Of a DNA stretch of 64,000 nucleotides, positions 1-64,000 are shown one piece after another. A program made the translations under genes and the position numbers. This DNA is from Bacilli bacterium (lineage in GTDB: Bacteria; Bacillota_I; Bacilli_A; RF39; UBA660). Positions within the stretch are counted from its first letter, which is position 1; every line of letters begins with the position of its first letter. The stretch is taken from positions 1-64,000 of the forward strand of contig JAFWMN010000010.1 of the NCBI GenBank assembly GCA_017513865.1, given 5' to 3'. The notes below the pieces were generated by a model. It did not search any database and had not been told where the DNA came from. It was given only the letters and a program-made list of their open reading frames with translations.

Positions 1-360
1 AGAATATTCTCTTTTGATTTCTTTTGCTTTTACAGTTTGAAGTTTTTCATCAATTTTAGCTAAGTCTGCTTTTTGTGTTTCAAGTGTTTTTGAAATAGAT
101 GATGCTTTATCTGTTTTTATTTTATCTAAAACTTCTTCTAATGTATTTAACCCAAGTTTTTTTAATTTTTTTGAGCTTGTGTTTTTAATAAAGTGTTCGT
201 GATAAAAAGGATCATGATTAATTATAAATTTATTGTCTTTAGTTTTTCTTATGTCAAATTCTACACCATCAATATATGGTTTTTTTAGGCTATTTACTAT
301 AGCTTCTTTACTATTTTCTCTGTTAATTTGGTCATTTCCTCTATGGGCAATTATTTTCAT
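1..360 (-). CDS. glycerophosphodiester phosphodiesterase, N-terminal part (runs off window)
   Basis: The reading frame starts at an ATG at 360, preceded by a GGTGATAAC ribosome binding site, and stays open to the window edge, so only about 120 residues are seen. The start MKIIAHRGN, then DGVEFDIRKTKDN and INHDPF, match the first active-site strands of GDPD-family enzymes, which hydrolyse glycerophosphodiesters to glycerol-3-phosphate and an alcohol. The catalytic His-Arg (H6, R7), the Glu/Asp metal ligands in VEFD and the second His in NHD are present. After residue 85 or so the sequence becomes a charged helix-like stretch (SKTLETQKADLAKIDEKLQ) instead of the usual third strand with an EIK motif, which is odd. 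GDPD identity is fairly sure; the tail is not explained. Confidence 0.75.
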   Translation of the reverse strand, partial: MKIIAHRGNDQINRENSKEAIVNSLKKPYIDGVEFDIRKTKDNKFIINHDPFYHEHFIKNTSSKKLKKLGLNTLEEVLDKIKTDKASSISKTLETQKADLAKIDEKLQTVKAKEIKREYS

Positions 361-406
361 GTTATCACCAAATTAATATATGCTTTATCACTTGTTTTAC
401 ATATTA

Positions 407-434
407 AAAACGCCTATTTTTTTATAGGCGTTTT
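407..434. terminator. intrinsic terminator at the 3' end of tmk
   Basis: AAAACGCCTAT and ATAGGCGTTTT form an 11-bp stem with T-rich flanks on both sides. It overlaps the last codons of tmk and can work in both directions. Confidence 0.8.
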
Positions 435-1109
435 ATTAATTAATCTTAATACTTTTGTATAAACTTCTTCATGAATTTCTTCTATTTGTTTTGGCTTATT
501 TTCGTTTGCACATTCTATAGTTTCAAATCCATATCTTTCAGAAAGTTCTAGATAGGCTTCTTCAGCCATTTTTAGATGATTTTCATCTTTCTCATGACCA
601 TCTGGAGATTCTTGTCTATTTTTCTTTAATTGTTTAGCTGCTTCTAATGGCATATGAAGAAATAGTGTTATGTCTGGTTTTGGTAATTCCAATAAATCAA
701 ATTCTAACCTTTCTAAAAAATCATACATTTCTAATCTTTCTTTTTTATCTTTAATTTTCCCGCCTTGATGGGCCATATTAGAATATATGTATCTATCTAG
801 GATAACATTATATCCATTTTCTAAAAGAAAAATTATTTTTTCGATGTTATATTTTCTATCAGCAGCATAATATAATGAGGCTACTTTAGGATCAACATTA
901 ACTGCTCCTTCATTGAAATAACTATTTTCAATATACTCTTTTCCTAAATATGGTCCACCAATAATTCTTCCAGTTGGTGAATTATAGTTTGGAAAACTAA
1001 AATTTTGAACTTGATAACCTTCTTCTCTTAATTTTTTTATTAATAAATTGGTTTGAGTTTCTTTTCCCGAACAATCTGTTCCTTCTATAGCGATTAATTT
1101 CCCTAACAT
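414..1109 (-). CDS. tmk: thymidylate kinase
   Basis: A 231-residue P-loop kinase that phosphorylates dTMP to dTDP in the cytoplasm. The Walker A motif GTDCSGKET lies at residues 10-18, the DRYIYSN (DRY/H) motif at 105-111, and a lid region with a KNRQ arginine around 163. It is slightly longer than typical Tmk (about 205-215 residues), with insertions around residues 40-75. It lies 3 nt downstream of folA, which follows thyA, so the same transcript probably encodes dTMP synthesis, folate recycling and dTMP phosphorylation. A general deoxynucleoside kinase is the main alternative, but the DRY motif and context favour Tmk. Confidence 0.88.
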   Translation of the reverse strand: MLGKLIAIEGTDCSGKETQTNLLIKKLREEGYQVQNFSFPNYNSPTGRIIGGPYLGKEYIENSYFNEGAVNVDPKVASLYYAADRKYNIEKIIFLLENGYNVILDRYIYSNMAHQGGKIKDKKERLEMYDFLERLEFDLLELPKPDITLFLHMPLEAAKQLKKNRQESPDGHEKDENHLKMAEEAYLELSERYGFETIECANENKPKQIEEIHEEVYTKVLRLINKTPIKK

Positions 1110-1112
1110 AGA

Positions 1113-1592
1113 TTATCTCCTTTTATATAAGACGTGTTTGTAGTTTAAATCTAATTTGTTATCATATTTTTCATCTAAAATTGTTTTAATAAACTCTTCT
1201 TCATTAAATTGTGGAAAAAAGACATCAGCATCTTTACATTCAGCATCTATTTCTGTCAGATACATTTTTTTAGCATATTCTAGAAATTGTGCATATATTG
1301 ATGCGCCACCTATTACGTATGCTTCTTTTCTTTTATACCTATCAACAATTTCCTCGATAGAATCACATACAATAACTTCTGGCATTATTGTTGGATTTCT
1401 AGTTAAGATAATATGTCTTCGGCCTTTTAAAAGATTTGGAAGTGATTCAAAAGTTTTTCTCCCCATTATAATGTCATGGCCCATAGTTTTTTTAGCAAAA
1501 AACTTTAAATCTTCAGAAATTCTCCAAATCAAATCATTGTTTTTGCCAAGTTCATTGTTTTTGCCAATGGCAGCAATAATATTTATAGCCAT
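1113..1592 (-). CDS. folA: dihydrofolate reductase
   Basis: This 159-residue protein has the usual DHFR length. It reduces dihydrofolate made by ThyA back to tetrahydrofolate with NADPH. Visible motifs are the N-terminal AAIGKNNELG, WRISEDLKFF with the catalytic acid near residue 28, GRKTFESLP around 44-52, and the cofactor-binding VIGGASIY loop near 93-100. The start codon overlaps the thyA stop by one base (TAATG), so the two genes are translationally coupled in the order thyA-folA-tmk. Confidence 0.93.
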   Translation of the reverse strand: MAINIIAAIGKNNELGKNNDLIWRISEDLKFFAKKTMGHDIIMGRKTFESLPNLLKGRRHIILTRNPTIMPEVIVCDSIEEIVDRYKRKEAYVIGGASIYAQFLEYAKKMYLTEIDAECKDADVFFPQFNEEEFIKTILDEKYDNKLDLNYKHVLYKRR

Positions 1593-2488
1593 TATTTAGC
1601 GATTGGGAATCTTACTGGGCCATGGTGTTTGTAATTTAGTACTTTTATATCTTTACAATCTTTTGAAAAGTCATATTCACCAAAATGTTTTTCAGGATTA
1701 ATCCATAACGTTGGTGCAGGCAAATCTTCTAGATTTTCTCTTTCTAACTGCTGTTTAATCCCATCAACTTGATTTTCATATATTTGAGCATCTTTAATTG
1801 ACCAATCTAAGGTTCCTGGTTCTAGTCCTGCTTCTTTAGCAAATAAATATAAAAGTGCGGAATACTGAGTTACATTAAAAGGTAAGCCTAACGGAACATC
1901 GCAACTTCTTTGATGAACCCAAGCATTTAACTTGCCGTCTGTTACATCCCATTCACTTGACCAAACACATGGTTTTAAAACGCCGGTTTCTAAGTCGGCT
2001 TCTTGCCATAAACTTATAACATTTCGTCTGTTAAATGGATCTTCTTTAATTAGTTTAATAGCACGGTTAGCTAAATCATATTTTCTTACCACGTAACCAT
2101 AAGCGGTTCCAATAGTATGAGCAAGATCTTTACCAAAGTATTTTTTAGAAAATTCTAGTACTTGATTTCCTTCTTTATCAGTTTTATACTGATCGGCATA
2201 CCAATAACCATCTTCAGCTATTTCCCATTCATCCCAAATATGAACGTTTACATTTTGCAAATCTCTAACATCATTTGATGCTTGTTGGTAAATCCAAAGC
2301 ATTTCTAAGAAAGCTTGTCTTGAATATGTTTGTTTAGTTGTAAGGATTGGAAACTCCTCTCCTACATCTAAATGAAAATGATGAGCAGGAATTTTATATG
2401 TATCTATTCCTGTTCTATTTGGACTTTTTATTCCTTCATTTAGTATTTTTTTGCATAAGCTTAAATACTCTCTATCCCATTTTGACAT
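1592..2488 (-). CDS. thyA: thymidylate synthase (ThyA type)
   Basis: This 298-residue enzyme makes dTMP from dUMP with methylene-tetrahydrofolate as methyl donor. Seen are NRTGIDTY near 24-31, the RR pair in FNRRN around 152-156, the catalytic Cys in LKPC at about residue 174, and QRSCDVPLGLPFN with the dUMP-binding Arg and Asn around 193-205. The catalytic region reads PCVWSSEW, whereas most ThyA proteins have His directly after the catalytic Cys, so this is a divergent subfamily or a variant site. It is the first gene of the thyA-folA-tmk unit and follows an HD-hydrolase gene by 12 nt. Function is well supported; reduced activity is possible. Confidence 0.92.
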   Translation of the reverse strand: MSKWDREYLSLCKKILNEGIKSPNRTGIDTYKIPAHHFHLDVGEEFPILTTKQTYSRQAFLEMLWIYQQASNDVRDLQNVNVHIWDEWEIAEDGYWYADQYKTDKEGNQVLEFSKKYFGKDLAHTIGTAYGYVVRKYDLANRAIKLIKEDPFNRRNVISLWQEADLETGVLKPCVWSSEWDVTDGKLNAWVHQRSCDVPLGLPFNVTQYSALLYLFAKEAGLEPGTLDWSIKDAQIYENQVDGIKQQLERENLEDLPAPTLWINPEKHFGEYDFSKDCKDIKVLNYKHHGPVRFPIAK

Positions 2489-2500
2489 TAATCATTCCCC

Positions 2501-3076
2501 CTAACTTTCTATGTCATCATTCTTAAATGTGATATCCAAAAATTTTCGGCTAGCTAAATAGTCACACATATGAACAAATTTTTGATATTTGTTTTTAGGC
2601 GTTGGAAGAGTTATATCACTGTAAGGATTAGTGTTCCAAGGTCCCATGTGTGTTGCTATAACATCTTTAATAAAATCTGTTTCATTTTTTGTTAACGTTA
2701 ATGCTGCACTATTTTCTTTAATAAAATCAGCCATTAATAATGGATGCTCAAACTTGGTATATTTTTCTTCTTTTAAACCATGTTTTAAGCCATCGTGCAT
2801 AATGATAGAGATGATCATTAAATCTTTTTCATCATCAGTAAATGCACTTCCTATTGAACTATCACTTAATAGTTCATAAGCTATCCTAACAGCTACTTTA
2901 GTATGTCTTAATAAACCGCCTTCCCCTAAAGCAAAAGATGGGTGATATTTTCCAGTTGATGAGGCAGCCACTTTAAAAAAATAATCTGGAAGTAAATTTA
3001 TTAATATTTTAGCATTTTCTTTATATTTATCATTTTTGATATAAGTTAGCTCTTTTTTAAATTTATCTTCCTGCAT
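2501..3076 (-). CDS. HD-domain phosphohydrolase
   Basis: A 191-residue single-domain protein. The metal-binding set is visible: LRHT (H58), MHDG (H94-D95), H111 and H143 in ATHMGPW. Such proteins hydrolyse phosphate esters of nucleotides or related compounds; the substrate cannot be read from sequence. It lies 12 nt upstream of thyA in the same direction, so a role in nucleotide turnover is a reasonable inference. A ribosome binding site (AGGTGAT) precedes the ATG at 3076. Confidence 0.72.
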   Translation of the reverse strand: MQEDKFKKELTYIKNDKYKENAKILINLLPDYFFKVAASSTGKYHPSFALGEGGLLRHTKVAVRIAYELLSDSSIGSAFTDDEKDLMIISIIMHDGLKHGLKEEKYTKFEHPLLMADFIKENSAALTLTKNETDFIKDVIATHMGPWNTNPYSDITLPTPKNKYQKFVHMCDYLASRKFLDITFKNDDIES

Positions 3077-3105
3077 ACTATCACCTATTTACACTATATC
3101 ACAAA

Positions 3106-4188
3106 CTATTGTTCTAGTAAAGTAAAATCAATTAAATTGATTAGTATTTCGTTTGAAATATATAGGTATTTTGGGTTTATAAATATATTATTTTTATTTT
3201 CTAATAGTAGTTTTTTTTCTTTTAATTTTTCTATTTCTTTGACGCTGTTTATATCTATATTAAATTTATTTTTGAATTTATTTTTATTTATGCCTTCTAT
3301 TTTTCTAAAACCTAACATAAATTCATTTTGGATAGTTTCACTTTTATCTAATTTGTGACTTTCTTTTCTATGTTCTCCTTCTAAATACTTGTTTAAACTT
3401 CTAGTATTTTCATATCTTATGTCATTTTGATATCCACTGGCCCCCAGTCCAAAGCCATAATAATTTTCATTATTCCAATATGTTAGATTATGTTTAGATT
3501 GATATTCTTTTTTGGCAAAATTACTTATTTCATAATGAATATAGCCATTTTCATTTAAAGTTTGTTTAATATAATTATACATTTTTAAATCTTCGTCTTC
3601 ATCGATATTTTGATAATTATTTATATAAAATTTAGTATTTGGTTCAATTATAAGACTGTAAGCTGAAATGTGTGTAGGATTTAGTTCTATTATTTTATTT
3701 AAGTCTTCTTTTAAATCTTCTAGTGTTTGATTTTTAAATCCATACATTAAGTCTAAATTTATATTTTTAAAATATTTGAAGGCATTTGCTATATTTTTTA
3801 CATTTACTTTTCTGTTTAGTTCTTTTAAAGTTTTTTTATTAAAAGTTTCTATCCCAATACTAAGTCTATTTGTATGTTTACTTAATAGCTTCAATTTTTC
3901 ATTAGTTAAATCTTCGGAATTAGCTTCAATAGTTATTTCTGCATTATTTTTGATGTTAAATATTTTTATAATTTTAAAAAGTTTTCTTAATTCTTTTATA
4001 TTTAAAGAACTTGGGGTTCCTCCTCCAATATATAAGGTTTCTATTATTTCACCTTTATAGTTTTCTTTTATTTCTTTTTCTAGCTCATTTAAATAATCAT
4101 CTATCCATTTTTCGTTTTTTAACATTTTAGGAAAATCACAATATGAACAGATTTTATTACAAAAAGGAATGTGGATATATACACTCAT
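3106..4188 (-). CDS. hemW: HemW-like radical SAM protein
   Basis: This 360-residue protein starts [10 protein letters not shown] and carries the radical SAM cluster motif CNKICSYC at residues 10-17 (CX3CX2C followed by DF), then GGGTPS around 54-59 and a methyl-donor-binding IGIET. It belongs to the HemN/HemW family, in which HemW binds haem and acts as a haem chaperone instead of oxidising coproporphyrinogen. The gene follows lepA with a one-base overlap; lepA-hemW is a classic Bacillota gene pair. No haem-biosynthesis gene is in the window, which favours HemW over HemN. Confidence 0.88.
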   Translation of the reverse strand: MSVYIHIPFCNKICSYCDFPKMLKNEKWIDDYLNELEKEIKENYKGEIIETLYIGGGTPSSLNIKELRKLFKIIKIFNIKNNAEITIEANSEDLTNEKLKLLSKHTNRLSIGIETFNKKTLKELNRKVNVKNIANAFKYFKNINLDLMYGFKNQTLEDLKEDLNKIIELNPTHISAYSLIIEPNTKFYINNYQNIDEDEDLKMYNYIKQTLNENGYIHYEISNFAKKEYQSKHNLTYWNNENYYGFGLGASGYQNDIRYENTRSLNKYLEGEHRKESHKLDKSETIQNEFMLGFRKIEGINKNKFKNKFNIDINSVKEIEKLKEKKLLLENKNNIFINPKYLYISNEILINLIDFTLLEQ

Positions 4189-5990
4189 TAGCTTTCCTCA
4201 TCCATCTTTAAGACTGCTAGAAAAGCTTCACTAGGTACTTCCACATTACCAACCATTTTCATTCTTTTTTTACCTTCTTTTTGTTTTTCTAAAAGTTTTC
4301 TTTTTCGGGTTATATCTCCCCCATAACATTTAGCTAAAACATTTTTTCTTAAAGCCTTTATATCAGTTCTGGCGATTACTTTAGAACCAATTACAGCTTG
4401 GATTGGAACTTCAAACATTTGTCTTGGGATTAGTTTTCTTAATGATTCCACTAAAGATCTGCCTCTTTTATAAGCAAATTCTTTATGAACAATTAGGCTT
4501 AAAGCATCTATAATATTTCCATTTAATAAAATATCCATTTTGACTAAATCGCTTTCTTTATATCCGATTAAGTCGTAATCGAAAGAAGCATATCCTTTAG
4601 TTGCACCTTTTAGTTTATCAAAGAAGTCATACACTATTTCTGATAGTGGAATTTCATAATGGATGTTTACTCTTTCTGAGTTTATATATTCCATATTTAT
4701 ATATGTTCCTCTTTTATTTTGACATATTTCCATGACTTGACCTATGTAAATAGATGGCACATATATATTGGTTTTAATATATGGCTCTTCGATTTTCTTT
4801 ATTTTCTGTCTATCAGGCATTTTAGATGGGCTGTCGATATATATAATTTCATTGTCTGTTTTAGTTATTTTATAAATTACTGAAGGGCTTGTGGCAATGA
4901 TATTTATTTTAAATTCTCTTTCAATTCTCTCTTCAATAATTTCTAGATGAAGTAGACCTAAAAAGCCACATCTAAAGCCAAAGCCTAAAGCTTCTGAAGT
5001 TTCAGGTATAAATTCTAAAGCAGCATCATTTAGTTTTAGTTTTTCTAAAGCTTCTCTTAAATCCGTATATTTATTTGATTCAACAGGATATATTCCGCAG
5101 AAAACCATAGGTTTTACTTGTTTATAACCAGGTAATTTTTCTTTGGCCGGCTTACTATCTAAAGTTATGGTATCTCCTACTTTAATGTCACTGATACTTT
5201 TAATACTTCCACATATATATCCTACTTCGCCGGTAACTAATTCATCTTTAATTTGTTCCTTGGGATTATTTATGCCAAGTTCAGTCACATCATGAGTAGC
5301 TCCAGTAGCCATTAATCTTATTTTATCTTTTACTTTTATTTTGCCATCGACTATTCTAACTAAGGCAACTACTCCTCTATATGGGTCAAAGAAACTATCA
5401 AATACTAAAGCTCTTAAATTATCATTGGGATTCCCTTTTGGATGAGGAACTCTTTCAATAATAGCTTCAATTAATTCTTTTATTCCTTCACCTGTTTTTG
5501 CACTGGTTAAAATGATTTCTTCTTCATCGAAACCTAAAGTATCTATTAATTCTTTTTTTACTCTTGGGATGTCAGCATTAGGTAAATCTATTTTATTAAT
5601 AACAGGAATTATAGTTAAATTATTTTCTAATGCGAGGTAAACATTGGCAAGTGTTTGCGCTTCAATTCCTTGGGCGGCATCCACGACTAAAACAGCTCCT
5701 TCGCAGGCAGCTAAGCTTCTTGATACTTCATAAGAAAAATCAACATGTCCTGGGGTATCTATTAAATGCATGATATAATCAGTATTTTTATAATTATAAT
5801 TTAACTGAACAGCATTTAATTTAATGGTGATTCCTCTTTCTCTTTCAAGATCCATACTATCTAATAACTGATCTTGTTTTTCTCTTTCGGTAATTGTCCC
5901 TGTAAGCTCTAGTATTCTATCAGCAATAGTACTTTTACCATGGTCGATGTGGGCAATTATCGAGAAATTTCTGATGTTTTCCTGTTTCAT
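4188..5990 (-). CDS. lepA: elongation factor 4 (LepA) GTPase
   Basis: This 600-residue protein has the full-length LepA layout. The G1 motif AHIDHGKST is at residues 13-21, switch [10 protein letters not shown] near 77-84, NKID near 131-134, and the specific C-terminal domain ends in [21 protein letters not shown]-type sequence that binds tRNA and ribosome. It is a translational GTPase that acts on stalled or mistranslocated ribosomes at the membrane or in the cytosol. An AGGTGAT site precedes the ATG. It is the first gene of the lepA-hemW pair. Confidence 0.96.
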
Positions 5991-6020
5991 TTATATCACC
6001 TAAATTTATTATAAAGAAAA

Positions 6021-6045
6021 AACGGTAATTGTGCAATAACCGTTA
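6021..6045 (-). terminator. intrinsic terminator after prepilin-like gene
   Basis: On the minus strand AACGGTTATTG pairs with CAATTACCGTT, followed by a run of T. It overlaps the stop codon of the gene ending at 6043. Confidence 0.8.
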
Positions 6046-6468
6046 TCTTTCACATATAATATCTTCTTCTCTAATTTGACTACATGTATAGCTTCCAAAT
6101 TTTAAGTTTTTGACTATTGTATAACCATCACTTTCAATCTCGATACTTCCTCTAGTTGGCAGCTTATTTTTTGAATCGATATTTATATTAACTTCTTTTT
6201 TATATCTTATGCCATTACTATATATTTTATAACCGTTTTTATCATATATAACTTTAAATGGCAAACCAATATTATCATTTAAGTTTATGGTTGTGTAAAG
6301 TTCTTTAACAAATTCGACATTGGCAGCAGTATTGGCTTCTGCAGCTACTTGCATTGATTTACTGGCCATTGTTGTAACTGATGGCAACAAAATAATGATT
6401 ATTACGAAAAGTAAAATAATAACCAGTCCATTTTCCACCATTTTTATTTCTTTTACATAATCATTCAT
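6043..6468 (-). CDS. degenerate prepilin-like membrane protein
   Basis: A 141-residue protein with one N-terminal hydrophobic helix (about residues 13-33) followed by a short periplasm-like domain, the shape of a type IV pilin. The usual prepilin cleavage box GFTLIE is absent; the site reads MVENGLVII. Its C-terminal part shares a layout with the upstream gene: a GSIxIxSxG strand, then Y-[ST]-C and a final I-x-C, so a Cys pair closes the end in both. It is probably a diverged paralog of the canonical pilin next door. No assembly ATPase, peptidase or platform gene lies nearby. Function is unknown. Confidence 0.5.
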   Translation of the reverse strand: MNDYVKEIKMVENGLVIILLFVIIIILLPSVTTMASKSMQVAAEANTAANVEFVKELYTTINLNDNIGLPFKVIYDKNGYKIYSNGIRYKKEVNINIDSKNKLPTRGSIEIESDGYTIVKNLKFGSYTCSQIREEDIICER

Positions 6469-6520
6469 TGCAATCAGCCTCTATTATAATAATAGCATAT
6501 TACTGTATTTTATTCAAGAA

Positions 6521-6556
6521 AAAAGGTGACCCTAACTACATGTTATTTTGTCACCA
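6521..6556 (-). terminator. intrinsic terminator overlapping pilin gene stop
   Basis: GGTGAC and GTCACC pair across a loop holding the stop codon, followed by TTTTTT on the minus strand. Confidence 0.7.
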
Positions 6557-6963
6557 CTTGATTTGGCACATGAATATCCGTTTATTGTTAGTGTTCCAAC
6601 GGTTACATTACCATTTGAGTCAATTGTTATTGATCCAGCTGTAGGCTTAGTTCCACTAATATCTACTGTTATACCAGTTAATTGACTAGAATCTGATGAT
6701 TTTTCTTTTATTATATAACCTTTAGTATCACTAGTTGAAAATTGAACATAAAGAGATGTAGGTGGATTTTCAGTTGTTAAAGCTTTAGAAAATGCTAATT
6801 CAACGGCTTTAATAGTACTATATGCGCTATCTGCAGCTGCTTTCTTTCTAGCATCACTAACAACATTTAAGATAATTGGTGTTGCGATTAAGGCGATAAC
6901 AGCTAAGATAACAATTACAGCTAAAAGTTCAATCAATGTAAAACCTTTTTGATTTTGTCTCAT
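6532..6963 (-). CDS. type IV prepilin-like protein
   Basis: This 143-residue protein has a textbook prepilin N-terminus: short basic leader, QKGFTLIELLAV with cleavage expected after G7 and Glu at +5, then a long hydrophobic helix to about residue 34. The remaining 100 residues form a small globular domain ending in two Cys (YSC...ITCS), likely a disulfide. Pilins of this class build competence pseudopili, adhesive pili or serve as minor subunits. The gene has a strong GAGGAGGTGAT site, and a terminator follows, so it can be expressed alone. Which machine it belongs to cannot be told from this window. Confidence 0.78.
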   Translation of the reverse strand: MRQNQKGFTLIELLAVIVILAVIALIATPIILNVVSDARKKAAADSAYSTIKAVELAFSKALTTENPPTSLYVQFSTSDTKGYIIKEKSSDSSQLTGITVDISGTKPTAGSITIDSNGNVTVGTLTINGYSCAKSSGDKITCS

Positions 6964-7034
6964 AATATCACCTCCTCGCCTCTACTTTAAATTTAATATA
7001 CCATAAATATTAATTTAAATCAATAGTTGTTTTT

Positions 7035-9563
7035 TTATTTATGTAAAATTGATAGTTTGTTTTTTTCTTCTTCTAGCTTTTTCTTTTCTTCTTCAACTAT
7101 CTGTTTAGGTGCTTTATTGACATAATTTTCATTAGAAAGGAGTTTTTCTCTTCTTTCTATTGATTTTTTTAGTTCTTCTATTTCTTTTTGTTTAGCTGAT
7201 TCATCTATTTCATCAGCTTTGAAATAATAAGTTATATCAATCATGTTTGATTTATAGTTTACACTATTTAACTCTTGTTTTTCAGTAACTAAGTTTTCAT
7301 CTTTTATTTTTAAAGCTGTAAAATATATACTGTAGGTATCTTTCAAACAGTTTATTTTTACTAAAGCGTCTTTTTTAATATTGTTATCTAGTTTTAAAGT
7401 TCTTATTGAAACTATATCATTTATAATTTTATCTAATTTTTCAGCTTCTTTAATAAATATTTCTTCTTTATTATATTTTGGGTAAGAAGAAATCATAATT
7501 GATTCCTTTTCTTTAATTGGAAGTTTTCCATATATTTCTTCAGTTACATAAGGCATAAATGGATGCAATAATTTTAATATTGTGGTTAAAACATCTAATA
7601 ATACTGCTTTAGTGTTGGTATTCATATTATTTTTTGATAGTTCAATGTACCAATCACAGAATTTTGACCATGTAAAGTCATATATTTGATTTCCAGCATT
7701 ATGAAAATTATAATTATTCATATTTCTAGTAACGCTTTTTATTAAATTATTTTTTTCCGTTAAAATCCATTTGTCAGCTAAAGTTAAATTTTCTTTGTTA
7801 TAAGTACTTACTGTAAGATCTTCAATGTTCATTAAGACATATCTTGAAGCATTCCATAATTTGTTTATGAAATTCCATGAAGCTTTTACTTTATCTTCAT
7901 CATATCTTAAATCCATACCAGGAGCTGAACTTTTAAGTAAGAAAAATCTTAATGAATCAGCGCCATATTCATCTATAACATCCATAGGATCTACTCCATT
8001 ACCTAAAGACTTACTCATTTTTCTTCCTTCTTTATCTCTAATTAAGCCGTGAATTAAACAATCTTTAAATGGTCTTGAATCGGTAAAGTGCAGCCCTTGG
8101 AAAGTCATTCTATTAACCCAAAATGGAATAATATCATAGCCCGTAACTAATACATCATTTGGGTAATGTCTTTTTAAAAGTTCTGTGCTTTCAGGCCAGC
8201 CTAAGGTGGCAAAAGGCCATAAAGCTGATGAAAACCAAGTATCTAATACATCCTCATCTTGAGTCCAACCTTTGCCTTTAGGGGCTTCTATACCAACATA
8301 TATTTCATCGTCTTTATACCAAGCTGGTATTCTATGACCCCACCATAGTTGTCTTGAAATGCACCAATCATAGGTTATTTCCATCCAGTGATTCATTGTT
8401 TTTTCGTATCTTGGTGGAACAAAGTTTACTTTAGTTTCTTTATTTTTTTGGTTTTCTAAAACTCTATCGGCAAGTGGTCTCATTTTAACAAACCATTGTT
8501 TTGATAAATAAGGCTCAACTACAGCACCTGTTCTTTCAGAATGACCTACTGAGTGAATCATATTTTCGGTACTTAAAAGTAATCCTTCTTTTTCTAAATC
8601 TTTTAAAAGTTTTTCACGACATTTTTCTCTAGTCATACCTTTATATTTGCCAGCATTTTCATTCATAGTAGCATCCTCGTTCATAACTACTACTCTTTCT
8701 AGATTATGTCTATTTCCAACTTCAAAATCATTAGGATCATGAGCTGGTGTTATTTTGACGCAGCCGGTTCCGAATTCTGGATCTGCATGCTCATCAGTTA
8801 TAATTGGTATTTTTTTATTTACGATTGGTAAAATTACATTTTTACCAACATATTTTTTATATCTTTTATCTTTTGGGTTAACAGCTACCGCCGTATCCCC
8901 AAATAATGTTTCTGGTCTGGTTGTTGCAATATCTAGATAATCATCAGTTCCATCGATTATGTATTTTAAATGATAAAATGCCCCTGGATCATCTTTATAA
9001 ATAACTTCTTCAGTTGATAAGGCTGTTTTAGCTACAGGGTCCCAGTTTATAATTCTTTCTCCTCTATAGATTAAACCTTCTTCATATAAGTCTACAAAAA
9101 CCTTTTTTACAGCTCTTGTTAGCCACTCATCTAAGGTAAATCTTTCTTTATCATAATCTAAAGCTAAGCCTAATTTTGCCCATTGCTGTCTTATGATATC
9201 GGCGTGTTCATGAGTCCAGTTCCAGCATTCTTTTAAAAATTCCTCTCTGCCGATATCGCTTTTTGTTTTGCCCTTTTCTTTGATTCTTTTAACAACTTTG
9301 GCTTCAGTAGCAATAGCGGCATGATCCATCCCTGGAAGCCACAATGTATCATAACCTTCCATTTTTTTAAACCTGATAAGGGTATCTTGCAGGGTCATAT
9401 CCCACGCATGGCCAATATGAAGTACACCTGTTACGTTTGGTGGTGGGCACACTATTGTATATGTTTTTTTGGTTTTGTCCCCACTTTTAAAGTACCCATG
9501 TTCAAGCCATGTTTTATATTTTCCTTTTTCAACTTCTTTATTGTTATATTTTTTTTCTAACAT
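7035..9563 (-). CDS. valS: valine--tRNA ligase
   Basis: An 842-residue class I synthetase that charges tRNA-Val. HIGH is at residues 49-52 (VLHIGHAWD), the editing-domain TTRPET near 214-219, and KMSKS in GRKMSKSLGNG near 517. A C-terminal coiled coil from about residue 780 is typical of ValRS. Its ATG overlaps the end of the HD-domain gene upstream by 7 nt. Both sit downstream of a T-box leader at about 10,290-10,515, so expression probably rises when uncharged tRNA-Val builds up. Confidence 0.97.
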   Translation of the reverse strand: MLEKKYNNKEVEKGKYKTWLEHGYFKSGDKTKKTYTIVCPPPNVTGVLHIGHAWDMTLQDTLIRFKKMEGYDTLWLPGMDHAAIATEAKVVKRIKEKGKTKSDIGREEFLKECWNWTHEHADIIRQQWAKLGLALDYDKERFTLDEWLTRAVKKVFVDLYEEGLIYRGERIINWDPVAKTALSTEEVIYKDDPGAFYHLKYIIDGTDDYLDIATTRPETLFGDTAVAVNPKDKRYKKYVGKNVILPIVNKKIPIITDEHADPEFGTGCVKITPAHDPNDFEVGNRHNLERVVVMNEDATMNENAGKYKGMTREKCREKLLKDLEKEGLLLSTENMIHSVGHSERTGAVVEPYLSKQWFVKMRPLADRVLENQKNKETKVNFVPPRYEKTMNHWMEITYDWCISRQLWWGHRIPAWYKDDEIYVGIEAPKGKGWTQDEDVLDTWFSSALWPFATLGWPESTELLKRHYPNDVLVTGYDIIPFWVNRMTFQGLHFTDSRPFKDCLIHGLIRDKEGRKMSKSLGNGVDPMDVIDEYGADSLRFFLLKSSAPGMDLRYDEDKVKASWNFINKLWNASRYVLMNIEDLTVSTYNKENLTLADKWILTEKNNLIKSVTRNMNNYNFHNAGNQIYDFTWSKFCDWYIELSKNNMNTNTKAVLLDVLTTILKLLHPFMPYVTEEIYGKLPIKEKESIMISSYPKYNKEEIFIKEAEKLDKIINDIVSIRTLKLDNNIKKDALVKINCLKDTYSIYFTALKIKDENLVTEKQELNSVNYKSNMIDITYYFKADEIDESAKQKEIEELKKSIERREKLLSNENYVNKAPKQIVEEEKKKLEEEKNKLSILHK

Positions 9564-10282
9564 TTTATCACCTCTAGTTTTTTATTTATGTATATATTTA
9601 TTTCGTCAAAGTATTTTTGTAGATTTGTTTTATTTTTTATTTTTTCATATATTTTTTCTATTATTTTATTTTCTTTTAAATATTTATATGAATAGTTAAA
9701 GTTTAAATCATATACTAAAGCAAGCGCCCATAAAATCCAATCTGCTTTGGAAATCATTTTTTGGTTTTTAATTTGTTTGTGATTGTAAAAAACAGTTTCT
9801 ATTTCTTTGGTTATTTCTCCTTCATTTTTAAAGGTTAATTCTCCTACAGTATATAGATATAAAATATCTAGTTTGTCGGCATCTCTAACTATTTTGCTCA
9901 TTAGCGCACTTTCTCCAATGTCTTCAGGCAAGCTATATTTATTATGATTTTTAATGGCATCATAAATTATTTTATAATCTTTTTTATAGGCCCAGTATTT
10001 TTCTATTTCATTTTCATCAAACAGTTTTTGAACACCGTAGTCAGCGTGATCAAAAGAACTGTAATCTTTAAATGTATGATGTTTTTCCCACTGAGCGAAT
10101 CTTCCATAATCATGAAGTAGGCCTATTACTTTAGCTAATTCTATTTGTTCATTATCTAATTTCTCTGATTTAGCAATATTTATACAATTATCTTTAACTC
10201 TTAATGAATGATTATATTTTAATTTAATCATGCGCTCATTTTTATCAAAAGTTTCTATGTATTTTGTAAACTCATATTCCAT
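9557..10282 (-). CDS. HD-domain protein in the valS operon
   Basis: A 241-residue HD-superfamily protein with the metal ligands visible: NHSLRV (H25), LLHDYG (H57-D58), HHTFKDYSSFDHADYG around residues 66-81 and RDADKLD near 140. Relatives are poorly characterised phosphohydrolases, often of nucleotides. It is the first gene after the valine T-box and overlaps valS by 7 nt, so it is co-regulated with tRNA-Val charging; the reason is not known. The C-terminus is lysine- and asparagine-rich with no extra domain. Confidence 0.7.
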   Translation of the reverse strand: MEYEFTKYIETFDKNERMIKLKYNHSLRVKDNCINIAKSEKLDNEQIELAKVIGLLHDYGRFAQWEKHHTFKDYSSFDHADYGVQKLFDENEIEKYWAYKKDYKIIYDAIKNHNKYSLPEDIGESALMSKIVRDADKLDILYLYTVGELTFKNEGEITKEIETVFYNHKQIKNQKMISKADWILWALALVYDLNFNYSYKYLKENKIIEKIYEKIKNKTNLQKYFDEINIYINKKLEVIKC

Positions 10283-10284
10283 TT

Positions 10285-10515
10285 TATCCCTCTTTATAAT
10301 TAAAAAAACACTCTAAATTTAAGGACGTATTGAACGTGGTACCACCTTAATTTATAAGTGTTTACTTATCTTTGTAGCGATAACGGGCTTTACCGTTTTT
10401 TCTTTTTCAGAAAATCAGCTAACAAGCTACCTTCAATATCAACAATTATTAGTTTACACCAAACACTAACTCTCTTTAAATTATTTAATATTTACTCCTC
10501 TTGCGTAAGCTTTTT
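10285..10515 (-). promoter_or_regulatory. T-box leader controlling valS
   Basis: The minus-strand transcript carries the AG-box region GAGAGTTAGTG, a candidate specifier GTA (Val) in TTGAAGGTAGC, and the T-box sequence AAGGTGGTACCACG at about 10,338-10,351. A competing terminator stem (AAATTAAGG with CCTTAAATTT) is followed by TTTTTTT just before the HD-domain gene. This is the standard transcription-attenuation T-box layout: uncharged tRNA-Val binds and frees the genes. The specifier call is inferred from the downstream valS. Confidence 0.9.
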
Positions 10516-10519
10516 CAGT

Positions 10520-10548
10520 ATTATAATAAATACTTTTTATATTGTCAA
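10520..10548 (-). promoter_or_regulatory. consensus promoter of the valS T-box transcript
   Basis: On the minus strand TTGACA (10,543-10,548) and TATAAT (10,520-10,525) are separated by exactly 17 bp, a perfect sigma-A-type match. The start point falls just before the T-box leader. Confidence 0.9.
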
Positions 10549-11213
10549 GAAACTTCTGTTCCACAGAAAAAACAAATTTTTGCGGTTGGTTCAAGTTTTG
10601 TTCCGCATTTTGGACAAACTTTTGGTTTGTTATCTATAACATTAATCGGTTTGGCTTCTTCTTCTACTTGAACCTTTGCTTCAACGATTGTTTCTTTTCT
10701 TTCATCTGGTTCTAAACTGCTATTTAAAAAAACATTATCTGCTGTATACATTTCCTCGACTTGTTTAGGGACTTCTACATTACTATCTATTTCTTTTACT
10801 GGTTCTTTTTCAAATAAAGTTTTTTCATCATTTATAAATGCTTCAGTATTATCATACATATGAAGCATAAATTGCGGTCTTCTAAATACTAATTCTGGAA
10901 ATTTATACATTGGAATTAATATATAATAAATGGCATCTTTATTATTCATATTATAAGCTTCTAAAAGTTTTTGGATGATTATATAATAATAATATAAGTT
11001 GACAAATGGGATTAATGTTTTATAAAAAACTGTTCTTTTTAAATCTAATTTGTCTACTAATAATAATCTACAATAAATTGGTATAAATGCTTTCCAACTT
11101 GAAATTCTTGCGGTTTTAAAAATGTATGCCAAAGAGATTTTAACAGTTATGTAAGCTATTAAAAATATTAAAAATATTAACCAAAAATATTTTCCTGTTC
11201 CTTCAAATAACAT
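10545..11213 (-). CDS. membrane protein with C-terminal zinc ribbon
   Basis: A 222-residue protein. Hydrophobic segments lie near residues 8-32, 42-52 and 64-82, in a pattern (WKAFIPIYCRLLL, FIPFVNLYYYY-like) resembling DUF5684-type small membrane proteins. A charged linker from about 125 to 195 leads to a zinc ribbon at the end with C200, C203, C215 and C218 (CPKCG and CFFCG). The ribbon would sit in the cytoplasm if the helices place it there. Function is unknown. A GGAGG site precedes the ATG; it is transcribed ahead of the valS promoter, with the valS -35 box touching its stop codon. Confidence 0.6.
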   Translation of the reverse strand: MLFEGTGKYFWLIFLIFLIAYITVKISLAYIFKTARISSWKAFIPIYCRLLLVDKLDLKRTVFYKTLIPFVNLYYYYIIIQKLLEAYNMNNKDAIYYILIPMYKFPELVFRRPQFMLHMYDNTEAFINDEKTLFEKEPVKEIDSNVEVPKQVEEMYTADNVFLNSSLEPDERKETIVEAKVQVEEEAKPINVIDNKPKVCPKCGTKLEPTAKICFFCGTEVS

Positions 11214-11253
11214 TTATACCGCCTCCTATTTTAATTATAACACGATTTTTAAT

Positions 11254-11466
11254 TTATTGCATTCTTTTTATATTGTTAAGTGCTTTACTTAATTTTTGTG
11301 CGGGAGATATCGTTTCTTCAGGTGATTTTTTTTCTTCTTTTGATTCTTGTTTTGGCATATTACATTCATTATACAATTTTTCTTTTAATTCACCTGGGGT
11401 TTGATTAAACCCTCTTTTAACAGTTCCTTTTAAAATATTGTTTTTATTATTATCATTTATTATCAT
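11254..11466 (-). CDS. small hydrophilic protein of unknown function
   Basis: A 70-residue charged protein without membrane segment or Cys pair. It lies 12 nt downstream of rnhB in the same direction and has an AAAGGTGAT site before its ATG, so it is likely a real gene translated with rnhB. A proline/glutamate-rich middle (ESKEEKKSPEETISP) suggests a disordered linker between two short helices. No family was recognised. Confidence 0.5.
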   Translation of the reverse strand: MIINDNNKNNILKGTVKRGFNQTPGELKEKLYNECNMPKQESKEEKKSPEETISPAQKLSKALNNIKRMQ

Positions 11467-11478
11467 TTTATCACCTTT

Positions 11479-12096
11479 CTAGCATTTACCATTTTTAATG
11501 TAATTTTTTATCGGCCCGTAAGTTAATCTATAACCGTCTATTAAACCATTTTTATTTATGGCTTCTAGATGTTTTTTTGTTGGATATCCTTTATGATTTT
11601 TAAAACCATATTCAGGATATCTTTGATCTATTTCATATAGCATCTTATCTCTTGTTACTTTTGCTATTACACTAGCAGCGGCTATCGATATACTTTTAGA
11701 ATCGCCTTTTATAATAGGCATAACTGGAATATCTAAATCAATTGGCATAGCATCGGTTAAGACATATTCTAGTTTTATTTGCTTTCTAACTTCTTCAATA
11801 GCAATTTTCATAGCTTTTTTGCTTGCTTCATAGATGTTTATTTTGTCGATTGTTTTAGCATCAACTATGCCTATACCGTATATGACATTTTCTATTAAAT
11901 AATCATAATATAAATTTCTTTTCTTTTCAGTTAGTTTTTTTGAATCAGTTAACCCATCTAATTTGAAATTTTTTGGTAAAACTACGCAAGCAGCAACTAC
12001 TGGCCCATATAATGGCCCTCTTCCAGCTTCATCAGTTCCTCCTATTATGTTTATTTTTTGCTTGAATAATTCTTTTTCATATTTCCATAAATTCAT
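11479..12096 (-). CDS. rnhB: ribonuclease HII
   Basis: A 205-residue RNase H type 2 enzyme that nicks DNA at embedded ribonucleotides and removes RNA from RNA-DNA hybrids. GTDEAGRGPLYGPVVAA at residues 20-36 holds the catalytic Asp-Glu (D22, E23). The third acid lies in LTDAMPIDL near residue 115, and DSKSISIAAASVIAKVTRD near 142-160 is the family signature. Length and motifs are complete. The ribosome binding site before the ATG is weak (TAGGAAAT). It follows the YtxH-like gene by 33 nt. Confidence 0.95.
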   Translation of the reverse strand: MNLWKYEKELFKQKINIIGGTDEAGRGPLYGPVVAACVVLPKNFKLDGLTDSKKLTEKKRNLYYDYLIENVIYGIGIVDAKTIDKINIYEASKKAMKIAIEEVRKQIKLEYVLTDAMPIDLDIPVMPIIKGDSKSISIAAASVIAKVTRDKMLYEIDQRYPEYGFKNHKGYPTKKHLEAINKNGLIDGYRLTYGPIKNYIKNGKC

Positions 12097-12129
12097 AATA
12101 TTTCCTATTAAAAATAATCACTTGTGTGA

Positions 12130-12534
12130 CTATTTTTCATTTTGTTCTAGTTTTTTTGTTACTTCTTTAGATACTTCAGCAACTTTCTTTTTGAGCGAGT
12201 TAGCTGATTTTTCAATTACTGGAGTTCCTTTTTCAATAGCATATTCAACTAATTCAGATGCTGCTTCTTGAAGCCTTTTAGCTTGTTTTTTAGCTTCAGC
12301 TAAAACGGTTTCTTTATCTAAATTAGCAATTCCTTCTTTTATTTCAGCTATTTTAATTTCTACTGTTTCACGAACTTCATCAGCATCTGCATTTCTTACT
12401 TTGTTTAGTAAATCATCAAGGGCTTTTTTTACATCTTGTCTAGTTTCATCACCTTTTTTAGGAGCAAATAATAATCCTAAAGCTGCACCTATACCAGCTC
12501 CAGCAACAAATTTTCCAAATCCTTTTTTACTCAT
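12130..12534 (-). CDS. YtxH-like small envelope protein
   Basis: This 134-residue protein begins with a glycine-rich membrane-like segment (VAGAGIGAALGLLFAPKKGDETR) followed by a long charged amphipathic helix, the hallmark of the YtxH family of Bacillota. Members are often general stress proteins of unknown function. It overlaps the upstream DUF948-like gene by 8 nt, and YtxH and DUF948 proteins are frequent neighbours. A membrane-anchored rod facing the cytoplasm is the likely form. Confidence 0.72.
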   Translation of the reverse strand: MSKKGFGKFVAGAGIGAALGLLFAPKKGDETRQDVKKALDDLLNKVRNADADEVRETVEIKIAEIKEGIANLDKETVLAEAKKQAKRLQEAASELVEYAIEKGTPVIEKSANSLKKKVAEVSKEVTKKLEQNEK

Positions 12535-12811
12535 CTTCCTTTTCCTTCTTTCTATAAAATATTTTTCCTAAAGCTCCGCTGACTAGGCCTATAATACTAT
12601 CACTAAACCCAACAACAGCATCTGTAGCTCCATCAATTATAGAAAATACACCGTTTAGTTTAGTCGATTTTTGGCTTATGTCATCAACTAATCTGTCAAC
12701 TTTGCTTAATGTTTTAATTGCATGAACAACTAAAACAATTAGTGCGATTATTAACACCATTAATAGTATATAAAATAATACATTAAATAATTCCGAAACG
12801 TCTACCATCAT
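12527..12811 (-). CDS. DUF948-like membrane protein
   Basis: A 94-residue protein with one transmembrane helix (about residues 8-31) and a following helical region ALSKVDRLVDDISQKS-like, which matches DUF948 proteins that pair with YtxH. It begins 4 nt inside the end of the upstream charged-protein gene (12808-12811), and its own end overlaps the YtxH-like gene. Either of two adjacent ATG codons may be the start; a GGGGAG site precedes them. Function is unknown. Confidence 0.65.
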   Translation of the reverse strand: MMVDVSELFNVLFYILLMVLIIALIVLVVHAIKTLSKVDRLVDDISQKSTKLNGVFSIIDGATDAVVGFSDSIIGLVSGALGKIFYRKKEKEDE

Positions 12812-13590
12812 TTTATCTCCCCTTCATACATTGAATCAATTAGATTAAATAATTCTTTATCACTTATTTTCCTTGGTTTTTTCTTTTCTTGTTTTTCAGG
12901 TTTTGTCATTTCTTCTTCAAGTAATTCTGTTAAATCTTCATCATCTTTCATTTTCTGATGTCTTGGTTTTTCTTCAATTGTTCTTGAATTATATTCATCT
13001 CTAATTTCATCAATAGCTTTTTCTTCTTTTATTTTTTCAGTTTCATCAATCTTGCTTTTTTCATCAAATAACACTCGATTATTACCGAATAGTGTCGTTT
13101 CAATATCTGACTCTAAACTTCCGTAAGCTTTATCTCTAATTTCATCAACTGTAGCTTTTCTTGGATTATAATCATTGGTTTTTTTGACAAGTTCATCTTT
13201 TTGATAATCTTTATCTAGGAAACCATATACTGGTGAAATAATTGGTGATGGTTTAAATGCTTTCTTTTCTTCTTTTGGTGGATTATATACACTTCTATAA
13301 TTATTAGTTTTTTCTTCTACTTTCTCTTTTTCTAAATCAATCATATCAAAGTCTTCGTCATCAAAGAAAGGAAACTTATAATCTTCTTTTTTTATTTCTT
13401 CTTTTATTTCTATTTCTTCCTCTGGTTCATATGTTTCAGCCGGTGAAGGAATTTCAACTTGAATTACTTCTTTTTGTATCTCTTCTTCTTGTTTTTTTTC
13501 TTTATGTTTTTTTTCTTTTCTTTCTGGTTCTGTGACTTCGACTTCAACCTCTTCAGTAAATAAGTTTTTTACTTTGTCTAATAATCCCAT
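12808..13590 (-). CDS. charged, largely disordered protein of unknown function
   Basis: The start is taken at the ATG at 13,590 (MGLLDKVKNLF), which has AGAGGTG six bases upstream; an in-frame ATG at 13,614 lacks such a site and lies inside the previous gene. The protein has about 260 residues, is very rich in Glu and Lys, and has an amphipathic N-terminal helix typical of membrane-peripheral proteins. Short motifs near the C-terminus (DLTELLEEEM, SDKELFNLIDSMYEG) may be interaction helices. No family was recognised. It joins a lipoprotein gene to the DUF948/YtxH pair, suggesting an envelope role. Confidence 0.5.
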   Translation of the reverse strand: MGLLDKVKNLFTEEVEVEVTEPERKEKKHKEKKQEEEIQKEVIQVEIPSPAETYEPEEEIEIKEEIKKEDYKFPFFDDEDFDMIDLEKEKVEEKTNNYRSVYNPPKEEKKAFKPSPIISPVYGFLDKDYQKDELVKKTNDYNPRKATVDEIRDKAYGSLESDIETTLFGNNRVLFDEKSKIDETEKIKEEKAIDEIRDEYNSRTIEEKPRHQKMKDDEDLTELLEEEMTKPEKQEKKKPRKISDKELFNLIDSMYEGEIK

Positions 13591-13600
13591 TTTAGCACCT

Positions 13601-14203
13601 CTACTTTTCTTCATAACGTAAGAAACTACTTTCGTCTTTGTTTTTCTGAGTAAATACGTTATATTTTTCTTCTTTGTTTTTTAAAAAGTCTTCTTCTAAT
13701 GACAATTTTATTATATTACTATTATATTTTATTGTCGATAAAATGTATGAACTATTTAAAACCGTGTCGTTAAGTTTTTTTTCAGGAACTAAGGCTTCTA
13801 TTTTGGCATAGTTATAAACAAACTCAACTAAATATAAATCTTTTTTCTTAGTGATTTCTAAATAACCTATTTTTTTGCCATTTTCAATTTTTCTTGAGTA
13901 AAACTTTGATGTGTTTTCTTTATAGTTCACAGCTTTCTTATAATAATAGCTAACCTCGTCTAAGTATAAATAGTAATATACTCCGTTTGAATAAAGCTTA
14001 TCATTAGAACCATTACTGTCGATATAAGTAACCCCTCTAGGAACATAATACTTATATCCTCTTCCCACATGGTTATATAAAGATCCTTCTTTTGATGTTA
14101 TTACTTTTACAATATTATCAATAGATGTAGTGTCGATTCTAACGATCGTACAGCCGGTTAGAAGTAAGATTATTACACCTATTATAATTATATTTCTCCT
14201 CAT
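13601..14203 (-). CDS. lipoprotein of unknown function
   Basis: A 200-residue protein with a basic start, hydrophobic core and lipobox LLTGC, giving lipidation at C18. After cleavage it would be an outer-surface protein anchored to the membrane by lipid. The body has alternating Tyr-rich strands (KYYVPRG, YYYLYLDEVSYYYKK) and no recognised domain. An AGGTG site precedes the ATG. It is the first gene of an apparent unit with the charged protein, DUF948 and YtxH genes. Confidence 0.65.
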   Translation of the reverse strand: MRRNIIIIGVIILLLTGCTIVRIDTTSIDNIVKVITSKEGSLYNHVGRGYKYYVPRGVTYIDSNGSNDKLYSNGVYYYLYLDEVSYYYKKAVNYKENTSKFYSRKIENGKKIGYLEITKKKDLYLVEFVYNYAKIEALVPEKKLNDTVLNSSYILSTIKYNSNIIKLSLEEDFLKNKEEKYNVFTQKNKDESSFLRYEEK

Positions 14204-14285
14204 ATAAACACCTGCTTACTTTAGATTATATCAGATATTCCTTGTTTTTAATAGAAAAACATAAACTTTACATGTAAATATATGT

Positions 14286-14912
14286 CTACTTATAAACCTC
14301 GACCATATATATCGGATAACCTAATTTTATGAACTTTTTTTCATACTCTGTTTCAACATTTTCATAGTCATCCTCATGAAGGTTTAATGATATTTCTTTT
14401 ATCTTATAACCATAATTAGTATATTCCATTAGAGAAAACTCAAATAATTTACGGTTGTCGGTTTTTTGAACAATGTGCTTTTTATCTTTAAATATACTGT
14501 CATATCTTTCTAAAAATCTTGTGCTGGATAATCTTCGATGTTCATGTCTGTTTTTAGGCCACGGGTCTGAAAAATTTAAATATATGGTTTTTATTTCTTT
14601 GCTAAATATTTCATTTATTGTGGTAGCATCAAATCTTATTAATTTTAAATTTGGCAATTCTATTTCTTTTAATTTTTGGACAGCTCTTACAATTACACTA
14701 TCAAACATTTCAAGACCGATAAAATTTATGTCTGGATGTTTTTTAGCCATCTCAATTATAAAATCACCTTTTCCCATGCCAATCTCTATATGGATATCAT
14801 TATTATTCTTAAATAATTGTTTATATTTTCCTTTATACTCTTTCGGATTTTTTATTATATATGGTGAAGAGTCTATTATCTCTTTAGCACCTTTAACATT
14901 TTTTAATCTCAT
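14286..14912 (-). CDS. trmB: tRNA (guanine-N7-)-methyltransferase
   Basis: A 208-residue SAM-dependent methyltransferase that makes m7G46 in tRNA. The SAM loop IEIGMGKGDFI is near residues 37-47, GLEMFDSVI is the next strand, LNFSDPWPKNRHEHRRL near 120-137 is the TrmB signature with the catalytic Asp, and the C-terminal TEYEKKF segment completes the fold. A GAGGTGAC site precedes the ATG at 14,912. The length is normal for the family. Confidence 0.95.
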   Translation of the reverse strand: MRLKNVKGAKEIIDSSPYIIKNPKEYKGKYKQLFKNNNDIHIEIGMGKGDFIIEMAKKHPDINFIGLEMFDSVIVRAVQKLKEIELPNLKLIRFDATTINEIFSKEIKTIYLNFSDPWPKNRHEHRRLSSTRFLERYDSIFKDKKHIVQKTDNRKLFEFSLMEYTNYGYKIKEISLNLHEDDYENVETEYEKKFIKLGYPIYMVEVYK

Positions 14913-14988
14913 ACTGTCACCTCTTTAATTATACACCAAAAATGCTTTAAAGCATATAATTTATTAGATATGAAAGGAGTAATCTATT

Positions 14989-15219
14989 TTGAAAAAAGAC
15001 TGTAATTGTATGGGATATCCTGTATATCCGCAGATATCTAATGGAGTTATGCCTGGAGAGATAATTCAAATGCCAAATTATCCGCTTAATGTTCCTTCTA
15101 ATATGTATAATAATTATGGTTCTGATATAAATAATTTAACTAATCAAATAAATTCACTAGAACAACGAGTTAGAAAACTTGAAAATACTGTTAATGGTTC
15201 AAATTATCAGATGATGTAA
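14989..15219 (+). CDS. small protein with C-terminal coiled coil; coat-like character uncertain
   Basis: The gene starts at a TTG at 14,989 with AAAGGAG eight bases upstream, a start that ATG-only calling would miss. It encodes 76 residues: a Cys-, Pro-, Tyr- and Asn-rich first half (DCNCMGYPVYPQ, NYPLNVPSNMYNNYG), then a heptad-like helix (INNLTNQINSLEQRVRKLE). The composition recalls small spore coat or envelope proteins of Bacillota, which fits the sporulation genes elsewhere, but no family was recognised. It is one of the few plus-strand genes here and is followed by a strong terminator. Confidence 0.55.
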   Translation: MKKDCNCMGYPVYPQISNGVMPGEIIQMPNYPLNVPSNMYNNYGSDINNLTNQINSLEQRVRKLENTVNGSNYQMM

Positions 15220-15245
15220 AAAAACAGCTTTTTTAGCTGTTTTTA
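15219..15245. terminator. bidirectional intrinsic terminator
   Basis: AAAAACAGCT and AGCTGTTTTT form a 10-bp stem with A/T tracts on both sides. It sits between the convergent genes ending at 15,219 and 15,243. Confidence 0.88.
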
Positions 15246-16148
15246 TCCTTTTATTCCTTTATAAAGTTTTTTAAGAAGCATTGCACTTTTATAAAGTTTA
15301 TCTTCTAGGATTGTCATTCTTTTGCTCATTTTTTCATTTTCTTCTTTTAAAACTCTATTACTTTCTTTTAGTTTATCAGTTGCATCTTTTAAGCTATCGT
15401 TTAATGATTTAAGATCTTCAACTGAAGATGTAAGTTTATCATTTTCAACAGATATTTTTTCATATCTAGTTTTTAATGAGTTTATTTCAGATTTTTTAGC
15501 GCTTAATTCTTCTTTTAAATTGTTATAGTCATCAACGAAACCAGAAATAGCATTGTTAATATTGTCAAAAGATTCATCTAAGAAATCATCATCAATTTCA
15601 ACTTTTGTTTCAGGAATAACTTCTTCAATATCTGGCTTAATAAATTTAGGTTCTTTTTTAGGTGCTTCTTTTTCTTCAGTTAAATCTAAATCAGTTAAGG
15701 TATTAGATAAACTATCTATTTCATCTAATAAATCTTCAGCTTGTTCTTTTGAAATTTTAGTCATTTCATCAACAAAATCTGTTTCCTCTTCTTCTAAATA
15801 TTTACCATAAATGTTTAATTCTGTTATTTTACTCATAATATCCTCAATATTAACCACATATTTTTTCATTAAGCTACGAATGTTTTTATCTTTAGAGTAA
15901 CTTGCATAAAATTCCTCGTCATCAGGAATTAAAATGTTAGCTCTAAATATTTGTTTTTCTTCTCTTCCTTGTTCACCTTCGCTAAAAGCAATGGCCATTT
16001 CTTCTATCATAGCATCAATGAATTTTTCTTTTTCCTTCATTGCTTGATCTGCTGGTTTCTTTCCTATTTTTTTGAATATTTCTTTATTTTCTTTTCTAAT
16101 ATCTCGTGCTAATTTCTTTATTGCTAAAAATCTTTCTTTTTCTAACAT
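15243..16148 (-). CDS. coiled-coil protein of unknown function
   Basis: A 301-residue soluble protein. The N-terminal 110 residues form a basic helical region (FLAIKKLARDIRKENKEIF) and a short mixed domain, followed by an acidic linker, then a long C-terminal coiled coil from about residue 205 to 298. There is no signal peptide or Cys. It lies 27 nt downstream of efp. Architecture suggests a scaffold or cell-division-type structural protein, but nothing in the sequence names one. Confidence 0.5.
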   Translation of the reverse strand: MLEKERFLAIKKLARDIRKENKEIFKKIGKKPADQAMKEKEKFIDAMIEEMAIAFSEGEQGREEKQIFRANILIPDDEEFYASYSKDKNIRSLMKKYVVNIEDIMSKITELNIYGKYLEEEETDFVDEMTKISKEQAEDLLDEIDSLSNTLTDLDLTEEKEAPKKEPKFIKPDIEEVIPETKVEIDDDFLDESFDNINNAISGFVDDYNNLKEELSAKKSEINSLKTRYEKISVENDKLTSSVEDLKSLNDSLKDATDKLKESNRVLKEENEKMSKRMTILEDKLYKSAMLLKKLYKGIKG

Positions 16149-16175
16149 TTTTCTCCACCTCTTTATTCCTTTTTA

Positions 16176-16733
16176 TTACGCTCTTGAATCGTATTTTCCA
16201 TCTTTAGTTGAAACGATAACTCGATCATTTTCATTTATAAATAATGGAACTTTAATAGTTAAACCATTTTCTAATGTTGCTTCTTTAGTTGCATTAGTTG
16301 CTGTATTACCTTTTACCGCAGGTTCAGTATGAGAAATTCCATATTCTATTTTTTCTGGTAATGTTATTCCTAATACTTCTCCTTGATAAAAGGTTACTTC
16401 TAAGTTTAAGCCTTCTTTCAAGAATTTTGCGTCGTCGCCAAGTTGATCTTTAGTTAAATCTATTTGCTCGTAAGTTTCCATATTCATAAAGTTATGGGTA
16501 TCTCCACTACCATATAAATATTGCATTGGTTTTTTTGCGATAATAGCTTTTTCAAATTTAATATTTGTATTAAATGTCTGTTCAATAGTTGAACCTGTAC
16601 GTAGGTTTTTTAATTTGATTCTAACAAAAGCAGGGCCTTTACCGGGCTTAACGTGTTGGAATTCTAAAATTAAATAGATATTTCCATCAATAATTATGGT
16701 CATGCCATTTTTAATATCATTAATATTTATCAT
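16176..16733 (-). CDS. efp: elongation factor P
   Basis: This 185-residue protein matches EF-P in length and all three beta-barrel domains. The tip loop reads KPGKGPAF with the modifiable Lys at about residue 32, and the C-terminal domain contains GLTIKVPLFINENDRV and ends KYDSRA. EF-P relieves ribosome stalling at polyproline stretches. No Lys-modifying enzyme was seen nearby. An AGAGGTAAAG site precedes the ATG. Confidence 0.96.
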   Translation of the reverse strand: MININDIKNGMTIIIDGNIYLILEFQHVKPGKGPAFVRIKLKNLRTGSTIEQTFNTNIKFEKAIIAKKPMQYLYGSGDTHNFMNMETYEQIDLTKDQLGDDAKFLKEGLNLEVTFYQGEVLGITLPEKIEYGISHTEPAVKGNTATNATKEATLENGLTIKVPLFINENDRVIVSTKDGKYDSRA

Positions 16734-16749
16734 ACTTTACCTCTCAGTT

Positions 16750-16917
16750 CTATTTTTTCTCATTGTGCTCTGTATGTTTCATACATGTAGGGCAATATTT
16801 ATTTAATTTTAAACGATCTGGTGTGTTCCTTTTATTCTTTTCTACTCGATAATTTTCATTTTTACACACTGAACATACTAGAGTAATATTTTCTCTAGCT
16901 TCTCCTTTTTTAGCCAT
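16750..16917 (-). CDS. rpmG: 50S ribosomal protein L33 (zinc-binding form)
   Basis: A short reading frame of 55 codons starts at the ATG at 16,917, with AAGGAGGGAT upstream. The product begins [18 protein letters not shown] and has two CXXC pairs (CSVC and CPTC), so it is the zinc-binding C+ type of L33. The signature [21 protein letters not shown] is typical. The stop TAG lies at 16,750, 17 nt before the efp start. Zinc dependence follows from the Cys pairs. Confidence 0.92.
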
Positions 16918-16959
16918 GAATATCCCTCCTTTTCACGTTTCTAGTTATATTATACCAAA

Positions 16960-19098
16960 TTACTTAAAAATTTCAAAGTATTTTTTAGAAACTCTATCAG
17001 CTAATCTTTTGTTTATTTGTGATTGATAAGTGATGCTTCCATTATTGTGTGACACATCTGGGGAAACAATAGTAAATGTTACAACTGGATCATCAGCTGG
17101 AGCATAAGCCGCAAAGGTAGTACTAATTGTTTCAGTGTCTACTTTACCATCGTTATTTGAATCAACAAAGCTTTGACTAGTTCCGGTTTTTCCAGCTGGA
17201 TTAAATACGGGATCAATATAACCTACTCCGGTACCATAGCTTGTTACAGCTTTAAAGCTTTCTCTTATTCTAGCCATAATATCAGGTGCGGTTTCAACTG
17301 TATTTAATTCTTTACTGTTTTTATCTTCCTCGCCATATATGTTTTTAAATATACGTAGTTGCATTCTTTTTCCACTATTTGCGATTGTACTCATATATTG
17401 AGCAAGTTGAAGTGGTGTGTAATTATCGTACTGCCCAATGGCAAAGTCAAGCAAATGTCCTGGGGCTGTATCTGTCCCTTTATAACCCTCGATTTCGTTT
17501 GGAAGATCTATTTCTGTTTTCACCCCTAATCCATATTGCTTAAAGGTATTTCGATATGTATTAAAGGCTTCTTTATCAATATATAATGGTTTGTTATACT
17601 TATAATTTCCTTTACCAACTTTAATGGCGGTATAGTACTGATAAGTGTTTGATGAATAAGCAATAGCGGTTATATCATTTAATCGCCCTAAGGGTTTCCA
17701 TGAACATTTTTCTGGGGTGGCAGCTATTTTAACACAGTTATCATATCTTACCTCACCGAATTTTAATGCTCCTGTGTTATAACCTACCGTTTGTGAAGCT
17801 CCTTTAACTACAGATCCGGCTACGACTGATGATGTTAGTAAGCCTGGAGTGTAATCTTTCACAACCAAATTACCGTTTTCTTCTTTTACTTGTTTGCCGG
17901 CCATAGCTAAAATTTCTCCAGTTTTAGGATTATTAATAACGACAAATGAACGATTGTAATATTGAGTATTGGCTTCTCTTTTAGTATTTAATACTTCTTC
18001 AGATAGTATTTGTTCTAAGTCTCTTTGAAGATTAATGTCTATCGATATTGTTATATCAGTGCCTCGTTTACCTTCTTCTATTAATTTATATGAACCGTCA
18101 TTTCTAACTTCATATTTGTTCTTTTTACCTTTTAAAATTTCTTCATATTGATATTCTAAATAGCTAATTCCAACTCTATCATCTAAACTATATCCTTTAT
18201 CTAAATAATAATCTTTTAATTCTAGTGGTATGCCACTTTTACTAGTAGATACGTTGCCAAGTAAGCTTCTAAAGGTTTCCCCATATGGATATACTCTTTC
18301 CCAATCTAATTTAGTATTAACACCTTTTAAGGAGCTTAAATTTTCAGAAATCAAAGCATATTCTTCATCTGTTACATCTTTATTTTTAATAACTTTCTCG
18401 GCATATGAGTAACCAGTGTTCATAAGGGTATATATATAAGCGGCTTTTTTATCTTTAGCATCATATATTTTCAAATCTTCTTCTGTTACTCTATCGATTT
18501 TTAGTTTTTGAATGTCATCAAGAGTTATTTTTCTCTCTTTTAATTTTTTCCATTCTTTTTTGGTTATCTTTTTATTAGCTTTTTCTTTATTGTTCTTAAT
18601 CCAAAAGTTTTTATAATCATAATCGTTTATTTTGGTTTCTAAATCTATCATATCAGCTAATTTATAGGCTATTTGAATTTCCTCTTTAGTTGTGATTTCA
18701 GACGGTTTTTTATAATAAATGACTTTGGTCGGACTATTATCAACTATTAATTTTCCGTTTCGATCATAAATTCTTCCTCTTGGCGCAGACTGGCCATAGA
18801 CAATTTTTTTTGTTAAAGTTTTTAATTCTCCAGTATGCTTTTCATTTTCAATAACTTGTATAAAGAAAAGAAATACGATTAATACTAATAGTAAAATGAT
18901 GATGATAAAAGTAAGAATATTATATCTTTTTTCTATTTCTAGTTTTATATCTTTTGTTTGTTTGTATAAACTAAAATTATAATTTTGATTTTGTTTTGTA
19001 GTGTTTATTTTTAAGGTTTTCTTTCTTTTTGGTTTATATTTCTTCTTCTTTTTCTTTGGTGTATAAATACTTCTTTTTCGTTTAAAAATATTTATCAT
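16960..19098 (-). CDS. class B penicillin-binding protein (transpeptidase)
   Basis: A 712-residue monofunctional transpeptidase that crosslinks peptidoglycan. A very basic cytoplasmic tail (about 55 residues with KKKKKKYKPKRKK-type runs) precedes a single membrane helix at about 59-82. The dimerisation region begins GRIYDRNGKLIVDNSPT near 108. Catalytic motifs are SVVK (SxxK) near 428, SSN near 479 and KTGTS near 637. The layout matches PBP2/PbpH-type elongation or sporulation enzymes (the SpoVD/FtsI type usually has a C-terminal PASTA domain, which is missing here). A GAGGTGAT site precedes the ATG. Confidence 0.92.
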   Translation of the reverse strand: MINIFKRKRSIYTPKKKKKKYKPKRKKTLKINTTKQNQNYNFSLYKQTKDIKLEIEKRYNILTFIIIILLLVLIVFLFFIQVIENEKHTGELKTLTKKIVYGQSAPRGRIYDRNGKLIVDNSPTKVIYYKKPSEITTKEEIQIAYKLADMIDLETKINDYDYKNFWIKNNKEKANKKITKKEWKKLKERKITLDDIQKLKIDRVTEEDLKIYDAKDKKAAYIYTLMNTGYSYAEKVIKNKDVTDEEYALISENLSSLKGVNTKLDWERVYPYGETFRSLLGNVSTSKSGIPLELKDYYLDKGYSLDDRVGISYLEYQYEEILKGKKNKYEVRNDGSYKLIEEGKRGTDITISIDINLQRDLEQILSEEVLNTKREANTQYYNRSFVVINNPKTGEILAMAGKQVKEENGNLVVKDYTPGLLTSSVVAGSVVKGASQTVGYNTGALKFGEVRYDNCVKIAATPEKCSWKPLGRLNDITAIAYSSNTYQYYTAIKVGKGNYKYNKPLYIDKEAFNTYRNTFKQYGLGVKTEIDLPNEIEGYKGTDTAPGHLLDFAIGQYDNYTPLQLAQYMSTIANSGKRMQLRIFKNIYGEEDKNSKELNTVETAPDIMARIRESFKAVTSYGTGVGYIDPVFNPAGKTGTSQSFVDSNNDGKVDTETISTTFAAYAPADDPVVTFTIVSPDVSHNNGSITYQSQINKRLADRVSKKYFEIFK

Positions 19099-19148
19099 AC
19101 TTCTATCACCTCAACTTTCTTTTTTCATATAATTTTGTAGGAGGATTT

Positions 19149-19409
19149 ATGCGCGATTTAATAAGAATTTTCGTCTTTAAAATCACTGTTCAAGATATTT
19201 TAAATTTCGGAATGGAAAACGATATTTTTTTAAGTGAATCTGAAGGAGAATTTTTACATTTTTATTTAAAAAATAATTGGGAGGAATTAATTTATGGAAA
19301 TCCTTTACCAATTATTCAAAAAATAGAAAATAAATTTGGTAAAACTAAAGGCGAATCTATTTGTAATTTGTTCTATAAATATAAGGAAAAATATAAAAAT
19401 TATTTATAA
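19149..19409 (+). CDS. small protein resembling DUF2624 (YqfT-like)
   Basis: An 86-residue helical protein on the plus strand with AGGAGG eight bases before its ATG. The pattern of a membrane-free helical bundle with a final LFYKYKEKYKNYL tail, and its place next to nfo, recall DUF2624/YqfT of Bacillus, which sits beside the nfo gene there too. Family assignment rests on context and rough pattern, not on a motif. Its end overlaps the nfo 3' end by 10 bases, tail to tail. Confidence 0.55.
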   Translation: MRDLIRIFVFKITVQDILNFGMENDIFLSESEGEFLHFYLKNNWEELIYGNPLPIIQKIENKFGKTKGESICNLFYKYKEKYKNYL

Positions 19410-20308
19410 TTTTTTCTTATGTCTTCTAGTAGATTTTCATTATATTTTTTATTTCTAATCATTTCAATTTCAAATTTATATGGTGGATATGTTCTATCTT
19501 TTCCACCATCCATGCTTATATATGGGGTTTCTAATATTTTAGAAACTTCTTTTAATTTATCATGGTATATGATTTTTATTAAGGAATCAAAACCAATGGT
19601 TCCTATTCCGATATTTTCATGGCGATCTTTATGTGATCCTTTTTCATTTTTACTATCGTTTATGTGAATACATCCGATCTTTTCTATTCCAATTATTTTA
19701 TCAAATTCATCTAACAAATTATCAAAATTAGTAATGTCATATCCAGCGTCATTTAGATGACATGTATCTAAGCATACCATTAATCTATTATTGTTTTTAA
19801 CGTTATCAATTATGTATTTTATCTCTTCAAAGGTTTTTCCTAGTTCTGTTCCTTTTCCGGCCATTGTTTCTAGACAAATAATTGGGCCTTCTTTTTCATT
19901 TAAAACAACATTTAAAGCTTTAGCGATATTTTCTAAGCCTTTTTCTTCTCCTATGCCAACGTGGCTTCCTGGGTGAAGGACAATTTTATCTATTCCAAGT
20001 TCGGTAGCTCTTTTTAATTCTTGCTTTAAGAAGTTGATTGCAAAATTATATTTTTCTTCATTATCATTAGCTAAATTTATTATGTATGGAGCATGGATAA
20101 TAACATTTTTTATATTTATGTTTTTGTTTTCCATAAGTTCTTTTGCTTCTTTTACTTTTTCTTTGTTTATTTCTGTTCTAAAAGTGTTTTGTGGAGCTCC
20201 TGTATAAAACATAAAAGTGTTTTCATTATAGCTTAAAGCTTCTTTAACGCTTCCTAATAATCCTTCATCCTTGGTATAAGATACGTGGCTTCCAATTATC
20301 AAATTCAT
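19400..20308 (-). CDS. nfo: endonuclease IV (AP endonuclease)
   Basis: The start is the ATG at 20,308 (MNLIIGSHVSYTKDEGLL), preceded by AGGTGATTTT; an upstream in-frame start would add 16 residues that do not fit the family. The product of about 302 residues is a zinc-dependent TIM-barrel enzyme that cuts DNA at abasic sites. Visible metal ligands are in GSHVSY, HPGSHVG, LETMAG, CLDTCHLNDAGYD and HINDSKNEKGSHKDRHENIGIG. All family signatures are present, so function is secure. Confidence 0.96.
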   Translation of the reverse strand: MNLIIGSHVSYTKDEGLLGSVKEALSYNENTFMFYTGAPQNTFRTEINKEKVKEAKELMENKNINIKNVIIHAPYIINLANDNEEKYNFAINFLKQELKRATELGIDKIVLHPGSHVGIGEEKGLENIAKALNVVLNEKEGPIICLETMAGKGTELGKTFEEIKYIIDNVKNNNRLMVCLDTCHLNDAGYDITNFDNLLDEFDKIIGIEKIGCIHINDSKNEKGSHKDRHENIGIGTIGFDSLIKIIYHDKLKEVSKILETPYISMDGGKDRTYPPYKFEIEMIRNKKYNENLLEDIRKNYK

Positions 20309-20342
20309 AAAATCACCTAGAAATATAATATCACATTTTGTA

Positions 20343-20675
20343 TTATTCGCCCACAAATTTTTCTAAAACTTTGAAACTTTTACTAATAATTTTTTCAATG
20401 CTTTTTTTTAATGTGTTAGAAATAAATAATCCGGTTTTTGATATTTTGTTTTGATAATCTTTATTGTTTATCTCAATATATTTAGTCAAATCAACGTTTT
20501 TCCCTTCATTTACGTCTTTTTCAAAAGCTTTTATTTGTTCGTTAGTTAAGGCCACTTTTTTACTATTTTTATATTCAAAGTAACCAGTATTTTGAGAAAT
20601 AAATAGGGCTAAAAAAATTATAAAACTTGTAAAAATAATATATTTAAAAATTTTGTTTTCGTTTTTATGATTCAT
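20343..20675 (-). CDS. small membrane protein between spoIIP and nfo
   Basis: A 110-residue protein with one N-terminal membrane helix (about residues 11-24) and an extracytoplasmic, lysine-rich helical remainder. Its start overlaps the last 11 bases of spoIIP, and an AGGAGAGTAT site lies inside spoIIP, so it is probably made with SpoIIP. A sporulation role is inferred from that coupling only. No family was recognised. Confidence 0.55.
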   Translation of the reverse strand: MNHKNENKIFKYIIFTSFIIFLALFISQNTGYFEYKNSKKVALTNEQIKAFEKDVNEGKNVDLTKYIEINNKDYQNKISKTGLFISNTLKKSIEKIISKSFKVLEKFVGE

Positions 20676-21609
20676 TTATATACTCTCCTAATATAGGGGC
20701 GATTAAATCTATAGTATTTAAAACTTCTTCTATGGTATTTTTTTCTCCACCTATTTCCATTAAAGTTATATTACTATTTAAATCTTGGTTATATATGCCG
20801 TTATTCCCTTTGCCTCCTTTAATTATTACACCTCTAGTTAAACTCGGATATTTTTCTTTTATTTTGTTGTTGATGTTGTTTGTTATTTTTAAATTTTCTT
20901 GATAGGTACTATATTCTTTACCAATCACAAAGAGTATTTTAGCGCACGATTTGCCATTTATGTTTATGGTGGATTTTTCTTTAGAAATTGAGTCTCTATG
21001 AATATCAATTATTAGTTTCAAGTCTTTGTTTTTATTTAGAATTTCTTCTAAAAATTTTCTACTTACTAAATAACTTTTACTATATCGCATATTATTTAAA
21101 TTTAAGTAATCATTTATGTTTTCTTCCATAACTAAAGTGTTTATATTTTGGTCCATTAATTTTTTTTGCATAATATACGAGGCCATCATAACACCTGGGG
21201 TTATATTATATCCTTCTAAAGCTTTACCTTCATACGACTCTCCTTGGTGAGTATTATAAAGAAAAACTTCAGGATTTTTTTCAATTGTTTCAGTATTTGG
21301 ATTACTTACGTATGCTATATCAATATTATCTATTTTATTTTGTTTTAAATGAAAAACATTATCTAATATGGTAACTGGTTTATTTACATCGATTATTTTG
21401 GAAAAAACTCTAGTTAGTAAATTACTAGCTTTCTTTTCATAAAGCATATAATAATTAGAATCTATTAATAAAGCTCTTATAAAAGATTCGTTGGTTGTCT
21501 TTAATCTAAAATTCATAAATATATTAAAAGATATTTGGTACCCTAAAAATATTAATAAAATATATCCTAATAATCTAAATTTAAATCTTCTTTTTTTTGT
21601 TTTTTTCAT
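20665..21609 (-). CDS. spoIIP: stage II sporulation protein P
   Basis: This 314-residue protein has an N-terminal basic stretch and membrane helix (about 11-30) and then the SpoIIP catalytic domain. Visible are LYNTHQGESY near 128 with the first zinc-binding His-Glu pair, IDIHRDS near 197, the Leu-rich strand FVIGKEYS near 223, and LMEIGGEKNT near 286. SpoIIP is the amidase/endopeptidase that, with SpoIID and SpoIIM, thins septal peptidoglycan and drives engulfment. Its presence points to a true spore former. It is a little shorter than the Bacillus protein. Confidence 0.93.
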   Translation of the reverse strand: MKKTKKRRFKFRLLGYILLIFLGYQISFNIFMNFRLKTTNESFIRALLIDSNYYMLYEKKASNLLTRVFSKIIDVNKPVTILDNVFHLKQNKIDNIDIAYVSNPNTETIEKNPEVFLYNTHQGESYEGKALEGYNITPGVMMASYIMQKKLMDQNINTLVMEENINDYLNLNNMRYSKSYLVSRKFLEEILNKNKDLKLIIDIHRDSISKEKSTININGKSCAKILFVIGKEYSTYQENLKITNNINNKIKEKYPSLTRGVIIKGGKGNNGIYNQDLNSNITLMEIGGEKNTIEEVLNTIDLIAPILGEYINES

Positions 21610-21655
21610 TTATATCACCATTTACATTATATTTATGGTTAATTAAATAAAATGT

Positions 21656-21684
21656 AAAAAAAGGAAAGTATTTTCCTTTTTTTT
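21656..21684. terminator. intrinsic terminator downstream of the giant surface protein gene
   Basis: AAAAAAAGGAAA and TTTCCTTTTTTT form a 12-bp stem around GTATT. About 70 bp of other hairpin-forming sequence lies between it and the giant gene. Confidence 0.82.
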
Positions 21685-21782
21685 GTGTGTTAGTACACTG
21701 TATAGAGCTTTTGTGAATGTACTACAGTGTTTCATAAACACCAGTAGAAGAACTATTTAATAATAGTTCTCCTCATTGGAAT

Positions 21783-24700
21783 TTACGAAGTATATGTACA
21801 TCCAGTTAGTTTAACTTGATTGATATTTAATGAAGCGTTTGATTTGTGATTTAAATATTCAAGTAGTATATAATAATTTCCTGTTAAACTTGCAGGTATT
21901 GATAATGTCCCACTGCCCGTATATCCATTGGTTAAAGTCATATTAATCTCTTTATGATATGTTGTACCATGGGAAAAGCTATCTATATTAGTATTAATAC
22001 CAAAATAATAATATCTTTTTGGGGTTACAGAATAATTATTATTTGTGCTCCATACACTACCACTTGCGCTTGAATATAGGCCACAATATTTTGATATATC
22101 ATATGTCTTAGCTGAAGTTGCCTGCCCCCTATAATCACCAGTATTAGTTCCAGCATTGAAATAATAAAATTTACTTGAACCACTGGTGTTATAATTAAAT
22201 GATAGTACAGATGCATGTGTTTTTGTCATACTGAATGTTGTATCCCTTGTTCCGTCAGTATTTAAAATCATTTTATCATTGTATTTGTATGTTGGATGAA
22301 TAACTACTGCATAATCTGGCATTGTAAAAGATTTTGTAGAAGAGTTTAATGTGGCTACTGTTGTTTTGCCATCTGAGCTTTTTACGGTAGCACCTTGATA
22401 GGTAAATCCTGATACGTTAGGTACAGTAAATGTTACTGTTGTATTTTTAGCTGCTGATGTAACATTTGGCACGACAGCAGATCCGCTTCCTACTGTACTA
22501 TTGTAAGTTGAACTAACTCTATTTTGCCCTGTTGTTGATATAAATTTATAAAACTGTGCATCACTATTATTACAAGTATAACTCTGGATATTAGTACCAT
22601 TGGCCATCGTTCCGCTTTTTACATCCATACATAGTCCAGTATAAGTTTTAATATTATAATAATTAGATTCTCCATTTGCAAGCGACCATCTTTCTCCATT
22701 TCCTGTTCCCCATGCATATGTTTGAATATTGTTTCCGGATTCAGCAGAATTACCTGCATTATCTATAACTTGTGTGCTATCTACTTGATTTTCTATATGG
22801 TAATAAACTACACCATCTATTATATTATCTGGAAGCATTTTAAATTTTTGAGCATTGCTCCCATTATCTTTATAAAGTTCTATATTAGTACCATTAACAG
22901 CTTTTCCACCTGTAACATCAACAACAAATGTGTTATCTTTTTTAGATACTATCTTATAAGTTGCGTTTGTTGAATTATTTCCAATGAAATTAGCTTTTAA
23001 ATCAACTATTTCAGAAGTTTCTCCAGTAACAGCTATATTGTATGAATATAAGCTTTGTGATGTATTGTTTCCTAGGCTTAAAGTTCCACCTACGGTAAGC
23101 GAACCATTATTATTATATATTCCACCACCATTATTGGTTGCCTTGTTATATACAATATTTCCACCTGTTATATTGGCTACAGCATTACCTCCCATATATA
23201 ATCCACCACCGTGAGTCGTTGCGGTATTATTAGAAATAGCACCTGCTGTCATATTGAAATTTGCATAATATCCTAAATGTATTCCACCACTTAATCCGCT
23301 TGATGCGTTGCCTCTAATTGATCCTGAATTTATATTAATAGTGCTATAACTTTCTTCTGTCCCGTCTTCACCGATTATAGCTCCACCAATTAATCCAGAA
23401 TTATTTTTAATAATTGCTCCATTGACATTAAGTATAGAGCCTGGCTTAATACTTAGTGCCCCTCCTCTGGCATTTGTTTTGTTATTTTGTAGTGTCGTTT
23501 TTTTGTTTAAAGATATTATTGAATTGTCAACTACTATCATTGTATCGCTATTGGTAATATTGTTTCCATCAATTGTGATGTTGTTTATATTTAAATTTCC
23601 AGATGTAATATTTATTATGTTGTCTAAGTTGGAATTTGCTCTAGTAACTTTGTTTATTATTTCTGTTCCAGTATCTCCATTGCTATCGCTGCTTGTTATA
23701 GTGATTGTTTTGTTAGAGTCCATATTCACTGTTGATGCTTGTTCAATATTATTCATGACATATATTGTTGCATCTGTTGTTGATGACGCTGATGAATATG
23801 CTTTATTTATCGTCGCGTATGGTTGTGATACTGTTCCTACTCCTGTAGTATCATTTCCATTTATTGATACATATAAATCAGTTTTTCTTAAATTGTATAT
23901 TGAATTTTCAGTACTTGTTCCGTCTGTTACTTTAGCTTCCACTATTCCATCGGTTCCAAGTGGTAATGTTACTGAACTTGTTGTTACTGGAACTTCTTCA
24001 CTATCATCTAGTTTATAACTACATGAGTATGGACTAGAACAGCCTGTAGGGTATGTAATTACTGCTTCCCCCGATACATTTTCGCTAAACGTTGGTGCTT
24101 CTATCGTTTTTGTTATTACTGAAACTGTTTCTGTAATATTGTTATTGCTTTCACTTGTTAATCTTATTCTTATTTCATAGTTCGTTTCTGGTTCTAGATT
24201 TGTGAATGTATACATGTTAGGTGATATATTTGGATTTGCTTGTGTTACCCATGTTTCTCCATGGTCTATCGAATATTCATATGTTACGATATCGTCTCCG
24301 TTTGGTACATATGCGTCTACTATTAATGTTATGGTGTCTGTTGTTGATTGTGTGGTTTTATTTGTGATTATTGGTGATGTACTAACTGTAAAATATCCTT
24401 TTTGACCTGTTTTATCTATTTTTGCATATGTTTTATCTATTTTACTTGTGTCATATGCTGTTCCATTACCTCCAACTAATACTGTATCTCCCAAAAACAT
24501 ATTTGTAGAATCAGTAACATTTGTAGTCACATAGTCTTCTGATGCATATATTGTTGTTAAGCTTGTACAATTTCTAAACATGCTATTCATATTTGATACA
24601 ATATCTGTATTAAAATTATTTAAATCAATGTTTGTCAAACTAGTGCAATTATAAAACATATATTCCATAGTTGTTACACTATTTGTATCAAAATTACTTA

Positions 24701-27700
24701 TGTCTAAATTAGTTAAGACTGAACACCCATTAAATAAATGACTCATGTCCTTTACTTTGCTCGTGTCAAAATTACTTAGATCTAAACTTGTGAGTTTTGT
24801 CCCACTAAACATTGAACTCATATTTGTAACGTTACTTGTATCAAAATTGGTTATATCTAATTGGGTTAAATTTGTACATCCATTAAATAGTGCGCCCATA
24901 TTGGTGACAGCATTTGTATTAAATGAATTTAAATCTAAACTTGTTAAGCTGCTGCAGTCTCTGAACATACTGCTAATGCTTGTAGTATTGCTTGTATCAT
25001 AATTATTATTAAAGCTTATAGAAGTTAAGGCAGTAAAATTTCTAAATATATGAGCTGAATTTTCATTTGCTATTACGCCATCTTCTCCGCCTATATGTAA
25101 AACATAGCCACTATTTCCATCACTTACTACCCATGCCATTACATTTCCAGTATTCATAATAGCTGATACATCCCATGAAGCTATGACGTTTTGAGGGATA
25201 TTTGTATTATTTTCAAATATTATGCTTGTTATACTGTTTTTATATTCACTTGAATGAAAATCTGTTGTATCACTTGCACTCCAACTTTTAATTACTGGAT
25301 TCGTTTCTGCTATTTTGCAATTATTATATTTAGTCACACCACTTATGCCACTATTTATATACATGTCTGTCGTAGTTGCATTTTCTGTTGTCCAATCAGA
25401 ACCCACATATACTACCTGTAAATTTGTAGTTCCATTGAACATGTTATTCATGTTTGTTACGCTACTAGTATCAAAATTACATAATGTAAGAATTTGTAAA
25501 CTACTATCTCCGCTAAACATGCTATCTAGCCTTGTTACATTACTAGTATTAAAATTAGACAAATCTATATTTGTTAAGCTTGTACAGTTGGCAAACATCG
25601 AGCCAATATGGGTTGCACTACTAGTATCAAAACTGCTTAAATTTATGCTGCTTAATGCTGTATTTCCTTTAAACATAGCTCCCATATTGGTTACATTACT
25701 TGTATCAAAATCCGATAAATCTAAGGAAGTTAAACTAGTACATCCTTTAAATATACCTTCCATTGTTGTAGCATTGTTCGTATTATAATTTCCATTAAAG
25801 TTTATCGAAGTTATTTCTGTAAATCCATCAAATAATCTTGCGGAATTTTCGTTTGCTATCACGCCACCTTTTCCACCTATGTGGAGTACATATTTTGTAT
25901 TATCATTTTGATCTGCTGTTACCCAGGCCATTACTGTTCCTGTGTTTGGCGTTGCTGATACATCCCATGAGGTTGCACCTGATGGTACATTTGTATGATT
26001 TTCAAATACTACGCTTGTTATAGATGATTTATATTCACTTGCATGGAAGTCTGCTGCTGCATTTTGATCCCAGCTTTGTATTACTGGGGAGTTTGCTGCT
26101 ACTGAACAATTTGTAAGTTGTGTTACTGAACTTACTCCACTTTGACTAAACATACCTGTTGTTGTAGCTCCAGATGTATCCCATCCGGTTCCTACGAAAA
26201 TTGCTTGCATATTGCTTGTAGTTCTAAACATATAACTCATGTCTGTTGCTGCACTTGTATCAAATGTACATAGTTTTAAAGTTGTGAGGATATTACAATT
26301 ACTGAACATATACGACATAACTGTTACATTGCTGGTATCGAAATTGCTGACATTTAAATTGGTTAAACTGGTGCAGTTATTAAACATGTATCCCATACTT
26401 GTTACATTACTGGTGTCTAGGGTACTTAGGTCTAGATTGTCGAGACAGTAGCATTGTTGAAACATAAACGACATAATATTAGTTGATGCTGTAGAATGAC
26501 TCCATCCTGCTCCAAAGGTTATGCTTGCTAAATTAGTGCAATTATTAAACATATATGTCATACTTGTTACATTACTGGTATCAAATGTACTTAAATTTAA
26601 ACTGGTGAGACTTGTACAATAATAGAACATATGTGCCATAGTATTAGTTGATGCTGTGGCATGCCCCCAGCCGGTTCCAAATGTTATACTAATTAATCCT
26701 CTGCAATTATAAAACATGCCTTGCATACTTGTTACATTGCCAGTATCAAAAGTACTTAGATTTAAACTAGTCAGGCTACTACATCCATAAAACATATGGT
26801 ACATACTTGTTACATTACTGGTATCAACGTTGTTTAAATTATTTAAAGTGGTGAGACTGCTACAGCCTTTAAACATTTCCCACATTTTGTTACTTTCTGC
26901 TGTAACATTATTCCAGCCTGTTCCAAAGGTTATTGTAGTAAGTCCTGTACAGTCAGAAAACATTTGCTGCATGCTTGTTACTTTGCTGGTATCAAAAGTG
27001 CTTAAATCTAAGCTGGTGAGGCTTGTGCAGCCAGAAAACATTCCCCCACTACCTGTATTACTTCCCATCGCTGTTACATTACTAGTATCTATACTGCTTA
27101 GATTATTTAAAGTGGTTAAGGCGCTACAGTCGGCAAACATACCTGCCATATTATTACTTGCTGCTGTGGCATTTCCCCATCCTGATCCAAAGGTTATTGT
27201 AGTAAGTCCTGTGCAGTCAGAAAACATATAGTACATACTTGTTACATTACTGGTGTCAAATGTACTTAAATCTAAACTAGTTAAACTAGTGCAATTTCTG
27301 AACATGTATTGCATATTATTGGTTGATGCTGCCGGATGACTCCAGCCAGTTCCAAAAGTTATACTTGTTAAGCCGGAATCTCCAGAAAACATAGATGACA
27401 TAGTTGTTACTTTGCTGGTATCAAAAGTGCTTAAGTTTAAGCTAGTTAAGCTAGTACAATTTTGGAACATATATGACATGTTTATTACATTGCTGGTATC
27501 AAGATTGTTTAAATTATTTATTGTCGTTAAGTTGCTGCAATTGTTGAACATATACGACATATTATTGGTTGATGCTGTACTATTACTCCATCCGGAACCA
27601 AAGGTTATACTTGTTAAGCCTGTGCAGCCAGAAAACATATAGGTCATACCTGATACTTTACTAGTATCAAAAGTACTTAAATCTAGGCTAGTTAAACTAG

Positions 27701-29897
27701 TACAATTTCTAAACATGTATCCCATACCTGTTGTCCTGGTTGTATCAAAATTATTTCCAAAGGTTACGCTTGCTAAGTTTGTATAACCATCAAATAAATA
27801 TGTTAAACTGGTATTAGCTATGACACCGCCATCTCCACCAACGTGTAGAACATATTTAGTATTGTCATTTGGATCAGCTGTTACCCATGCCATTACAGCT
27901 CCACTGTCTGTTACTGCAGACACATCCCAGTTAGTTGCCCCATTTGGGATGTTTATATTATCTTCAAACACAATAGATGTTACATCTGTCTCAGCTATTC
28001 CTGAACTACCTATTAATATATTTGATGATGATGTGCCTGATGTTTTTAATACTGGTAATAATTTAGCTTTTGCTGTTAGGGTTACTGCGCCTGTAGCTGC
28101 ATATGTTCCTTCAGAATCTCCTACTTTTGTATCTCCATCAAACCAACCTAATGCTTCATAGTTTGTACTTGGATTTATTTTTGGTAAAGGTACATCTACT
28201 GATGAAGCATTATTTCTAATTGTTTTTGAAACGCTGGTTGATGTTGGACTGATAGATGATACTCCTGTTCCTTTTGCATATGTTATGGTAAAAGTTTTAT
28301 ATGTTATCGCATACCAAGTACTTCCTGTATTACTACTATTTAATGTTAATTTTTTAGTTGATGTACTATAACTTGAATTATTTGTTGTAGCATCTGCTGT
28401 TGTGTTAAATCCTGTTATTGTAAATCCTTCTCTTGTGATTGTTGGGGCATCTACGGTACAACTTGAATCTTGTGATGCTCCATTATATGCTGCTGCTATA
28501 GTACAGTTTGAAGCTGATGTACTTGATAGGCTTGCTCCATTCGCATTCCAACTTGCTGTTAATTGTACTGATGCTTTTTGTGACTGAGCATACAAACTTC
28601 TATTTGAACTCATCGATAAACTATTTACTACTTGTCCTGATGTATAACTTGCTGTTCTATTATCTGCTGCATCTGACCATCCTATTACATCTGGTGTTGC
28701 ACTTGGTGCGGTTATTGTTGGCATAGTGAAGCTTGCTGAACAGCTTGTAGCTTGTGCAGCTCCATTATGTACTTCTGGTGTCGTACATACTGTGATTGTT
28801 CTTGATGTTCCAGTTGTCGTTGTTCCTCCATGGATAAAGTTTGTATTACTATTCCTATAGAATGTGATTGTTCTATCTACTCCTGCTTTGGTACTTTGCG
28901 CATACCATGTTGCATCGGCTGATACATTTTTAGCTGTATTGTGGGTCCAATAATTACTATAGACTGTTGGCCCAGTTGAATATCCATCAATACTAAATCC
29001 ACTTGCCGCTACCATTGTTGGCGCGGTTACACTACAGCTTGCATCTTTATTCCATAATGTACATGTTCTTGTTACTGTTTGTGTTGTTACTGCTGTTCCT
29101 GAAGCATTTGTTTGGCTTGTATTTCCATTTTTATCAAATGTTATGGTTACATTTTTACTATATATTGCATACAAAATTGTATTGGCAGTCATTGTTGTTG
29201 TAGAAAGTCCTGTATGTGCATTCTTATCGGTATTCCATCCAACAAATGTATATCCGGCTTTAGTGGCTGCTTTTCCACTTAAGTTTACTACTGTTCCTTC
29301 AGCCAAGTATTCGTTTTCAGCATTTGTACTTGTTCCTCCATTTTCCCCATAATCATATGTTAGTAAGTATCTTGTTTCTGTTGGGATATTTGATCCTTCG
29401 TCTTGAACATATTGGAATTCTACTATAGATGTTCCTGATACTTCTGCTGTTCCATTATAGTTTGGATTATACTCTATTTTTACATGTATTACTTTATCTT
29501 GCCCTTTGGCTAGAGTCTCTCCTTTTGTATAACCAGAAAAAGTAATAATGACTGCTTCATTACTACTTGGCGTTGTTATTATATTATCTAATTTGGCATC
29601 GAATGTTCCTCTATTTGATATCGTTACATCGTAATCCATCGCTGATCCTTTATCATATAGATTCGCTTCCATATAGGCTGTTAAGTCGGTCCATGTTGGA
29701 GTACTTACGTTTTCAGCATCTCCGGTTGCAACTCCGGTTGTTACATTAGTTATTCTTACATCCCAATTACTTGTTATTCTACTTGTTCCTCTTATTGTTA
29801 GGCTTGTTTGGAATGCGGCATATCCTACTGAAATCATAAGTAATAATATGAGCAAACTACCTATTATTATTTTTCTATTTTTTCTAGCTCTATACAT
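21783..29897 (-). CDS. giant secreted BspA-like repeat protein
   Basis: A single 2704-residue frame. In order: a basic start and hydrophobic helix (residues 9-28) ending GYAAFQT, with a following strand domain like TasA/camelysin proteins to about 170; InlB/Listeria-Bacteroides-type repeats (GYTFVGWNTDKN) and related modules to about 640; three BspA/DUF285 leucine-rich blocks (about 700-1220, 1345-1490, 1605-1815); a fibronectin type III-like domain near 1835-1930; a GGGxxxN-rich beta-helix near 2000-2300; a ricin B-like lectin domain near 2310-2460; and a C-terminal sandwich-like domain. There is no LPXTG anchor. The make-up points to an adhesin or host/mucus-binding surface protein. Each DUF285 unit carries the xxMFxxCxxLTSLDLSTFDTSxVT pattern. 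A promoter with 17-bp spacing precedes it. Confidence 0.9.
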   Translation of the reverse strand: MYRARKNRKIIIGSLLILLLMISVGYAAFQTSLTIRGTSRITSNWDVRITNVTTGVATGDAENVSTPTWTDLTAYMEANLYDKGSAMDYDVTISNRGTFDAKLDNIITTPSSNEAVIITFSGYTKGETLAKGQDKVIHVKIEYNPNYNGTAEVSGTSIVEFQYVQDEGSNIPTETRYLLTYDYGENGGTSTNAENEYLAEGTVVNLSGKAATKAGYTFVGWNTDKNAHTGLSTTTMTANTILYAIYSKNVTITFDKNGNTSQTNASGTAVTTQTVTRTCTLWNKDASCSVTAPTMVAASGFSIDGYSTGPTVYSNYWTHNTAKNVSADATWYAQSTKAGVDRTITFYRNSNTNFIHGGTTTTGTSRTITVCTTPEVHNGAAQATSCSASFTMPTITAPSATPDVIGWSDAADNRTASYTSGQVVNSLSMSSNRSLYAQSQKASVQLTASWNANGASLSSTSASNCTIAAAYNGASQDSSCTVDAPTITREGFTITGFNTTADATTNNSSYSTSTKKLTLNSSNTGSTWYAITYKTFTITYAKGTGVSSISPTSTSVSKTIRNNASSVDVPLPKINPSTNYEALGWFDGDTKVGDSEGTYAATGAVTLTAKAKLLPVLKTSGTSSSNILIGSSGIAETDVTSIVFEDNINIPNGATNWDVSAVTDSGAVMAWVTADPNDNTKYVLHVGGDGGVIANTSLTYLFDGYTNLASVTFGNNFDTTRTTGMGYMFRNCTSLTSLDLSTFDTSKVSGMTYMFSGCTGLTSITFGSGWSNSTASTNNMSYMFNNCSNLTTINNLNNLDTSNVINMSYMFQNCTSLTSLNLSTFDTSKVTTMSSMFSGDSGLTSITFGTGWSHPAASTNNMQYMFRNCTSLTSLDLSTFDTSNVTSMYYMFSDCTGLTTITFGSGWGNATAASNNMAGMFADCSALTTLNNLSSIDTSNVTAMGSNTGSGGMFSGCTSLTSLDLSTFDTSKVTSMQQMFSDCTGLTTITFGTGWNNVTAESNKMWEMFKGCSSLTTLNNLNNVDTSNVTSMYHMFYGCSSLTSLNLSTFDTGNVTSMQGMFYNCRGLISITFGTGWGHATASTNTMAHMFYYCTSLTSLNLSTFDTSNVTSMTYMFNNCTNLASITFGAGWSHSTASTNIMSFMFQQCYCLDNLDLSTLDTSNVTSMGYMFNNCTSLTNLNVSNFDTSNVTVMSYMFSNCNILTTLKLCTFDTSAATDMSYMFRTTSNMQAIFVGTGWDTSGATTTGMFSQSGVSSVTQLTNCSVAANSPVIQSWDQNAAADFHASEYKSSITSVVFENHTNVPSGATSWDVSATPNTGTVMAWVTADQNDNTKYVLHIGGKGGVIANENSARLFDGFTEITSINFNGNYNTNNATTMEGIFKGCTSLTSLDLSDFDTSNVTNMGAMFKGNTALSSINLSSFDTSSATHIGSMFANCTSLTNIDLSNFNTSNVTRLDSMFSGDSSLQILTLCNFDTSSVTNMNNMFNGTTNLQVVYVGSDWTTENATTTDMYINSGISGVTKYNNCKIAETNPVIKSWSASDTTDFHSSEYKNSITSIIFENNTNIPQNVIASWDVSAIMNTGNVMAWVVSDGNSGYVLHIGGEDGVIANENSAHIFRNFTALTSISFNNNYDTSNTTSISSMFRDCSSLTSLDLNSFNTNAVTNMGALFNGCTNLTQLDITNFDTSNVTNMSSMFSGTKLTSLDLSNFDTSKVKDMSHLFNGCSVLTNLDISNFDTNSVTTMEYMFYNCTSLTNIDLNNFNTDIVSNMNSMFRNCTSLTTIYASEDYVTTNVTDSTNMFLGDTVLVGGNGTAYDTSKIDKTYAKIDKTGQKGYFTVSTSPIITNKTTQSTTDTITLIVDAYVPNGDDIVTYEYSIDHGETWVTQANPNISPNMYTFTNLEPETNYEIRIRLTSESNNNITETVSVITKTIEAPTFSENVSGEAVITYPTGCSSPYSCSYKLDDSEEVPVTTSSVTLPLGTDGIVEAKVTDGTSTENSIYNLRKTDLYVSINGNDTTGVGTVSQPYATINKAYSSASSTTDATIYVMNNIEQASTVNMDSNKTITITSSDSNGDTGTEIINKVTRANSNLDNIINITSGNLNINNITIDGNNITNSDTMIVVDNSIISLNKKTTLQNNKTNARGGALSIKPGSILNVNGAIIKNNSGLIGGAIIGEDGTEESYSTININSGSIRGNASSGLSGGIHLGYYANFNMTAGAISNNTATTHGGGLYMGGNAVANITGGNIVYNKATNNGGGIYNNNGSLTVGGTLSLGNNTSQSLYSYNIAVTGETSEIVDLKANFIGNNSTNATYKIVSKKDNTFVVDVTGGKAVNGTNIELYKDNGSNAQKFKMLPDNIIDGVVYYHIENQVDSTQVIDNAGNSAESGNNIQTYAWGTGNGERWSLANGESNYYNIKTYTGLCMDVKSGTMANGTNIQSYTCNNSDAQFYKFISTTGQNRVSSTYNSTVGSGSAVVPNVTSAAKNTTVTFTVPNVSGFTYQGATVKSSDGKTTVATLNSSTKSFTMPDYAVVIHPTYKYNDKMILNTDGTRDTTFSMTKTHASVLSFNYNTSGSSKFYYFNAGTNTGDYRGQATSAKTYDISKYCGLYSSASGSVWSTNNNYSVTPKRYYYFGINTNIDSFSHGTTYHKEINMTLTNGYTGSGTLSIPASLTGNYYILLEYLNHKSNASLNINQVKLTGCTYTS
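24500..27790 (-). repeat. DUF285/BspA leucine-rich tandem repeats in the giant gene
   Basis: About 19 units of 23-26 codons lie in the first block (about 26,230-27,790), five in the second and six in the third. Each block is headed by a similar module of about 100 codons containing SWDVSA...VMAWV...YVLHIGG..GVIAN. In block one a longer-period unit marked ITFGxGW recurs six times, with 165-255 bp between copies. Confidence 0.85.
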
Positions 29898-29939
29898 ATT
29901 ATCACGCCCTATTTTCTTTTACGTTCTTATTATAAAAAT

Positions 29940-29968
29940 ATTATATCATGTGTAAATGAATTGTACAA
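29940..29968 (-). promoter_or_regulatory. promoter of the giant surface protein gene
   Basis: Minus-strand TTGTAC (29,963-29,968) and TATAAT (29,940-29,945) with a 17-bp spacer. The expected start leaves a short leader of about 35 nt before the ATG at 29,897. Confidence 0.75.
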
Positions 29969-30001
29969 TGATTTTTTCGGTAATTTTAATATTTCTTTTT
30001 C

Positions 30002-30030
30002 TTGCATTTGCTTTGTATTTTTTTTATAAT
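30002..30030 (+). promoter_or_regulatory. promoter of the histidine phosphatase gene
   Basis: TTGCAT and TATAAT with a 17-bp spacer, followed by AGGTGAT and the ATG at 30,052. Confidence 0.65.
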
Positions 30031-30051
30031 ATTTTTAGGTGATTGCTGTAA

Positions 30052-30702
30052 ATGGAATTATATTTAATTAATCATGGAGAATCTATAAAGGATACTCATG
30101 CAAACTTTAGTTTAGGCCTTCCTGATCATCAAATTTATCTTACAGAAAAAGGACTCGAACAAGTTAATGAAACTGGCATTTTTTTAAGTGATTATTTGAA
30201 TAAAAATGATGTCGATATAGAAAATGCAGTTATGTGGATTAGTCCTTTTTTATGTGCAAGGCAAAGTGCAAAAATTATTAATAAACATTTGGGAATTGAT
30301 AATGTTATTGAGGATTATTTATTAATTGATCAAAGACATGGATTATTTAGTAATAAAAGCGAAGGTAGAAGGCGCATGGAATATGAAATGGAATTTAAGC
30401 ATTATGATAACTACTTTCAAGCTAATGGGGAGTTTTATGTAAAACTGCCACAAGGGGATTCACCTCTTGATGTTGCAGTTAGAACAAGTATGTTTTTAAA
30501 CATGCTTTCTAAAAGTAAAAATAATCCTGTTTTTATTGTTTCACATGACACTACAATTAAAACAATTATTATGAATACTTTTCATTATTTGCCTAGTTGG
30601 TTTAATAATGAACGTAAAATGAAAGGCGGATCTATTAGATTAATTAATGATAATGGATGCGAGTGCGTTTATGGTGGGTATGTTAAAAGACTTAGTTTAT
30701 AA
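30052..30702 (+). CDS. histidine phosphatase superfamily protein with altered RHG motif
   Basis: A 216-residue protein of the phosphoglycerate mutase-like fold. The second catalytic His (VSHDTT near 166), the SPFLCARQSA arginine motif near 64 and the acidic region between them are in place. The first motif, normally RHGES, reads INHGES at residues 7-12: the phosphate-binding Arg is replaced by Asn while the nucleophile His is kept. Activity may be weak or directed to an unusual substrate. It overlaps the end of gpr by 11 bases, tail to tail, and has its own promoter. Confidence 0.75.
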   Translation: MELYLINHGESIKDTHANFSLGLPDHQIYLTEKGLEQVNETGIFLSDYLNKNDVDIENAVMWISPFLCARQSAKIINKHLGIDNVIEDYLLIDQRHGLFSNKSEGRRRMEYEMEFKHYDNYFQANGEFYVKLPQGDSPLDVAVRTSMFLNMLSKSKNNPVFIVSHDTTIKTIIMNTFHYLPSWFNNERKMKGGSIRLINDNGCECVYGGYVKRLSL

Positions 30703-31693
30703 GTCTTTTTTTGTGTAATGATTCATTTAATCCTTCACTTATTAATTCAGATAATTTTTCGATTATAAAATCTTCTTCTTTAGGTGTAACCATTAAGTTA
30801 TACCCTGTAGGATTTAATATTTCATATATTAATTTTTTTGTTTCTTCCTCACTTAAATCACCAATCATTCCTAAAAGATATTTTTTATCTTCTTTTTTTA
30901 TTTTGTGTTTTAAATGATTAATATTTAAAGGCATTTTGTTTTGATGATTATTATAATTTTCTTTTTGATAGGCAAAGTGTGAACACATATATTTAATAGT
31001 ATCATTTACTATGGAAACAGCATCAACAACAGTAGGAACACCAATAGCAATAACGGGAATTCCTAATATGTCTTTACTGATTTCTTTTCTTTTGTTGCCT
31101 ATTCCACTACCAGGATTTATACCACTATCGGTCATTTGGATGGTTGTATTTACCCTTTCTACGGAAGAACTAGCTAAAGCATCAATGGTTATTATAAAAT
31201 CAGGTTTTACTGTTTCTTTTATTTGTTTTATTAAGTCACTTGTTTCAATTCCTGTTTCACCCATTACTCCTGGTGATAAAGCACATACTCTTCTAAAGTT
31301 TTTGTCTAAATCGCCATATAGATACAAATGATTAGTTACTAAAGTTTTAGATATTGTTAAAGGTCCTAAAGAATCAGGGGTTGCTTTTTCATTACCTAAG
31401 CCAATTACTAGACATAAATCATCATCTTTTATATTTTGTTTTTTTAACATTTTTTTTAATTCTTTAACAAAAATAGTTTTAACTTTGCTTCTGTTTTCAT
31501 AATCTGTAATATCGGTAAATTCAATAGTTATATATGTTCCTTCTTTTTTATTTATTTTTTTTGCCTCTTCTTTTGTTAGCTTAATATTAGTTATTTTTAT
31601 ACCTTCTTCTTCTTTTTGTAGTTGGTTTTTAGTTAATTCGATAGCTAGATCGGTTCTTATATTTATATTTTTTAAATCTATTTCATGACTCAT
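30692..31693 (-). CDS. gpr: spore protease GPR
   Basis: The ATG at 31,693 is chosen because GAGGTG lies six bases before it; an in-frame GTG at 31,702 overlaps that site. The product of about 333 residues is the germination protease that degrades small acid-soluble spore proteins when spores germinate. The self-cleavage sequence RTDLAIE lies at residues 13-19, near the expected end of the propeptide. VIGLGNEKATPDSLGP, LSPGVMGETGIET and IAIDAL-type motifs with the catalytic acids follow. It is divergent from rpsT, a common neighbour in Bacillota. Confidence 0.94.
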   Translation of the reverse strand: MSHEIDLKNINIRTDLAIELTKNQLQKEEEGIKITNIKLTKEEAKKINKKEGTYITIEFTDITDYENRSKVKTIFVKELKKMLKKQNIKDDDLCLVIGLGNEKATPDSLGPLTISKTLVTNHLYLYGDLDKNFRRVCALSPGVMGETGIETSDLIKQIKETVKPDFIITIDALASSSVERVNTTIQMTDSGINPGSGIGNKRKEISKDILGIPVIAIGVPTVVDAVSIVNDTIKYMCSHFAYQKENYNNHQNKMPLNINHLKHKIKKEDKKYLLGMIGDLSEEETKKLIYEILNPTGYNLMVTPKEEDFIIEKLSELISEGLNESLHKKRLIN

Positions 31694-31737
31694 ATTAAAC
31701 ACCTCATTTTTATTTTTAACAAAAAAGCAACTTTTTA

Positions 31738-31766
31738 TTGATTTTTTATAGGAAATTTGCTAAAAT
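31738..31766 (+). promoter_or_regulatory. rpsT promoter
   Basis: TTGATT (31,738-31,743) and TAAAAT (31,761-31,766) with a 17-bp spacer lie 31 bp before the rpsT start codon. Confidence 0.75.
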
Positions 31767-31797
31767 GTATATACGAATGGGCTTTGGAGGTGAAATT

Positions 31798-32061
31798 ATG
31801 GCCAACTTAAAAAATGCGAAAAAAAGAGTTTTAGTTAACAAGAAAAAAGAAGAACGTAACAATAGTTATTTAGCAAGTACTAAAACGGCTGTTAAGAATA
31901 CTTTAAGAGCTATTAACAAAAAAGATAAAAAAGAAGCAGAAGCTAATTTAAAAATCGCCATTAAAAGAATTGATAAGGCTACAGGGGCTAATGTATTAAA
32001 TAAAAATACATCTGCAAGAAAAAAATCTAGATTAACTAAGAAAGTAAATGCGATGGAGTAA
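31798..32061 (+). CDS. rpsT: 30S ribosomal protein S20
   Basis: The start is the ATG at 31,798 (MANLKNAKKRVLVN), with GGAGGTGA eight bases upstream; the longer in-frame extension overlaps the promoter and is not coding. The protein has 87 residues, highly basic and helical, with the family pattern of Lys-rich helices and a C-terminal KKSRLTKKVN. It binds 16S rRNA in the body of the small subunit. The promoter upstream and the divergent gpr gene are as in other spore formers. Confidence 0.95.
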   Translation: MANLKNAKKRVLVNKKKEERNNSYLASTKTAVKNTLRAINKKDKKEAEANLKIAIKRIDKATGANVLNKNTSARKKSRLTKKVNAME

Positions 32062-32089
32062 TTTACTTTTTTTATTAAGGGGTGAACCT

Positions 32090-33019
32090 ATGAAAATAAA
32101 AGATGTAATTTTAACATTTATTTTATTAATTTTTGTGATTTTTGTATATGTTTGTAGAGAAGATATAGCTAAAACGGCTGTTCAAACGTACATGCATTTC
32201 GAAACTCTAAATACACCAAAATCGAATGTTTATTCTGATAGTTTTACTTTTGAACTTGTCCAAAAAACCGATGATTTTCATGTTAAGGATTATCAAGGTC
32301 TTCTTGATACTATATATACAATTTTAGATAGTGGGGCTTCAGAATTTTCATTTTACTGTGATTCTTCATATAATAAATGTATGGATGATTTTGAAAATTT
32401 ATCAAAAAATCAAGCTTTACTTTCAACCATAAATAATATGATTTCCCCTTACAATAGTTATGCTAAAATATCTTTTAGTTATAATTCTTATGGTAAAATT
32501 ACACTGTCAGTAGATAAATTATACTCTGATGAGGAAATAAAATTAATTGAAAATAAAATTGATGATTTTATGAATAAAAACATAAAAGATGAGATGATTA
32601 TAACCGATAAAATAAAAGCTTTCCATGATTATTTAATCAATAATAGTGTATATGATAAAGCTAGAGCCGATATAATTGAAAGTGGTAATAATGTTACGGA
32701 TTCTAATTCACATAAGGCAATTGGCCCTTTGATTGATGGAATATCATTATGTAGTGGTTATAGTGATGCGATGAAAATTTATTTAGATAAACTACATGTT
32801 TCAAATTACAAAGTGGCCAATGATAAACACATTTGGAACTTAGTTAATGTCGATAATAAATGGTTACATATTGATCTAACTTGGGATGATCCAGTTACAA
32901 ATACTGGTCAAAATCTTTTATTACATAAGTTTTTCTTAATTGATACTAATACTTTATTAAAATTAGATTCTACAAGTCATAACTTTAATAAAGATTATTA
33001 CCCAGAACTAAGCCATTAA
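32090..33019 (+). CDS. membrane-anchored transglutaminase-like protein
   Basis: The start is the ATG at 32,090 (MKIKDVILTFILL) with AAGGGGTGA upstream. The product of about 309 residues has one N-terminal membrane helix (about 5-22) and an extracytoplasmic domain. A transglutaminase-like catalytic triad is visible: Cys in GISLCSGYSDA near 221, His in KHIWNLV near 245 and Asp in HIDLTWDDP near 262. Such domains act as peptidases or crosslinkers of proteins or cell-wall peptides. Linkage to sporulation or the cell wall is inferred only from its neighbours. It overlaps the kinase gene by 4 bases, tail to tail. Confidence 0.75.
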   Translation: MKIKDVILTFILLIFVIFVYVCREDIAKTAVQTYMHFETLNTPKSNVYSDSFTFELVQKTDDFHVKDYQGLLDTIYTILDSGASEFSFYCDSSYNKCMDDFENLSKNQALLSTINNMISPYNSYAKISFSYNSYGKITLSVDKLYSDEEIKLIENKIDDFMNKNIKDEMIITDKIKAFHDYLINNSVYDKARADIIESGNNVTDSNSHKAIGPLIDGISLCSGYSDAMKIYLDKLHVSNYKVANDKHIWNLVNVDNKWLHIDLTWDDPVTNTGQNLLLHKFFLIDTNTLLKLDSTSHNFNKDYYPELSH

Positions 33020-34212
33020 ATGGCTTTTTCTAATGGTAAAATTATGGTTACTAAGGTATACTCTCCTTCTTTTGATTCATAATTTAAGTATCCTTCATGT
33101 CCACTAATTATTTCATTAGAAAGGGACACACCTAGTCCGGTACCTTTTATTTTAGTTGTATAAAAGGGTTCTTTTATTTTATTTAAAATTTCTTTTTTTA
33201 TTCCTTCCCCATTATCTTTAATATAAATAGTTATATTATCTTTACCCAGCTTTGACCATAATCCTATAGTTTTTTCTTTTTTGTTTTCTAAAGCTTCAAC
33301 ACTATTTTTTAATATATTTATAAAAACTTGGGTTAATCTATTGTAATCGCCATTAATAAATATTTCGTCTTCAGTAATATTTTTTTCGATTTTAATTCTA
33401 TTTTTTACAAAAAGTAATTCCATACTTTTTATAACTTCTTCTAACAATAAATTTATATCGAGAATATCTTTATTTATTTTTAATTTATTCATCGCTAAAA
33501 AATCTTCTAGTAAAACTAAAGTTCTATCTATTTCTTCTTTTAAAATTGGAACACATTTTTTAAATTCTTTCATTTTATTTTCATCATACATATCTAAATA
33601 TCCCTTGCACACGGCAATAGGGTTTTTTATTTCATGAGTTATTTTGAACAATGAAGTTTTTATTTGTTTATCATGTTCTATTTCTTTTATACTTTTATGA
33701 AGTTTTAAGACTTCTTTTGTTTTATTTAAAAAGTGATTTGCAAAAAAGGTTATTATATAAAATAAAATCCCTTTAAACATTATTTCTAAAGTTAAGCCTT
33801 TATTATAAAAAATGATAAACACAGTTTTTAATATGGCAAATAAAGTTATATAAATATTTATCTTGTTAATTTTTAAATTCAATAAGTAATATATTGAATA
33901 CTCTATTATTAAAACAATTAAATAATTATTATAAAATTTGTAATAATATAAAATAATTATTGCCGATATTATTAGTGATAATATTTTAGACTTTTTTTTA
34001 TACAAAAGAATTAATGGAATATTAATTATAAATGGACCTGTATAGGTTTTATATCTTATAATAAAATAAACTTGTGAAATAATAGTTAAATTAAATATTA
34101 GATCACTTTCTTCTTCGTTTAATATTTTTACGTATGCTATATAAATGAGGTATATGATTATTGGAAAAAATATTATAGTTAAATCTAATAAAACATGGTT
34201 AAATGCTTTCAT
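33016..34212 (-). CDS. membrane sensor histidine kinase, KinB-like, orphan
   Basis: The ATG at 34,212 is preferred because GGTGAT lies upstream. The product has about 398 residues with several membrane helices filling the first 160 residues, then a short linker, an H-box TIHEIKNPIAV-type sequence (ITHEIKNP near 190) and a HATPase domain with N-box (QVFINILKNSVEAL), G1 (IKDNGEGI) and G2 (GTGLGVSL). The multi-helix sensor without extracellular loop is like KinB, which feeds the Spo0A phosphorelay. No response regulator lies next to it. Sporulation control is a plausible inference from this form and the spo genes nearby. Confidence 0.8.
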   Translation of the reverse strand: MKAFNHVLLDLTIIFFPIIIYLIYIAYVKILNEEESDLIFNLTIISQVYFIIRYKTYTGPFIINIPLILLYKKKSKILSLIISAIIILYYYKFYNNYLIVLIIEYSIYYLLNLKINKINIYITLFAILKTVFIIFYNKGLTLEIMFKGILFYIITFFANHFLNKTKEVLKLHKSIKEIEHDKQIKTSLFKITHEIKNPIAVCKGYLDMYDENKMKEFKKCVPILKEEIDRTLVLLEDFLAMNKLKINKDILDINLLLEEVIKSMELLFVKNRIKIEKNITEDEIFINGDYNRLTQVFINILKNSVEALENKKEKTIGLWSKLGKDNITIYIKDNGEGIKKEILNKIKEPFYTTKIKGTGLGVSLSNEIISGHEGYLNYESKEGEYTLVTIILPLEKAI

Positions 34213-34266
34213 TTTTATCACCATGTTTATTATAAAATATTATTTTGTCGAATTTTGTCGAAAAAA

Positions 34267-34293
34267 ATAAGAAAATATCAATTATTTTCTTAT
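34267..34293 (-). terminator. intrinsic terminator of prepilin-like gene
   Basis: ATAAGAAAATA pairs with TATTTTCTTAT, followed on the minus strand by TTTTTTT. Confidence 0.82.
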
Positions 34294-34688
34294 GAGCATA
34301 TATCATTTCCATCAATAGAATATTTATATTGGTTATATTCAACTCCGCCTACTATATCTTCTTGGATAGTTATACATATTTGAGGATCTAATAATTTTTT
34401 CGTTTTTGGATTTTTTAAGTTTTCGGAATTTAAATATCCTTCACTTTGCAGTAATTGAATAGTAATTCCTGTGCCACCACACATTTCATCATTTAAACTA
34501 AAAGTACTAGCATTATCATTAACATATCTTTCAGCGGCATTTAATATCATCTCTTTTTGCTTATCACACGCACTATTTTTAGCGGTGTTTATAAATTTAA
34601 TTATTATTGGTGATGTTATTGTTGCGAGTAATCCTAAAATCAAAACAACTGCTACTACTTCTACTAGTGTAAATCCTTTATTTTTCAT
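34290..34688 (-). CDS. type IV prepilin-like protein
   Basis: A 132-residue protein with a canonical prepilin leader, MKNKGFTLVEVVAV, cleavage expected after G5, Glu at +5 and a hydrophobic helix to about residue 30. The globular part has four Cys including CGGTG and a final DICS, which may form disulfides. It differs from the pair near 6-7 kb and stands alone between the kinase and tmcAL. It may be a minor pilin of the same unseen machine. A GGTGGTAAT site precedes the ATG. Confidence 0.75.
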   Translation of the reverse strand: MKNKGFTLVEVVAVVLILGLLATITSPIIIKFINTAKNSACDKQKEMILNAAERYVNDNASTFSLNDEMCGGTGITIQLLQSEGYLNSENLKNPKTKKLLDPQICITIQEDIVGGVEYNQYKYSIDGNDICS

Positions 34689-34829
34689 ATTACCACCTAC
34701 TTTAAATTATACTTTAGAGATTCTTTACTGTCAATAAACAAAGATTGTTTTCTTTAAATACTTATATTTTTAATATTTGTATTATTTCTTTTGGCGTGTT
34801 AAAATATAAGCGAATTCGAGGTGATACTT

Positions 34830-35939
34830 TTGAAGAGTGTTGGAATAATATGTGAATATAATCCTCTGCACAATGGGCATATTTATCATATAAATAAAGT
34901 TAGAGAAATTTTTCCTGATCATTTAATTATTTTAATTTTAAGTGGTAATTTTACTCAACGGGGCGAAGTTAGTTTGATTAACAAGTGGAAAAAAACAGAA
35001 ATTGCTTTAAATTATGTTGATCTAGTTATTGAGCTACCTTTTGTTTTTGCTAGTCAATCGGCTGATTTATTTGCAAAAGGAAGTGCTGATATTTTAAAAG
35101 CTTTGAATGTTGATGCACTTGTTTTTGGAAGTGAAAGTGATGATGTTAATAGGCTTAAAAAACTAGCTAAAATTACCGAGTCTAAAAAATATGATAATTT
35201 AGTGAAAAAATATTTAGATGAAGGATTAAATTATCCTACAAGTTTATCAAAAGCTTTAAAAACTATTGGTGGTGAGGTTATTGATACATCAAATGATTTA
35301 CTCGGATTTAGTTATGTAAAAGAGCTTATAAATACTAACATAGAATTAGTAACTATTAAAAGAACTAATGATTATTTAAGTAAAAATTTAGATCATTTTA
35401 TCACTAGTGCGACTAGTATTAGAGAAGGCCTAAAAAAAGGTATAAATATTAAAAAATACGTTCCTTCTATTTCTTATAAATATTTAAAAAAGGTTAAATT
35501 CTTAGATGATTATTTTGATTTAATTAAATATAAAATAATTTCTGAGGATATATCAAAATATCAAACAGTAGATGAAGGAATAGAAAATAGACTTAAAAAA
35601 GTTATTAATGGTGTTGATAATGTAGATGAACTTATTAATAAAATTAAAACTAAAAGATATACTTATAATAGAATTAAGAGAATGCTTGTTCATATTTTAA
35701 CTGGTTTTACTAAAGAAGAAGCTAAAAATATTAAAACAAAGTATATAAGAGTATTAGGATTTAATAATAAAGGGCAAAAGTATTTAAATAGTGTTAAGAA
35801 AAAATGTTCTTTACCAATAATAACTACTTTTGAAAAAAATAATGATTTATTAGATATTGAAGCTAGAGTAAGTGATATTTATAATTTAATAAAAAAAGAT
35901 GATAATTTAAGTGAACATGAGCACAAGCCTATTCATTAA
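34830..35939 (+). CDS. tmcAL: tRNA(Met) cytidine acetate ligase
   Basis: The start is taken as the TTG at 34,830 (then KSVGIICEYNPLHNGH), with GAGGTGA upstream; the alternative GTG at 34,821 sits inside that site. The product of about 369 residues is the YlbM/TmcAL nucleotidyltransferase-fold enzyme that forms N4-acetylcytidine at the wobble base of elongator tRNA-Met from acetate and ATP. Family signatures GIICEYNPLHNGHIYH, LSGNFTQRGE, ELPFVFASQSADLFAKG and a C-terminal helical part are present. Confidence 0.93.
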   Translation: MKSVGIICEYNPLHNGHIYHINKVREIFPDHLIILILSGNFTQRGEVSLINKWKKTEIALNYVDLVIELPFVFASQSADLFAKGSADILKALNVDALVFGSESDDVNRLKKLAKITESKKYDNLVKKYLDEGLNYPTSLSKALKTIGGEVIDTSNDLLGFSYVKELINTNIELVTIKRTNDYLSKNLDHFITSATSIREGLKKGINIKKYVPSISYKYLKKVKFLDDYFDLIKYKIISEDISKYQTVDEGIENRLKKVINGVDNVDELINKIKTKRYTYNRIKRMLVHILTGFTKEEAKNIKTKYIRVLGFNNKGQKYLNSVKKKCSLPIITTFEKNNDLLDIEARVSDIYNLIKKDDNLSEHEHKPIH

Positions 35940-35948
35940 TATCATCTT

Positions 35949-36758
35949 TTATTTTTGACATTTTTTGCAGTAGTAAGTTCCCCTACCACCTATAGTTATT
36001 TTTGTGATGTCATTTTCACAAATTGGGCATTTTTTCTTAGTATGAACAAGTAGCTGCGATTGAAATCTTCCATGGACTCCTTCACTAGATGTGTAACTTT
36101 TAATAGTTGTCCCTCCGTTTTCAATAGCTTTTGCAAGGATATTTCTAGTATTATCAATAATTCTTTGATAATCTTTATTTGTTAGTTCATCCGCATATTT
36201 TGAAGGATTTATTTTGCTTAAAAACAGTATTTCATCCGCATATATATTCCCTATCCCAACAATTATATTTTGATCTAAAAGTTCGGTTTTTATAGGTTTA
36301 TGATGAAATTTATTTTTTAAATATTTTATTGTTAGATTTTTATCCCATGGCTCTAACCCTAAATCTTTTAAAGGTTTTACATTATATACCTCTTCTTTAT
36401 TAATCAAATACATTTTGCCAAATTTTCTGGTATCGTGATATCTTAAATCAGTATTATCATTAAAATGAAAAATAACGTGTTCATGTTTTTCTTTAATATC
36501 TTTTTTATTTCTTATGAAGTACTTTCCTTCCATTCTTAAGTGGCTTAATAAATAATATTCGTTAAGTTCAAACATTAGCCATTTTCCATATCTATTTATA
36601 TCTAATATTGTTTGATTTTTAATGCTTTTTATAAACTCTTTTACTTCTGGATAGGCAATTATATTATTCCAATAAATAGATGCGGATAATATTTTTTTAT
36701 TTAATACTTCTTTTTTTAATACTTTCCTTACGGTTTCAACTTCTGGAAGTTCAGGCAT
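35949..36758 (-). CDS. mutM: formamidopyrimidine-DNA glycosylase
   Basis: A 269-residue base-excision enzyme that removes 8-oxoguanine and nicks the strand. The N-terminus MPELPEVETVR supplies the catalytic Pro and Glu. A helix-two-turn-helix region with the QNIIVGIGNIYADEILF motif follows near 168-185, and a C-terminal zinc finger (CPIC...CKKC) closes the protein at about 243-266. All parts are complete. A GAAGGTGAT site precedes the ATG. Confidence 0.96.
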   Translation of the reverse strand: MPELPEVETVRKVLKKEVLNKKILSASIYWNNIIAYPEVKEFIKSIKNQTILDINRYGKWLMFELNEYYLLSHLRMEGKYFIRNKKDIKEKHEHVIFHFNDNTDLRYHDTRKFGKMYLINKEEVYNVKPLKDLGLEPWDKNLTIKYLKNKFHHKPIKTELLDQNIIVGIGNIYADEILFLSKINPSKYADELTNKDYQRIIDNTRNILAKAIENGGTTIKSYTSSEGVHGRFQSQLLVHTKKKCPICENDITKITIGGRGTYYCKKCQK

Positions 36759-36798
36759 TTTATCACCTTCTTTATTAATAATTATACCATAATAATTA

Positions 36799-36827
36799 TT
36801 GTAAAATGTTTTTTTATGTGTTAAAAT
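36799..36827 (+). promoter_or_regulatory. promoter of the serS T-box transcript
   Basis: TTGTAA (36,799-36,804) and TAAAAT (36,822-36,827) with a 17-bp spacer, directly upstream of the T-box leader. Confidence 0.75.
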
Positions 36828-36833
36828 GTGAAT

Positions 36834-37033
36834 GTATGTATTTAATGCGTTGATAAAGATTAGTAATATAAAGTGTTATTTTAAAGAGAGTTAGTGGCTG
36901 GTGAAAACTAATAATAAGCTTATATGAATCTACTTTGGAGTGAGGTTAATCGCCTCCGGCTTAGCCGTTATATTAATTAAGACTATGTTAGGATGGTACC
37001 GCACTATATGTGCTCCTTACGCATAGTCTTTTT
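36834..37033 (+). promoter_or_regulatory. T-box leader controlling the serS operon
   Basis: The leader shows the AG-box-like GAGAGTTAGTGG near 36,885, a candidate specifier TCT (Ser) in GAATCTACTT, the T-box GGATGGTACCGC at 36,991-37,002 and a terminator stem GACTATG with CATAGTC followed by TTTTTAT at about 36,981-37,033. Transcription would pass into the serS unit when tRNA-Ser is uncharged. The serine assignment rests on the specifier and on the downstream serS. Confidence 0.92.
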
Positions 37034-37050
37034 ATTTAAGGAGAATAATT

Positions 37051-37521
37051 ATGGAAGAATTAGAGGAAAGAATATTATCTCTTATAGAAAAACGGGAGAA
37101 TTTATTAAGAGATAAGGAAAGCAACAAATTACAAATTTGGATATGTGAACAAGAAATTTATACTTATACACATCTTTACGATACTTTATCGGGTCTTATG
37201 ACAATAAAGAGGAAAAATATTGAGAGTTATTTAGATATAATAGATTATAAAAAAAATAGTATTACTTTTACTTGGCCAGGATTAGTTCCTAGTTATAGTC
37301 ATATTTTGCCAATGATTGATGATTTACAGGAAGAATATAATGATATGTTTTTGGAAAGTGAAAAATATAAAGAATTGATATCTCTTTATAATGGAAAAAA
37401 ACAAGCACTTATGATACAAAATGAAGAAATTGATGAACAAATAACTAATATTGAAAATGAACTTGAAGCTAATCACACGATAAAAATAAAGGAGAATAAT
37501 TATGGAAGACATGAAAATTGA
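37051..37521 (+). CDS. coiled-coil protein of unknown function in the serS operon
   Basis: A 156-residue soluble protein with helical coiled-coil segments at both ends (about 1-40 and 90-150) and a short hydrophobic middle (SITFTWPGLVPSYSHILPM). It is the first gene after the serine T-box, with AAGGAGAATAATT before the ATG. The next gene repeats that same 13-base block. Co-regulation with serS is clear, but the role is not. Confidence 0.6.
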   Translation: MEELEERILSLIEKRENLLRDKESNKLQIWICEQEIYTYTHLYDTLSGLMTIKRKNIESYLDIIDYKKNSITFTWPGLVPSYSHILPMIDDLQEEYNDMFLESEKYKELISLYNGKKQALMIQNEEIDEQITNIENELEANHTIKIKENNYGRHEN

Positions 37522-37693
37522 TTTAGAAAAATATAAAGAAGAACATAAAAAGTTAAAAAGAGAAATTGCTAAAGCAATGGGAAGCAAGGCTTCGAAGGAA
37601 GAATTAAATATACTTAGAGAAAAATTATTTAATACTTTATTTAAAATAGAAGTGTTAGAATCAGAAATTAACAAAGGAGGAAAAACAAAATGA
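37502..37693 (+). CDS. small coiled-coil protein upstream of serS
   Basis: A 63-residue, highly charged helical protein. It overlaps the previous gene by 20 bases and the serS start by 4 bases (ATGA), and has an AAGGAGAATAATT ribosome site that copies the one at 37,037. This tight packing supports translation as part of the serS unit. No family was recognised. Confidence 0.55.
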   Translation: MEDMKIDLEKYKEEHKKLKREIAKAMGSKASKEELNILREKLFNTLFKIEVLESEINKGGKTK

Positions 37694-38973
37694 TAGATAT
37701 TAAATTAATTAGAGAAAACAAAGAATTAGTAAAAGAAAATATTAAGAAAAAATTTCAAGATCAAAAATTACCTTTAGTTGATGAAGTGTTTGAATTTGAT
37801 AAAGAGTGCCGTGAAGCACAACTTAAAGGTGATAACCTTCGCGCTTTAAAAAATGAAAAAAGTTCTTTAATTGGAACGCTCATGCGTGAAGGAAAAAAGG
37901 ATGAGGCTGAAAAGGTAAAAGAAGAAATAAGTAAATATGCTGATGAAATTCTTGAATGTGAAAAAACTTATGAAAAACTAAGTGAAAAAATTAAAAATCA
38001 TATGATGCTTATTCCAAATATTATTGATGATTCTGTACCAATTGGTGAAGATGATACACAAAATGTTGAAAACGAAAAATTTGGTGAACCAACTACCCCT
38101 TCTTTCGAAATTCCTCATCATGCAGATATATGTGCAAAATTAAATGGTTTAGATAAAGATAGTGCTGGCCGAACTAGTGGTAATGGTTTTTATTATTTAA
38201 TGGGTGATGTTGCTAGGCTACATTCAGCAATGCTTAGTTACGCTAGAGACTTTATGATTGACAAAGGTTTTACTTATGCTATTCCACCATTTATGATTAG
38301 AAGTGATGTGGTAACTGGTGTTATGAGCTTTGAAGAAATGGATGCGATGATGTATAAGATTGAAGGCGAAGATTTATATTTAATAGGAACGTCAGAGCAT
38401 TCAATGATAGGTAAATTTAAAGATCAAATTATTAAGGAAAATGAGCTTCCTATTACATTAACTTCTTACTCTCCTTGCTTTAGGAAAGAAGTTGGTTCTC
38501 ATGGTATTGAAGAACGTGGATTGTACAGAGTCCATCAATTTGAAAAACAGGAAATGGTAGTTTTATGTAAACCCGAAGATGGTATGGACTGGTATAATAA
38601 AATGTGGTCTTATACTGTGGAATTTTTTAGAAGTTTAGATATTCCGGTTAGAACTTTGGAATGTTGTAGTGGTGATTTGGCTGATTTAAAAGTTAAATCT
38701 TGTGATGTTGAGGCTTGGTCTCCTCGTCAGCAAAAATATTTTGAAGTTGGTTCTTGCTCTATTTTAGGTGATGCTCAAGCTAGAAGACTTGGAATTAGAA
38801 TGAAAACAGATGAAGGAAACAAATTTGTCACAACCTTAAATAATACTGTTTTAGCGACTCCTAGAGGATTAATTGCCTTTTTAGAAAATAATGTTAATGA
38901 AGATGGTAGTGTCAATATTCCAAAAGTTTTAAGACCTTATATGGGTGGAAAAGAAAAACTCGAGATTAAATAA
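37690..38973 (+). CDS. serS: serine--tRNA ligase
   Basis: A 427-residue class II synthetase. The N-terminal 110 residues form the long antiparallel coiled-coil arm that grips tRNA-Ser. Motif 2 (SPCFRKEVGSHG) lies near 257-268, and motif 3 (NTVLATPRGLIAFLENN) near 386-402. It is the third gene of the T-box unit, and an AAAGGAGG site lies in the preceding gene. A terminator follows directly. Confidence 0.97.
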   Translation: MIDIKLIRENKELVKENIKKKFQDQKLPLVDEVFEFDKECREAQLKGDNLRALKNEKSSLIGTLMREGKKDEAEKVKEEISKYADEILECEKTYEKLSEKIKNHMMLIPNIIDDSVPIGEDDTQNVENEKFGEPTTPSFEIPHHADICAKLNGLDKDSAGRTSGNGFYYLMGDVARLHSAMLSYARDFMIDKGFTYAIPPFMIRSDVVTGVMSFEEMDAMMYKIEGEDLYLIGTSEHSMIGKFKDQIIKENELPITLTSYSPCFRKEVGSHGIEERGLYRVHQFEKQEMVVLCKPEDGMDWYNKMWSYTVEFFRSLDIPVRTLECCSGDLADLKVKSCDVEAWSPRQQKYFEVGSCSILGDAQARRLGIRMKTDEGNKFVTTLNNTVLATPRGLIAFLENNVNEDGSVNIPKVLRPYMGGKEKLEIK

Positions 38974-38985
38974 TCTCGGGTTTTT
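38959..38985 (+). terminator. intrinsic terminator of the serS operon
   Basis: CTCGAGATTA and TAATCTCGGG form a stem followed by TTTTTATT, overlapping the last serS codons. Confidence 0.82.
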
Positions 38986-38986
38986 A

Positions 38987-39499
38987 TTAAATTTTTTTTG
39001 AATAATAATTAACAAGAATTTTTTCTGGTTCTTTTTCTTCTACTTCTGGATATTTTTCATAATCTGATTTTATGTAATTGGTATATCCCCAATTAAAATA
39101 TATTTGAATATTTCTAACCTCGCTTGGTTCAACTCCCAAAGTCAATTTTTTAAATCCGCGCTGTTTTAAATCATTTTCCATAAATTTATATAATTTAGAG
39201 AAATAACCCTTACCCTCATATTCCTTAGTTGTTCTAAATCCTGTTAAATAGGCAATATCCTTGCCTATTAAGTTTTCTTTATTTTGCATATCTAAATCGT
39301 CATTAGAAATAATAGCTGTTGCCTCAGTGATAATATCATCATTTAATAAACCTATATATGTTACCCTCGTATTAAAATTATTTAAGGAAATTTTTTTAAA
39401 CTCTTCCCATTTTTGATCATTTGGATGTTTTGCTATTTCGTAATCATGTTTTTTTATCAGTTCTTCTTTGGTGGCTATTTTACATTTATATTCTTCCAC
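38987..39499 (-). CDS. GNAT-family acetyltransferase
   Basis: A 170-residue protein that starts at GTG with AAGGAGATAGATT upstream. The GNAT fold is visible in AYLTGFRTTKEYEGKGYFSKLYKFMENDLKQRG, where the EGKGY segment is the acetyl-CoA loop, then TLGVEPSEVRNIQIYFNWGY. The substrate is unknown. It lies 15 nt downstream of the HelD gene and so may be read with it as the last gene of the unusual 39-47 kb cluster. Confidence 0.8.
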   Translation of the reverse strand: MEEYKCKIATKEELIKKHDYEIAKHPNDQKWEEFKKISLNNFNTRVTYIGLLNDDIITEATAIISNDDLDMQNKENLIGKDIAYLTGFRTTKEYEGKGYFSKLYKFMENDLKQRGFKKLTLGVEPSEVRNIQIYFNWGYTNYIKSDYEKYPEVEEKEPEKILVNYYSKKI

Positions 39500-39514
39500 A
39501 ATCTATCTCCTTCT

Positions 39515-41590
39515 TTATTTTTCTTTTATTATATCACAATTATTTTTAATATCGGTTTCTTTTTGATTATATACTATTAATTTGTGCTGGGCTCTTGTGC
39601 ATACAACATAATAAAGTCGCTTTTCATTTTTATCATAATAATTCTCAGCATCTGTATAAACTATTACTCCATCAAATTCTAAACCTTTTGAAATATATGA
39701 AGGTAATATAACAACATTTCCCATTTTATTATCTGTACTATCTTTAACAACTGTTATTTCCTTTATTTCTTCTTTTAATAATTCATATAACCAAGCTGAT
39801 TGCTCATCATCCTTAGTAATAATGGCAATTCTTTTAATATTGTTTTTTCTCATTTCTTTTATATCAAATTTAAGATTTTTTTTGGCTTCAGATTGTTTTA
39901 TTTCCTTACACTCTACAGGTTCATTATTAGCTCTTCTAACGGCGCACGTATTTGATAAATCAAGAATTTCATTTGTGTAATCAATAATTTCTTTGCTTGA
40001 TCTATATGTTTTATTTAATTGAATTTCTCTTCCTTTATTATCAAATACACTATTTATTTTATTTAAATCTTGGTATACATAATAAGGATTTATGCTTTGA
40101 TTTATGTCCCCTAATATTGTAAATGAAGCAGTTTTAAATATTTGCTTTAAAATTTTATATTGTAATAAAGTGTAATCTTGAGCTTCATCTATTACAACCT
40201 GTTTGATGTGGTTATTATTTGGATACCCATTTATTTCAAAGAAAATGTACATTAGAGGTATTAAATCTTCATATCTTAAAATTTTATTTGTGAGCTTATT
40301 ATCAAAATTATTTGTTTTTTCTTTGAACTCTTTGGAGTCAATTATTTTGTTATATAAGTCTTTAGCGTTTAGTTTATTTTTTATGAGGGTATTTAAGCCC
40401 TTTTTTATGATTGCTCTATTTTTTTTGTATGCCTTTCCTGTTATATCACATATATACTCTATCATTGCTTCTATTCTTTCTTCTACAGGAAGTTTATGAA
40501 ACTTTTCTTTAAATAATTTTTCTAGTTCTTTTGCTGAAAACTCATAACTACCTACTATCAAATTATCGGAAAAATATATATTATCTTTATATTCTTTTAT
40601 CTTTTGGTCCAGCAATTCTATAAATTCGTCAGAAAGTTTATATTTGATAATTTTAATCTCATTTTCATCTTTAATTTTATAGCATCTTTCTATAAATTTT
40701 GGAAAACTTTCGATATTTTTGTTTTTAATATATCTTTTGGCGAAATCACTAAATGTTGTTTCCAAGACATTTTCTTCACCTAGTTCTGGGAGCACTCTAG
40801 AAATGTATTCTGAAAAAACATCATTTGGTGATAATATCAAGATATTGTTTGAGGTTAAATCTTTCTGCTGAAATAATAAATAAGCTATTCTATGTAATGC
40901 GACAGCCGTTTTGCCACTTCCGGCAACGCCTTGGACAATCAAATATTTATCGTCGACATTTCGTATAATTTTGTTTTGCTCTTTTTGAATTGTATTTACT
41001 ATGTTTGTCATTTTTTCGGATGAAGATTTTGATAGTATTTCTTGCAAAAAATCATCATCGATATTAATGTCACTTTCAATTATTCTTTGAATTTCTCCAT
41101 TTACAATTTTATACTGCCTTTTTAATGATATTTCACCTTCTATTGTGCCTCTAGGTGCTTCATATTCTGCTTTACCTTTTCCATAGTTATAAAATAGGCT
41201 AGCTATTGGAGAACGCCAATCAAAAACGTAGAAATTGTAATCTTTTGATATGCCGGTTATTCCTATGTAAACCTTTCTATGCTTATTCTTTCTAAAATCG
41301 GCAGTGAAATCTACTCTACCAAAGTATGGAGTTTTCGATGCTTTTTTTAATTTTTGGAGTTTTAAAACTTTATCATTGGCGTGGTCAACTTTTTTGTTAG
41401 CTTCATACATATCATTTTCTATTTCAACTTCATCCCCACTACCAATATTTTCCCATATATATTTTTTTAATTCATATATTGAATTTGTCACTTCTTCTAA
41501 ACTTCCATTTTCCTCTTCAATTAATTCTTTTATAGTTTTTAATGTTTTTTCTAGATATTCTTTTTCGTCAATAATTACCCTATTATCCAT
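39515..41590 (-). CDS. helD: HelD-family RNA polymerase-associated ATPase (copy 1)
   Basis: A 691-residue superfamily 1 protein. It starts with an antiparallel helical arm (about 1-65), then a GRIDF-containing domain with YIGITGISKDYNFYVFDWRSPIASLFY, Walker A GVAGSGKTAVALHR near 222, DEAQDY near 470 and motif VI VVCTRAQHKLIVY near the end. This is the HelD layout, not UvrD or Rep. HelD proteins dissociate stalled RNA polymerase from DNA, and in actinobacteria a relative protects against rifamycins. It is about half identical by eye to the copy at 44,885-46,843. It follows a terminator, so may be transcribed apart. Confidence 0.87.
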   Translation of the reverse strand: MDNRVIIDEKEYLEKTLKTIKELIEEENGSLEEVTNSIYELKKYIWENIGSGDEVEIENDMYEANKKVDHANDKVLKLQKLKKASKTPYFGRVDFTADFRKNKHRKVYIGITGISKDYNFYVFDWRSPIASLFYNYGKGKAEYEAPRGTIEGEISLKRQYKIVNGEIQRIIESDINIDDDFLQEILSKSSSEKMTNIVNTIQKEQNKIIRNVDDKYLIVQGVAGSGKTAVALHRIAYLLFQQKDLTSNNILILSPNDVFSEYISRVLPELGEENVLETTFSDFAKRYIKNKNIESFPKFIERCYKIKDENEIKIIKYKLSDEFIELLDQKIKEYKDNIYFSDNLIVGSYEFSAKELEKLFKEKFHKLPVEERIEAMIEYICDITGKAYKKNRAIIKKGLNTLIKNKLNAKDLYNKIIDSKEFKEKTNNFDNKLTNKILRYEDLIPLMYIFFEINGYPNNNHIKQVVIDEAQDYTLLQYKILKQIFKTASFTILGDINQSINPYYVYQDLNKINSVFDNKGREIQLNKTYRSSKEIIDYTNEILDLSNTCAVRRANNEPVECKEIKQSEAKKNLKFDIKEMRKNNIKRIAIITKDDEQSAWLYELLKEEIKEITVVKDSTDNKMGNVVILPSYISKGLEFDGVIVYTDAENYYDKNEKRLYYVVCTRAQHKLIVYNQKETDIKNNCDIIKEK

Positions 41591-41628
41591 AACATACCTC
41601 CTGATAATTTGTGTATTATAATATCAAA

Positions 41629-41652
41629 AAAAGATTGAAATTTCAATCCTTT
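41629..41652 (-). terminator. intrinsic terminator after the APH-like gene
   Basis: AAGGATTGAAATTTCAATCTT is nearly a perfect palindrome, followed on the minus strand by TTTTTTT. It separates the APH-like gene from the HelD gene at 41,590. Confidence 0.8.
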
Positions 41653-42534
41653 CTAGTCACTAATCTTTAGGGCATCATCAATTAGTTCTTTTATTTTATT
41701 TAAATAATCATTGTTGTTGTTTTTTTTATTCATCAAATAAAAATGTAGTAAACCATTTATATAACACCATTTTAATTTCTGCTTATCATAGGTATTAGAA
41801 CTTCTATACCCTCTTAAAAATTCTTCTATTTCTTTTCTTTTATTCATAAACTTTTGTCCAGGTCTTAAAATAAGAGCCCAAGCTATGTCTTGTTCTTTAA
41901 ATCCCATCCCTGAATATTCCCAATCTAATATAGCTGTGATTTCATAATTTTTCCAAAAAATATTTCCATAGTGAAAATCACCATGAATAAATGTATTATA
42001 AATTATTTCTTGTGGTTTATTTTCTTTTAAGTAATTTATTATATTTTTTTCCCATTCATCAAAATTTTTATAATCCTTTTTCTTAGGATAATCATTAATT
42101 ATTCTTATTTTGGCTTTATCACAAGCTATATTAAGTTTGTGTATTTTGGCTAAAGCCAAACCATAATTGTATAGATATTTTTCTTTGTTTGCATTATGAT
42201 TTTCTTTAAATATATCTGATAGTTTTTCACCATGCATTTTTTCCATCACTATATAAACATGTCCATCATGTGAGCCACTTTCCAAAATTTTAGGGACAGG
42301 CATGTATTTATCTATCTTTGGTAACACTTTTATTTCATTAGAAAAATTAGCAAAACTACCTCTTTCACTTTTGAATATAAAATTTTTCTTTTCGCTTTTA
42401 TATTTCCCGAGGCAATCAAATACATCATTTCCTGCAGGTGGATAACTAATTATTTTTTCAATTTCAATATTTTTAAACTTTATTTCATTTATATCTACTA
42501 GACTTTCGCGCCATTTTTCTTGTATTTTTGCCAT
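41653..42534 (-). CDS. aminoglycoside-phosphotransferase-like kinase
   Basis: A 293-residue kinase-fold protein. The catalytic loop FIHGDFHYGN (HGDxxxxN) lies near residues 184-193, the metal-binding DWEY segment near 203-206, and the N-terminal lobe has YVVMEKMHGEKL-like (HVYIVMEKMHGE) sequence. Relatives phosphorylate aminoglycosides, choline or other small hydroxyl compounds. The gene starts 1 nt after the PP2C gene ends, with its AAAGGAG site inside that gene, so the two are translationally coupled. In this cluster its target may be a peptide or precursor, which is a guess. Confidence 0.78.
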   Translation of the reverse strand: MAKIQEKWRESLVDINEIKFKNIEIEKIISYPPAGNDVFDCLGKYKSEKKNFIFKSERGSFANFSNEIKVLPKIDKYMPVPKILESGSHDGHVYIVMEKMHGEKLSDIFKENHNANKEKYLYNYGLALAKIHKLNIACDKAKIRIINDYPKKKDYKNFDEWEKNIINYLKENKPQEIIYNTFIHGDFHYGNIFWKNYEITAILDWEYSGMGFKEQDIAWALILRPGQKFMNKRKEIEEFLRGYRSSNTYDKQKLKWCYINGLLHFYLMNKKNNNNDYLNKIKELIDDALKISD

Positions 42535-42535
42535 T

Positions 42536-43381
42536 TTATTTTCTCCTTTTTATCTTACCTATTATTGATGCATTATCTTTTCCAGCTTGAATCATTTCAT
42601 AATAATCTTGCGATTTGATTGGACAATGTGAATTTTCAGATAAAGCTATATTAATAATTTTTGATGGTATTTGATCAAACGTGTTACTTGAAATTATACT
42701 ATTTAAAGTACTATCTGAAACACAATCTGTAATACCGTCTGAAAACAAATATAATTGATTCATTTTTTCAATATCTATTTCATAAAAATCAAGAGTTAAT
42801 AGCCTTTTTTCGCATCCTAATCTTGATAGTATTAAATTGTTTTTTTTATGAAATCTCATATGTTCTTTACTTGTAATCATACCATCATCAAGTAATTTTT
42901 GGGTTACTGATTGATCTTTTGTCACTTGTATTAATTCATTATTGTCATAGATATATGCGCGTGAGTCACCAATGTTAGCAATTAAAACAACATCTTCTAA
43001 GAGAAAAGCTGTGACTAGTGTTGTACCACCATCTCCACATTTTATTCTTATCAAATCATCTAACTGTAAAACAAATTTTTCATATTCTTTTTTTAAACTA
43101 TTAATACTATTTAATTTTTTTAATGATTGAAACCAAACAAGACTATTTGTGGCCGCAAGATTACTAGCAAAGGCTCCATTATTTAATCCACCCATGCCAT
43201 CAGCAATAAGCAATATTTCATTATTTGGATATAGTTTGTGCTTTGAAATAAGAAGTGAATCTTCCTGTTTTTTTCTAATGTTTCCTCTGTCCATTAGCGC
43301 TATCACTGAATTAAAACTGTATTCTCTTCTTTTATAATTTTGCTGACAATTATTTAACAAATCATGTTCACAAGAATTCAT
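42536..43381 (-). CDS. PP2C-family Ser/Thr phosphatase
   Basis: A 281-residue metal-dependent phosphatase. The acidic metal-binding motifs are complete: RGNIRKKQEDS near 33-43, IADGMGGLNNG near 60-70, NIGDSRAY near 138-145, FSDGITD near 216-222 and GKDNAS near 268-273. It lacks a membrane segment, so it acts in the cytoplasm. It lies 9 nt after the radical SAM gene and 1 nt before the APH-like kinase, a phosphatase-kinase pair in one unit. The N-terminal 15 residues with two Cys are unusual. Confidence 0.85.
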   Translation of the reverse strand: MNSCEHDLLNNCQQNYKRREYSFNSVIALMDRGNIRKKQEDSLLISKHKLYPNNEILLIADGMGGLNNGAFASNLAATNSLVWFQSLKKLNSINSLKKEYEKFVLQLDDLIRIKCGDGGTTLVTAFLLEDVVLIANIGDSRAYIYDNNELIQVTKDQSVTQKLLDDGMITSKEHMRFHKKNNLILSRLGCEKRLLTLDFYEIDIEKMNQLYLFSDGITDCVSDSTLNSIISSNTFDQIPSKIINIALSENSHCPIKSQDYYEMIQAGKDNASIIGKIKRRK

Positions 43382-43390
43382 TTTACCACT

Positions 43391-44659
43391 TTATCTAAAT
43401 ATATGAAGCATGCTGGTCATTTCAAATGGTCGGCATTGTTTTTTACATGTTTTACATTTTTTTAAAATACATCCTCCATAACAGTCAGGAAGTTGTTTAC
43501 AGTTAATACATTTTTTGTCATTAAATGCCGACATGGCGTTTTTAGACCAATAAACATTTTTTCTAGGATCAATAACAATTGAACCATCATCTAAAATTTG
43601 GCCTATTTTAGCCTTATCATAGTTTAAATCATTAATACACTTCCAGACACTTAAATCAGGCATTAAGTAGAAAAATTTATCATCGGCGCAAGCTTCACAG
43701 CTTTGATATTGAAAACTTTCTTGAAAAATTTCAAATCCAAGTTCTTTACCCATGTCAAAATAGTCATCAATTTGTGAATTGTTATTTTTATTCTTATCTT
43801 TGTATGCATGGGTATTATATACAGACCTTATAAGCAAATTTACTTTACTTCGATATTTAGGATTAATATATTCCAATGATTCTCTTACTTTTTTTACAGT
43901 TGTATTTGAAAGATTTATTCGCAAAACGAATTTAAAATCTTTCTTGTTTTTAGTTTTATTTATTATCATGGATATTTTTTCAATTAGCAAATCAAATGAT
44001 GGTTTTCCATTTTTAAACCTTCTAGTCAAATCATGAGTTTTTTTATCAGAGTCGATTGTTATTTGCAGCATTCGCAAATCATTTTCTAACAGGCCATCTA
44101 GTATTTTTTCTGTTAATAATGAGCCATTTGTTACAATTGAGGTAAAATATTTATAATTGTTTTCTTTAGCATCTTTTTTTACCCAATCTAAAAATTCTAT
44201 ACATTGTTTGGCAAATAATAGTGGTTCCCCGCCGAATAAACTAATTTGAATACATTTATAATTTTTAAAATTTTTTTTAGCAAATTTTTTTAGTGCTGAA
44301 AAATATTTTTTTATGTCCTCACTACCACATTTTAAATCTTTTTCAAAACAGTATGGGCATGAAAAATTACAGGCTAATGAAGGAACTAAAACTATGTTAA
44401 AAAAGGTTTTATCATAGTATTTTTTTTCATACATGTATTTTATTTCGGAAAACTCGTCACGATCTTCATCAATAATGAACCCGTTTCTTATTAAAATGTT
44501 TTTTGTATTTTCATCTAGTTTATTAAATTCATCTATATCCTCAAAAGCTTTTGTTGATGATCCTTTTTCTAAAAATATATTAGCTTTTGTATATGAATTA
44601 TATACAATAATTTTATCCTTATATTCTTTTACTATGTTATAATTACTAATTTTATACAT
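43391..44659 (-). CDS. radical SAM/SPASM peptide maturase
   Basis: The start is the ATG at 44,659 (MYKISNYNIVKEY) with AAGGTGGTAAT upstream; a longer frame to 44,737 would run through the hairpin and into the peptide gene. The protein of about 422 residues has an N-terminal PqqD-like/RRE-type region (1-85), the radical SAM motif CNFSCPYC near 96-103, FGGEPLLF near 150, and a SPASM-like C-terminus with many Cys (CKQLPDCYGGCILKKCKTCKKQC). Such enzymes install thioether or C-C links on ribosomal peptides. The 40-residue gene just upstream is its likely substrate. Confidence 0.88.
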   Translation of the reverse strand: MYKISNYNIVKEYKDKIIVYNSYTKANIFLEKGSSTKAFEDIDEFNKLDENTKNILIRNGFIIDEDRDEFSEIKYMYEKKYYDKTFFNIVLVPSLACNFSCPYCFEKDLKCGSEDIKKYFSALKKFAKKNFKNYKCIQISLFGGEPLLFAKQCIEFLDWVKKDAKENNYKYFTSIVTNGSLLTEKILDGLLENDLRMLQITIDSDKKTHDLTRRFKNGKPSFDLLIEKISMIINKTKNKKDFKFVLRINLSNTTVKKVRESLEYINPKYRSKVNLLIRSVYNTHAYKDKNKNNNSQIDDYFDMGKELGFEIFQESFQYQSCEACADDKFFYLMPDLSVWKCINDLNYDKAKIGQILDDGSIVIDPRKNVYWSKNAMSAFNDKKCINCKQLPDCYGGCILKKCKTCKKQCRPFEMTSMLHIFR

Positions 44660-44679
44660 ATTACCACCTTCTGAAAAAG

Positions 44680-44698
44680 GGTGAACACTTTCACCCTT
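44680..44698 (-). terminator. attenuator-like hairpin between precursor peptide and maturase
   Basis: On the minus strand GGGTGAA pairs with TTCACCC around AGTG, 5 nt after the peptide stop codon. It ends in only a short T-poor run before the maturase RBS, so partial read-through is likely. Confidence 0.65.
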
Positions 44699-44702
44699 TT
44701 TT

Positions 44703-44825
44703 TTAACATTGACCGTTACCTGTACAACCACAAGCATCTAATAAAGAATTAGCAAGAGTCATTTTTTCATTGTCATTCAAATCCATGACACTGTTTTTTG
44801 CTTCATTAACTTTAATTATTGCCAT
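44703..44825 (-). CDS. RiPP precursor-like peptide, 40 residues
   Basis: The frame is 41 codons including stop, with AGGAGG nine bases before the ATG. A leader of about 31 residues (MAIIKVNEAKN..., then DNEKMTLANSLLDA) precedes a core CGCTGNGQC with Cys at 32, 34 and 40. The composition, size and place directly upstream of a radical SAM/SPASM gene are those of ribosomally made, post-translationally modified peptides. The three-Cys core would fit thioether links to alpha or beta carbons. No export or protease gene was seen. No known precursor family was recognised; the peptide is called from context. Confidence 0.8.
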   Translation of the reverse strand: MAIIKVNEAKNSVMDLNDNEKMTLANSLLDACGCTGNGQC

Positions 44826-44848
44826 ATACCGTAACCTCCTTTAAATTT

Positions 44849-44877
44849 ATGATAATATACATGTTATTAAAAGTCAA
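44849..44877 (-). promoter_or_regulatory. strong promoter of the RiPP precursor gene
   Basis: Minus-strand TTGACT (44,872-44,877) and TATCAT (44,849-44,854) with a 17-bp spacer in the 59-bp gap after the HelD gene. Confidence 0.8.
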
Positions 44878-44884
44878 TAAAAAT

Positions 44885-46843
44885 TTATTTGTTATATACT
44901 ATAAGCATGTGCTGGGCTCTTGTGCAAACAACATAAAAAAGTTTTTTTTCATTTTCACTGTATTTATTGTCAATATCGTTGTAAGAAATTACAGCATCAA
45001 ACTCTAAACCTTTGGCAGCATATGATGGTAAAATACTGACATGATCTTTTTTAATACTGTTTTTTATAACTGAAAATTGGGTATTTTTATTTAATTTGTT
45101 ATATATCTTATTTGTTTCTTTCATGTTTTTAGTTATAACAGCAATTGTTTTCATTTTATTTTTTCTTAAATAATTTATGTCATCAGTTATTTCTTCTATC
45201 TTTTTTACGTTTTTGACATTAACATTAAAACCATTTGATTTTCTTACAGCGCTTGCGTTATTAATATTTAAAATTTGATTAGTAAAATTAATAATTTCTT
45301 CGCTTGATCTATATGTTTTATTAAGCTCTACAAACTTTGGATTTGTTTTAAATATTTCTGCTATTTCTTTTAATGAACTATAATTATTATCTGGATTAAT
45401 ACTTTGATTTACATCTCCTAGTATTGTGAAATAGGCATAAGGAAAAATTTTTTCCAATATAGAAAACTGTAATTTACTGTAATCTTGAGCTTCATCAACC
45501 ACTACATGTCTTACTTTGGTATTATATGGATAACCATTAAGTTCAAAAATTAAATAAATTATATATTCTAAGTCATCATAATTTATTCTTCCAATTACTT
45601 TTCTTTCATCGTTTGTATATTCTAAGAACATATTATAAATTGATATCGGATTTGTTTCTATTTTTAAATCATTAATTATTTTTTTATATATTTTATTTTT
45701 GTTAATTTTATATGAAACATTTAATCTGTTACAAATATATTCTGTTAGATTTTTTATTCTTTCAAAATAAGGTAATTTTTCATATTTTTTTATTAGTAGA
45801 TTGTTTAGTTCAAATCTGTTAATAGACATATTATTAATTATGAAGTCTTTTGTAAAGATATAATTTGAAGAATAATACTTAATAAATTCATCTAACTTGC
45901 TTTTTAGTTCGTCTTGATTTTTTACCATGGTATTACTTTCATATTTTCTTTCTAGGAAAGATGAAAAATCTTCTGTTTTTTCATTATTTAAATACTTTTT
46001 AACTAGTTCATTAAACGTTGTATTTAAAACATTTTCCTCCCCTAATTCTGGTAAGACACTTGATATATATTCACTAAAGATATTGTTTGGAGAAAATATA
46101 AGAATATTATTATAATTTAATTCTTTTTCCTTATATAACAAATAGGCAATTCTATGTAATGCGACTGATGTTTTACCACTTCCGGCAACTCCCTGAACTA
46201 TTAAACATTTATCTTTAGTATTTCTAATTACCTCATTTTGTTCTTTTTGAATTGTTGTAACGATATTTTTCATTTTTTCCGAAGAATTTGATGATAGTAT
46301 TTCTTGTAAAATATCATCATCAATATTAATATCGCTTTCAATTATACGTTTAATTCTTCCTTCTTCAATTTTATATTGTCTTCTTAAGGTAATTTCGCCT
46401 TTTATTTTTCCCATTGGTGCTTCATATTCAGCTTTACCGATGATATTATCATAAAATAAGCTAGAAATTGGAGCACGCCAGTCAAAAATATAATTTTTGT
46501 TATTTTCTAACAAACCATACGTCCCAATATAAACATTGTATGTTTCTTCTTGAGTTTTAAAATCTATTCTTCCAAAATAGGCACTGTCACATATTTTTTC
46601 ATATTTTAATAGTTTTTTTACTTGATTTTCGGTTTTATGTACTCTGGAATTTGCTTCATTTAATATGTCACTATATTCAAGTTCATTCATTGAACCACTT
46701 TCGGTCCAAATAAACTTTTTAAATTCGAAAATCTTTTCTTTTTCTTTTAAAATATTTATATTAGTTTTTTCAATATGTTTGGTGGCTATTTGTTTTACTT
46801 TTTCTAAATATTTTTCTTCTTTTGTATACATATCGTTATTCAT
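44885..46843 (-). CDS. helD: HelD-family RNA polymerase-associated ATPase (copy 2)
   Basis: A 652-residue paralog of the copy at 39,515-41,590. It has the same helical arm, the GRIDF domain, Walker A GVAGSGKTSVALHR near 218, DEAQDY near 451 and motif VI VVCTRAQHMLIVY at the end. It is shorter by about 40 residues and lacks the tail after YNK. It lies directly upstream of the peptide gene and ends 59 bases before it. Two HelD genes around one peptide cluster is unusual and suggests an RNA polymerase link. Confidence 0.86.
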   Translation of the reverse strand: MNNDMYTKEEKYLEKVKQIATKHIEKTNINILKEKEKIFEFKKFIWTESGSMNELEYSDILNEANSRVHKTENQVKKLLKYEKICDSAYFGRIDFKTQEETYNVYIGTYGLLENNKNYIFDWRAPISSLFYDNIIGKAEYEAPMGKIKGEITLRRQYKIEEGRIKRIIESDINIDDDILQEILSSNSSEKMKNIVTTIQKEQNEVIRNTKDKCLIVQGVAGSGKTSVALHRIAYLLYKEKELNYNNILIFSPNNIFSEYISSVLPELGEENVLNTTFNELVKKYLNNEKTEDFSSFLERKYESNTMVKNQDELKSKLDEFIKYYSSNYIFTKDFIINNMSINRFELNNLLIKKYEKLPYFERIKNLTEYICNRLNVSYKINKNKIYKKIINDLKIETNPISIYNMFLEYTNDERKVIGRINYDDLEYIIYLIFELNGYPYNTKVRHVVVDEAQDYSKLQFSILEKIFPYAYFTILGDVNQSINPDNNYSSLKEIAEIFKTNPKFVELNKTYRSSEEIINFTNQILNINNASAVRKSNGFNVNVKNVKKIEEITDDINYLRKNKMKTIAVITKNMKETNKIYNKLNKNTQFSVIKNSIKKDHVSILPSYAAKGLEFDAVISYNDIDNKYSENEKKLFYVVCTRAQHMLIVYNK

Positions 46844-46881
46844 GACATCACCTTTTATATTCTATCATATTTGGCATTTTT

Positions 46882-47721
46882 TTAATAAGGATTAACGTGG
46901 ATAATGATGTTAGATACGGTTTTATCTTTTCTTTTGACTTCTTTTTCAATTTTATCAATTGTTTTATGAACTTTTTCTAATATCATATTCTTGTCCATTG
47001 ATACTTCACAATCTATTTTTTTTGATGATCCATATTTTATAATTATTAATTCATCAATATCTTTAATCTCTTTATGACTATTTATAATTTGTTTTAAATT
47101 ATTTATATATTCTTTATCGGTTTCTTGTTTACCAAGTAAATTACTTAAGTTTTCTTTTAAAATTTCATAAGCAATTCTTAAAATTAAAAAACCGACAATT
47201 ACCATGGCTATTTTATCTGAATATGGGAATATTTTTGAAAAAAGGACTGATAGTAAAACAACTAATGAGCTTATAACATCAGATAAACTCTCTTTCCCTG
47301 ATGAAGTTAAAATATCATTTTCATATTCTTTTCCTTTTTTTAACAAATATTTTGATAATAATATTTTGGCAAATATAGTTATTATTACTATTATAGCAGT
47401 TAATATGTTGGGAATATTTGATTGACTAAAAATTCCCTCTTTAATAACATTTATCCCCATAATACCTACTAATAAACCAATAACTAAACAGGTTAAATAC
47501 TCAGCATTGCCATGACCAAATGGGTGCTCGAAATCAGCTGGTTTTTTAGAAATAGTGTTCCCTACTACCGCAAATATATCATTTAACATGTCACTAAATG
47601 AATGAATACCATCGGCAATCAAGGCTCCTGACTTTCCTAAAATACCTGATATTATTTTTAGTAAGGCAAGAGATATATTAGTTATAAAACTTTTTGCCAT
47701 TACTTTGTTTATTTTATCCAT
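46882..47721 (-). CDS. cation diffusion facilitator transporter
   Basis: A 279-residue CDF-family protein with about five to six membrane helices in the first 190 residues and a cytoplasmic C-terminal domain. The metal-binding motif ADGIHSFSD is near 35-43 and HPFGHGNAEY near 67-76, the pattern of Zn, Fe or Mn exporters (MamB/FieF-like). The substrate metal is not known. It follows polA by 7 nt in the same direction. Confidence 0.88.
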   Translation of the reverse strand: MDKINKVMAKSFITNISLALLKIISGILGKSGALIADGIHSFSDMLNDIFAVVGNTISKKPADFEHPFGHGNAEYLTCLVIGLLVGIMGINVIKEGIFSQSNIPNILTAIIVIITIFAKILLSKYLLKKGKEYENDILTSSGKESLSDVISSLVVLLSVLFSKIFPYSDKIAMVIVGFLILRIAYEILKENLSNLLGKQETDKEYINNLKQIINSHKEIKDIDELIIIKYGSSKKIDCEVSMDKNMILEKVHKTIDKIEKEVKRKDKTVSNIIIHVNPY

Positions 47722-47728
47722 TTTTCAC

Positions 47729-50299
47729 CTACTTAGCTTCATACCAATTTTTTCCGTAACTTGTTGAAACGGTTAATGGAACATTTAATTTATATACATT
47801 GTCCATTGTTTCAGTCACTATTTTATTTATTTTTTGTAGCTCGTCTTTATAAATGTCAAAAACTAATTCATCATGAACTTGGATAATCATTTTACTTTTT
47901 AAATTGTTTTCTTTTAATGCTTTATATACTTTTACCATAGCTAATTTAATTATATCAGCAGCTGTCCCTTGAATAGGTGTATTTAAAGCTATTCTTTCAC
48001 CGGCTTGTCTTATAGTGTATACTGTGTTTTTAAGCTCAGGAATATTTCTTTTTCTTCCAAACATCGTTTTAACATAATACTTTTCTTTGGCTTCTTTAAT
48101 AGTTTTATCCATATAATCTTTTATTCCTGGATAAGTTTCTAAATATGTGTCAATAAATTGTTTGGCTTCTTTAGCACTTACGCCGATGTTTTCACCTAAT
48201 CCAAAGCCACTTATACCATATATGATTCCAAAGTTTACGGCTTTTGCAACTCTTCGCATGTTACTAGTAACTACTTTTTCATCCACCTTAAAGATATCGC
48301 TAGCTGTTTTAGCGTGAATGTCTTTGCCTTCTTTAAAAGCATCTTGTAAAGCTTTTACATCAGCCATGTGAGCCAAAATTCTAAGTTCTATTTGTGAGTA
48401 GTCTGCCCCATATATGTAGTCATTTTCAGGAACAAAAGCCTTTCTTATGTTTCTACCTATTTCATCTCTAATCGGAATATTTTGAAGGTTTGGTTCTATT
48501 GATGAAAGTCTTCCCGTTCTAGTTAAATTTTGGGTATATATAGTATGTATTTTTCCGTCTTCTATAGTGTTTATTAATCCTTCAATATATGTATTATATA
48601 TTTTAGATAGTTTACGGTATTCCATAATTTGACTTATAATTGGATGTTTTCCTTCTAGCTTTTTTAAGACATCTATAGCGGTAGAATTACTATTTTGTTT
48701 ATGCGGTAAGTTTAGTCTTTCAAATAGTACTTCAGCAAGTTGTTTTGGGGATGATATATTAAACTCCATGCCAGCACTATTATAAATATCTTTGGTAAGT
48801 AATTCTAATTTTATTTTTATGTCTTCTCCTTGATCTTTTAAAACATTGCTATCTACTTTAACACCAGTATATTCCATATCAGCTAGTACTGTGGCTAGTG
48901 GAAACTCTATTTCATTAAATAAGTATTCTAAATTTTCTTCTTTTATTTTTTCCTGGAAGAAGTCTTTTGTTTCCCAAATAAATTTAGCTCTATTTACGGT
49001 TTCTTTAGCAATTTCTTTTATTTCTGGCAATTCTAAACGATTATTTTTACCATATATATTTTCATAAAATTTTAATTCATAATCTAATTGATTTGCTAGA
49101 TAAGCAATGTCATCTTTCATATTATAATCAAGTAAAGCGCCAGCTATCATTGTGTCAAATATGACATTTTCTATTTCAATATTTTGATATTTTAAGGAAA
49201 CGATTATTTTCTTTAAATCATATGTATATTTTTTGTTTTTTATTAGAAATTTTGGGTTTTGTTTTAATAAATCTACTGGTACATAATATGCAATATTATC
49301 ATTATAAATACCCATACCAATAATAGGAGATTTATGATAATTAGATCCTAAAACTTCTAAATAAATGGCAATGTCACCATCAATGTTTAATTCATCTATG
49401 TTTTCTATTATTTTAACTTTAACTTCTTCTTTTTTATAGGTGTTTTGTTTTTTTAAAAATGAATAAAACTCTAAATCTTCATATATTTTATTTAGTTCAT
49501 TTGTGTTTTCTCCTAGATACTTAATATCATTTATATTAATATCCATTTTAACATTTCTTATGATTGTGGCTAGATGATAACTCTTGTAGGCATTTTCTTT
49601 ATCCGTTTCTAGCTTTTCTTTTAATTTACCTTTTATTTTATCTATGTTTTCATATATACCATCTAAAGTTTTATACTCTTGAAGTAATTTTAGTGCGGTT
49701 TTTTCACCGACTCCTTTTACTCCTGGAATATTATCTGAAGGATCTCCCATTAAGGCTTTAAGATCAATAATATTAATTGGGTCAATTCCCCACTCTTCTT
49801 TAAAAGTTTTTTCATTATATCTAATATAATCTTTTTGCTTTAAAAGTTTTATATCAATGTCACTACTTATTAATTGTAGTAAGTCTTTATCACTACTGAT
49901 AATTGTTCCAATAAAATCTTCTTCTTTATCACAATATTCAGCAAATGTTCCAATAATATCATCGGCTTCATAGTTATCTATTTCATAATATTTGATACCC
50001 ATTGCATTTAATATTTGTTTGGCAACAGGAAACTGAATTTTAAGCTCGTTAGGAGTTTCTACTCTACCATCTTTATAACCTTCATACTCTTCATGTCTAA
50101 ATGTTTTTCCTTTATCAAAGGCAACTATCATATATTCTGGATTTTCTTCTTTTACTATTTTATTTATCATGTTTACAAAACCGAAAATGGCATTTGTTGG
50201 AAATCCTTTACTATTATTCATAAAATTACCATTATAAGCGGTTGCATAATAACTTCTGAAAAGCAAATTATTTCCGTCAACAAGAATTATCTTTTTCAT
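47729..50299 (-). CDS. polA: DNA polymerase I
   Basis: An 856-residue polymerase used in Okazaki-fragment and repair synthesis. The 5'-nuclease domain (1-290) is complete (EADDIIGTFAEY near 109-120, SSDKDLLQL near 137). The 3'-exonuclease-like middle lacks the DxE and other acids (AIYLEVLG), so proofreading is probably lost as in many Bacillota. The polymerase domain has DYSQIELRILAH, RRVAKAVNFGIIYG and QVHDELVFD. A GTGGTGAT site precedes the ATG. Confidence 0.95.
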   Translation of the reverse strand: MKKIILVDGNNLLFRSYYATAYNGNFMNNSKGFPTNAIFGFVNMINKIVKEENPEYMIVAFDKGKTFRHEEYEGYKDGRVETPNELKIQFPVAKQILNAMGIKYYEIDNYEADDIIGTFAEYCDKEEDFIGTIISSDKDLLQLISSDIDIKLLKQKDYIRYNEKTFKEEWGIDPINIIDLKALMGDPSDNIPGVKGVGEKTALKLLQEYKTLDGIYENIDKIKGKLKEKLETDKENAYKSYHLATIIRNVKMDININDIKYLGENTNELNKIYEDLEFYSFLKKQNTYKKEEVKVKIIENIDELNIDGDIAIYLEVLGSNYHKSPIIGMGIYNDNIAYYVPVDLLKQNPKFLIKNKKYTYDLKKIIVSLKYQNIEIENVIFDTMIAGALLDYNMKDDIAYLANQLDYELKFYENIYGKNNRLELPEIKEIAKETVNRAKFIWETKDFFQEKIKEENLEYLFNEIEFPLATVLADMEYTGVKVDSNVLKDQGEDIKIKLELLTKDIYNSAGMEFNISSPKQLAEVLFERLNLPHKQNSNSTAIDVLKKLEGKHPIISQIMEYRKLSKIYNTYIEGLINTIEDGKIHTIYTQNLTRTGRLSSIEPNLQNIPIRDEIGRNIRKAFVPENDYIYGADYSQIELRILAHMADVKALQDAFKEGKDIHAKTASDIFKVDEKVVTSNMRRVAKAVNFGIIYGISGFGLGENIGVSAKEAKQFIDTYLETYPGIKDYMDKTIKEAKEKYYVKTMFGRKRNIPELKNTVYTIRQAGERIALNTPIQGTAADIIKLAMVKVYKALKENNLKSKMIIQVHDELVFDIYKDELQKINKIVTETMDNVYKLNVPLTVSTSYGKNWYEAK

Positions 50300-50339
50300 T
50301 TATATCACCACTTTAATTATAAATAATTTTACATGTAAA

Positions 50340-50359
50340 AACAACTCTTTCGAGCTGTT
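50340..50359 (-). terminator. intrinsic terminator after the small gene at 50,358
   Basis: AACAGCTC and GAGTTGTT pair around GAAA, followed by TTTT; the 3' end of the gene is inside the stem. Confidence 0.7.
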
Positions 50360-50579
50360 ATTTTTGTTTTACATTTTTGTCTTCATTAGATAAGAATTCT
50401 TCTTTTAGTTCTTGTAATTCAGATATTTCTTTATTAATTTTAGTTTCTTCATCTAAATTTTTCATTGATTCAAGATAATTTCTATCTGCTTCTTCTTTTT
50501 CTTCTAATGTTGGATATTTAAGACCATCAATTCCGATGTATACGATTTGACCTTCGTTATCTATATATTTTGGTTCCAT
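50358..50579 (-). CDS. small acidic protein of unknown function
   Basis: A 73-residue charged protein with an N-terminal YIDNEGQIVYIG segment and a C-terminal helical region (EISELQELKEEF). The GAAGGTGAA site before its ATG supports expression, and a terminator closes it. It lies between polA and the lipoprotein gene. No family was recognised. Confidence 0.5.
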   Translation of the reverse strand: MEPKYIDNEGQIVYIGIDGLKYPTLEEKEEADRNYLESMKNLDEETKINKEISELQELKEEFLSNEDKNVKQK

Positions 50580-50652
50580 GATTCACCTTCCTTAGTATTA
50601 TTATATATTTATTCTTTTACCGTTTCAATACTTTTTATGTTTGTTTACATTT

Positions 50653-51069
50653 TTATTGTCTTAAAACTAAAGTTTTGGCTATATCATTTGTGTTTTCTTC
50701 TTCAACTGGTGTTCCAAAATCGGTGTATGCACCTGTCTCATCTGCAGTTACTATAACTGGAACAGTGTTTGTAAAAACATAATAATTTCGTGAATATCCT
50801 GGTGAATAAATTGTTACAAGCTCATATCCATCTGGACATATAACATACGTTTTATAATTGCCTGTCGATTGATTATTTTCAGCAAATAACTCTCTTTCTT
50901 CAATTCTTAATATGTGCTGCCCTGGTTCAAGAATAAATTCCTGCTCTGCTTGGCCTACTTCTTCGGCATTAGAATTATTTTTGTTATTTGTACTTGAACA
51001 TCCTGGTAATAAAACAATACTACCGGTAAGAACAAGTGCGGTTGCAAACACTTTCAATTTTTCTTTCAT
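50653..51069 (-). CDS. lipoprotein of unknown function
   Basis: A 138-residue protein with a basic start, hydrophobic core and lipobox LLPGC (C24), followed by an Asn/Ser-rich linker. The surface domain includes EPGQHILRIEE and YKTYVICPDGYELVTIY strands. It would be lipid-anchored outside the membrane. A promoter of its own lies at 51,093-51,121, after the terminator of an upstream RNA. No family was recognised. Confidence 0.65.
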   Translation of the reverse strand: MKEKLKVFATALVLTGSIVLLPGCSSTNNKNNSNAEEVGQAEQEFILEPGQHILRIEERELFAENNQSTGNYKTYVICPDGYELVTIYSPGYSRNYYVFTNTVPVIVTADETGAYTDFGTPVEEENTNDIAKTLVLRQ

Positions 51070-51092
51070 AATTTCCCTCTTTTCGTTTTGTT

Positions 51093-51121
51093 ATTCTATC
51101 ATAGCTTTTCAAATAAAACAA
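51093..51121 (-). promoter_or_regulatory. lipoprotein promoter
   Basis: Minus-strand TTGTTT (51,116-51,121) and TAGAAT (51,093-51,098) with a 17-bp spacer, 24 bases before the start codon. Confidence 0.55.
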
Positions 51122-51141
51122 TATTTTATATATCAATATAT

Positions 51142-51267
51142 AAAAAAACAAGACTTATACATTTAAATGTACAAAAGTCTTGCTTGATATTTTACTATCA
51201 CTTAATCCGGAAATATAATTTCGACTGTCGAATTAAGTTTTTCAAAGCTACTCCCTTTCGGACAAGC
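51142..51267 (-). ncRNA. candidate stand-alone structured RNA, about 125 nt
   Basis: A promoter (TTGACA, 17 bp, TAATAT at 51,271-51,299) directs transcription into a region without a reading frame. The RNA would begin near GCTTGTCCGAAAGGG; GCTTG pairs with CAAGC about 80 nt later as a closing stem. Inside, ACTTAAT pairs with ATTAAGT and TTCGA with TCGAA. It ends in a strong terminator stem (CAAGACTT with AAGTCTTG) and seven T. The motif GGGAGTAGC slightly recalls the manganese riboswitch, but the rest does not match. Its function is unknown. Confidence 0.55.
51149..51182 (-). terminator. terminator of the candidate RNA
   Basis: CAAGACTT and AAGTCTTG pair at the base, with CATTTAAATG at the top, followed by TTTTTTT on the minus strand. 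Confidence 0.82.
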
Positions 51268-51270
51268 TAT

Positions 51271-51299
51271 ATATTATCAGAAAAGTGCTTTTTTGTCAA
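51271..51299 (-). promoter_or_regulatory. promoter of the candidate RNA
   Basis: Minus-strand TTGACA (51,294-51,299) and TAATAT (51,271-51,276) with a 17-bp spacer, just after the stop codon of the upstream gene. Confidence 0.78.
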
Positions 51300-51311
51300 A
51301 TTGGTTAAACT

Positions 51312-51569
51312 TTAGTCTTCTGATAAACTGGAAAGTTCTTTTGAAACAATTTGTGACAAATGTTTGTTTAACTCTGAAATTAATTTTTTTTGTTTTAAAT
51401 CTACTGATAATAAAGAACCATCACTTTTTATTTGAACATACATAAAGTTTCTATGATTGTTAATATCAGATAGAAAAGCATATTTATTATTGTCATAATC
51501 AATAATATCCATGACAATATAACTATTATTATCATCTAATTCTAAAATATCGTGAACATTATATTGCAT
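51312..51569 (-). CDS. DUF1292-like small protein
   Basis: The start is the ATG at 51,569 (MQYNVHDILELDD), with GGGGGA upstream. An in-frame upstream start would overlap the previous gene and fits poorly. The 85-residue product has the strand pattern YIVMDIIDYDNNKYAFLSD, similar to DUF1292-type proteins of Bacillota. A GAA-containing coil ends it. Its role is unknown. Confidence 0.5.
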   Translation of the reverse strand: MQYNVHDILELDDNNSYIVMDIIDYDNNKYAFLSDINNHRNFMYVQIKSDGSLLSVDLKQKKLISELNKHLSQIVSKELSSLSED

Positions 51570-51570
51570 A

Positions 51571-52053
51571 CTATTTTCCCCCTTTTTTATTCTCAGTTTC
51601 CTCTGCGCCACCTAATCTTTCTAGCATTTCATGTGATGCTTCCAGATCTTTATCAATACGTGGAAGCGCTTTTAGGCTATTTTTTAAATCAAGGAAAGAG
51701 TTTAGGCCTATGAAAGCTGTACCCATATAATCAAATAGGCCAATTAAAGAGGTTGATATGATTTTTGCAGATAGTGGAATTGGATCTAAGGCTACGCATC
51801 TAGCTAATCCACCAAAAACAGCAATACCCCCTGTTACAATAATTGTTGACATTAAACCGCTTTTAATGGCTTTTTTTCTTGTCTCACTGCGAATTTGTTC
51901 GCCGCGTATAATTCTTTTGACATGAAATTCTTTGCTGGTATGAAAATTGTCATAGTAGTCTTGATTATCCTGAAAGTCATCTCTTCCAGCTTTGCCGATA
52001 TCACTTCTTGGATATGGATTATAATTATCATCTTTAAAAATTTTTTCTAACAT
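51571..52053 (-). CDS. membrane protein of unknown function
   Basis: The ATG at 52,053 (MLEKIFKDDNYNPYPR) follows AAGGAG. The product has 160 residues: a charged N-terminal half (about 60 residues), two likely membrane segments (about 65-85 and 95-118), then a charged helical tail. It lies 1 nt before the small protein gene and 88 bases after polC. No family was recognised. Confidence 0.5.
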   Translation of the reverse strand: MLEKIFKDDNYNPYPRSDIGKAGRDDFQDNQDYYDNFHTSKEFHVKRIIRGEQIRSETRKKAIKSGLMSTIIVTGGIAVFGGLARCVALDPIPLSAKIISTSLIGLFDYMGTAFIGLNSFLDLKNSLKALPRIDKDLEASHEMLERLGGAEETENKKGGK

Positions 52054-52141
52054 TTTATTCTCCTTTTTACATTTCACTATTATATGAAAGTTTAAACTCT
52101 ATTTACTTTATATCATATTACCCTTTTTTTTGTCAAACTAA

Positions 52142-55100
52142 TTAAAATAAGCTTAATTGACTTGATTCTTCCATGCCATCTAGTATGCCCATACTTCTTA
52201 ATTTTTCAATTAGGGTTGATGAAAGTTTAGCTCTTTTTTGAAGATCTTCAATACTTATATATTCACCTTTTTTTCTTTCTTCAACAATGTTTTTAGCAAC
52301 AACTGTGCCTAATCCGTCTATTGATCTAAATGGTGGGATTAATGATTTACCGTCTTCATCAATGACAAAATTAGTGTGGTCTGATTTATATAAGTCAATT
52401 GGTTTAAATTTATAACCTCTAGCTAGAGCTTCTAAGGCTACTTTTAAACATTCTAGTATTGAACTTTCTTTATTTGAAGCGTCATAGCCTTTTTCATTTA
52501 TTTCAATGATTCTAGCTTTAACTGCTTCATAGCCTCTAATCATGCATTCAATATCAAAGTCATCATATTCGACAGAAAATTGAGCAGCATAATATACTTC
52601 TGGTTTATGAACTTTATAATAAGCTAATCTAAAGGCATTTATGACGTAAGCAACAGCATGGGCTTTTGGGAACATGTATTTTATTTTGGCACATGAATCA
52701 ATAAACCAATCTTCTATTTCAGCTTCGGTCATTACTTTGACATATTTAGACCAGGTTTCAGGTTCTTTACTGGCTTTACCTTTTCTTACAAATTCCATTA
52801 TTTTAAAGGCATCTATTGGTTTTAAACCATGATACATTAGATATACCATAATATCATCACGACATCCAATAACTTCAGAAAATGGAACGGTACCACTATC
52901 AATTAAATCTTTGGCATTACCATTCCAAACATCGGTACCATGTGATAATCCTGATATTTTAACAAGTTCGGCAAAAGTTTTTGGTTTGGTTTCTTTGACC
53001 ATCTGTAAAGTAAATGGTGTGCCAAACTCAGGAATGCCTAAAGTTCCAGTATCGTTCATAATTTTGTCTTTAGTTACGCCTAGTGGTTTTGGTGATAAAA
53101 ATATGCCCATTGTTTCTTTATCATCTAATGGTACTTTAGTAACGTCATCTCCGGTTATATCTTGTACTAGTCTTAATTTAGTTGGTCCAGAATGTCCTAA
53201 TATATCTAGTTTTAAAACGTCTTGGTCGATAGCGTGATAATCAAAATGGGTTGTACGCCATGGGGAATTTATATCATCAGCCGGATATTGAAACGGTGTA
53301 AAATCAAAGACATCCATATAGCTTGGAATAACGACTATTCCTCCTGGGTGTTGGCCCGTTGTCCTTTTAATACCTGTGCATCCGTTTGCTAATCTTTCAA
53401 TTTCAGCTGATCTCATAAATATGCCTTTATCTTCACAGTAACCTTTGACATACCCGTATGCGGTTTTTTCAGCGACAGTTCCAATAGTTCCGGCTCTATA
53501 TACATTATCTTCACCAAATAATACTTTAGTATATTCATGAGCCGCAGCTTGATTTAAATCTGAAAAGTTTAAATCGATATCGGGAACTTTATCCGCATGA
53601 AATCCTAAGAATGTGGCAAATGGCATGTCTTGACCTTCTTTATTCATTTTTTCATTGCATTTTGGACAGTTTAGATCTGGAAGGTCATAACCACTACCAT
53701 AGTCACTTCCTAAGCTTTTGCCATCTATTTCGAACACGGAATGTTTACATTTTGGACATATGTAGTGTGGTGGCAAAGCATTTACTTCGGTAATTCCCAT
53801 CATATAGGCAACTAGTGATGATCCTACCGATCCTCTACTTCCTACTAAGTAACCGTCATCATTTGATTTTTTTACTAGTTTTTGAGAAATTAAATAAATA
53901 ACATCAAAGTGAGCTCCAATGATACCGGTTAATTTTTCATCTATTTCTTTTTCAATATCTTTGATGTCTTTGTTTTCTTTTAAGATTTTTTCTTTTATAA
54001 CTTCATTCACTTTATCTAGACCGCCAACCATTATTTCATGAAGATTAGTATATATTTTTTTATTATATTCTTCGTCTGATAAATTTTCTTTTGGAATGTT
54101 TGCTTTTATAGCATTTAATGGTTCATCACCATATAATTCGCTGGCAAGTCTTTCTTCAATATTATATGGTAAAGGACTTCCATATATTTCTTCAGCTTTG
54201 TTATATACAAGCTTCAAAGTTGTCTCTGTACAATTTTCAATTTTAGGGGCAAATGGTATACCATTTGTGTCTATAATAACTTCAATAATTTCTACCATAT
54301 CAGCTATTTTGTTTGGATTATCTATAACAATTTCTTTAGCTTCTTCCTTATCTAAAAAAGAAAATTCTTCTAACATTTCATCTGTTGTTCTTAAATACTG
54401 TGATGGAATATCCGTTATATCTTTTTTGGCTAAAGGATGTCTACCTCCACCTGGAACTTTTTGATTGACAATGATTTGTCTATATATTTTATCTTCAGGA
54501 TTTATTTGGTGAACATCCCCAGTTGCAACAATTATTTTTCCTGATTCTTTGGTAGCTCTAATTATTTTTTTAATATGTTCTAATAGTTCTGCTTTTGTTC
54601 CAAAATCATTCATTTGAATCAAATGGGTATATACCTCTGGCGGCTGAACTTCAACGTAGTCATAAAAATTAATTAGATTTGATAATTCTTCATCTGATTT
54701 ACTTCTAGCTTCGATGAATATTTCGCTTTCGTAGCAGCCACTACCTATTAATAATCCTTCTCTATGTTTTTCTATTTCACTTCTTAATATCCTTGGTGTT
54801 TTATATAAATATTTTGTGTTGGCAAAGGAAATTAATTTAAATAAATTTTTTAATCCTTTTTTATTTTTGGCTATTAAATTTACATGATAAGCTCTACCGT
54901 ATTTATATATTTCATCTTTAGAAACTAGTTTATCTAAATCTTTAATTGTTTTAAAATTTCTAGATACTAATTTTTTTAACATTTTATGGAATACTAAAGC
55001 CGTTCCTTCAGCATCATAATCACCTCTGTGGTGTGATGTTTCATCCCAAGGGACTTCGTATCTTTTTACTAAAGCAGATAAGCTATGTCTAGCATATCCT

Positions 55101-56662
55101 GTGTCTAGGGCTCTAGATAATTCTAATGTATCTATTACCGTGTTTGTAAATTCACCTAATCCATATTTTTGATGAGCCATTACAATAAATGATACATCAA
55201 ATTTAGCATTATGGGCTACCATTGGAAGGTCTTTAACCCAATCTTTAAATTTAATTACAGCCTCTTTTTCTTCTAATTTCCCTTTTAACATTTCATCTGT
55301 TATGCTTGTTATTTCAGTTATTCTTTTAGGAAGGGGTCTTTTAGGATCTATTAATTCATCAAATTTATCTATTATTTCACCGTTACATATTTTAACAGCA
55401 CCAATTTCAATAATGGAATCTGTTCCACCAGCATTAAAACCTGTTGTTTCTAAATCGAAGACAACATATGTTGTTTCTAATAATTTTTCTTCAGTTGGTC
55501 TTAACACAATATTTACAGAATCATCTATTAAGGTTAGTTCTGTTCCATATAGAGCTTTGAATTTATCTTTATCTTCTTTTCCTTTATTATATTTTGTTAC
55601 TAAATTAAAAACATGAGGAAAAGCCTGACAGCCATTATGGTCAGTGATGGCTATAGCTTTGTGACCAAAATCCATCGCTTTTTTAACTAATTCTTCCTCA
55701 TCAGCAACGCCATCCATTTGACTCATTTTAGTATGAGCATGAAGTTCTACTCTTTTTTCTTTGGCTTCATCCACTCTTTTTTCTTCTTCGACTTTTGTTA
55801 AATTAATGTCTCTCGCATTTAAAACTATTTCATTATTTGAGTATCTATCGGCTTTGGTATATCCTCTTATTAAATACCAATTATCTTTTTTTATTTGTTT
55901 TAAATATTTTTGATATTCTTTATTTTCTCTACAAAAAATTTTACAGTACATACTGTCAGTTTTGTCAGTTAATTTTAAAGTTATTATTTTAAAGCTTGAT
56001 TTTGGTGATTCAAATCCGTCAATCCCAAATACTTTGGCTTTAATGGTTACATTATCCATTTCAAAGGTGATGTTAGTGATTTGGGTTATTTCATCTTTTA
56101 TTTCTTCACCCATTATTAACATACTTTCTTCTTTTTTTATTTTTGGAATAACTTTGGTTTTTTCTATTTCTTCTCTTATAGCCTTGCTTTTTTCTTCATT
56201 TATTTTTAATGATATTTTTATATTAAAGCCAGCATTATTAAGTTCTTTTTCTAAATCTTTTTTGATACTGCTTAATTTCATTTTTTCAGCAGTATTTATT
56301 ACTTCTATTATTAAATGATTATCTTCGATTAATATTTTATTATCGATAAATTCAGCTAGTAAAGGAGCCTCTTTACTGTATTTTTCAATGAAATATCTAT
56401 AATATTCTTCGGTTTTTTCTAAATTAAAATTTTCTGTTTTAATTTTTGCATTTACAGTCATGTTTTTATATTTTTGTTTTAATAATTTATTTAAATTTAA
56501 GTATGTTTTTATTGGTAAAACTTCTTTTAATGAAAGATAAAAAACATATTTATCTTTATTTCTATTACCAATAATTTTTTCTAATTTTCCTTCTTCAAAA
56601 TACTTTATTTCTTCTTTTGGTAATTTTATTTGGGTTAAAAGTAACTCTAATTTATCTTGCAT
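52142..56662 (-). CDS. polC: DNA polymerase III alpha subunit, PolC type
   Basis: The start is the ATG at 56,662 (MQDKLELLL) after AAGGTGATAG; the GTG at 56,671 falls in that site. The protein of about 1506 residues is the main replicative polymerase of Bacillota. In order it has an N-terminal OB region, a PHP domain (HAHTKMSQMDG near 305), an inserted DnaQ-like exonuclease (VVFDLETTGF near 404, HNAKFDV near 487), a zinc finger (CPKC twice near 975-1000), the polymerase motif FGFHADKVPDIDLNF-type (LGFHADKVPDIDLNFSD) and a C-terminal HhH region. Exonuclease acids appear intact. Confidence 0.97.
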   Translation of the reverse strand: MQDKLELLLTQIKLPKEEIKYFEEGKLEKIIGNRNKDKYVFYLSLKEVLPIKTYLNLNKLLKQKYKNMTVNAKIKTENFNLEKTEEYYRYFIEKYSKEAPLLAEFIDNKILIEDNHLIIEVINTAEKMKLSSIKKDLEKELNNAGFNIKISLKINEEKSKAIREEIEKTKVIPKIKKEESMLIMGEEIKDEITQITNITFEMDNVTIKAKVFGIDGFESPKSSFKIITLKLTDKTDSMYCKIFCRENKEYQKYLKQIKKDNWYLIRGYTKADRYSNNEIVLNARDINLTKVEEEKRVDEAKEKRVELHAHTKMSQMDGVADEEELVKKAMDFGHKAIAITDHNGCQAFPHVFNLVTKYNKGKEDKDKFKALYGTELTLIDDSVNIVLRPTEEKLLETTYVVFDLETTGFNAGGTDSIIEIGAVKICNGEIIDKFDELIDPKRPLPKRITEITSITDEMLKGKLEEKEAVIKFKDWVKDLPMVAHNAKFDVSFIVMAHQKYGLGEFTNTVIDTLELSRALDTGYARHSLSALVKRYEVPWDETSHHRGDYDAEGTALVFHKMLKKLVSRNFKTIKDLDKLVSKDEIYKYGRAYHVNLIAKNKKGLKNLFKLISFANTKYLYKTPRILRSEIEKHREGLLIGSGCYESEIFIEARSKSDEELSNLINFYDYVEVQPPEVYTHLIQMNDFGTKAELLEHIKKIIRATKESGKIIVATGDVHQINPEDKIYRQIIVNQKVPGGGRHPLAKKDITDIPSQYLRTTDEMLEEFSFLDKEEAKEIVIDNPNKIADMVEIIEVIIDTNGIPFAPKIENCTETTLKLVYNKAEEIYGSPLPYNIEERLASELYGDEPLNAIKANIPKENLSDEEYNKKIYTNLHEIMVGGLDKVNEVIKEKILKENKDIKDIEKEIDEKLTGIIGAHFDVIYLISQKLVKKSNDDGYLVGSRGSVGSSLVAYMMGITEVNALPPHYICPKCKHSVFEIDGKSLGSDYGSGYDLPDLNCPKCNEKMNKEGQDMPFATFLGFHADKVPDIDLNFSDLNQAAAHEYTKVLFGEDNVYRAGTIGTVAEKTAYGYVKGYCEDKGIFMRSAEIERLANGCTGIKRTTGQHPGGIVVIPSYMDVFDFTPFQYPADDINSPWRTTHFDYHAIDQDVLKLDILGHSGPTKLRLVQDITGDDVTKVPLDDKETMGIFLSPKPLGVTKDKIMNDTGTLGIPEFGTPFTLQMVKETKPKTFAELVKISGLSHGTDVWNGNAKDLIDSGTVPFSEVIGCRDDIMVYLMYHGLKPIDAFKIMEFVRKGKASKEPETWSKYVKVMTEAEIEDWFIDSCAKIKYMFPKAHAVAYVINAFRLAYYKVHKPEVYYAAQFSVEYDDFDIECMIRGYEAVKARIIEINEKGYDASNKESSILECLKVALEALARGYKFKPIDLYKSDHTNFVIDEDGKSLIPPFRSIDGLGTVVAKNIVEERKKGEYISIEDLQKRAKLSSTLIEKLRSMGILDGMEESSQLSLF

Positions 56663-56712
56663 GACTATCACCTTCTTTAATTATATCATGTTTATTTGAT
56701 TTTAAAAGAAGT

Positions 56713-58851
56713 TTAGCAACTTCTTTTTGTCTTTTGTTTTGGTTTTTTATTTAATGAATGTTTTATTTCTAAATATATAGCTCTATGAGGTACAGACACT
56801 TCTTTAACAATAACACATATTCTTTCACCTAATTTAAATTTTTTATTTAAACTTTTTTTAGCACTTGATACGGCTTCAGGTCTAACTACACCTTTTATAT
56901 TGTTTTCCATTTTTACATCCATACCATATGGAGTCATTTTAACTATTTGTCCGTTATATTCTTCACCGATGTGTTCTTTTATAAATTCAGCCATTTTTAA
57001 ATCTAATGTTTCACTTTCAGCAATATCGGCTTCTCTTTCCATTTTTGATGAATGAGCACATATCTCAGGTAAAGAAGATTCTATAATATCCAATTTGTCG
57101 ATAACTGTTTCAAAATCACTATAACTATCAATCAATCTATGAACTATTAGGTCTGGGTATCTTCTTATTGGTGAAGTGAAATGAGTATAAAATTCTAATG
57201 CTAGGCCGTAATGACCTTCATTTATGCTTGAATATTTTGCTTTACTCATACTTGTTAATATATAATTCGATACTACTCCATAATCATCAGTTCCTTTAAA
57301 ACTTTCAATAAAATTATCTAAATCTCTTGAAGTGTATGTACCATTATTTATTTTATTAAGTAGATTATTAGCTGAACTAGCATATAAACCATCTGCTTTT
57401 AATGAATTTATGGCATCTATTAAAGCGTCGTCATGTGGATCTCCATGCACTCTGTAAATAAAAGGCACACCCATATATGCATAATGTGTGGTTACTATTT
57501 CATTAGCGCATATCATAAAGTTTTCAATAATTCTCTCTGCTGTTTTTTGGGTTCTTTGTTCAAATGATGTTGGTGTTCCTTCTTTGGTCACAATTGCTTT
57601 AATTTCGTCTGATGAAAACTCAATATTCCCTCTGTTTTTTCGTTTTTCAGTTAAAATTATAGATAATTCTCTCATTATATTTAACTCTTCTAAATAATCT
57701 TCATAACCCTCTATTAAAACTTTGTTTTCCAAAATTTCATTAACTTCTTCGTAAGTCATTTTCTTTTTAGAATTGATAACACTATTATATATTTCATAAT
57801 CTAGTATTTTTCCATTTTTATTAATAATCATTTTTACAGTTTTGGTTAATCTATCAACTTTTTCATTTAATGAACATATCCCGTTTGATAATTTATGAGG
57901 AAGCATCGGTAATACAGAATCAGCTAAATAAGCAGAAGTCCCTCTTATAAACGCTTCTTTATCTAAATTACTTCCTTTTTTAACATAATGACTAACGTCT
58001 GCTATATGAACAGATAAAATATAATTTTCGCCGTCTTTTTTGATGCTTACTGCATCATCCATGTCTTTAGTATCGGCTCCATCAATAGTAAATATTTTTT
58101 CTTTTCTTAAATCTACTCGGCCTTCTATTTCTTCTTCTGATACGCTGTCGGGTATTTGCTTTAATTCTTCTAAAACTTTATCTGAAAAATCATTGAAAAA
58201 TCCGTGAGTGGCGGCAATAGCGGCAATTTCAATTTCAGGATCATCTTTATGACCGATTACTTTACTAACGTTTCCTTCATATATTAAATTATCTTTTGCT
58301 TCAGCGATATAATTTGTTCCTAGTTTTACGACGGCTAAATTTCCAATAACTATATCACTTTTTGTTTCTGGGCATATAACTTTAATTTTCCCGTGTACGT
58401 TATATGGAATAAAGGTATTACTGCCAACATATTCAAAAACAGCGTTTTTTTCTCCTCTTTTAATTATTTTTTCGACTCTGGCATCTAAATAATTAGTTCC
58501 ATTGTTGCCAAAGCTATTAAGAACAACGACGTCACCATCTAAGGCGCCATTTAGATCTTTTTCTTTTATGATATATTTTCTTTTGCCTTTTTTTCCTTTT
58601 TTTATTACAAAACCACTACCTGTATTATTAATATGAATTTCACCTTGAACTTTATTTAATTTTCCTTCATCAAACTCTTGATAATATTCTTTACTGTCTA
58701 AATATATTTTTCCTTCTTCTTCTAGTTCTTTTAAGGCACTAAAAAAAGCAGCCTCCTCTTCTTCTCCTTTTATATGTATTAAGGAGCGTAATTGTTTAGA
58801 AGTAAGCTTCTTTTTACTAATTTCATTTAATATTAATTCTTTTATGTTCAC
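56713..58851 (-). CDS. rnr: ribonuclease R
   Basis: The start is probably the GTG at 58,851 (then NIKELILNEI), since AGGGTGG lies five bases upstream; a GTG at 58,860 is possible. The product of about 712 residues is a 3'-5' exoribonuclease. It has an N-terminal winged-helix region, cold-shock domains, the RNB domain with IDGADTKDMDDAVSIKKDG near 256-275 and SPIRRYPDLIVHRLI, and a C-terminal S1 domain (GEEYNGQIVKMTPYGMDV). A long structured leader precedes it. In many Bacillota smpB follows rnr; here polC does. Confidence 0.93.
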   Translation of the reverse strand: MNIKELILNEISKKKLTSKQLRSLIHIKGEEEEAAFFSALKELEEEGKIYLDSKEYYQEFDEGKLNKVQGEIHINNTGSGFVIKKGKKGKRKYIIKEKDLNGALDGDVVVLNSFGNNGTNYLDARVEKIIKRGEKNAVFEYVGSNTFIPYNVHGKIKVICPETKSDIVIGNLAVVKLGTNYIAEAKDNLIYEGNVSKVIGHKDDPEIEIAAIAATHGFFNDFSDKVLEELKQIPDSVSEEEIEGRVDLRKEKIFTIDGADTKDMDDAVSIKKDGENYILSVHIADVSHYVKKGSNLDKEAFIRGTSAYLADSVLPMLPHKLSNGICSLNEKVDRLTKTVKMIINKNGKILDYEIYNSVINSKKKMTYEEVNEILENKVLIEGYEDYLEELNIMRELSIILTEKRKNRGNIEFSSDEIKAIVTKEGTPTSFEQRTQKTAERIIENFMICANEIVTTHYAYMGVPFIYRVHGDPHDDALIDAINSLKADGLYASSANNLLNKINNGTYTSRDLDNFIESFKGTDDYGVVSNYILTSMSKAKYSSINEGHYGLALEFYTHFTSPIRRYPDLIVHRLIDSYSDFETVIDKLDIIESSLPEICAHSSKMEREADIAESETLDLKMAEFIKEHIGEEYNGQIVKMTPYGMDVKMENNIKGVVRPEAVSSAKKSLNKKFKLGERICVIVKEVSVPHRAIYLEIKHSLNKKPKQKTKRSC

Positions 58852-58927
58852 CCAAACCACCCTAGTTATATTATAAACCTTTCACAGGATTTTAACAAGG
58901 TTTTTAATGAACTTTATAAAAGTTTAC

Positions 58928-59062
58928 ACTACTTATGGGAGGTGCAGGAAGAAAGAATAGAAATATAATTTGGGGTTAGGTATTTATATGAATAATTATG
59001 AACGAAATATTTAATATATGAAAGCTAAGTTTAAAGTTATTAAACCTGCACCTCGGTAGTGA
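58928..59062 (-). promoter_or_regulatory. stem-closed RNA leader upstream of rnr
   Basis: This occupies the 360-base gap between rnr and prmC. On the minus strand CACTAC-C-GAGGTGCAGG at one end pairs with CCTGCACCTC-CCATAA-GTAGTG at the other, a 10-bp plus 6-bp stem closing about 95 nt of AT-rich sequence. No T-run terminator lies between it and rnr, so it may be a 5' leader of the rnr mRNA of about 200 nt or a processed small RNA. No known riboswitch or 6S RNA match was found by eye. Confidence 0.5.
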
Positions 59063-59091
59063 TTATAGTATATGTTTTTTAATATGTAAAA
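59063..59091 (-). promoter_or_regulatory. promoter of the rnr leader
   Basis: Minus-strand TTTACA (59,086-59,091) and TATAAT (59,063-59,068) with a 17-bp spacer, adjoining the stem-closed RNA. Confidence 0.75.
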
Positions 59092-59213
59092 TGAGTGTTT
59101 TTACTATTTTTATTATTTTTTTTGGATAGTTTTTTATTTTTGCTTATAGTAAATTATATAAATTATCTTATTTTTTATATAGTGTTTTTTTAAATGCAAA
59201 GTTTTTATAAAAA

Positions 59214-59232
59214 AACTTGCCTATGGCAAGTT
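59214..59232 (-). terminator. intrinsic terminator of prmC
   Basis: AACTTGCC and GGCAAGTT form an 8-bp stem, followed by TTTTTTT; the prmC stop codon is in the loop. Confidence 0.88.
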
Positions 59233-59931
59233 AATTATGAATATATATCTATCTTTTTGTGTTAAATCTTTTTCTATTATTATTTTATCAAAGTATTTAC
59301 TAGCAATATTTTTTATTTTTCTCCCTTGATTCATACCTATTTCAAAGGCGATGATCCCTGGTTTATTTAAATGATTTTTTGCTTTTTTTAATATTTTTTC
59401 ATAATATTCTAATCCATTATTATCAGCATATAAAGCAATGTGAGGTTCGTTATTCTTAACGACATCTTCTACTTCTTCATCTTTGGCAATATATGGTGGA
59501 TTACTAATTATTATGTCATATTTACCTTTAACATTTTCTAGCATGTCACTTTTGTAAAAGTTTATGTCTACTTTATTTATTTTAGCATTTTCTTTAGCTA
59601 CTTCTAAAGCTTTTTCTGATATATCTATTGCATCTACTGTGCTATTTAACTCTTTTTTTAAGGTTATGGCAATAGCTCCACTACCCGTTCCTAAATCAAT
59701 GATTTTTAGTGGTTCCTTTAAATATTTCTTTGCATAATTTATAGTTTTTTCTACTAGAGTTTCGGTTTCAAATCTTGGAATTAAAACATTTTCATTTACT
59801 TTTAAAGTATTCCCATAAAAATTGACGTTACCTACTATATACTGAACAGGAAGGCCTTTTTCTAATTTTTTAAGACCTTCCTTTAGTTTATCTTTTTCTA
59901 AATATTTTTCTAAATATTCTTTATCTGTCAA
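59221..59931 (-). CDS. prmC: release factor glutamine methyltransferase
   Basis: A 236-residue SAM-dependent enzyme that methylates the Gln of the GGQ motif in release factors. The SAM loop DLGTGSGAIAITL lies near 77-89 and the catalytic NPPY near 143-146 (IISNPPYIAKDE). It is shorter than the usual 275-290 residues because the N-terminal helical domain is reduced; the start (MTDKEYLEKYL) is near the prfA stop. prfA lies 1 nt upstream, the usual pairing of enzyme and substrate. Confidence 0.93.
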   Translation of the reverse strand: MTDKEYLEKYLEKDKLKEGLKKLEKGLPVQYIVGNVNFYGNTLKVNENVLIPRFETETLVEKTINYAKKYLKEPLKIIDLGTGSGAIAITLKKELNSTVDAIDISEKALEVAKENAKINKVDINFYKSDMLENVKGKYDIIISNPPYIAKDEEVEDVVKNNEPHIALYADNNGLEYYEKILKKAKNHLNKPGIIAFEIGMNQGRKIKNIASKYFDKIIIEKDLTQKDRYIFIINLP

Positions 59932-59932
59932 T

Positions 59933-60988
59933 TTAAACTTCCTTTAGTTTTCTATTTTGATCTTCAGTAATTAAAGCATTAATAATATCATCTAAATTGC
60001 CTTCCATAACTCTATCTAGATTTTTTGTCGTATAACCTATTCTGTGGTCAGTCACTCTATTTTGAGGGTAATTATAAGTTCTAATTTTTTCTGATCTATC
60101 CCCACTACCGATTTTACTTCTTCTTTCACTACCTAAAGCTTCTTCTTGCTCTCTTAATTTAGCTTCGTATATTCTACTTCTTAGTATTTGCATAGCTTTT
60201 TCTTTATTTTGAACTTGGCTTCTTTCATTTTGACAAGTAACTACAGTATTAGTTGGAAGGTGGGTTATTCTAACTGCACTGTCAGTAGTATTTACTGATT
60301 GGCCACCAGCGCCACCACTATGAAAAACATCAATTTTTAAATCATTTGGATTTATTTCAATATCAACTTCTTCAGCTTCTGGCATAACTAGGACTGTGGC
60401 AGTTGAAGTGTGTACTCTTCCTTGCGTTTCAGTTACAGGAACTCTTTGAACTCTATGCGCTCCACTTTCATATTTTAATTTAGAATATACTCTATCTCCT
60501 TTAACCATGAACTCAACTAAAGGAAAACCGCCAGCATCATTGTGCTCTTCTGAAAGAACGTCTACTTTCCAACCCTCTTTTTCAGCATATTTAGTATACA
60601 TTCTATATAGGTCTCCAGCAAATATATTAGCTTCATCACCGCCGGCTGCTCCTCTTATTTCAACGATAACATTTTTATCATCATTAGGATCTTTTGGAAG
60701 AAGCATAACTTCTATTTCAGATTCTAATTTAGCTTTTTTTTCTGTTAAATTATTTATTTCTTCTTTAGCAAATTCACCTAATTCAGGATCTTTAGTCATT
60801 TCTCTTGCTTCTTCTAAATCATTTTCTAGTTTTTTTAATTTTTGATAGGCATCATAAGCTTCTTTTAAATCGGCTAATTCTTTATTTAGTTTTAACATTT
60901 GTTTAACATCATTAGCTACTTCCGGATTATGAAGTTCTGTTTCTAATTCTTTGTACTTTTCTTCAATTGCGATTAGTCTTTCTTTCAT
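59933..60988 (-). CDS. prfA: peptide chain release factor 1
   Basis: The start is the ATG at 60,988 ([15 protein letters not shown]), with AAGGTGAT upstream; the 18-residue upstream extension is not family-like. The product of about 351 residues ends translation at UAA and UAG. It has the stop-codon-reading loop with the PVTETQGR motif (PxT) near 183 and [11 protein letters not shown] near 224-234, where Gln is the residue methylated by PrmC. Length and motifs match the family. Confidence 0.97.
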
Positions 60989-61044
60989 AAATATCACCTT
61001 TTTTTCGTTTTCAATTATACTATATTTTATGAATATGAGCAAGA

Positions 61045-61072
61045 AAAAACCGATACTATTAGTATTGGTTTT
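61045..61072. terminator. bidirectional intrinsic terminator
   Basis: AAAACCGATACT and AGTATTGGTTTT form a 12-bp stem with one wobble around ATT. It separates the surface protein gene from prfA. Confidence 0.85.
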
Positions 61073-61089
61073 AAACTGTTATTATTATC

Positions 61090-61218
61090 ATTATTTATAA
61101 TATTTAAATTTCGGTGCCTATACTCGCATTCGCTCCTTCGGCACCATTACATTTCGCCATATGGCGAAATGATAAGGATTCTAGATATTAAGATAGGTGG
61201 GCACAGGCTACTAAGCAG
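61090..61218 (-). repeat. palindromes downstream of the surface protein gene
   Basis: A perfect 22-bp palindrome, CATTTCGCCATATGGCGAAATG, lies at 61,150-61,171. Next to it GGTGCC and GGCACC bracket a second hairpin (about 61,113-61,145). The area is much richer in G and C than its surroundings, as is the 3' end of the gene before it. Confidence 0.75.
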
Positions 61219-62820
61219 CTACTCACAGCCTGCGCTATCATTTTCAAGGACGTAGCAGCTCCAACTCGAAACGCTCCCGCCCACATAACCATCGCCATAA
61301 GTATAAGCATTCAAACCAGAGGCGCGACACGTATAAAAATTGCCGTAATCAGTACAAGCATTTGTTTCTGTAAAAGCAGTATTTAATGTTCCAACATTTA
61401 AATCATATATTGGTGTTATCCCTGATAATGATTCATCATGCCATCCAGTTAAACAATATTCAGTTCCTCCTTTTATAAAACATGCTTCTGCTCCTGTTAC
61501 TATATTACCTTCTACTGTATATCGTATACACACACTCTTGCCTGTTGCTGCACATGATCCATATGTTGTTCCTATATCTTGTAAAGTTGATGAATTTTTA
61601 GTAATTGTATTTGTATTAATTGCATATACCGTGTTTGAAGAGCCTCCACCGCCACCAGAGCCTCCAGAGCCACCACCACCAGAATTATTAGGACTAGTGG
61701 CTACTATTTGGAATTTTTTAGCACTTGTTCCAGCGCCTTTTAATACTGTATTAGATGATAAATGAAGAACTGGACGAACACCATAAGCTGATGTGTTTGA
61801 AGCTGTTGAATTTATAGATAAATTTGTAGAAGAGCAGCCAAATAAATAATAAGCATTAGAATTAGAGCGGGGAGATATTGTCCACTGTGAAGACGCCTTC
61901 CTTAAGTAATTATGTGATGCGCCATTATTATAACAATTTGTTGTGTTTCTATACGCATAAGCACCCGTGCAAGCGGAATTAGTGCTTGCTCTTACATATT
62001 CAGATACCGTTAGTAAGCCAACTCTACCTTTCCAAGTAAGCGCTTTTTCCTGGCTTATATCTGTAGCGGTTAACTGACCACTTGTGTTTGATACTAATCC
62101 TACATTATAGGTATGTTCATCTTCTATATAGCTTTCAACATTGCTATTTAAATTACTAGACCAAGTGTCATACCATCCTGTTACTGCAACATTTGCATAT
62201 GTTCCACCATTTAAATAGATATTTAAATATGCTTCATCATTTGGAAGATTATATGTTGTGCCATTTATTGCTCTGGCCATTTTAGCCCCACCAGCTGTAT
62301 TTTTAAGAAGGGTCCCACTAGAATCTCTCATTGTATCCTTACTTCCCCATACTTTACAGCCACTAGAATAATCATTGCAAAAATCAGTAGAAGAATATCT
62401 TGTTCCAACATCTGAACCACTTGCTGTTATACCGGAAATTGTCGAATTCCTTCCTGGATCAAACAAATTATTACCTAATGAATCTTCTCTTATTATTTTT
62501 AATGTATTATCTGATTCTATAGATACTATTCTCCATGTTTCATTATTTAAAGATAAGTAATTATCTGGTGATGCACCTTTATATACATATCTACCGGTCT
62601 CAGCAGTATCGGCATAAAGACCATCACCTGAAGTAACTGCCAAACTTTTTAACTGATTTACTGTGTATGTTGTGGCTGGTGTTACATTTCCTTTTGCTGT
62701 TAAAGATATATTTGTTTGAAAGGCTGCATATCCAATTGTAAGCACGGAAAAAAGGCCTAATACACCAAATATTAAGATTTTATTACTTATACCTTGTCTT
62801 CCTCGTCTAAATCTTCGCAT
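61219..62820 (-). CDS. secreted surface protein with GYAAFQT start
   Basis: A 533-residue protein with a basic start (MRRFRRGRQG) and hydrophobic helix (13-33) ending GYAAFQT, the same N-terminal motif as the giant protein. A central domain (about 70-370) contains NETWRIVSI and YGVRPVLHLSS, a fold seen in many secreted Bacillota proteins. A Gly/Ser linker (about 378-393) leads to a C-terminal Cys-rich domain ending CYVLENDSAGCE. The last 130 bases of the gene are markedly GC-rich. A GGAGG site precedes the ATG. An adhesin or spore/envelope surface role is likely. Confidence 0.7.
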   Translation of the reverse strand: MRRFRRGRQGISNKILIFGVLGLFSVLTIGYAAFQTNISLTAKGNVTPATTYTVNQLKSLAVTSGDGLYADTAETGRYVYKGASPDNYLSLNNETWRIVSIESDNTLKIIREDSLGNNLFDPGRNSTISGITASGSDVGTRYSSTDFCNDYSSGCKVWGSKDTMRDSSGTLLKNTAGGAKMARAINGTTYNLPNDEAYLNIYLNGGTYANVAVTGWYDTWSSNLNSNVESYIEDEHTYNVGLVSNTSGQLTATDISQEKALTWKGRVGLLTVSEYVRASTNSACTGAYAYRNTTNCYNNGASHNYLRKASSQWTISPRSNSNAYYLFGCSSTNLSINSTASNTSAYGVRPVLHLSSNTVLKGAGTSAKKFQIVATSPNNSGGGGSGGSGGGGGSSNTVYAINTNTITKNSSTLQDIGTTYGSCAATGKSVCIRYTVEGNIVTGAEACFIKGGTEYCLTGWHDESLSGITPIYDLNVGTLNTAFTETNACTDYGNFYTCRASGLNAYTYGDGYVGGSVSSWSCYVLENDSAGCE

Positions 62821-62887
62821 AGTCTAGCCTCCATTATTATTTTTTTATTCATATTAATAATAACAAATTTAATTATTTTTTTCAACT

Positions 62888-62912
62888 AAAAAAGTGTTTT
62901 TAAAACACTTTT
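62888..62912 (-). terminator. intrinsic terminator of rpoE
   Basis: AAAAGTGTTTT and AAAACACTTTT pair around TAA, with a T tract at the 3' end on the minus strand. Confidence 0.82.
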
Positions 62913-63363
62913 ATTCTAATTCATCTTCATCTATTATTGTTAATTCATCTTCTTCAATGTCATCAACGTCATCCATGTCTGGATCATCTAAGTCAGAATC
63001 ATCATCCATATCATGATATTCTTCAGGCGCCATTTCATCCATTTCTTCTTCTATTTCTTCTTCAGTTTCTGTTAAATCTTCTTCATCTTCAGTTTCTTCT
63101 AAATCAATTTTAACTGAATGATGATCTCTTAAATCCCAGGCTCCGTTTTCTAGCATAATAAATTTTTTATCGGTTGTTAATGTTGTATAAAAATCTCCAA
63201 TTTTATTTTCATATTCTTCATCTGTTAGTTCTAATAATTTACAAATTTTTTTAAAAATGTCAACGATAGTTAAGCTTTTTTTGTTTTCTTTTAAAATCAT
63301 TTCTGCTAATTCCACATACGAATATGATTCTAATTCTTCCTTTGGCATTTTACTTAATTTCAT
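62911..63363 (-). CDS. rpoE: DNA-directed RNA polymerase delta subunit
   Basis: The start is the ATG at 63,363 (MKLSKMPKEELESYSYVELA), with AAGGAG eight bases upstream. The product of about 150 residues has the folded N-terminal delta domain (ILKENKKSLTIVDIFKKICKLL near 24-45, YTTLTTDKKFIMLENGAWDLR near 68-88) and a long acidic tail of Asp and Glu. Delta helps RNA polymerase leave DNA and works with HelD in Bacillus. That is notable because two HelD genes lie in this window. Confidence 0.93.
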   Translation of the reverse strand: MKLSKMPKEELESYSYVELAEMILKENKKSLTIVDIFKKICKLLELTDEEYENKIGDFYTTLTTDKKFIMLENGAWDLRDHHSVKIDLEETEDEEDLTETEEEIEEEMDEMAPEEYHDMDDDSDLDDPDMDDVDDIEEDELTIIDEDELE

Positions 63364-63407
63364 AAATTTCACTCCTTAGTAACCTAGAACATTGTATCAC
63401 ATTTTTT

Positions 63408-63767
63408 CTAACTGTCAATACTATATTCTAATTTATATGTAAATGTATCAATATATTCATTATTCACTTTTAAATCATATATTATTTTTATTTTGTTTTT
63501 TTCTTTTTTTATTTCTTTGGTAAATGTTTCAACTTTTAAATTACCATATTTAGTTATGTACTTTCCTTCTAAATTTATACCTTCTTTCATTTTTATAATT
63601 AAAGTATATTCTTCTTTTCTTTCAATAGTTATTATATTATCTAAAATGATTTTGGTGATAATGTTATTATCATTGTAAGTAATTGTATTTTTATTTTTAA
63701 TTCCATATCCTTTAAAAATGTGATTTTCTTTTTCACTTTTTAAACTGGCTTTTATTTTTGTTTTCAA
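63408..63767 (-). CDS. DUF1934-like protein
   Basis: The start is taken as the TTG at 63,767 (then KTKIKASLKSEKENHIFKGYGI), with GGAAGTGAT upstream. The longer ATG-started frame would overlap an extended -10 promoter and is unlikely. The product of about 119 residues has the beta-barrel-like strand pattern of DUF1934 proteins (KIKASLKS...GKYITKYGNLKVETFT). Function is unknown. It is divergent from the penicillin-binding protein gene at the edge. Confidence 0.65.
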   Translation of the reverse strand: MKTKIKASLKSEKENHIFKGYGIKNKNTITYNDNNIITKIILDNIITIERKEEYTLIIKMKEGINLEGKYITKYGNLKVETFTKEIKKEKNKIKIIYDLKVNNEYIDTFTYKLEYSIDS

Positions 63768-63788
63768 ATTATCACTTCCGATGAGTAG

Positions 63789-63797
63789 ATTATACCA
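63789..63797 (-). promoter_or_regulatory. extended -10 promoter of the DUF1934-like gene
   Basis: Minus-strand TGGTATAAT contains the extended -10 TGnTATAAT. No good -35 is seen. Its place supports the TTG start at 63,767. Confidence 0.55.
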
Positions 63798-63865
63798 CAC
63801 TTTTATTTTTTTACTCATATTTTTTTAAATTTTTCTAATAATAATCTTAGAAAGTGAGTGATTAT

Positions 63866-64000
63866 ATGAAAAAATGTAAAAGATTGTTTATATTCTTATT
63901 GTTTTTTTTCTTATCACTTATTATAACTTTTTTTGGAATTTATTTGTATGCGAAAACTACTACTAAGCTTTCAATTAAAGGGGCCAATGGTTTTTATTTA
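63866..64000 (+). CDS. class A penicillin-binding protein, N-terminal part (runs off window)
   Basis: The ATG at 63,866 has AAAGTGAGTG upstream and is followed by 45 codons to the window edge. The visible sequence has a basic start (MKKCKRLF), one membrane helix (about 8-28) and then TTTKLSIKGANGFYL. This layout of short cytoplasmic tail, single anchor and a following ANGFYLYD-like stretch is seen at the start of bifunctional PBP1-type enzymes, but no catalytic motif is in view. The assignment is therefore tentative. Confidence 0.5.
   Translation, partial: MKKCKRLFIFLLFFFLSLIITFFGIYLYAKTTTKLSIKGANGFYL

Follow-up and report, generated by a model that had tools for sequence, protein, structure and literature searches.

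A short gene and the radical SAM (rSAM)/SPASM maturase gene that follows it form a conserved pair at 12 loci from seven genera of one Bacilli family, and genes for a PP2C phosphatase, an APH-like kinase and a HelD motor belong to the same conserved operon, beyond the precursor and maturase that were first noted in a sequence-only reading of the window (the whole 64,000-nucleotide stretch analyzed here). The conserved pair and its operon suggest an unrecognised family of ribosomally made, modified peptides (RiPPs) linked to transcription. That the two genes encode a precursor and its maturase is practically certain; the chemistry and the target of the product are graded lower, as set out below.

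The precursor gene is conserved and under purifying selection

The frame translates to MAIIKVNEAKNSVMDLNDNEKMTLANSLLDACGCTGNGQC and carries the AGGAGG site attributed to it in the sequence-only reading (Table 1). Of the promoter of its own that was also proposed, the TTGACT-17-TATCAT site remains plausible, but a promoter scan of the region yielded no more sites than shuffled sequences, and the site is no better than background; TTGACN sites resembling it by eye were also present upstream of several homologous precursors. The proposed distance of 43 nt to the maturase gene holds with the maturase start at 44659 (MYKISN...), which is common to the homologs; a longer listed start at 44737 overlaps the peptide gene. 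A predicted hairpin follows the precursor stop in 12/12 intergenic gaps (−6.7 to −18.4 kcal/mol), with a U-run after most of them; a strict terminator scan did not call the hairpin of the window.

Table 1 Features of the peptide operon in the window, and distant loci with related maturases
Feature	Position	Strand	Basis
Precursor peptide, 40 aa, core L-D-A-C-G-C-T-G-N-G-Q-C	44703..44825	(-)	Conservation and selection
Ribosome binding site AGGAGG, 9 nt 5' of ATG	44835..44840	(-)	Sequence; AGGAGG before nearly all homologous precursors
Promoter-like site TTGACT-17-TATCAT	44849..44877	(-)	10/12 matches
Hairpin then U-run directly after precursor stop; proposed leaky terminator	44674..44701	(-)	Predicted
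Radical SAM/SPASM peptide maturase, 422 aa	43391..44659	(-)	HMM matches, Cys motifs, homologs
PP2C Ser/Thr phosphatase	42536..43381	(-)	Conserved active-site motifs
APH-like kinase	41653..42534	(-)	HGDFHY.N and LD.E motifs invariant
HelD RNA polymerase recycling motor, cassette 3' slot	39515..41590	(-)	NF041464, 502 bits (cut-off 419)
Second HelD, upstream of precursor, only in the window's genus	44885..46843	(-)	473 bits (cut-off 419)
Distant maturase and ABC-F loci	L046:3932-6846, L047:2660-5703, L048:8385-11235		

A search for the window maturase within the genus found it in five other genomes of 44 (72–81% identical), each with a precursor just upstream whose core reads DACGCTGNG[QYM]C, and profile searches added six copies from six other genera within the family, all with a precursor upstream of the maturase. 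The sequence-only reading had allowed for maturase homologs that lack a small frame upstream; the opposite was found, the frame being present at 12/12 loci with an invariant CxC-x5-C pattern, which the three Cys of the window peptide fit as described. The locus has the gene arrangement expected of a RiPP, a translated precursor gene with leader and core and an adjoining modifying enzyme, and the layout first proposed is borne out by the conserved frame beside the maturase at every locus.

Across the 12 loci the core is D-A-C-x-C-T-G-N-[G/D]-x-C, and nine residues never vary (Lys5 and, within the core, D, A, C, C, T, G, N and C), while the leader is divergent but keeps an N-terminal IxK motif. 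Identity between genera was 85% for the core, 33% for the leader and 56% for the maturase. RiPP cores usually vary more than leaders; this one is unusually fixed, so the precursor product probably has a fixed job. Nei-Gojobori counts among the genus copies gave pN 0.16 and pS 0.63 for the whole gene and pN 0.07 and pS 0.58 for the core; the precursor gene is under purifying selection. A degenerate DNA pattern for DACxCTGN occurred once each in the same 6/44 genus genomes as the maturase and was absent from the other 38, and a reversed control pattern had no match in the 44 genomes. The occurrence of the frame upstream of the maturase at 12/12 loci, the low pN/pS and this match between motif and maturase amount to more than chance and, judged by such comparisons, the 40-codon frame is a real, translated and selected gene. 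No named NCBIfam or Pfam family matched the peptide.

The maturase resembles thioether-forming enzymes of several families

The rSAM CX3CX2C and SPASM CX2CX5CX3C-gap-C motifs were present in 12/12 aligned maturases and the enzyme scored above the Pfam Radical_SAM cut-off, confirming the identity that had been given to this neighbour. Its best NCBIfam matches were RiPP maturases, aligned nearly end to end at only ~20–32% of the cut-off scores, in agreement with the earlier statement that no known family could be recognised. The closest solved structure by profile was CteB (5wgg). AlphaFold models of the maturase and the kinase, built from three sequences, were of low confidence (pLDDT 54 and 47); the maturase model agrees with CteB and also resembles TigE. 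The RRE-like N-terminus assigned to the maturase in the sequence-only reading stands as a putative feature, weakly indicated by the beta3-alpha3 pattern of this low-confidence model and by the near end-to-end alignment with RiPP-maturase HMMs. The enzyme groups with RiPP thioether maturases, although its scores stay below every NCBIfam cut-off for such families. At the maturase start of one sister copy (G041, L013:4904-4930) there is a frame break, either decay or an assembly error.

CefB (NF038107) and TIGR04463 were the best HMM matches, almost full length at 175 and 168 bits, but their cut-offs are 600 and 525, and the window core has three Cys in contrast to one Cys at every fifth residue. 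Clo7bot (TIGR04334) shares short Cys-rich precursors, an MKxxK-type start and a homologous adjoining rSAM/SPASM maturase; however, the window maturase scored 122 bits against a cut-off of 600, and the Clo7bot locus that we examined has seven annotated Clo7bot peptides with the differing leader MKFIKKPxKKFE and ABC transporters, and no HelD, PP2C or kinase, which places the window operon outside this family. SCIFF (CteA-CteB) is similar in its conserved core, in the Cys-Thr thioether chemistry and in CteB being the closest solved enzyme, whereas SCIFF peptides carry six Cys in 45 residues, compared with three in 40 here, and the TIGR03974 score was 60 bits against a cut-off of 425, so that membership is not indicated either. 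The invariant Asn-x-x-Cys spacing (N37-[GD]-x-C40 in 12/12) is that of the known acceptor-donor pair of NxxcA in NxxC RaS-RiPPs. Those peptides, in contrast, are streptococcal and tied to Rgg/SHP regulators, and the window core has two more Cys; on reading the listed cassette neighbourhoods we noticed no Rgg, and the host is not a streptococcus. The Cys23-Asn20 link of NxxcA and the Cys-Thr link of CteA have been described (PMC8326336). CteB joins Cys to Thr, whereas in the NxxcB reaction Cys is linked to the Asn that lies three residues before it.

A phosphatase, a kinase and HelD share the operon

The gene order precursor, rSAM/SPASM maturase, PP2C, APH-like kinase and HelD is conserved. PP2C and the APH-like kinase lie 3' of the maturase in every copy, and the metal motifs of PP2C are conserved among the copies; in G039 the contig is broken after the maturase, and the genes due next were found, in the usual order, at the end of a different contig (L029). 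The PP2C gene of G014 (L012:10613-11450) contains an internal frame break, which is decay or an assembly error. A literature search for rSAM RiPP clusters with PP2C found none. The kinase matches LanKC weakly, and a lanthionine route was rejected because there is no lyase or cyclase gene. The cassette contains no exporter or peptidase gene, which lends no support to a secreted antibiotic. Four genomes have the APH-like kinase on its own (L016:8649-9521, L017:8563-9447, L018:2897-3790 and L019:3472-4359), and in two of these NUDIX-like and acetyltransferase-like genes adjoin it. In G010 the solo kinase clusters with the kinase of the G021 cassette (99/98), pointing to partial loss or capture.

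Both cassette motors of the window scored above the curated NF041464 cut-off. The 3' HelD follows the kinase in 11/12 loci, G099 being the exception, and the upstream HelD is found in 6/6 cassette genomes of the window's genus. In five of these six (the window's genome, G014, G021, G039 and G041), the cassette HelD genes were the only ones found; the upstream type was also found without a cassette in G007 and G020. In the HelD tree, one clade unites the 3' HelDs of the five sister cassettes and a second one those of other genera, and the window's 3' HelD groups with the solo HelD of G004 (100/99), apart from the sister clade. The slot has therefore recruited or replaced its HelD more than once, and the fact that one position was filled repeatedly with proteins of a single kind speaks for a functional link. 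In the same tree the upstream HelD clusters with solo HelDs from the genus; it is therefore probably a resident gene, next to which the cassette either arrived or was lost. A HelD gene of G040 (L023:2-1759) is close to the upstream HelD of G021, lies beside the same kind of nrdG-like gene and is cut by the contig end; because of this kinship and the break, G040 may carry a cassette beyond the contig end. HelD enters RNA polymerase; the actinobacterial class has been described as target protection against rifampicin, and B. subtilis HelD also raises rifampicin resistance (PMC12802891, PMC10719064). Whereas known HelD (HelD/HelR) protects against a foreign drug, the cassette HelD sits inside a peptide operon.

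The operon is patchily distributed and changes neighbours

The maturase was present in ~2% of the family sample, the genomes being sampled metagenome bins, and samples of the order, class and phylum (385 to 395 genomes, E 1e-30 or 1e-40) contained no copy outside the family. Viral contigs searched with the peptide motif and the maturase profile gave none, and plasmid and phage records contained only maturases of 24–30% identity, the named ones of Clo7bot type. Near some copies there are a transposase, a TraG-like gene and restriction-modification genes, one copy (L011) adjoining type I restriction-modification genes, and others sit among ordinary genes; since the flanking genes differ among the copies, the operon moves or is rearranged as a unit. 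Elsewhere in the window (21783-29897), a 2704-codon open frame with a signal-anchor-like start resembling that of the 61219-62820 protein probably encodes a large surface protein.

Three distant maturases from the same bacterial family, ~26–31% identical to that of the window, each lie beside an ABC-F gene, whose best match was a ribosomal-protection-like ABC-F model at a score below its cut-off. At L047 a CTGND-type peptide, MKIVKKASVQNYNNISCTGNDCHCSNARCYAN, is encoded between the maturase and ABC-F genes, and L046 has a related CHCSN peptide.

Discussion

Taken as a whole, the observations are best explained by an rSAM-modified peptide operon whose product acts on transcription, with HelD as protection, an explanation that we hold with moderate confidence. 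Thioether chemistry on the core is likely, judging from the relatives of the maturase, and would make the product a ranthipeptide where Cys is joined to a beta or gamma carbon; the link of the peptide to RNA polymerase is more tentative. The start of the leader would be held by the N-terminal RRE-like domain of the maturase, which would link Cys thiols to the side chain of Asp30, Thr35 or Asn37, all three of them invariant. At least an Asn37-Cys40 link is predicted, Asn37-x-x-Cys40 being the likeliest site because NxxcB makes a Cys-Asn link at that spacing and CteB a Cys-Thr link. The hairpin after the precursor stop would yield more precursor than enzyme transcript. The product would act within the producing cell or on its close relatives, and RNA polymerase would be its target or partner; HelD would clear or shield the polymerase, and the kinase/phosphatase pair would turn either the product or its target off and on. 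That no exporter is encoded speaks for action in the producer, and the presence of two unrelated types of target protection, HelD and ABC-F, beside related maturases favours a product acting on gene expression. The absence of HelD at G099 and the occurrence of the upstream-type HelD and of the kinase without the cassette count against this explanation. The fullest version, a new rSAM peptide family on RNA polymerase with HelD target protection and kinase/phosphatase gating, in which the distant ABC-F-paired maturases hint at a ribosome-acting sister group, is rather doubtful.

The main rival is a ranthipeptide with a signalling or regulatory role, comparable to the SCIFF products of clostridia. 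Its core would be read by a receptor of the producer's own population and the response relayed by PP2C and the kinase, while HelD would be either a passenger or a factor in general stress. Conservation of the core far above that of leader or maturase, unlike an arms-race bacteriocin, and the lack of any conventional immunity or export gene fit such a role, as does the action of SCIFF-derived ranthipeptides in clostridial quorum sensing, where they affect sporulation genes. However, SCIFFs are widespread and this operon is patchy (6/44 genus genomes, ~2% of the family sample), and a passenger HelD explains neither the mixed HelD lineages in the 3' slot nor why both HelD genes of the window's genome sit at the cassette; we consider this reading unlikely, though worth keeping in view.

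A somewhat slimmer chance attaches to a peptide that is not thioether-linked, in which the three invariant Cys of CxC-x5-C would bind a metal or Fe-S cluster, or the enzyme would make another change (epimerisation, a C-C link or another bond). rSAM/SPASM enzymes catalyse a wide range of reactions, and the low-confidence model resembles TigE as well as CteB, but the closest families and the solved relative are Cys-directed thioether maturases, and the invariant Asp, Thr and Asn next to the Cys would be suitable acceptors.

It is improbable that the operon is an accessory anti-phage or abortive-infection module, whose peptide, kinase, phosphatase and helicase-like motors would sense infection and stop transcription. 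Its patchy, relocating occurrence, the copy beside type I restriction-modification genes and the weak resemblances between the kinase and PD-T4-6 defence kinases and between HelD and GajB would suit this role; in opposition, other copies lie among ordinary genes and none was found in viral contigs. A PADLOC defence system identity was rejected, the matches being at superfamily level only, and none of the defence systems known to us has a comparable RiPP precursor. A chance ORF beside the maturase, conceivable for 40 codons in AT-rich DNA, has next to no probability and is refuted by conservation at 12/12 loci, with strong purifying selection and nine invariant residues.

The operon of a modified peptide acting on transcription, as we prefer to read it, contributes a precursor-maturase family that has no name as yet, found in an uncultured lineage of Bacilli about which little is known, and its core is so fixed that it probably has a specific target. 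If the HelD link is true, the rescue motors of RNA polymerase would gain a peptide as native partner, and the peptide would be a new thioether scaffold acting on transcription.
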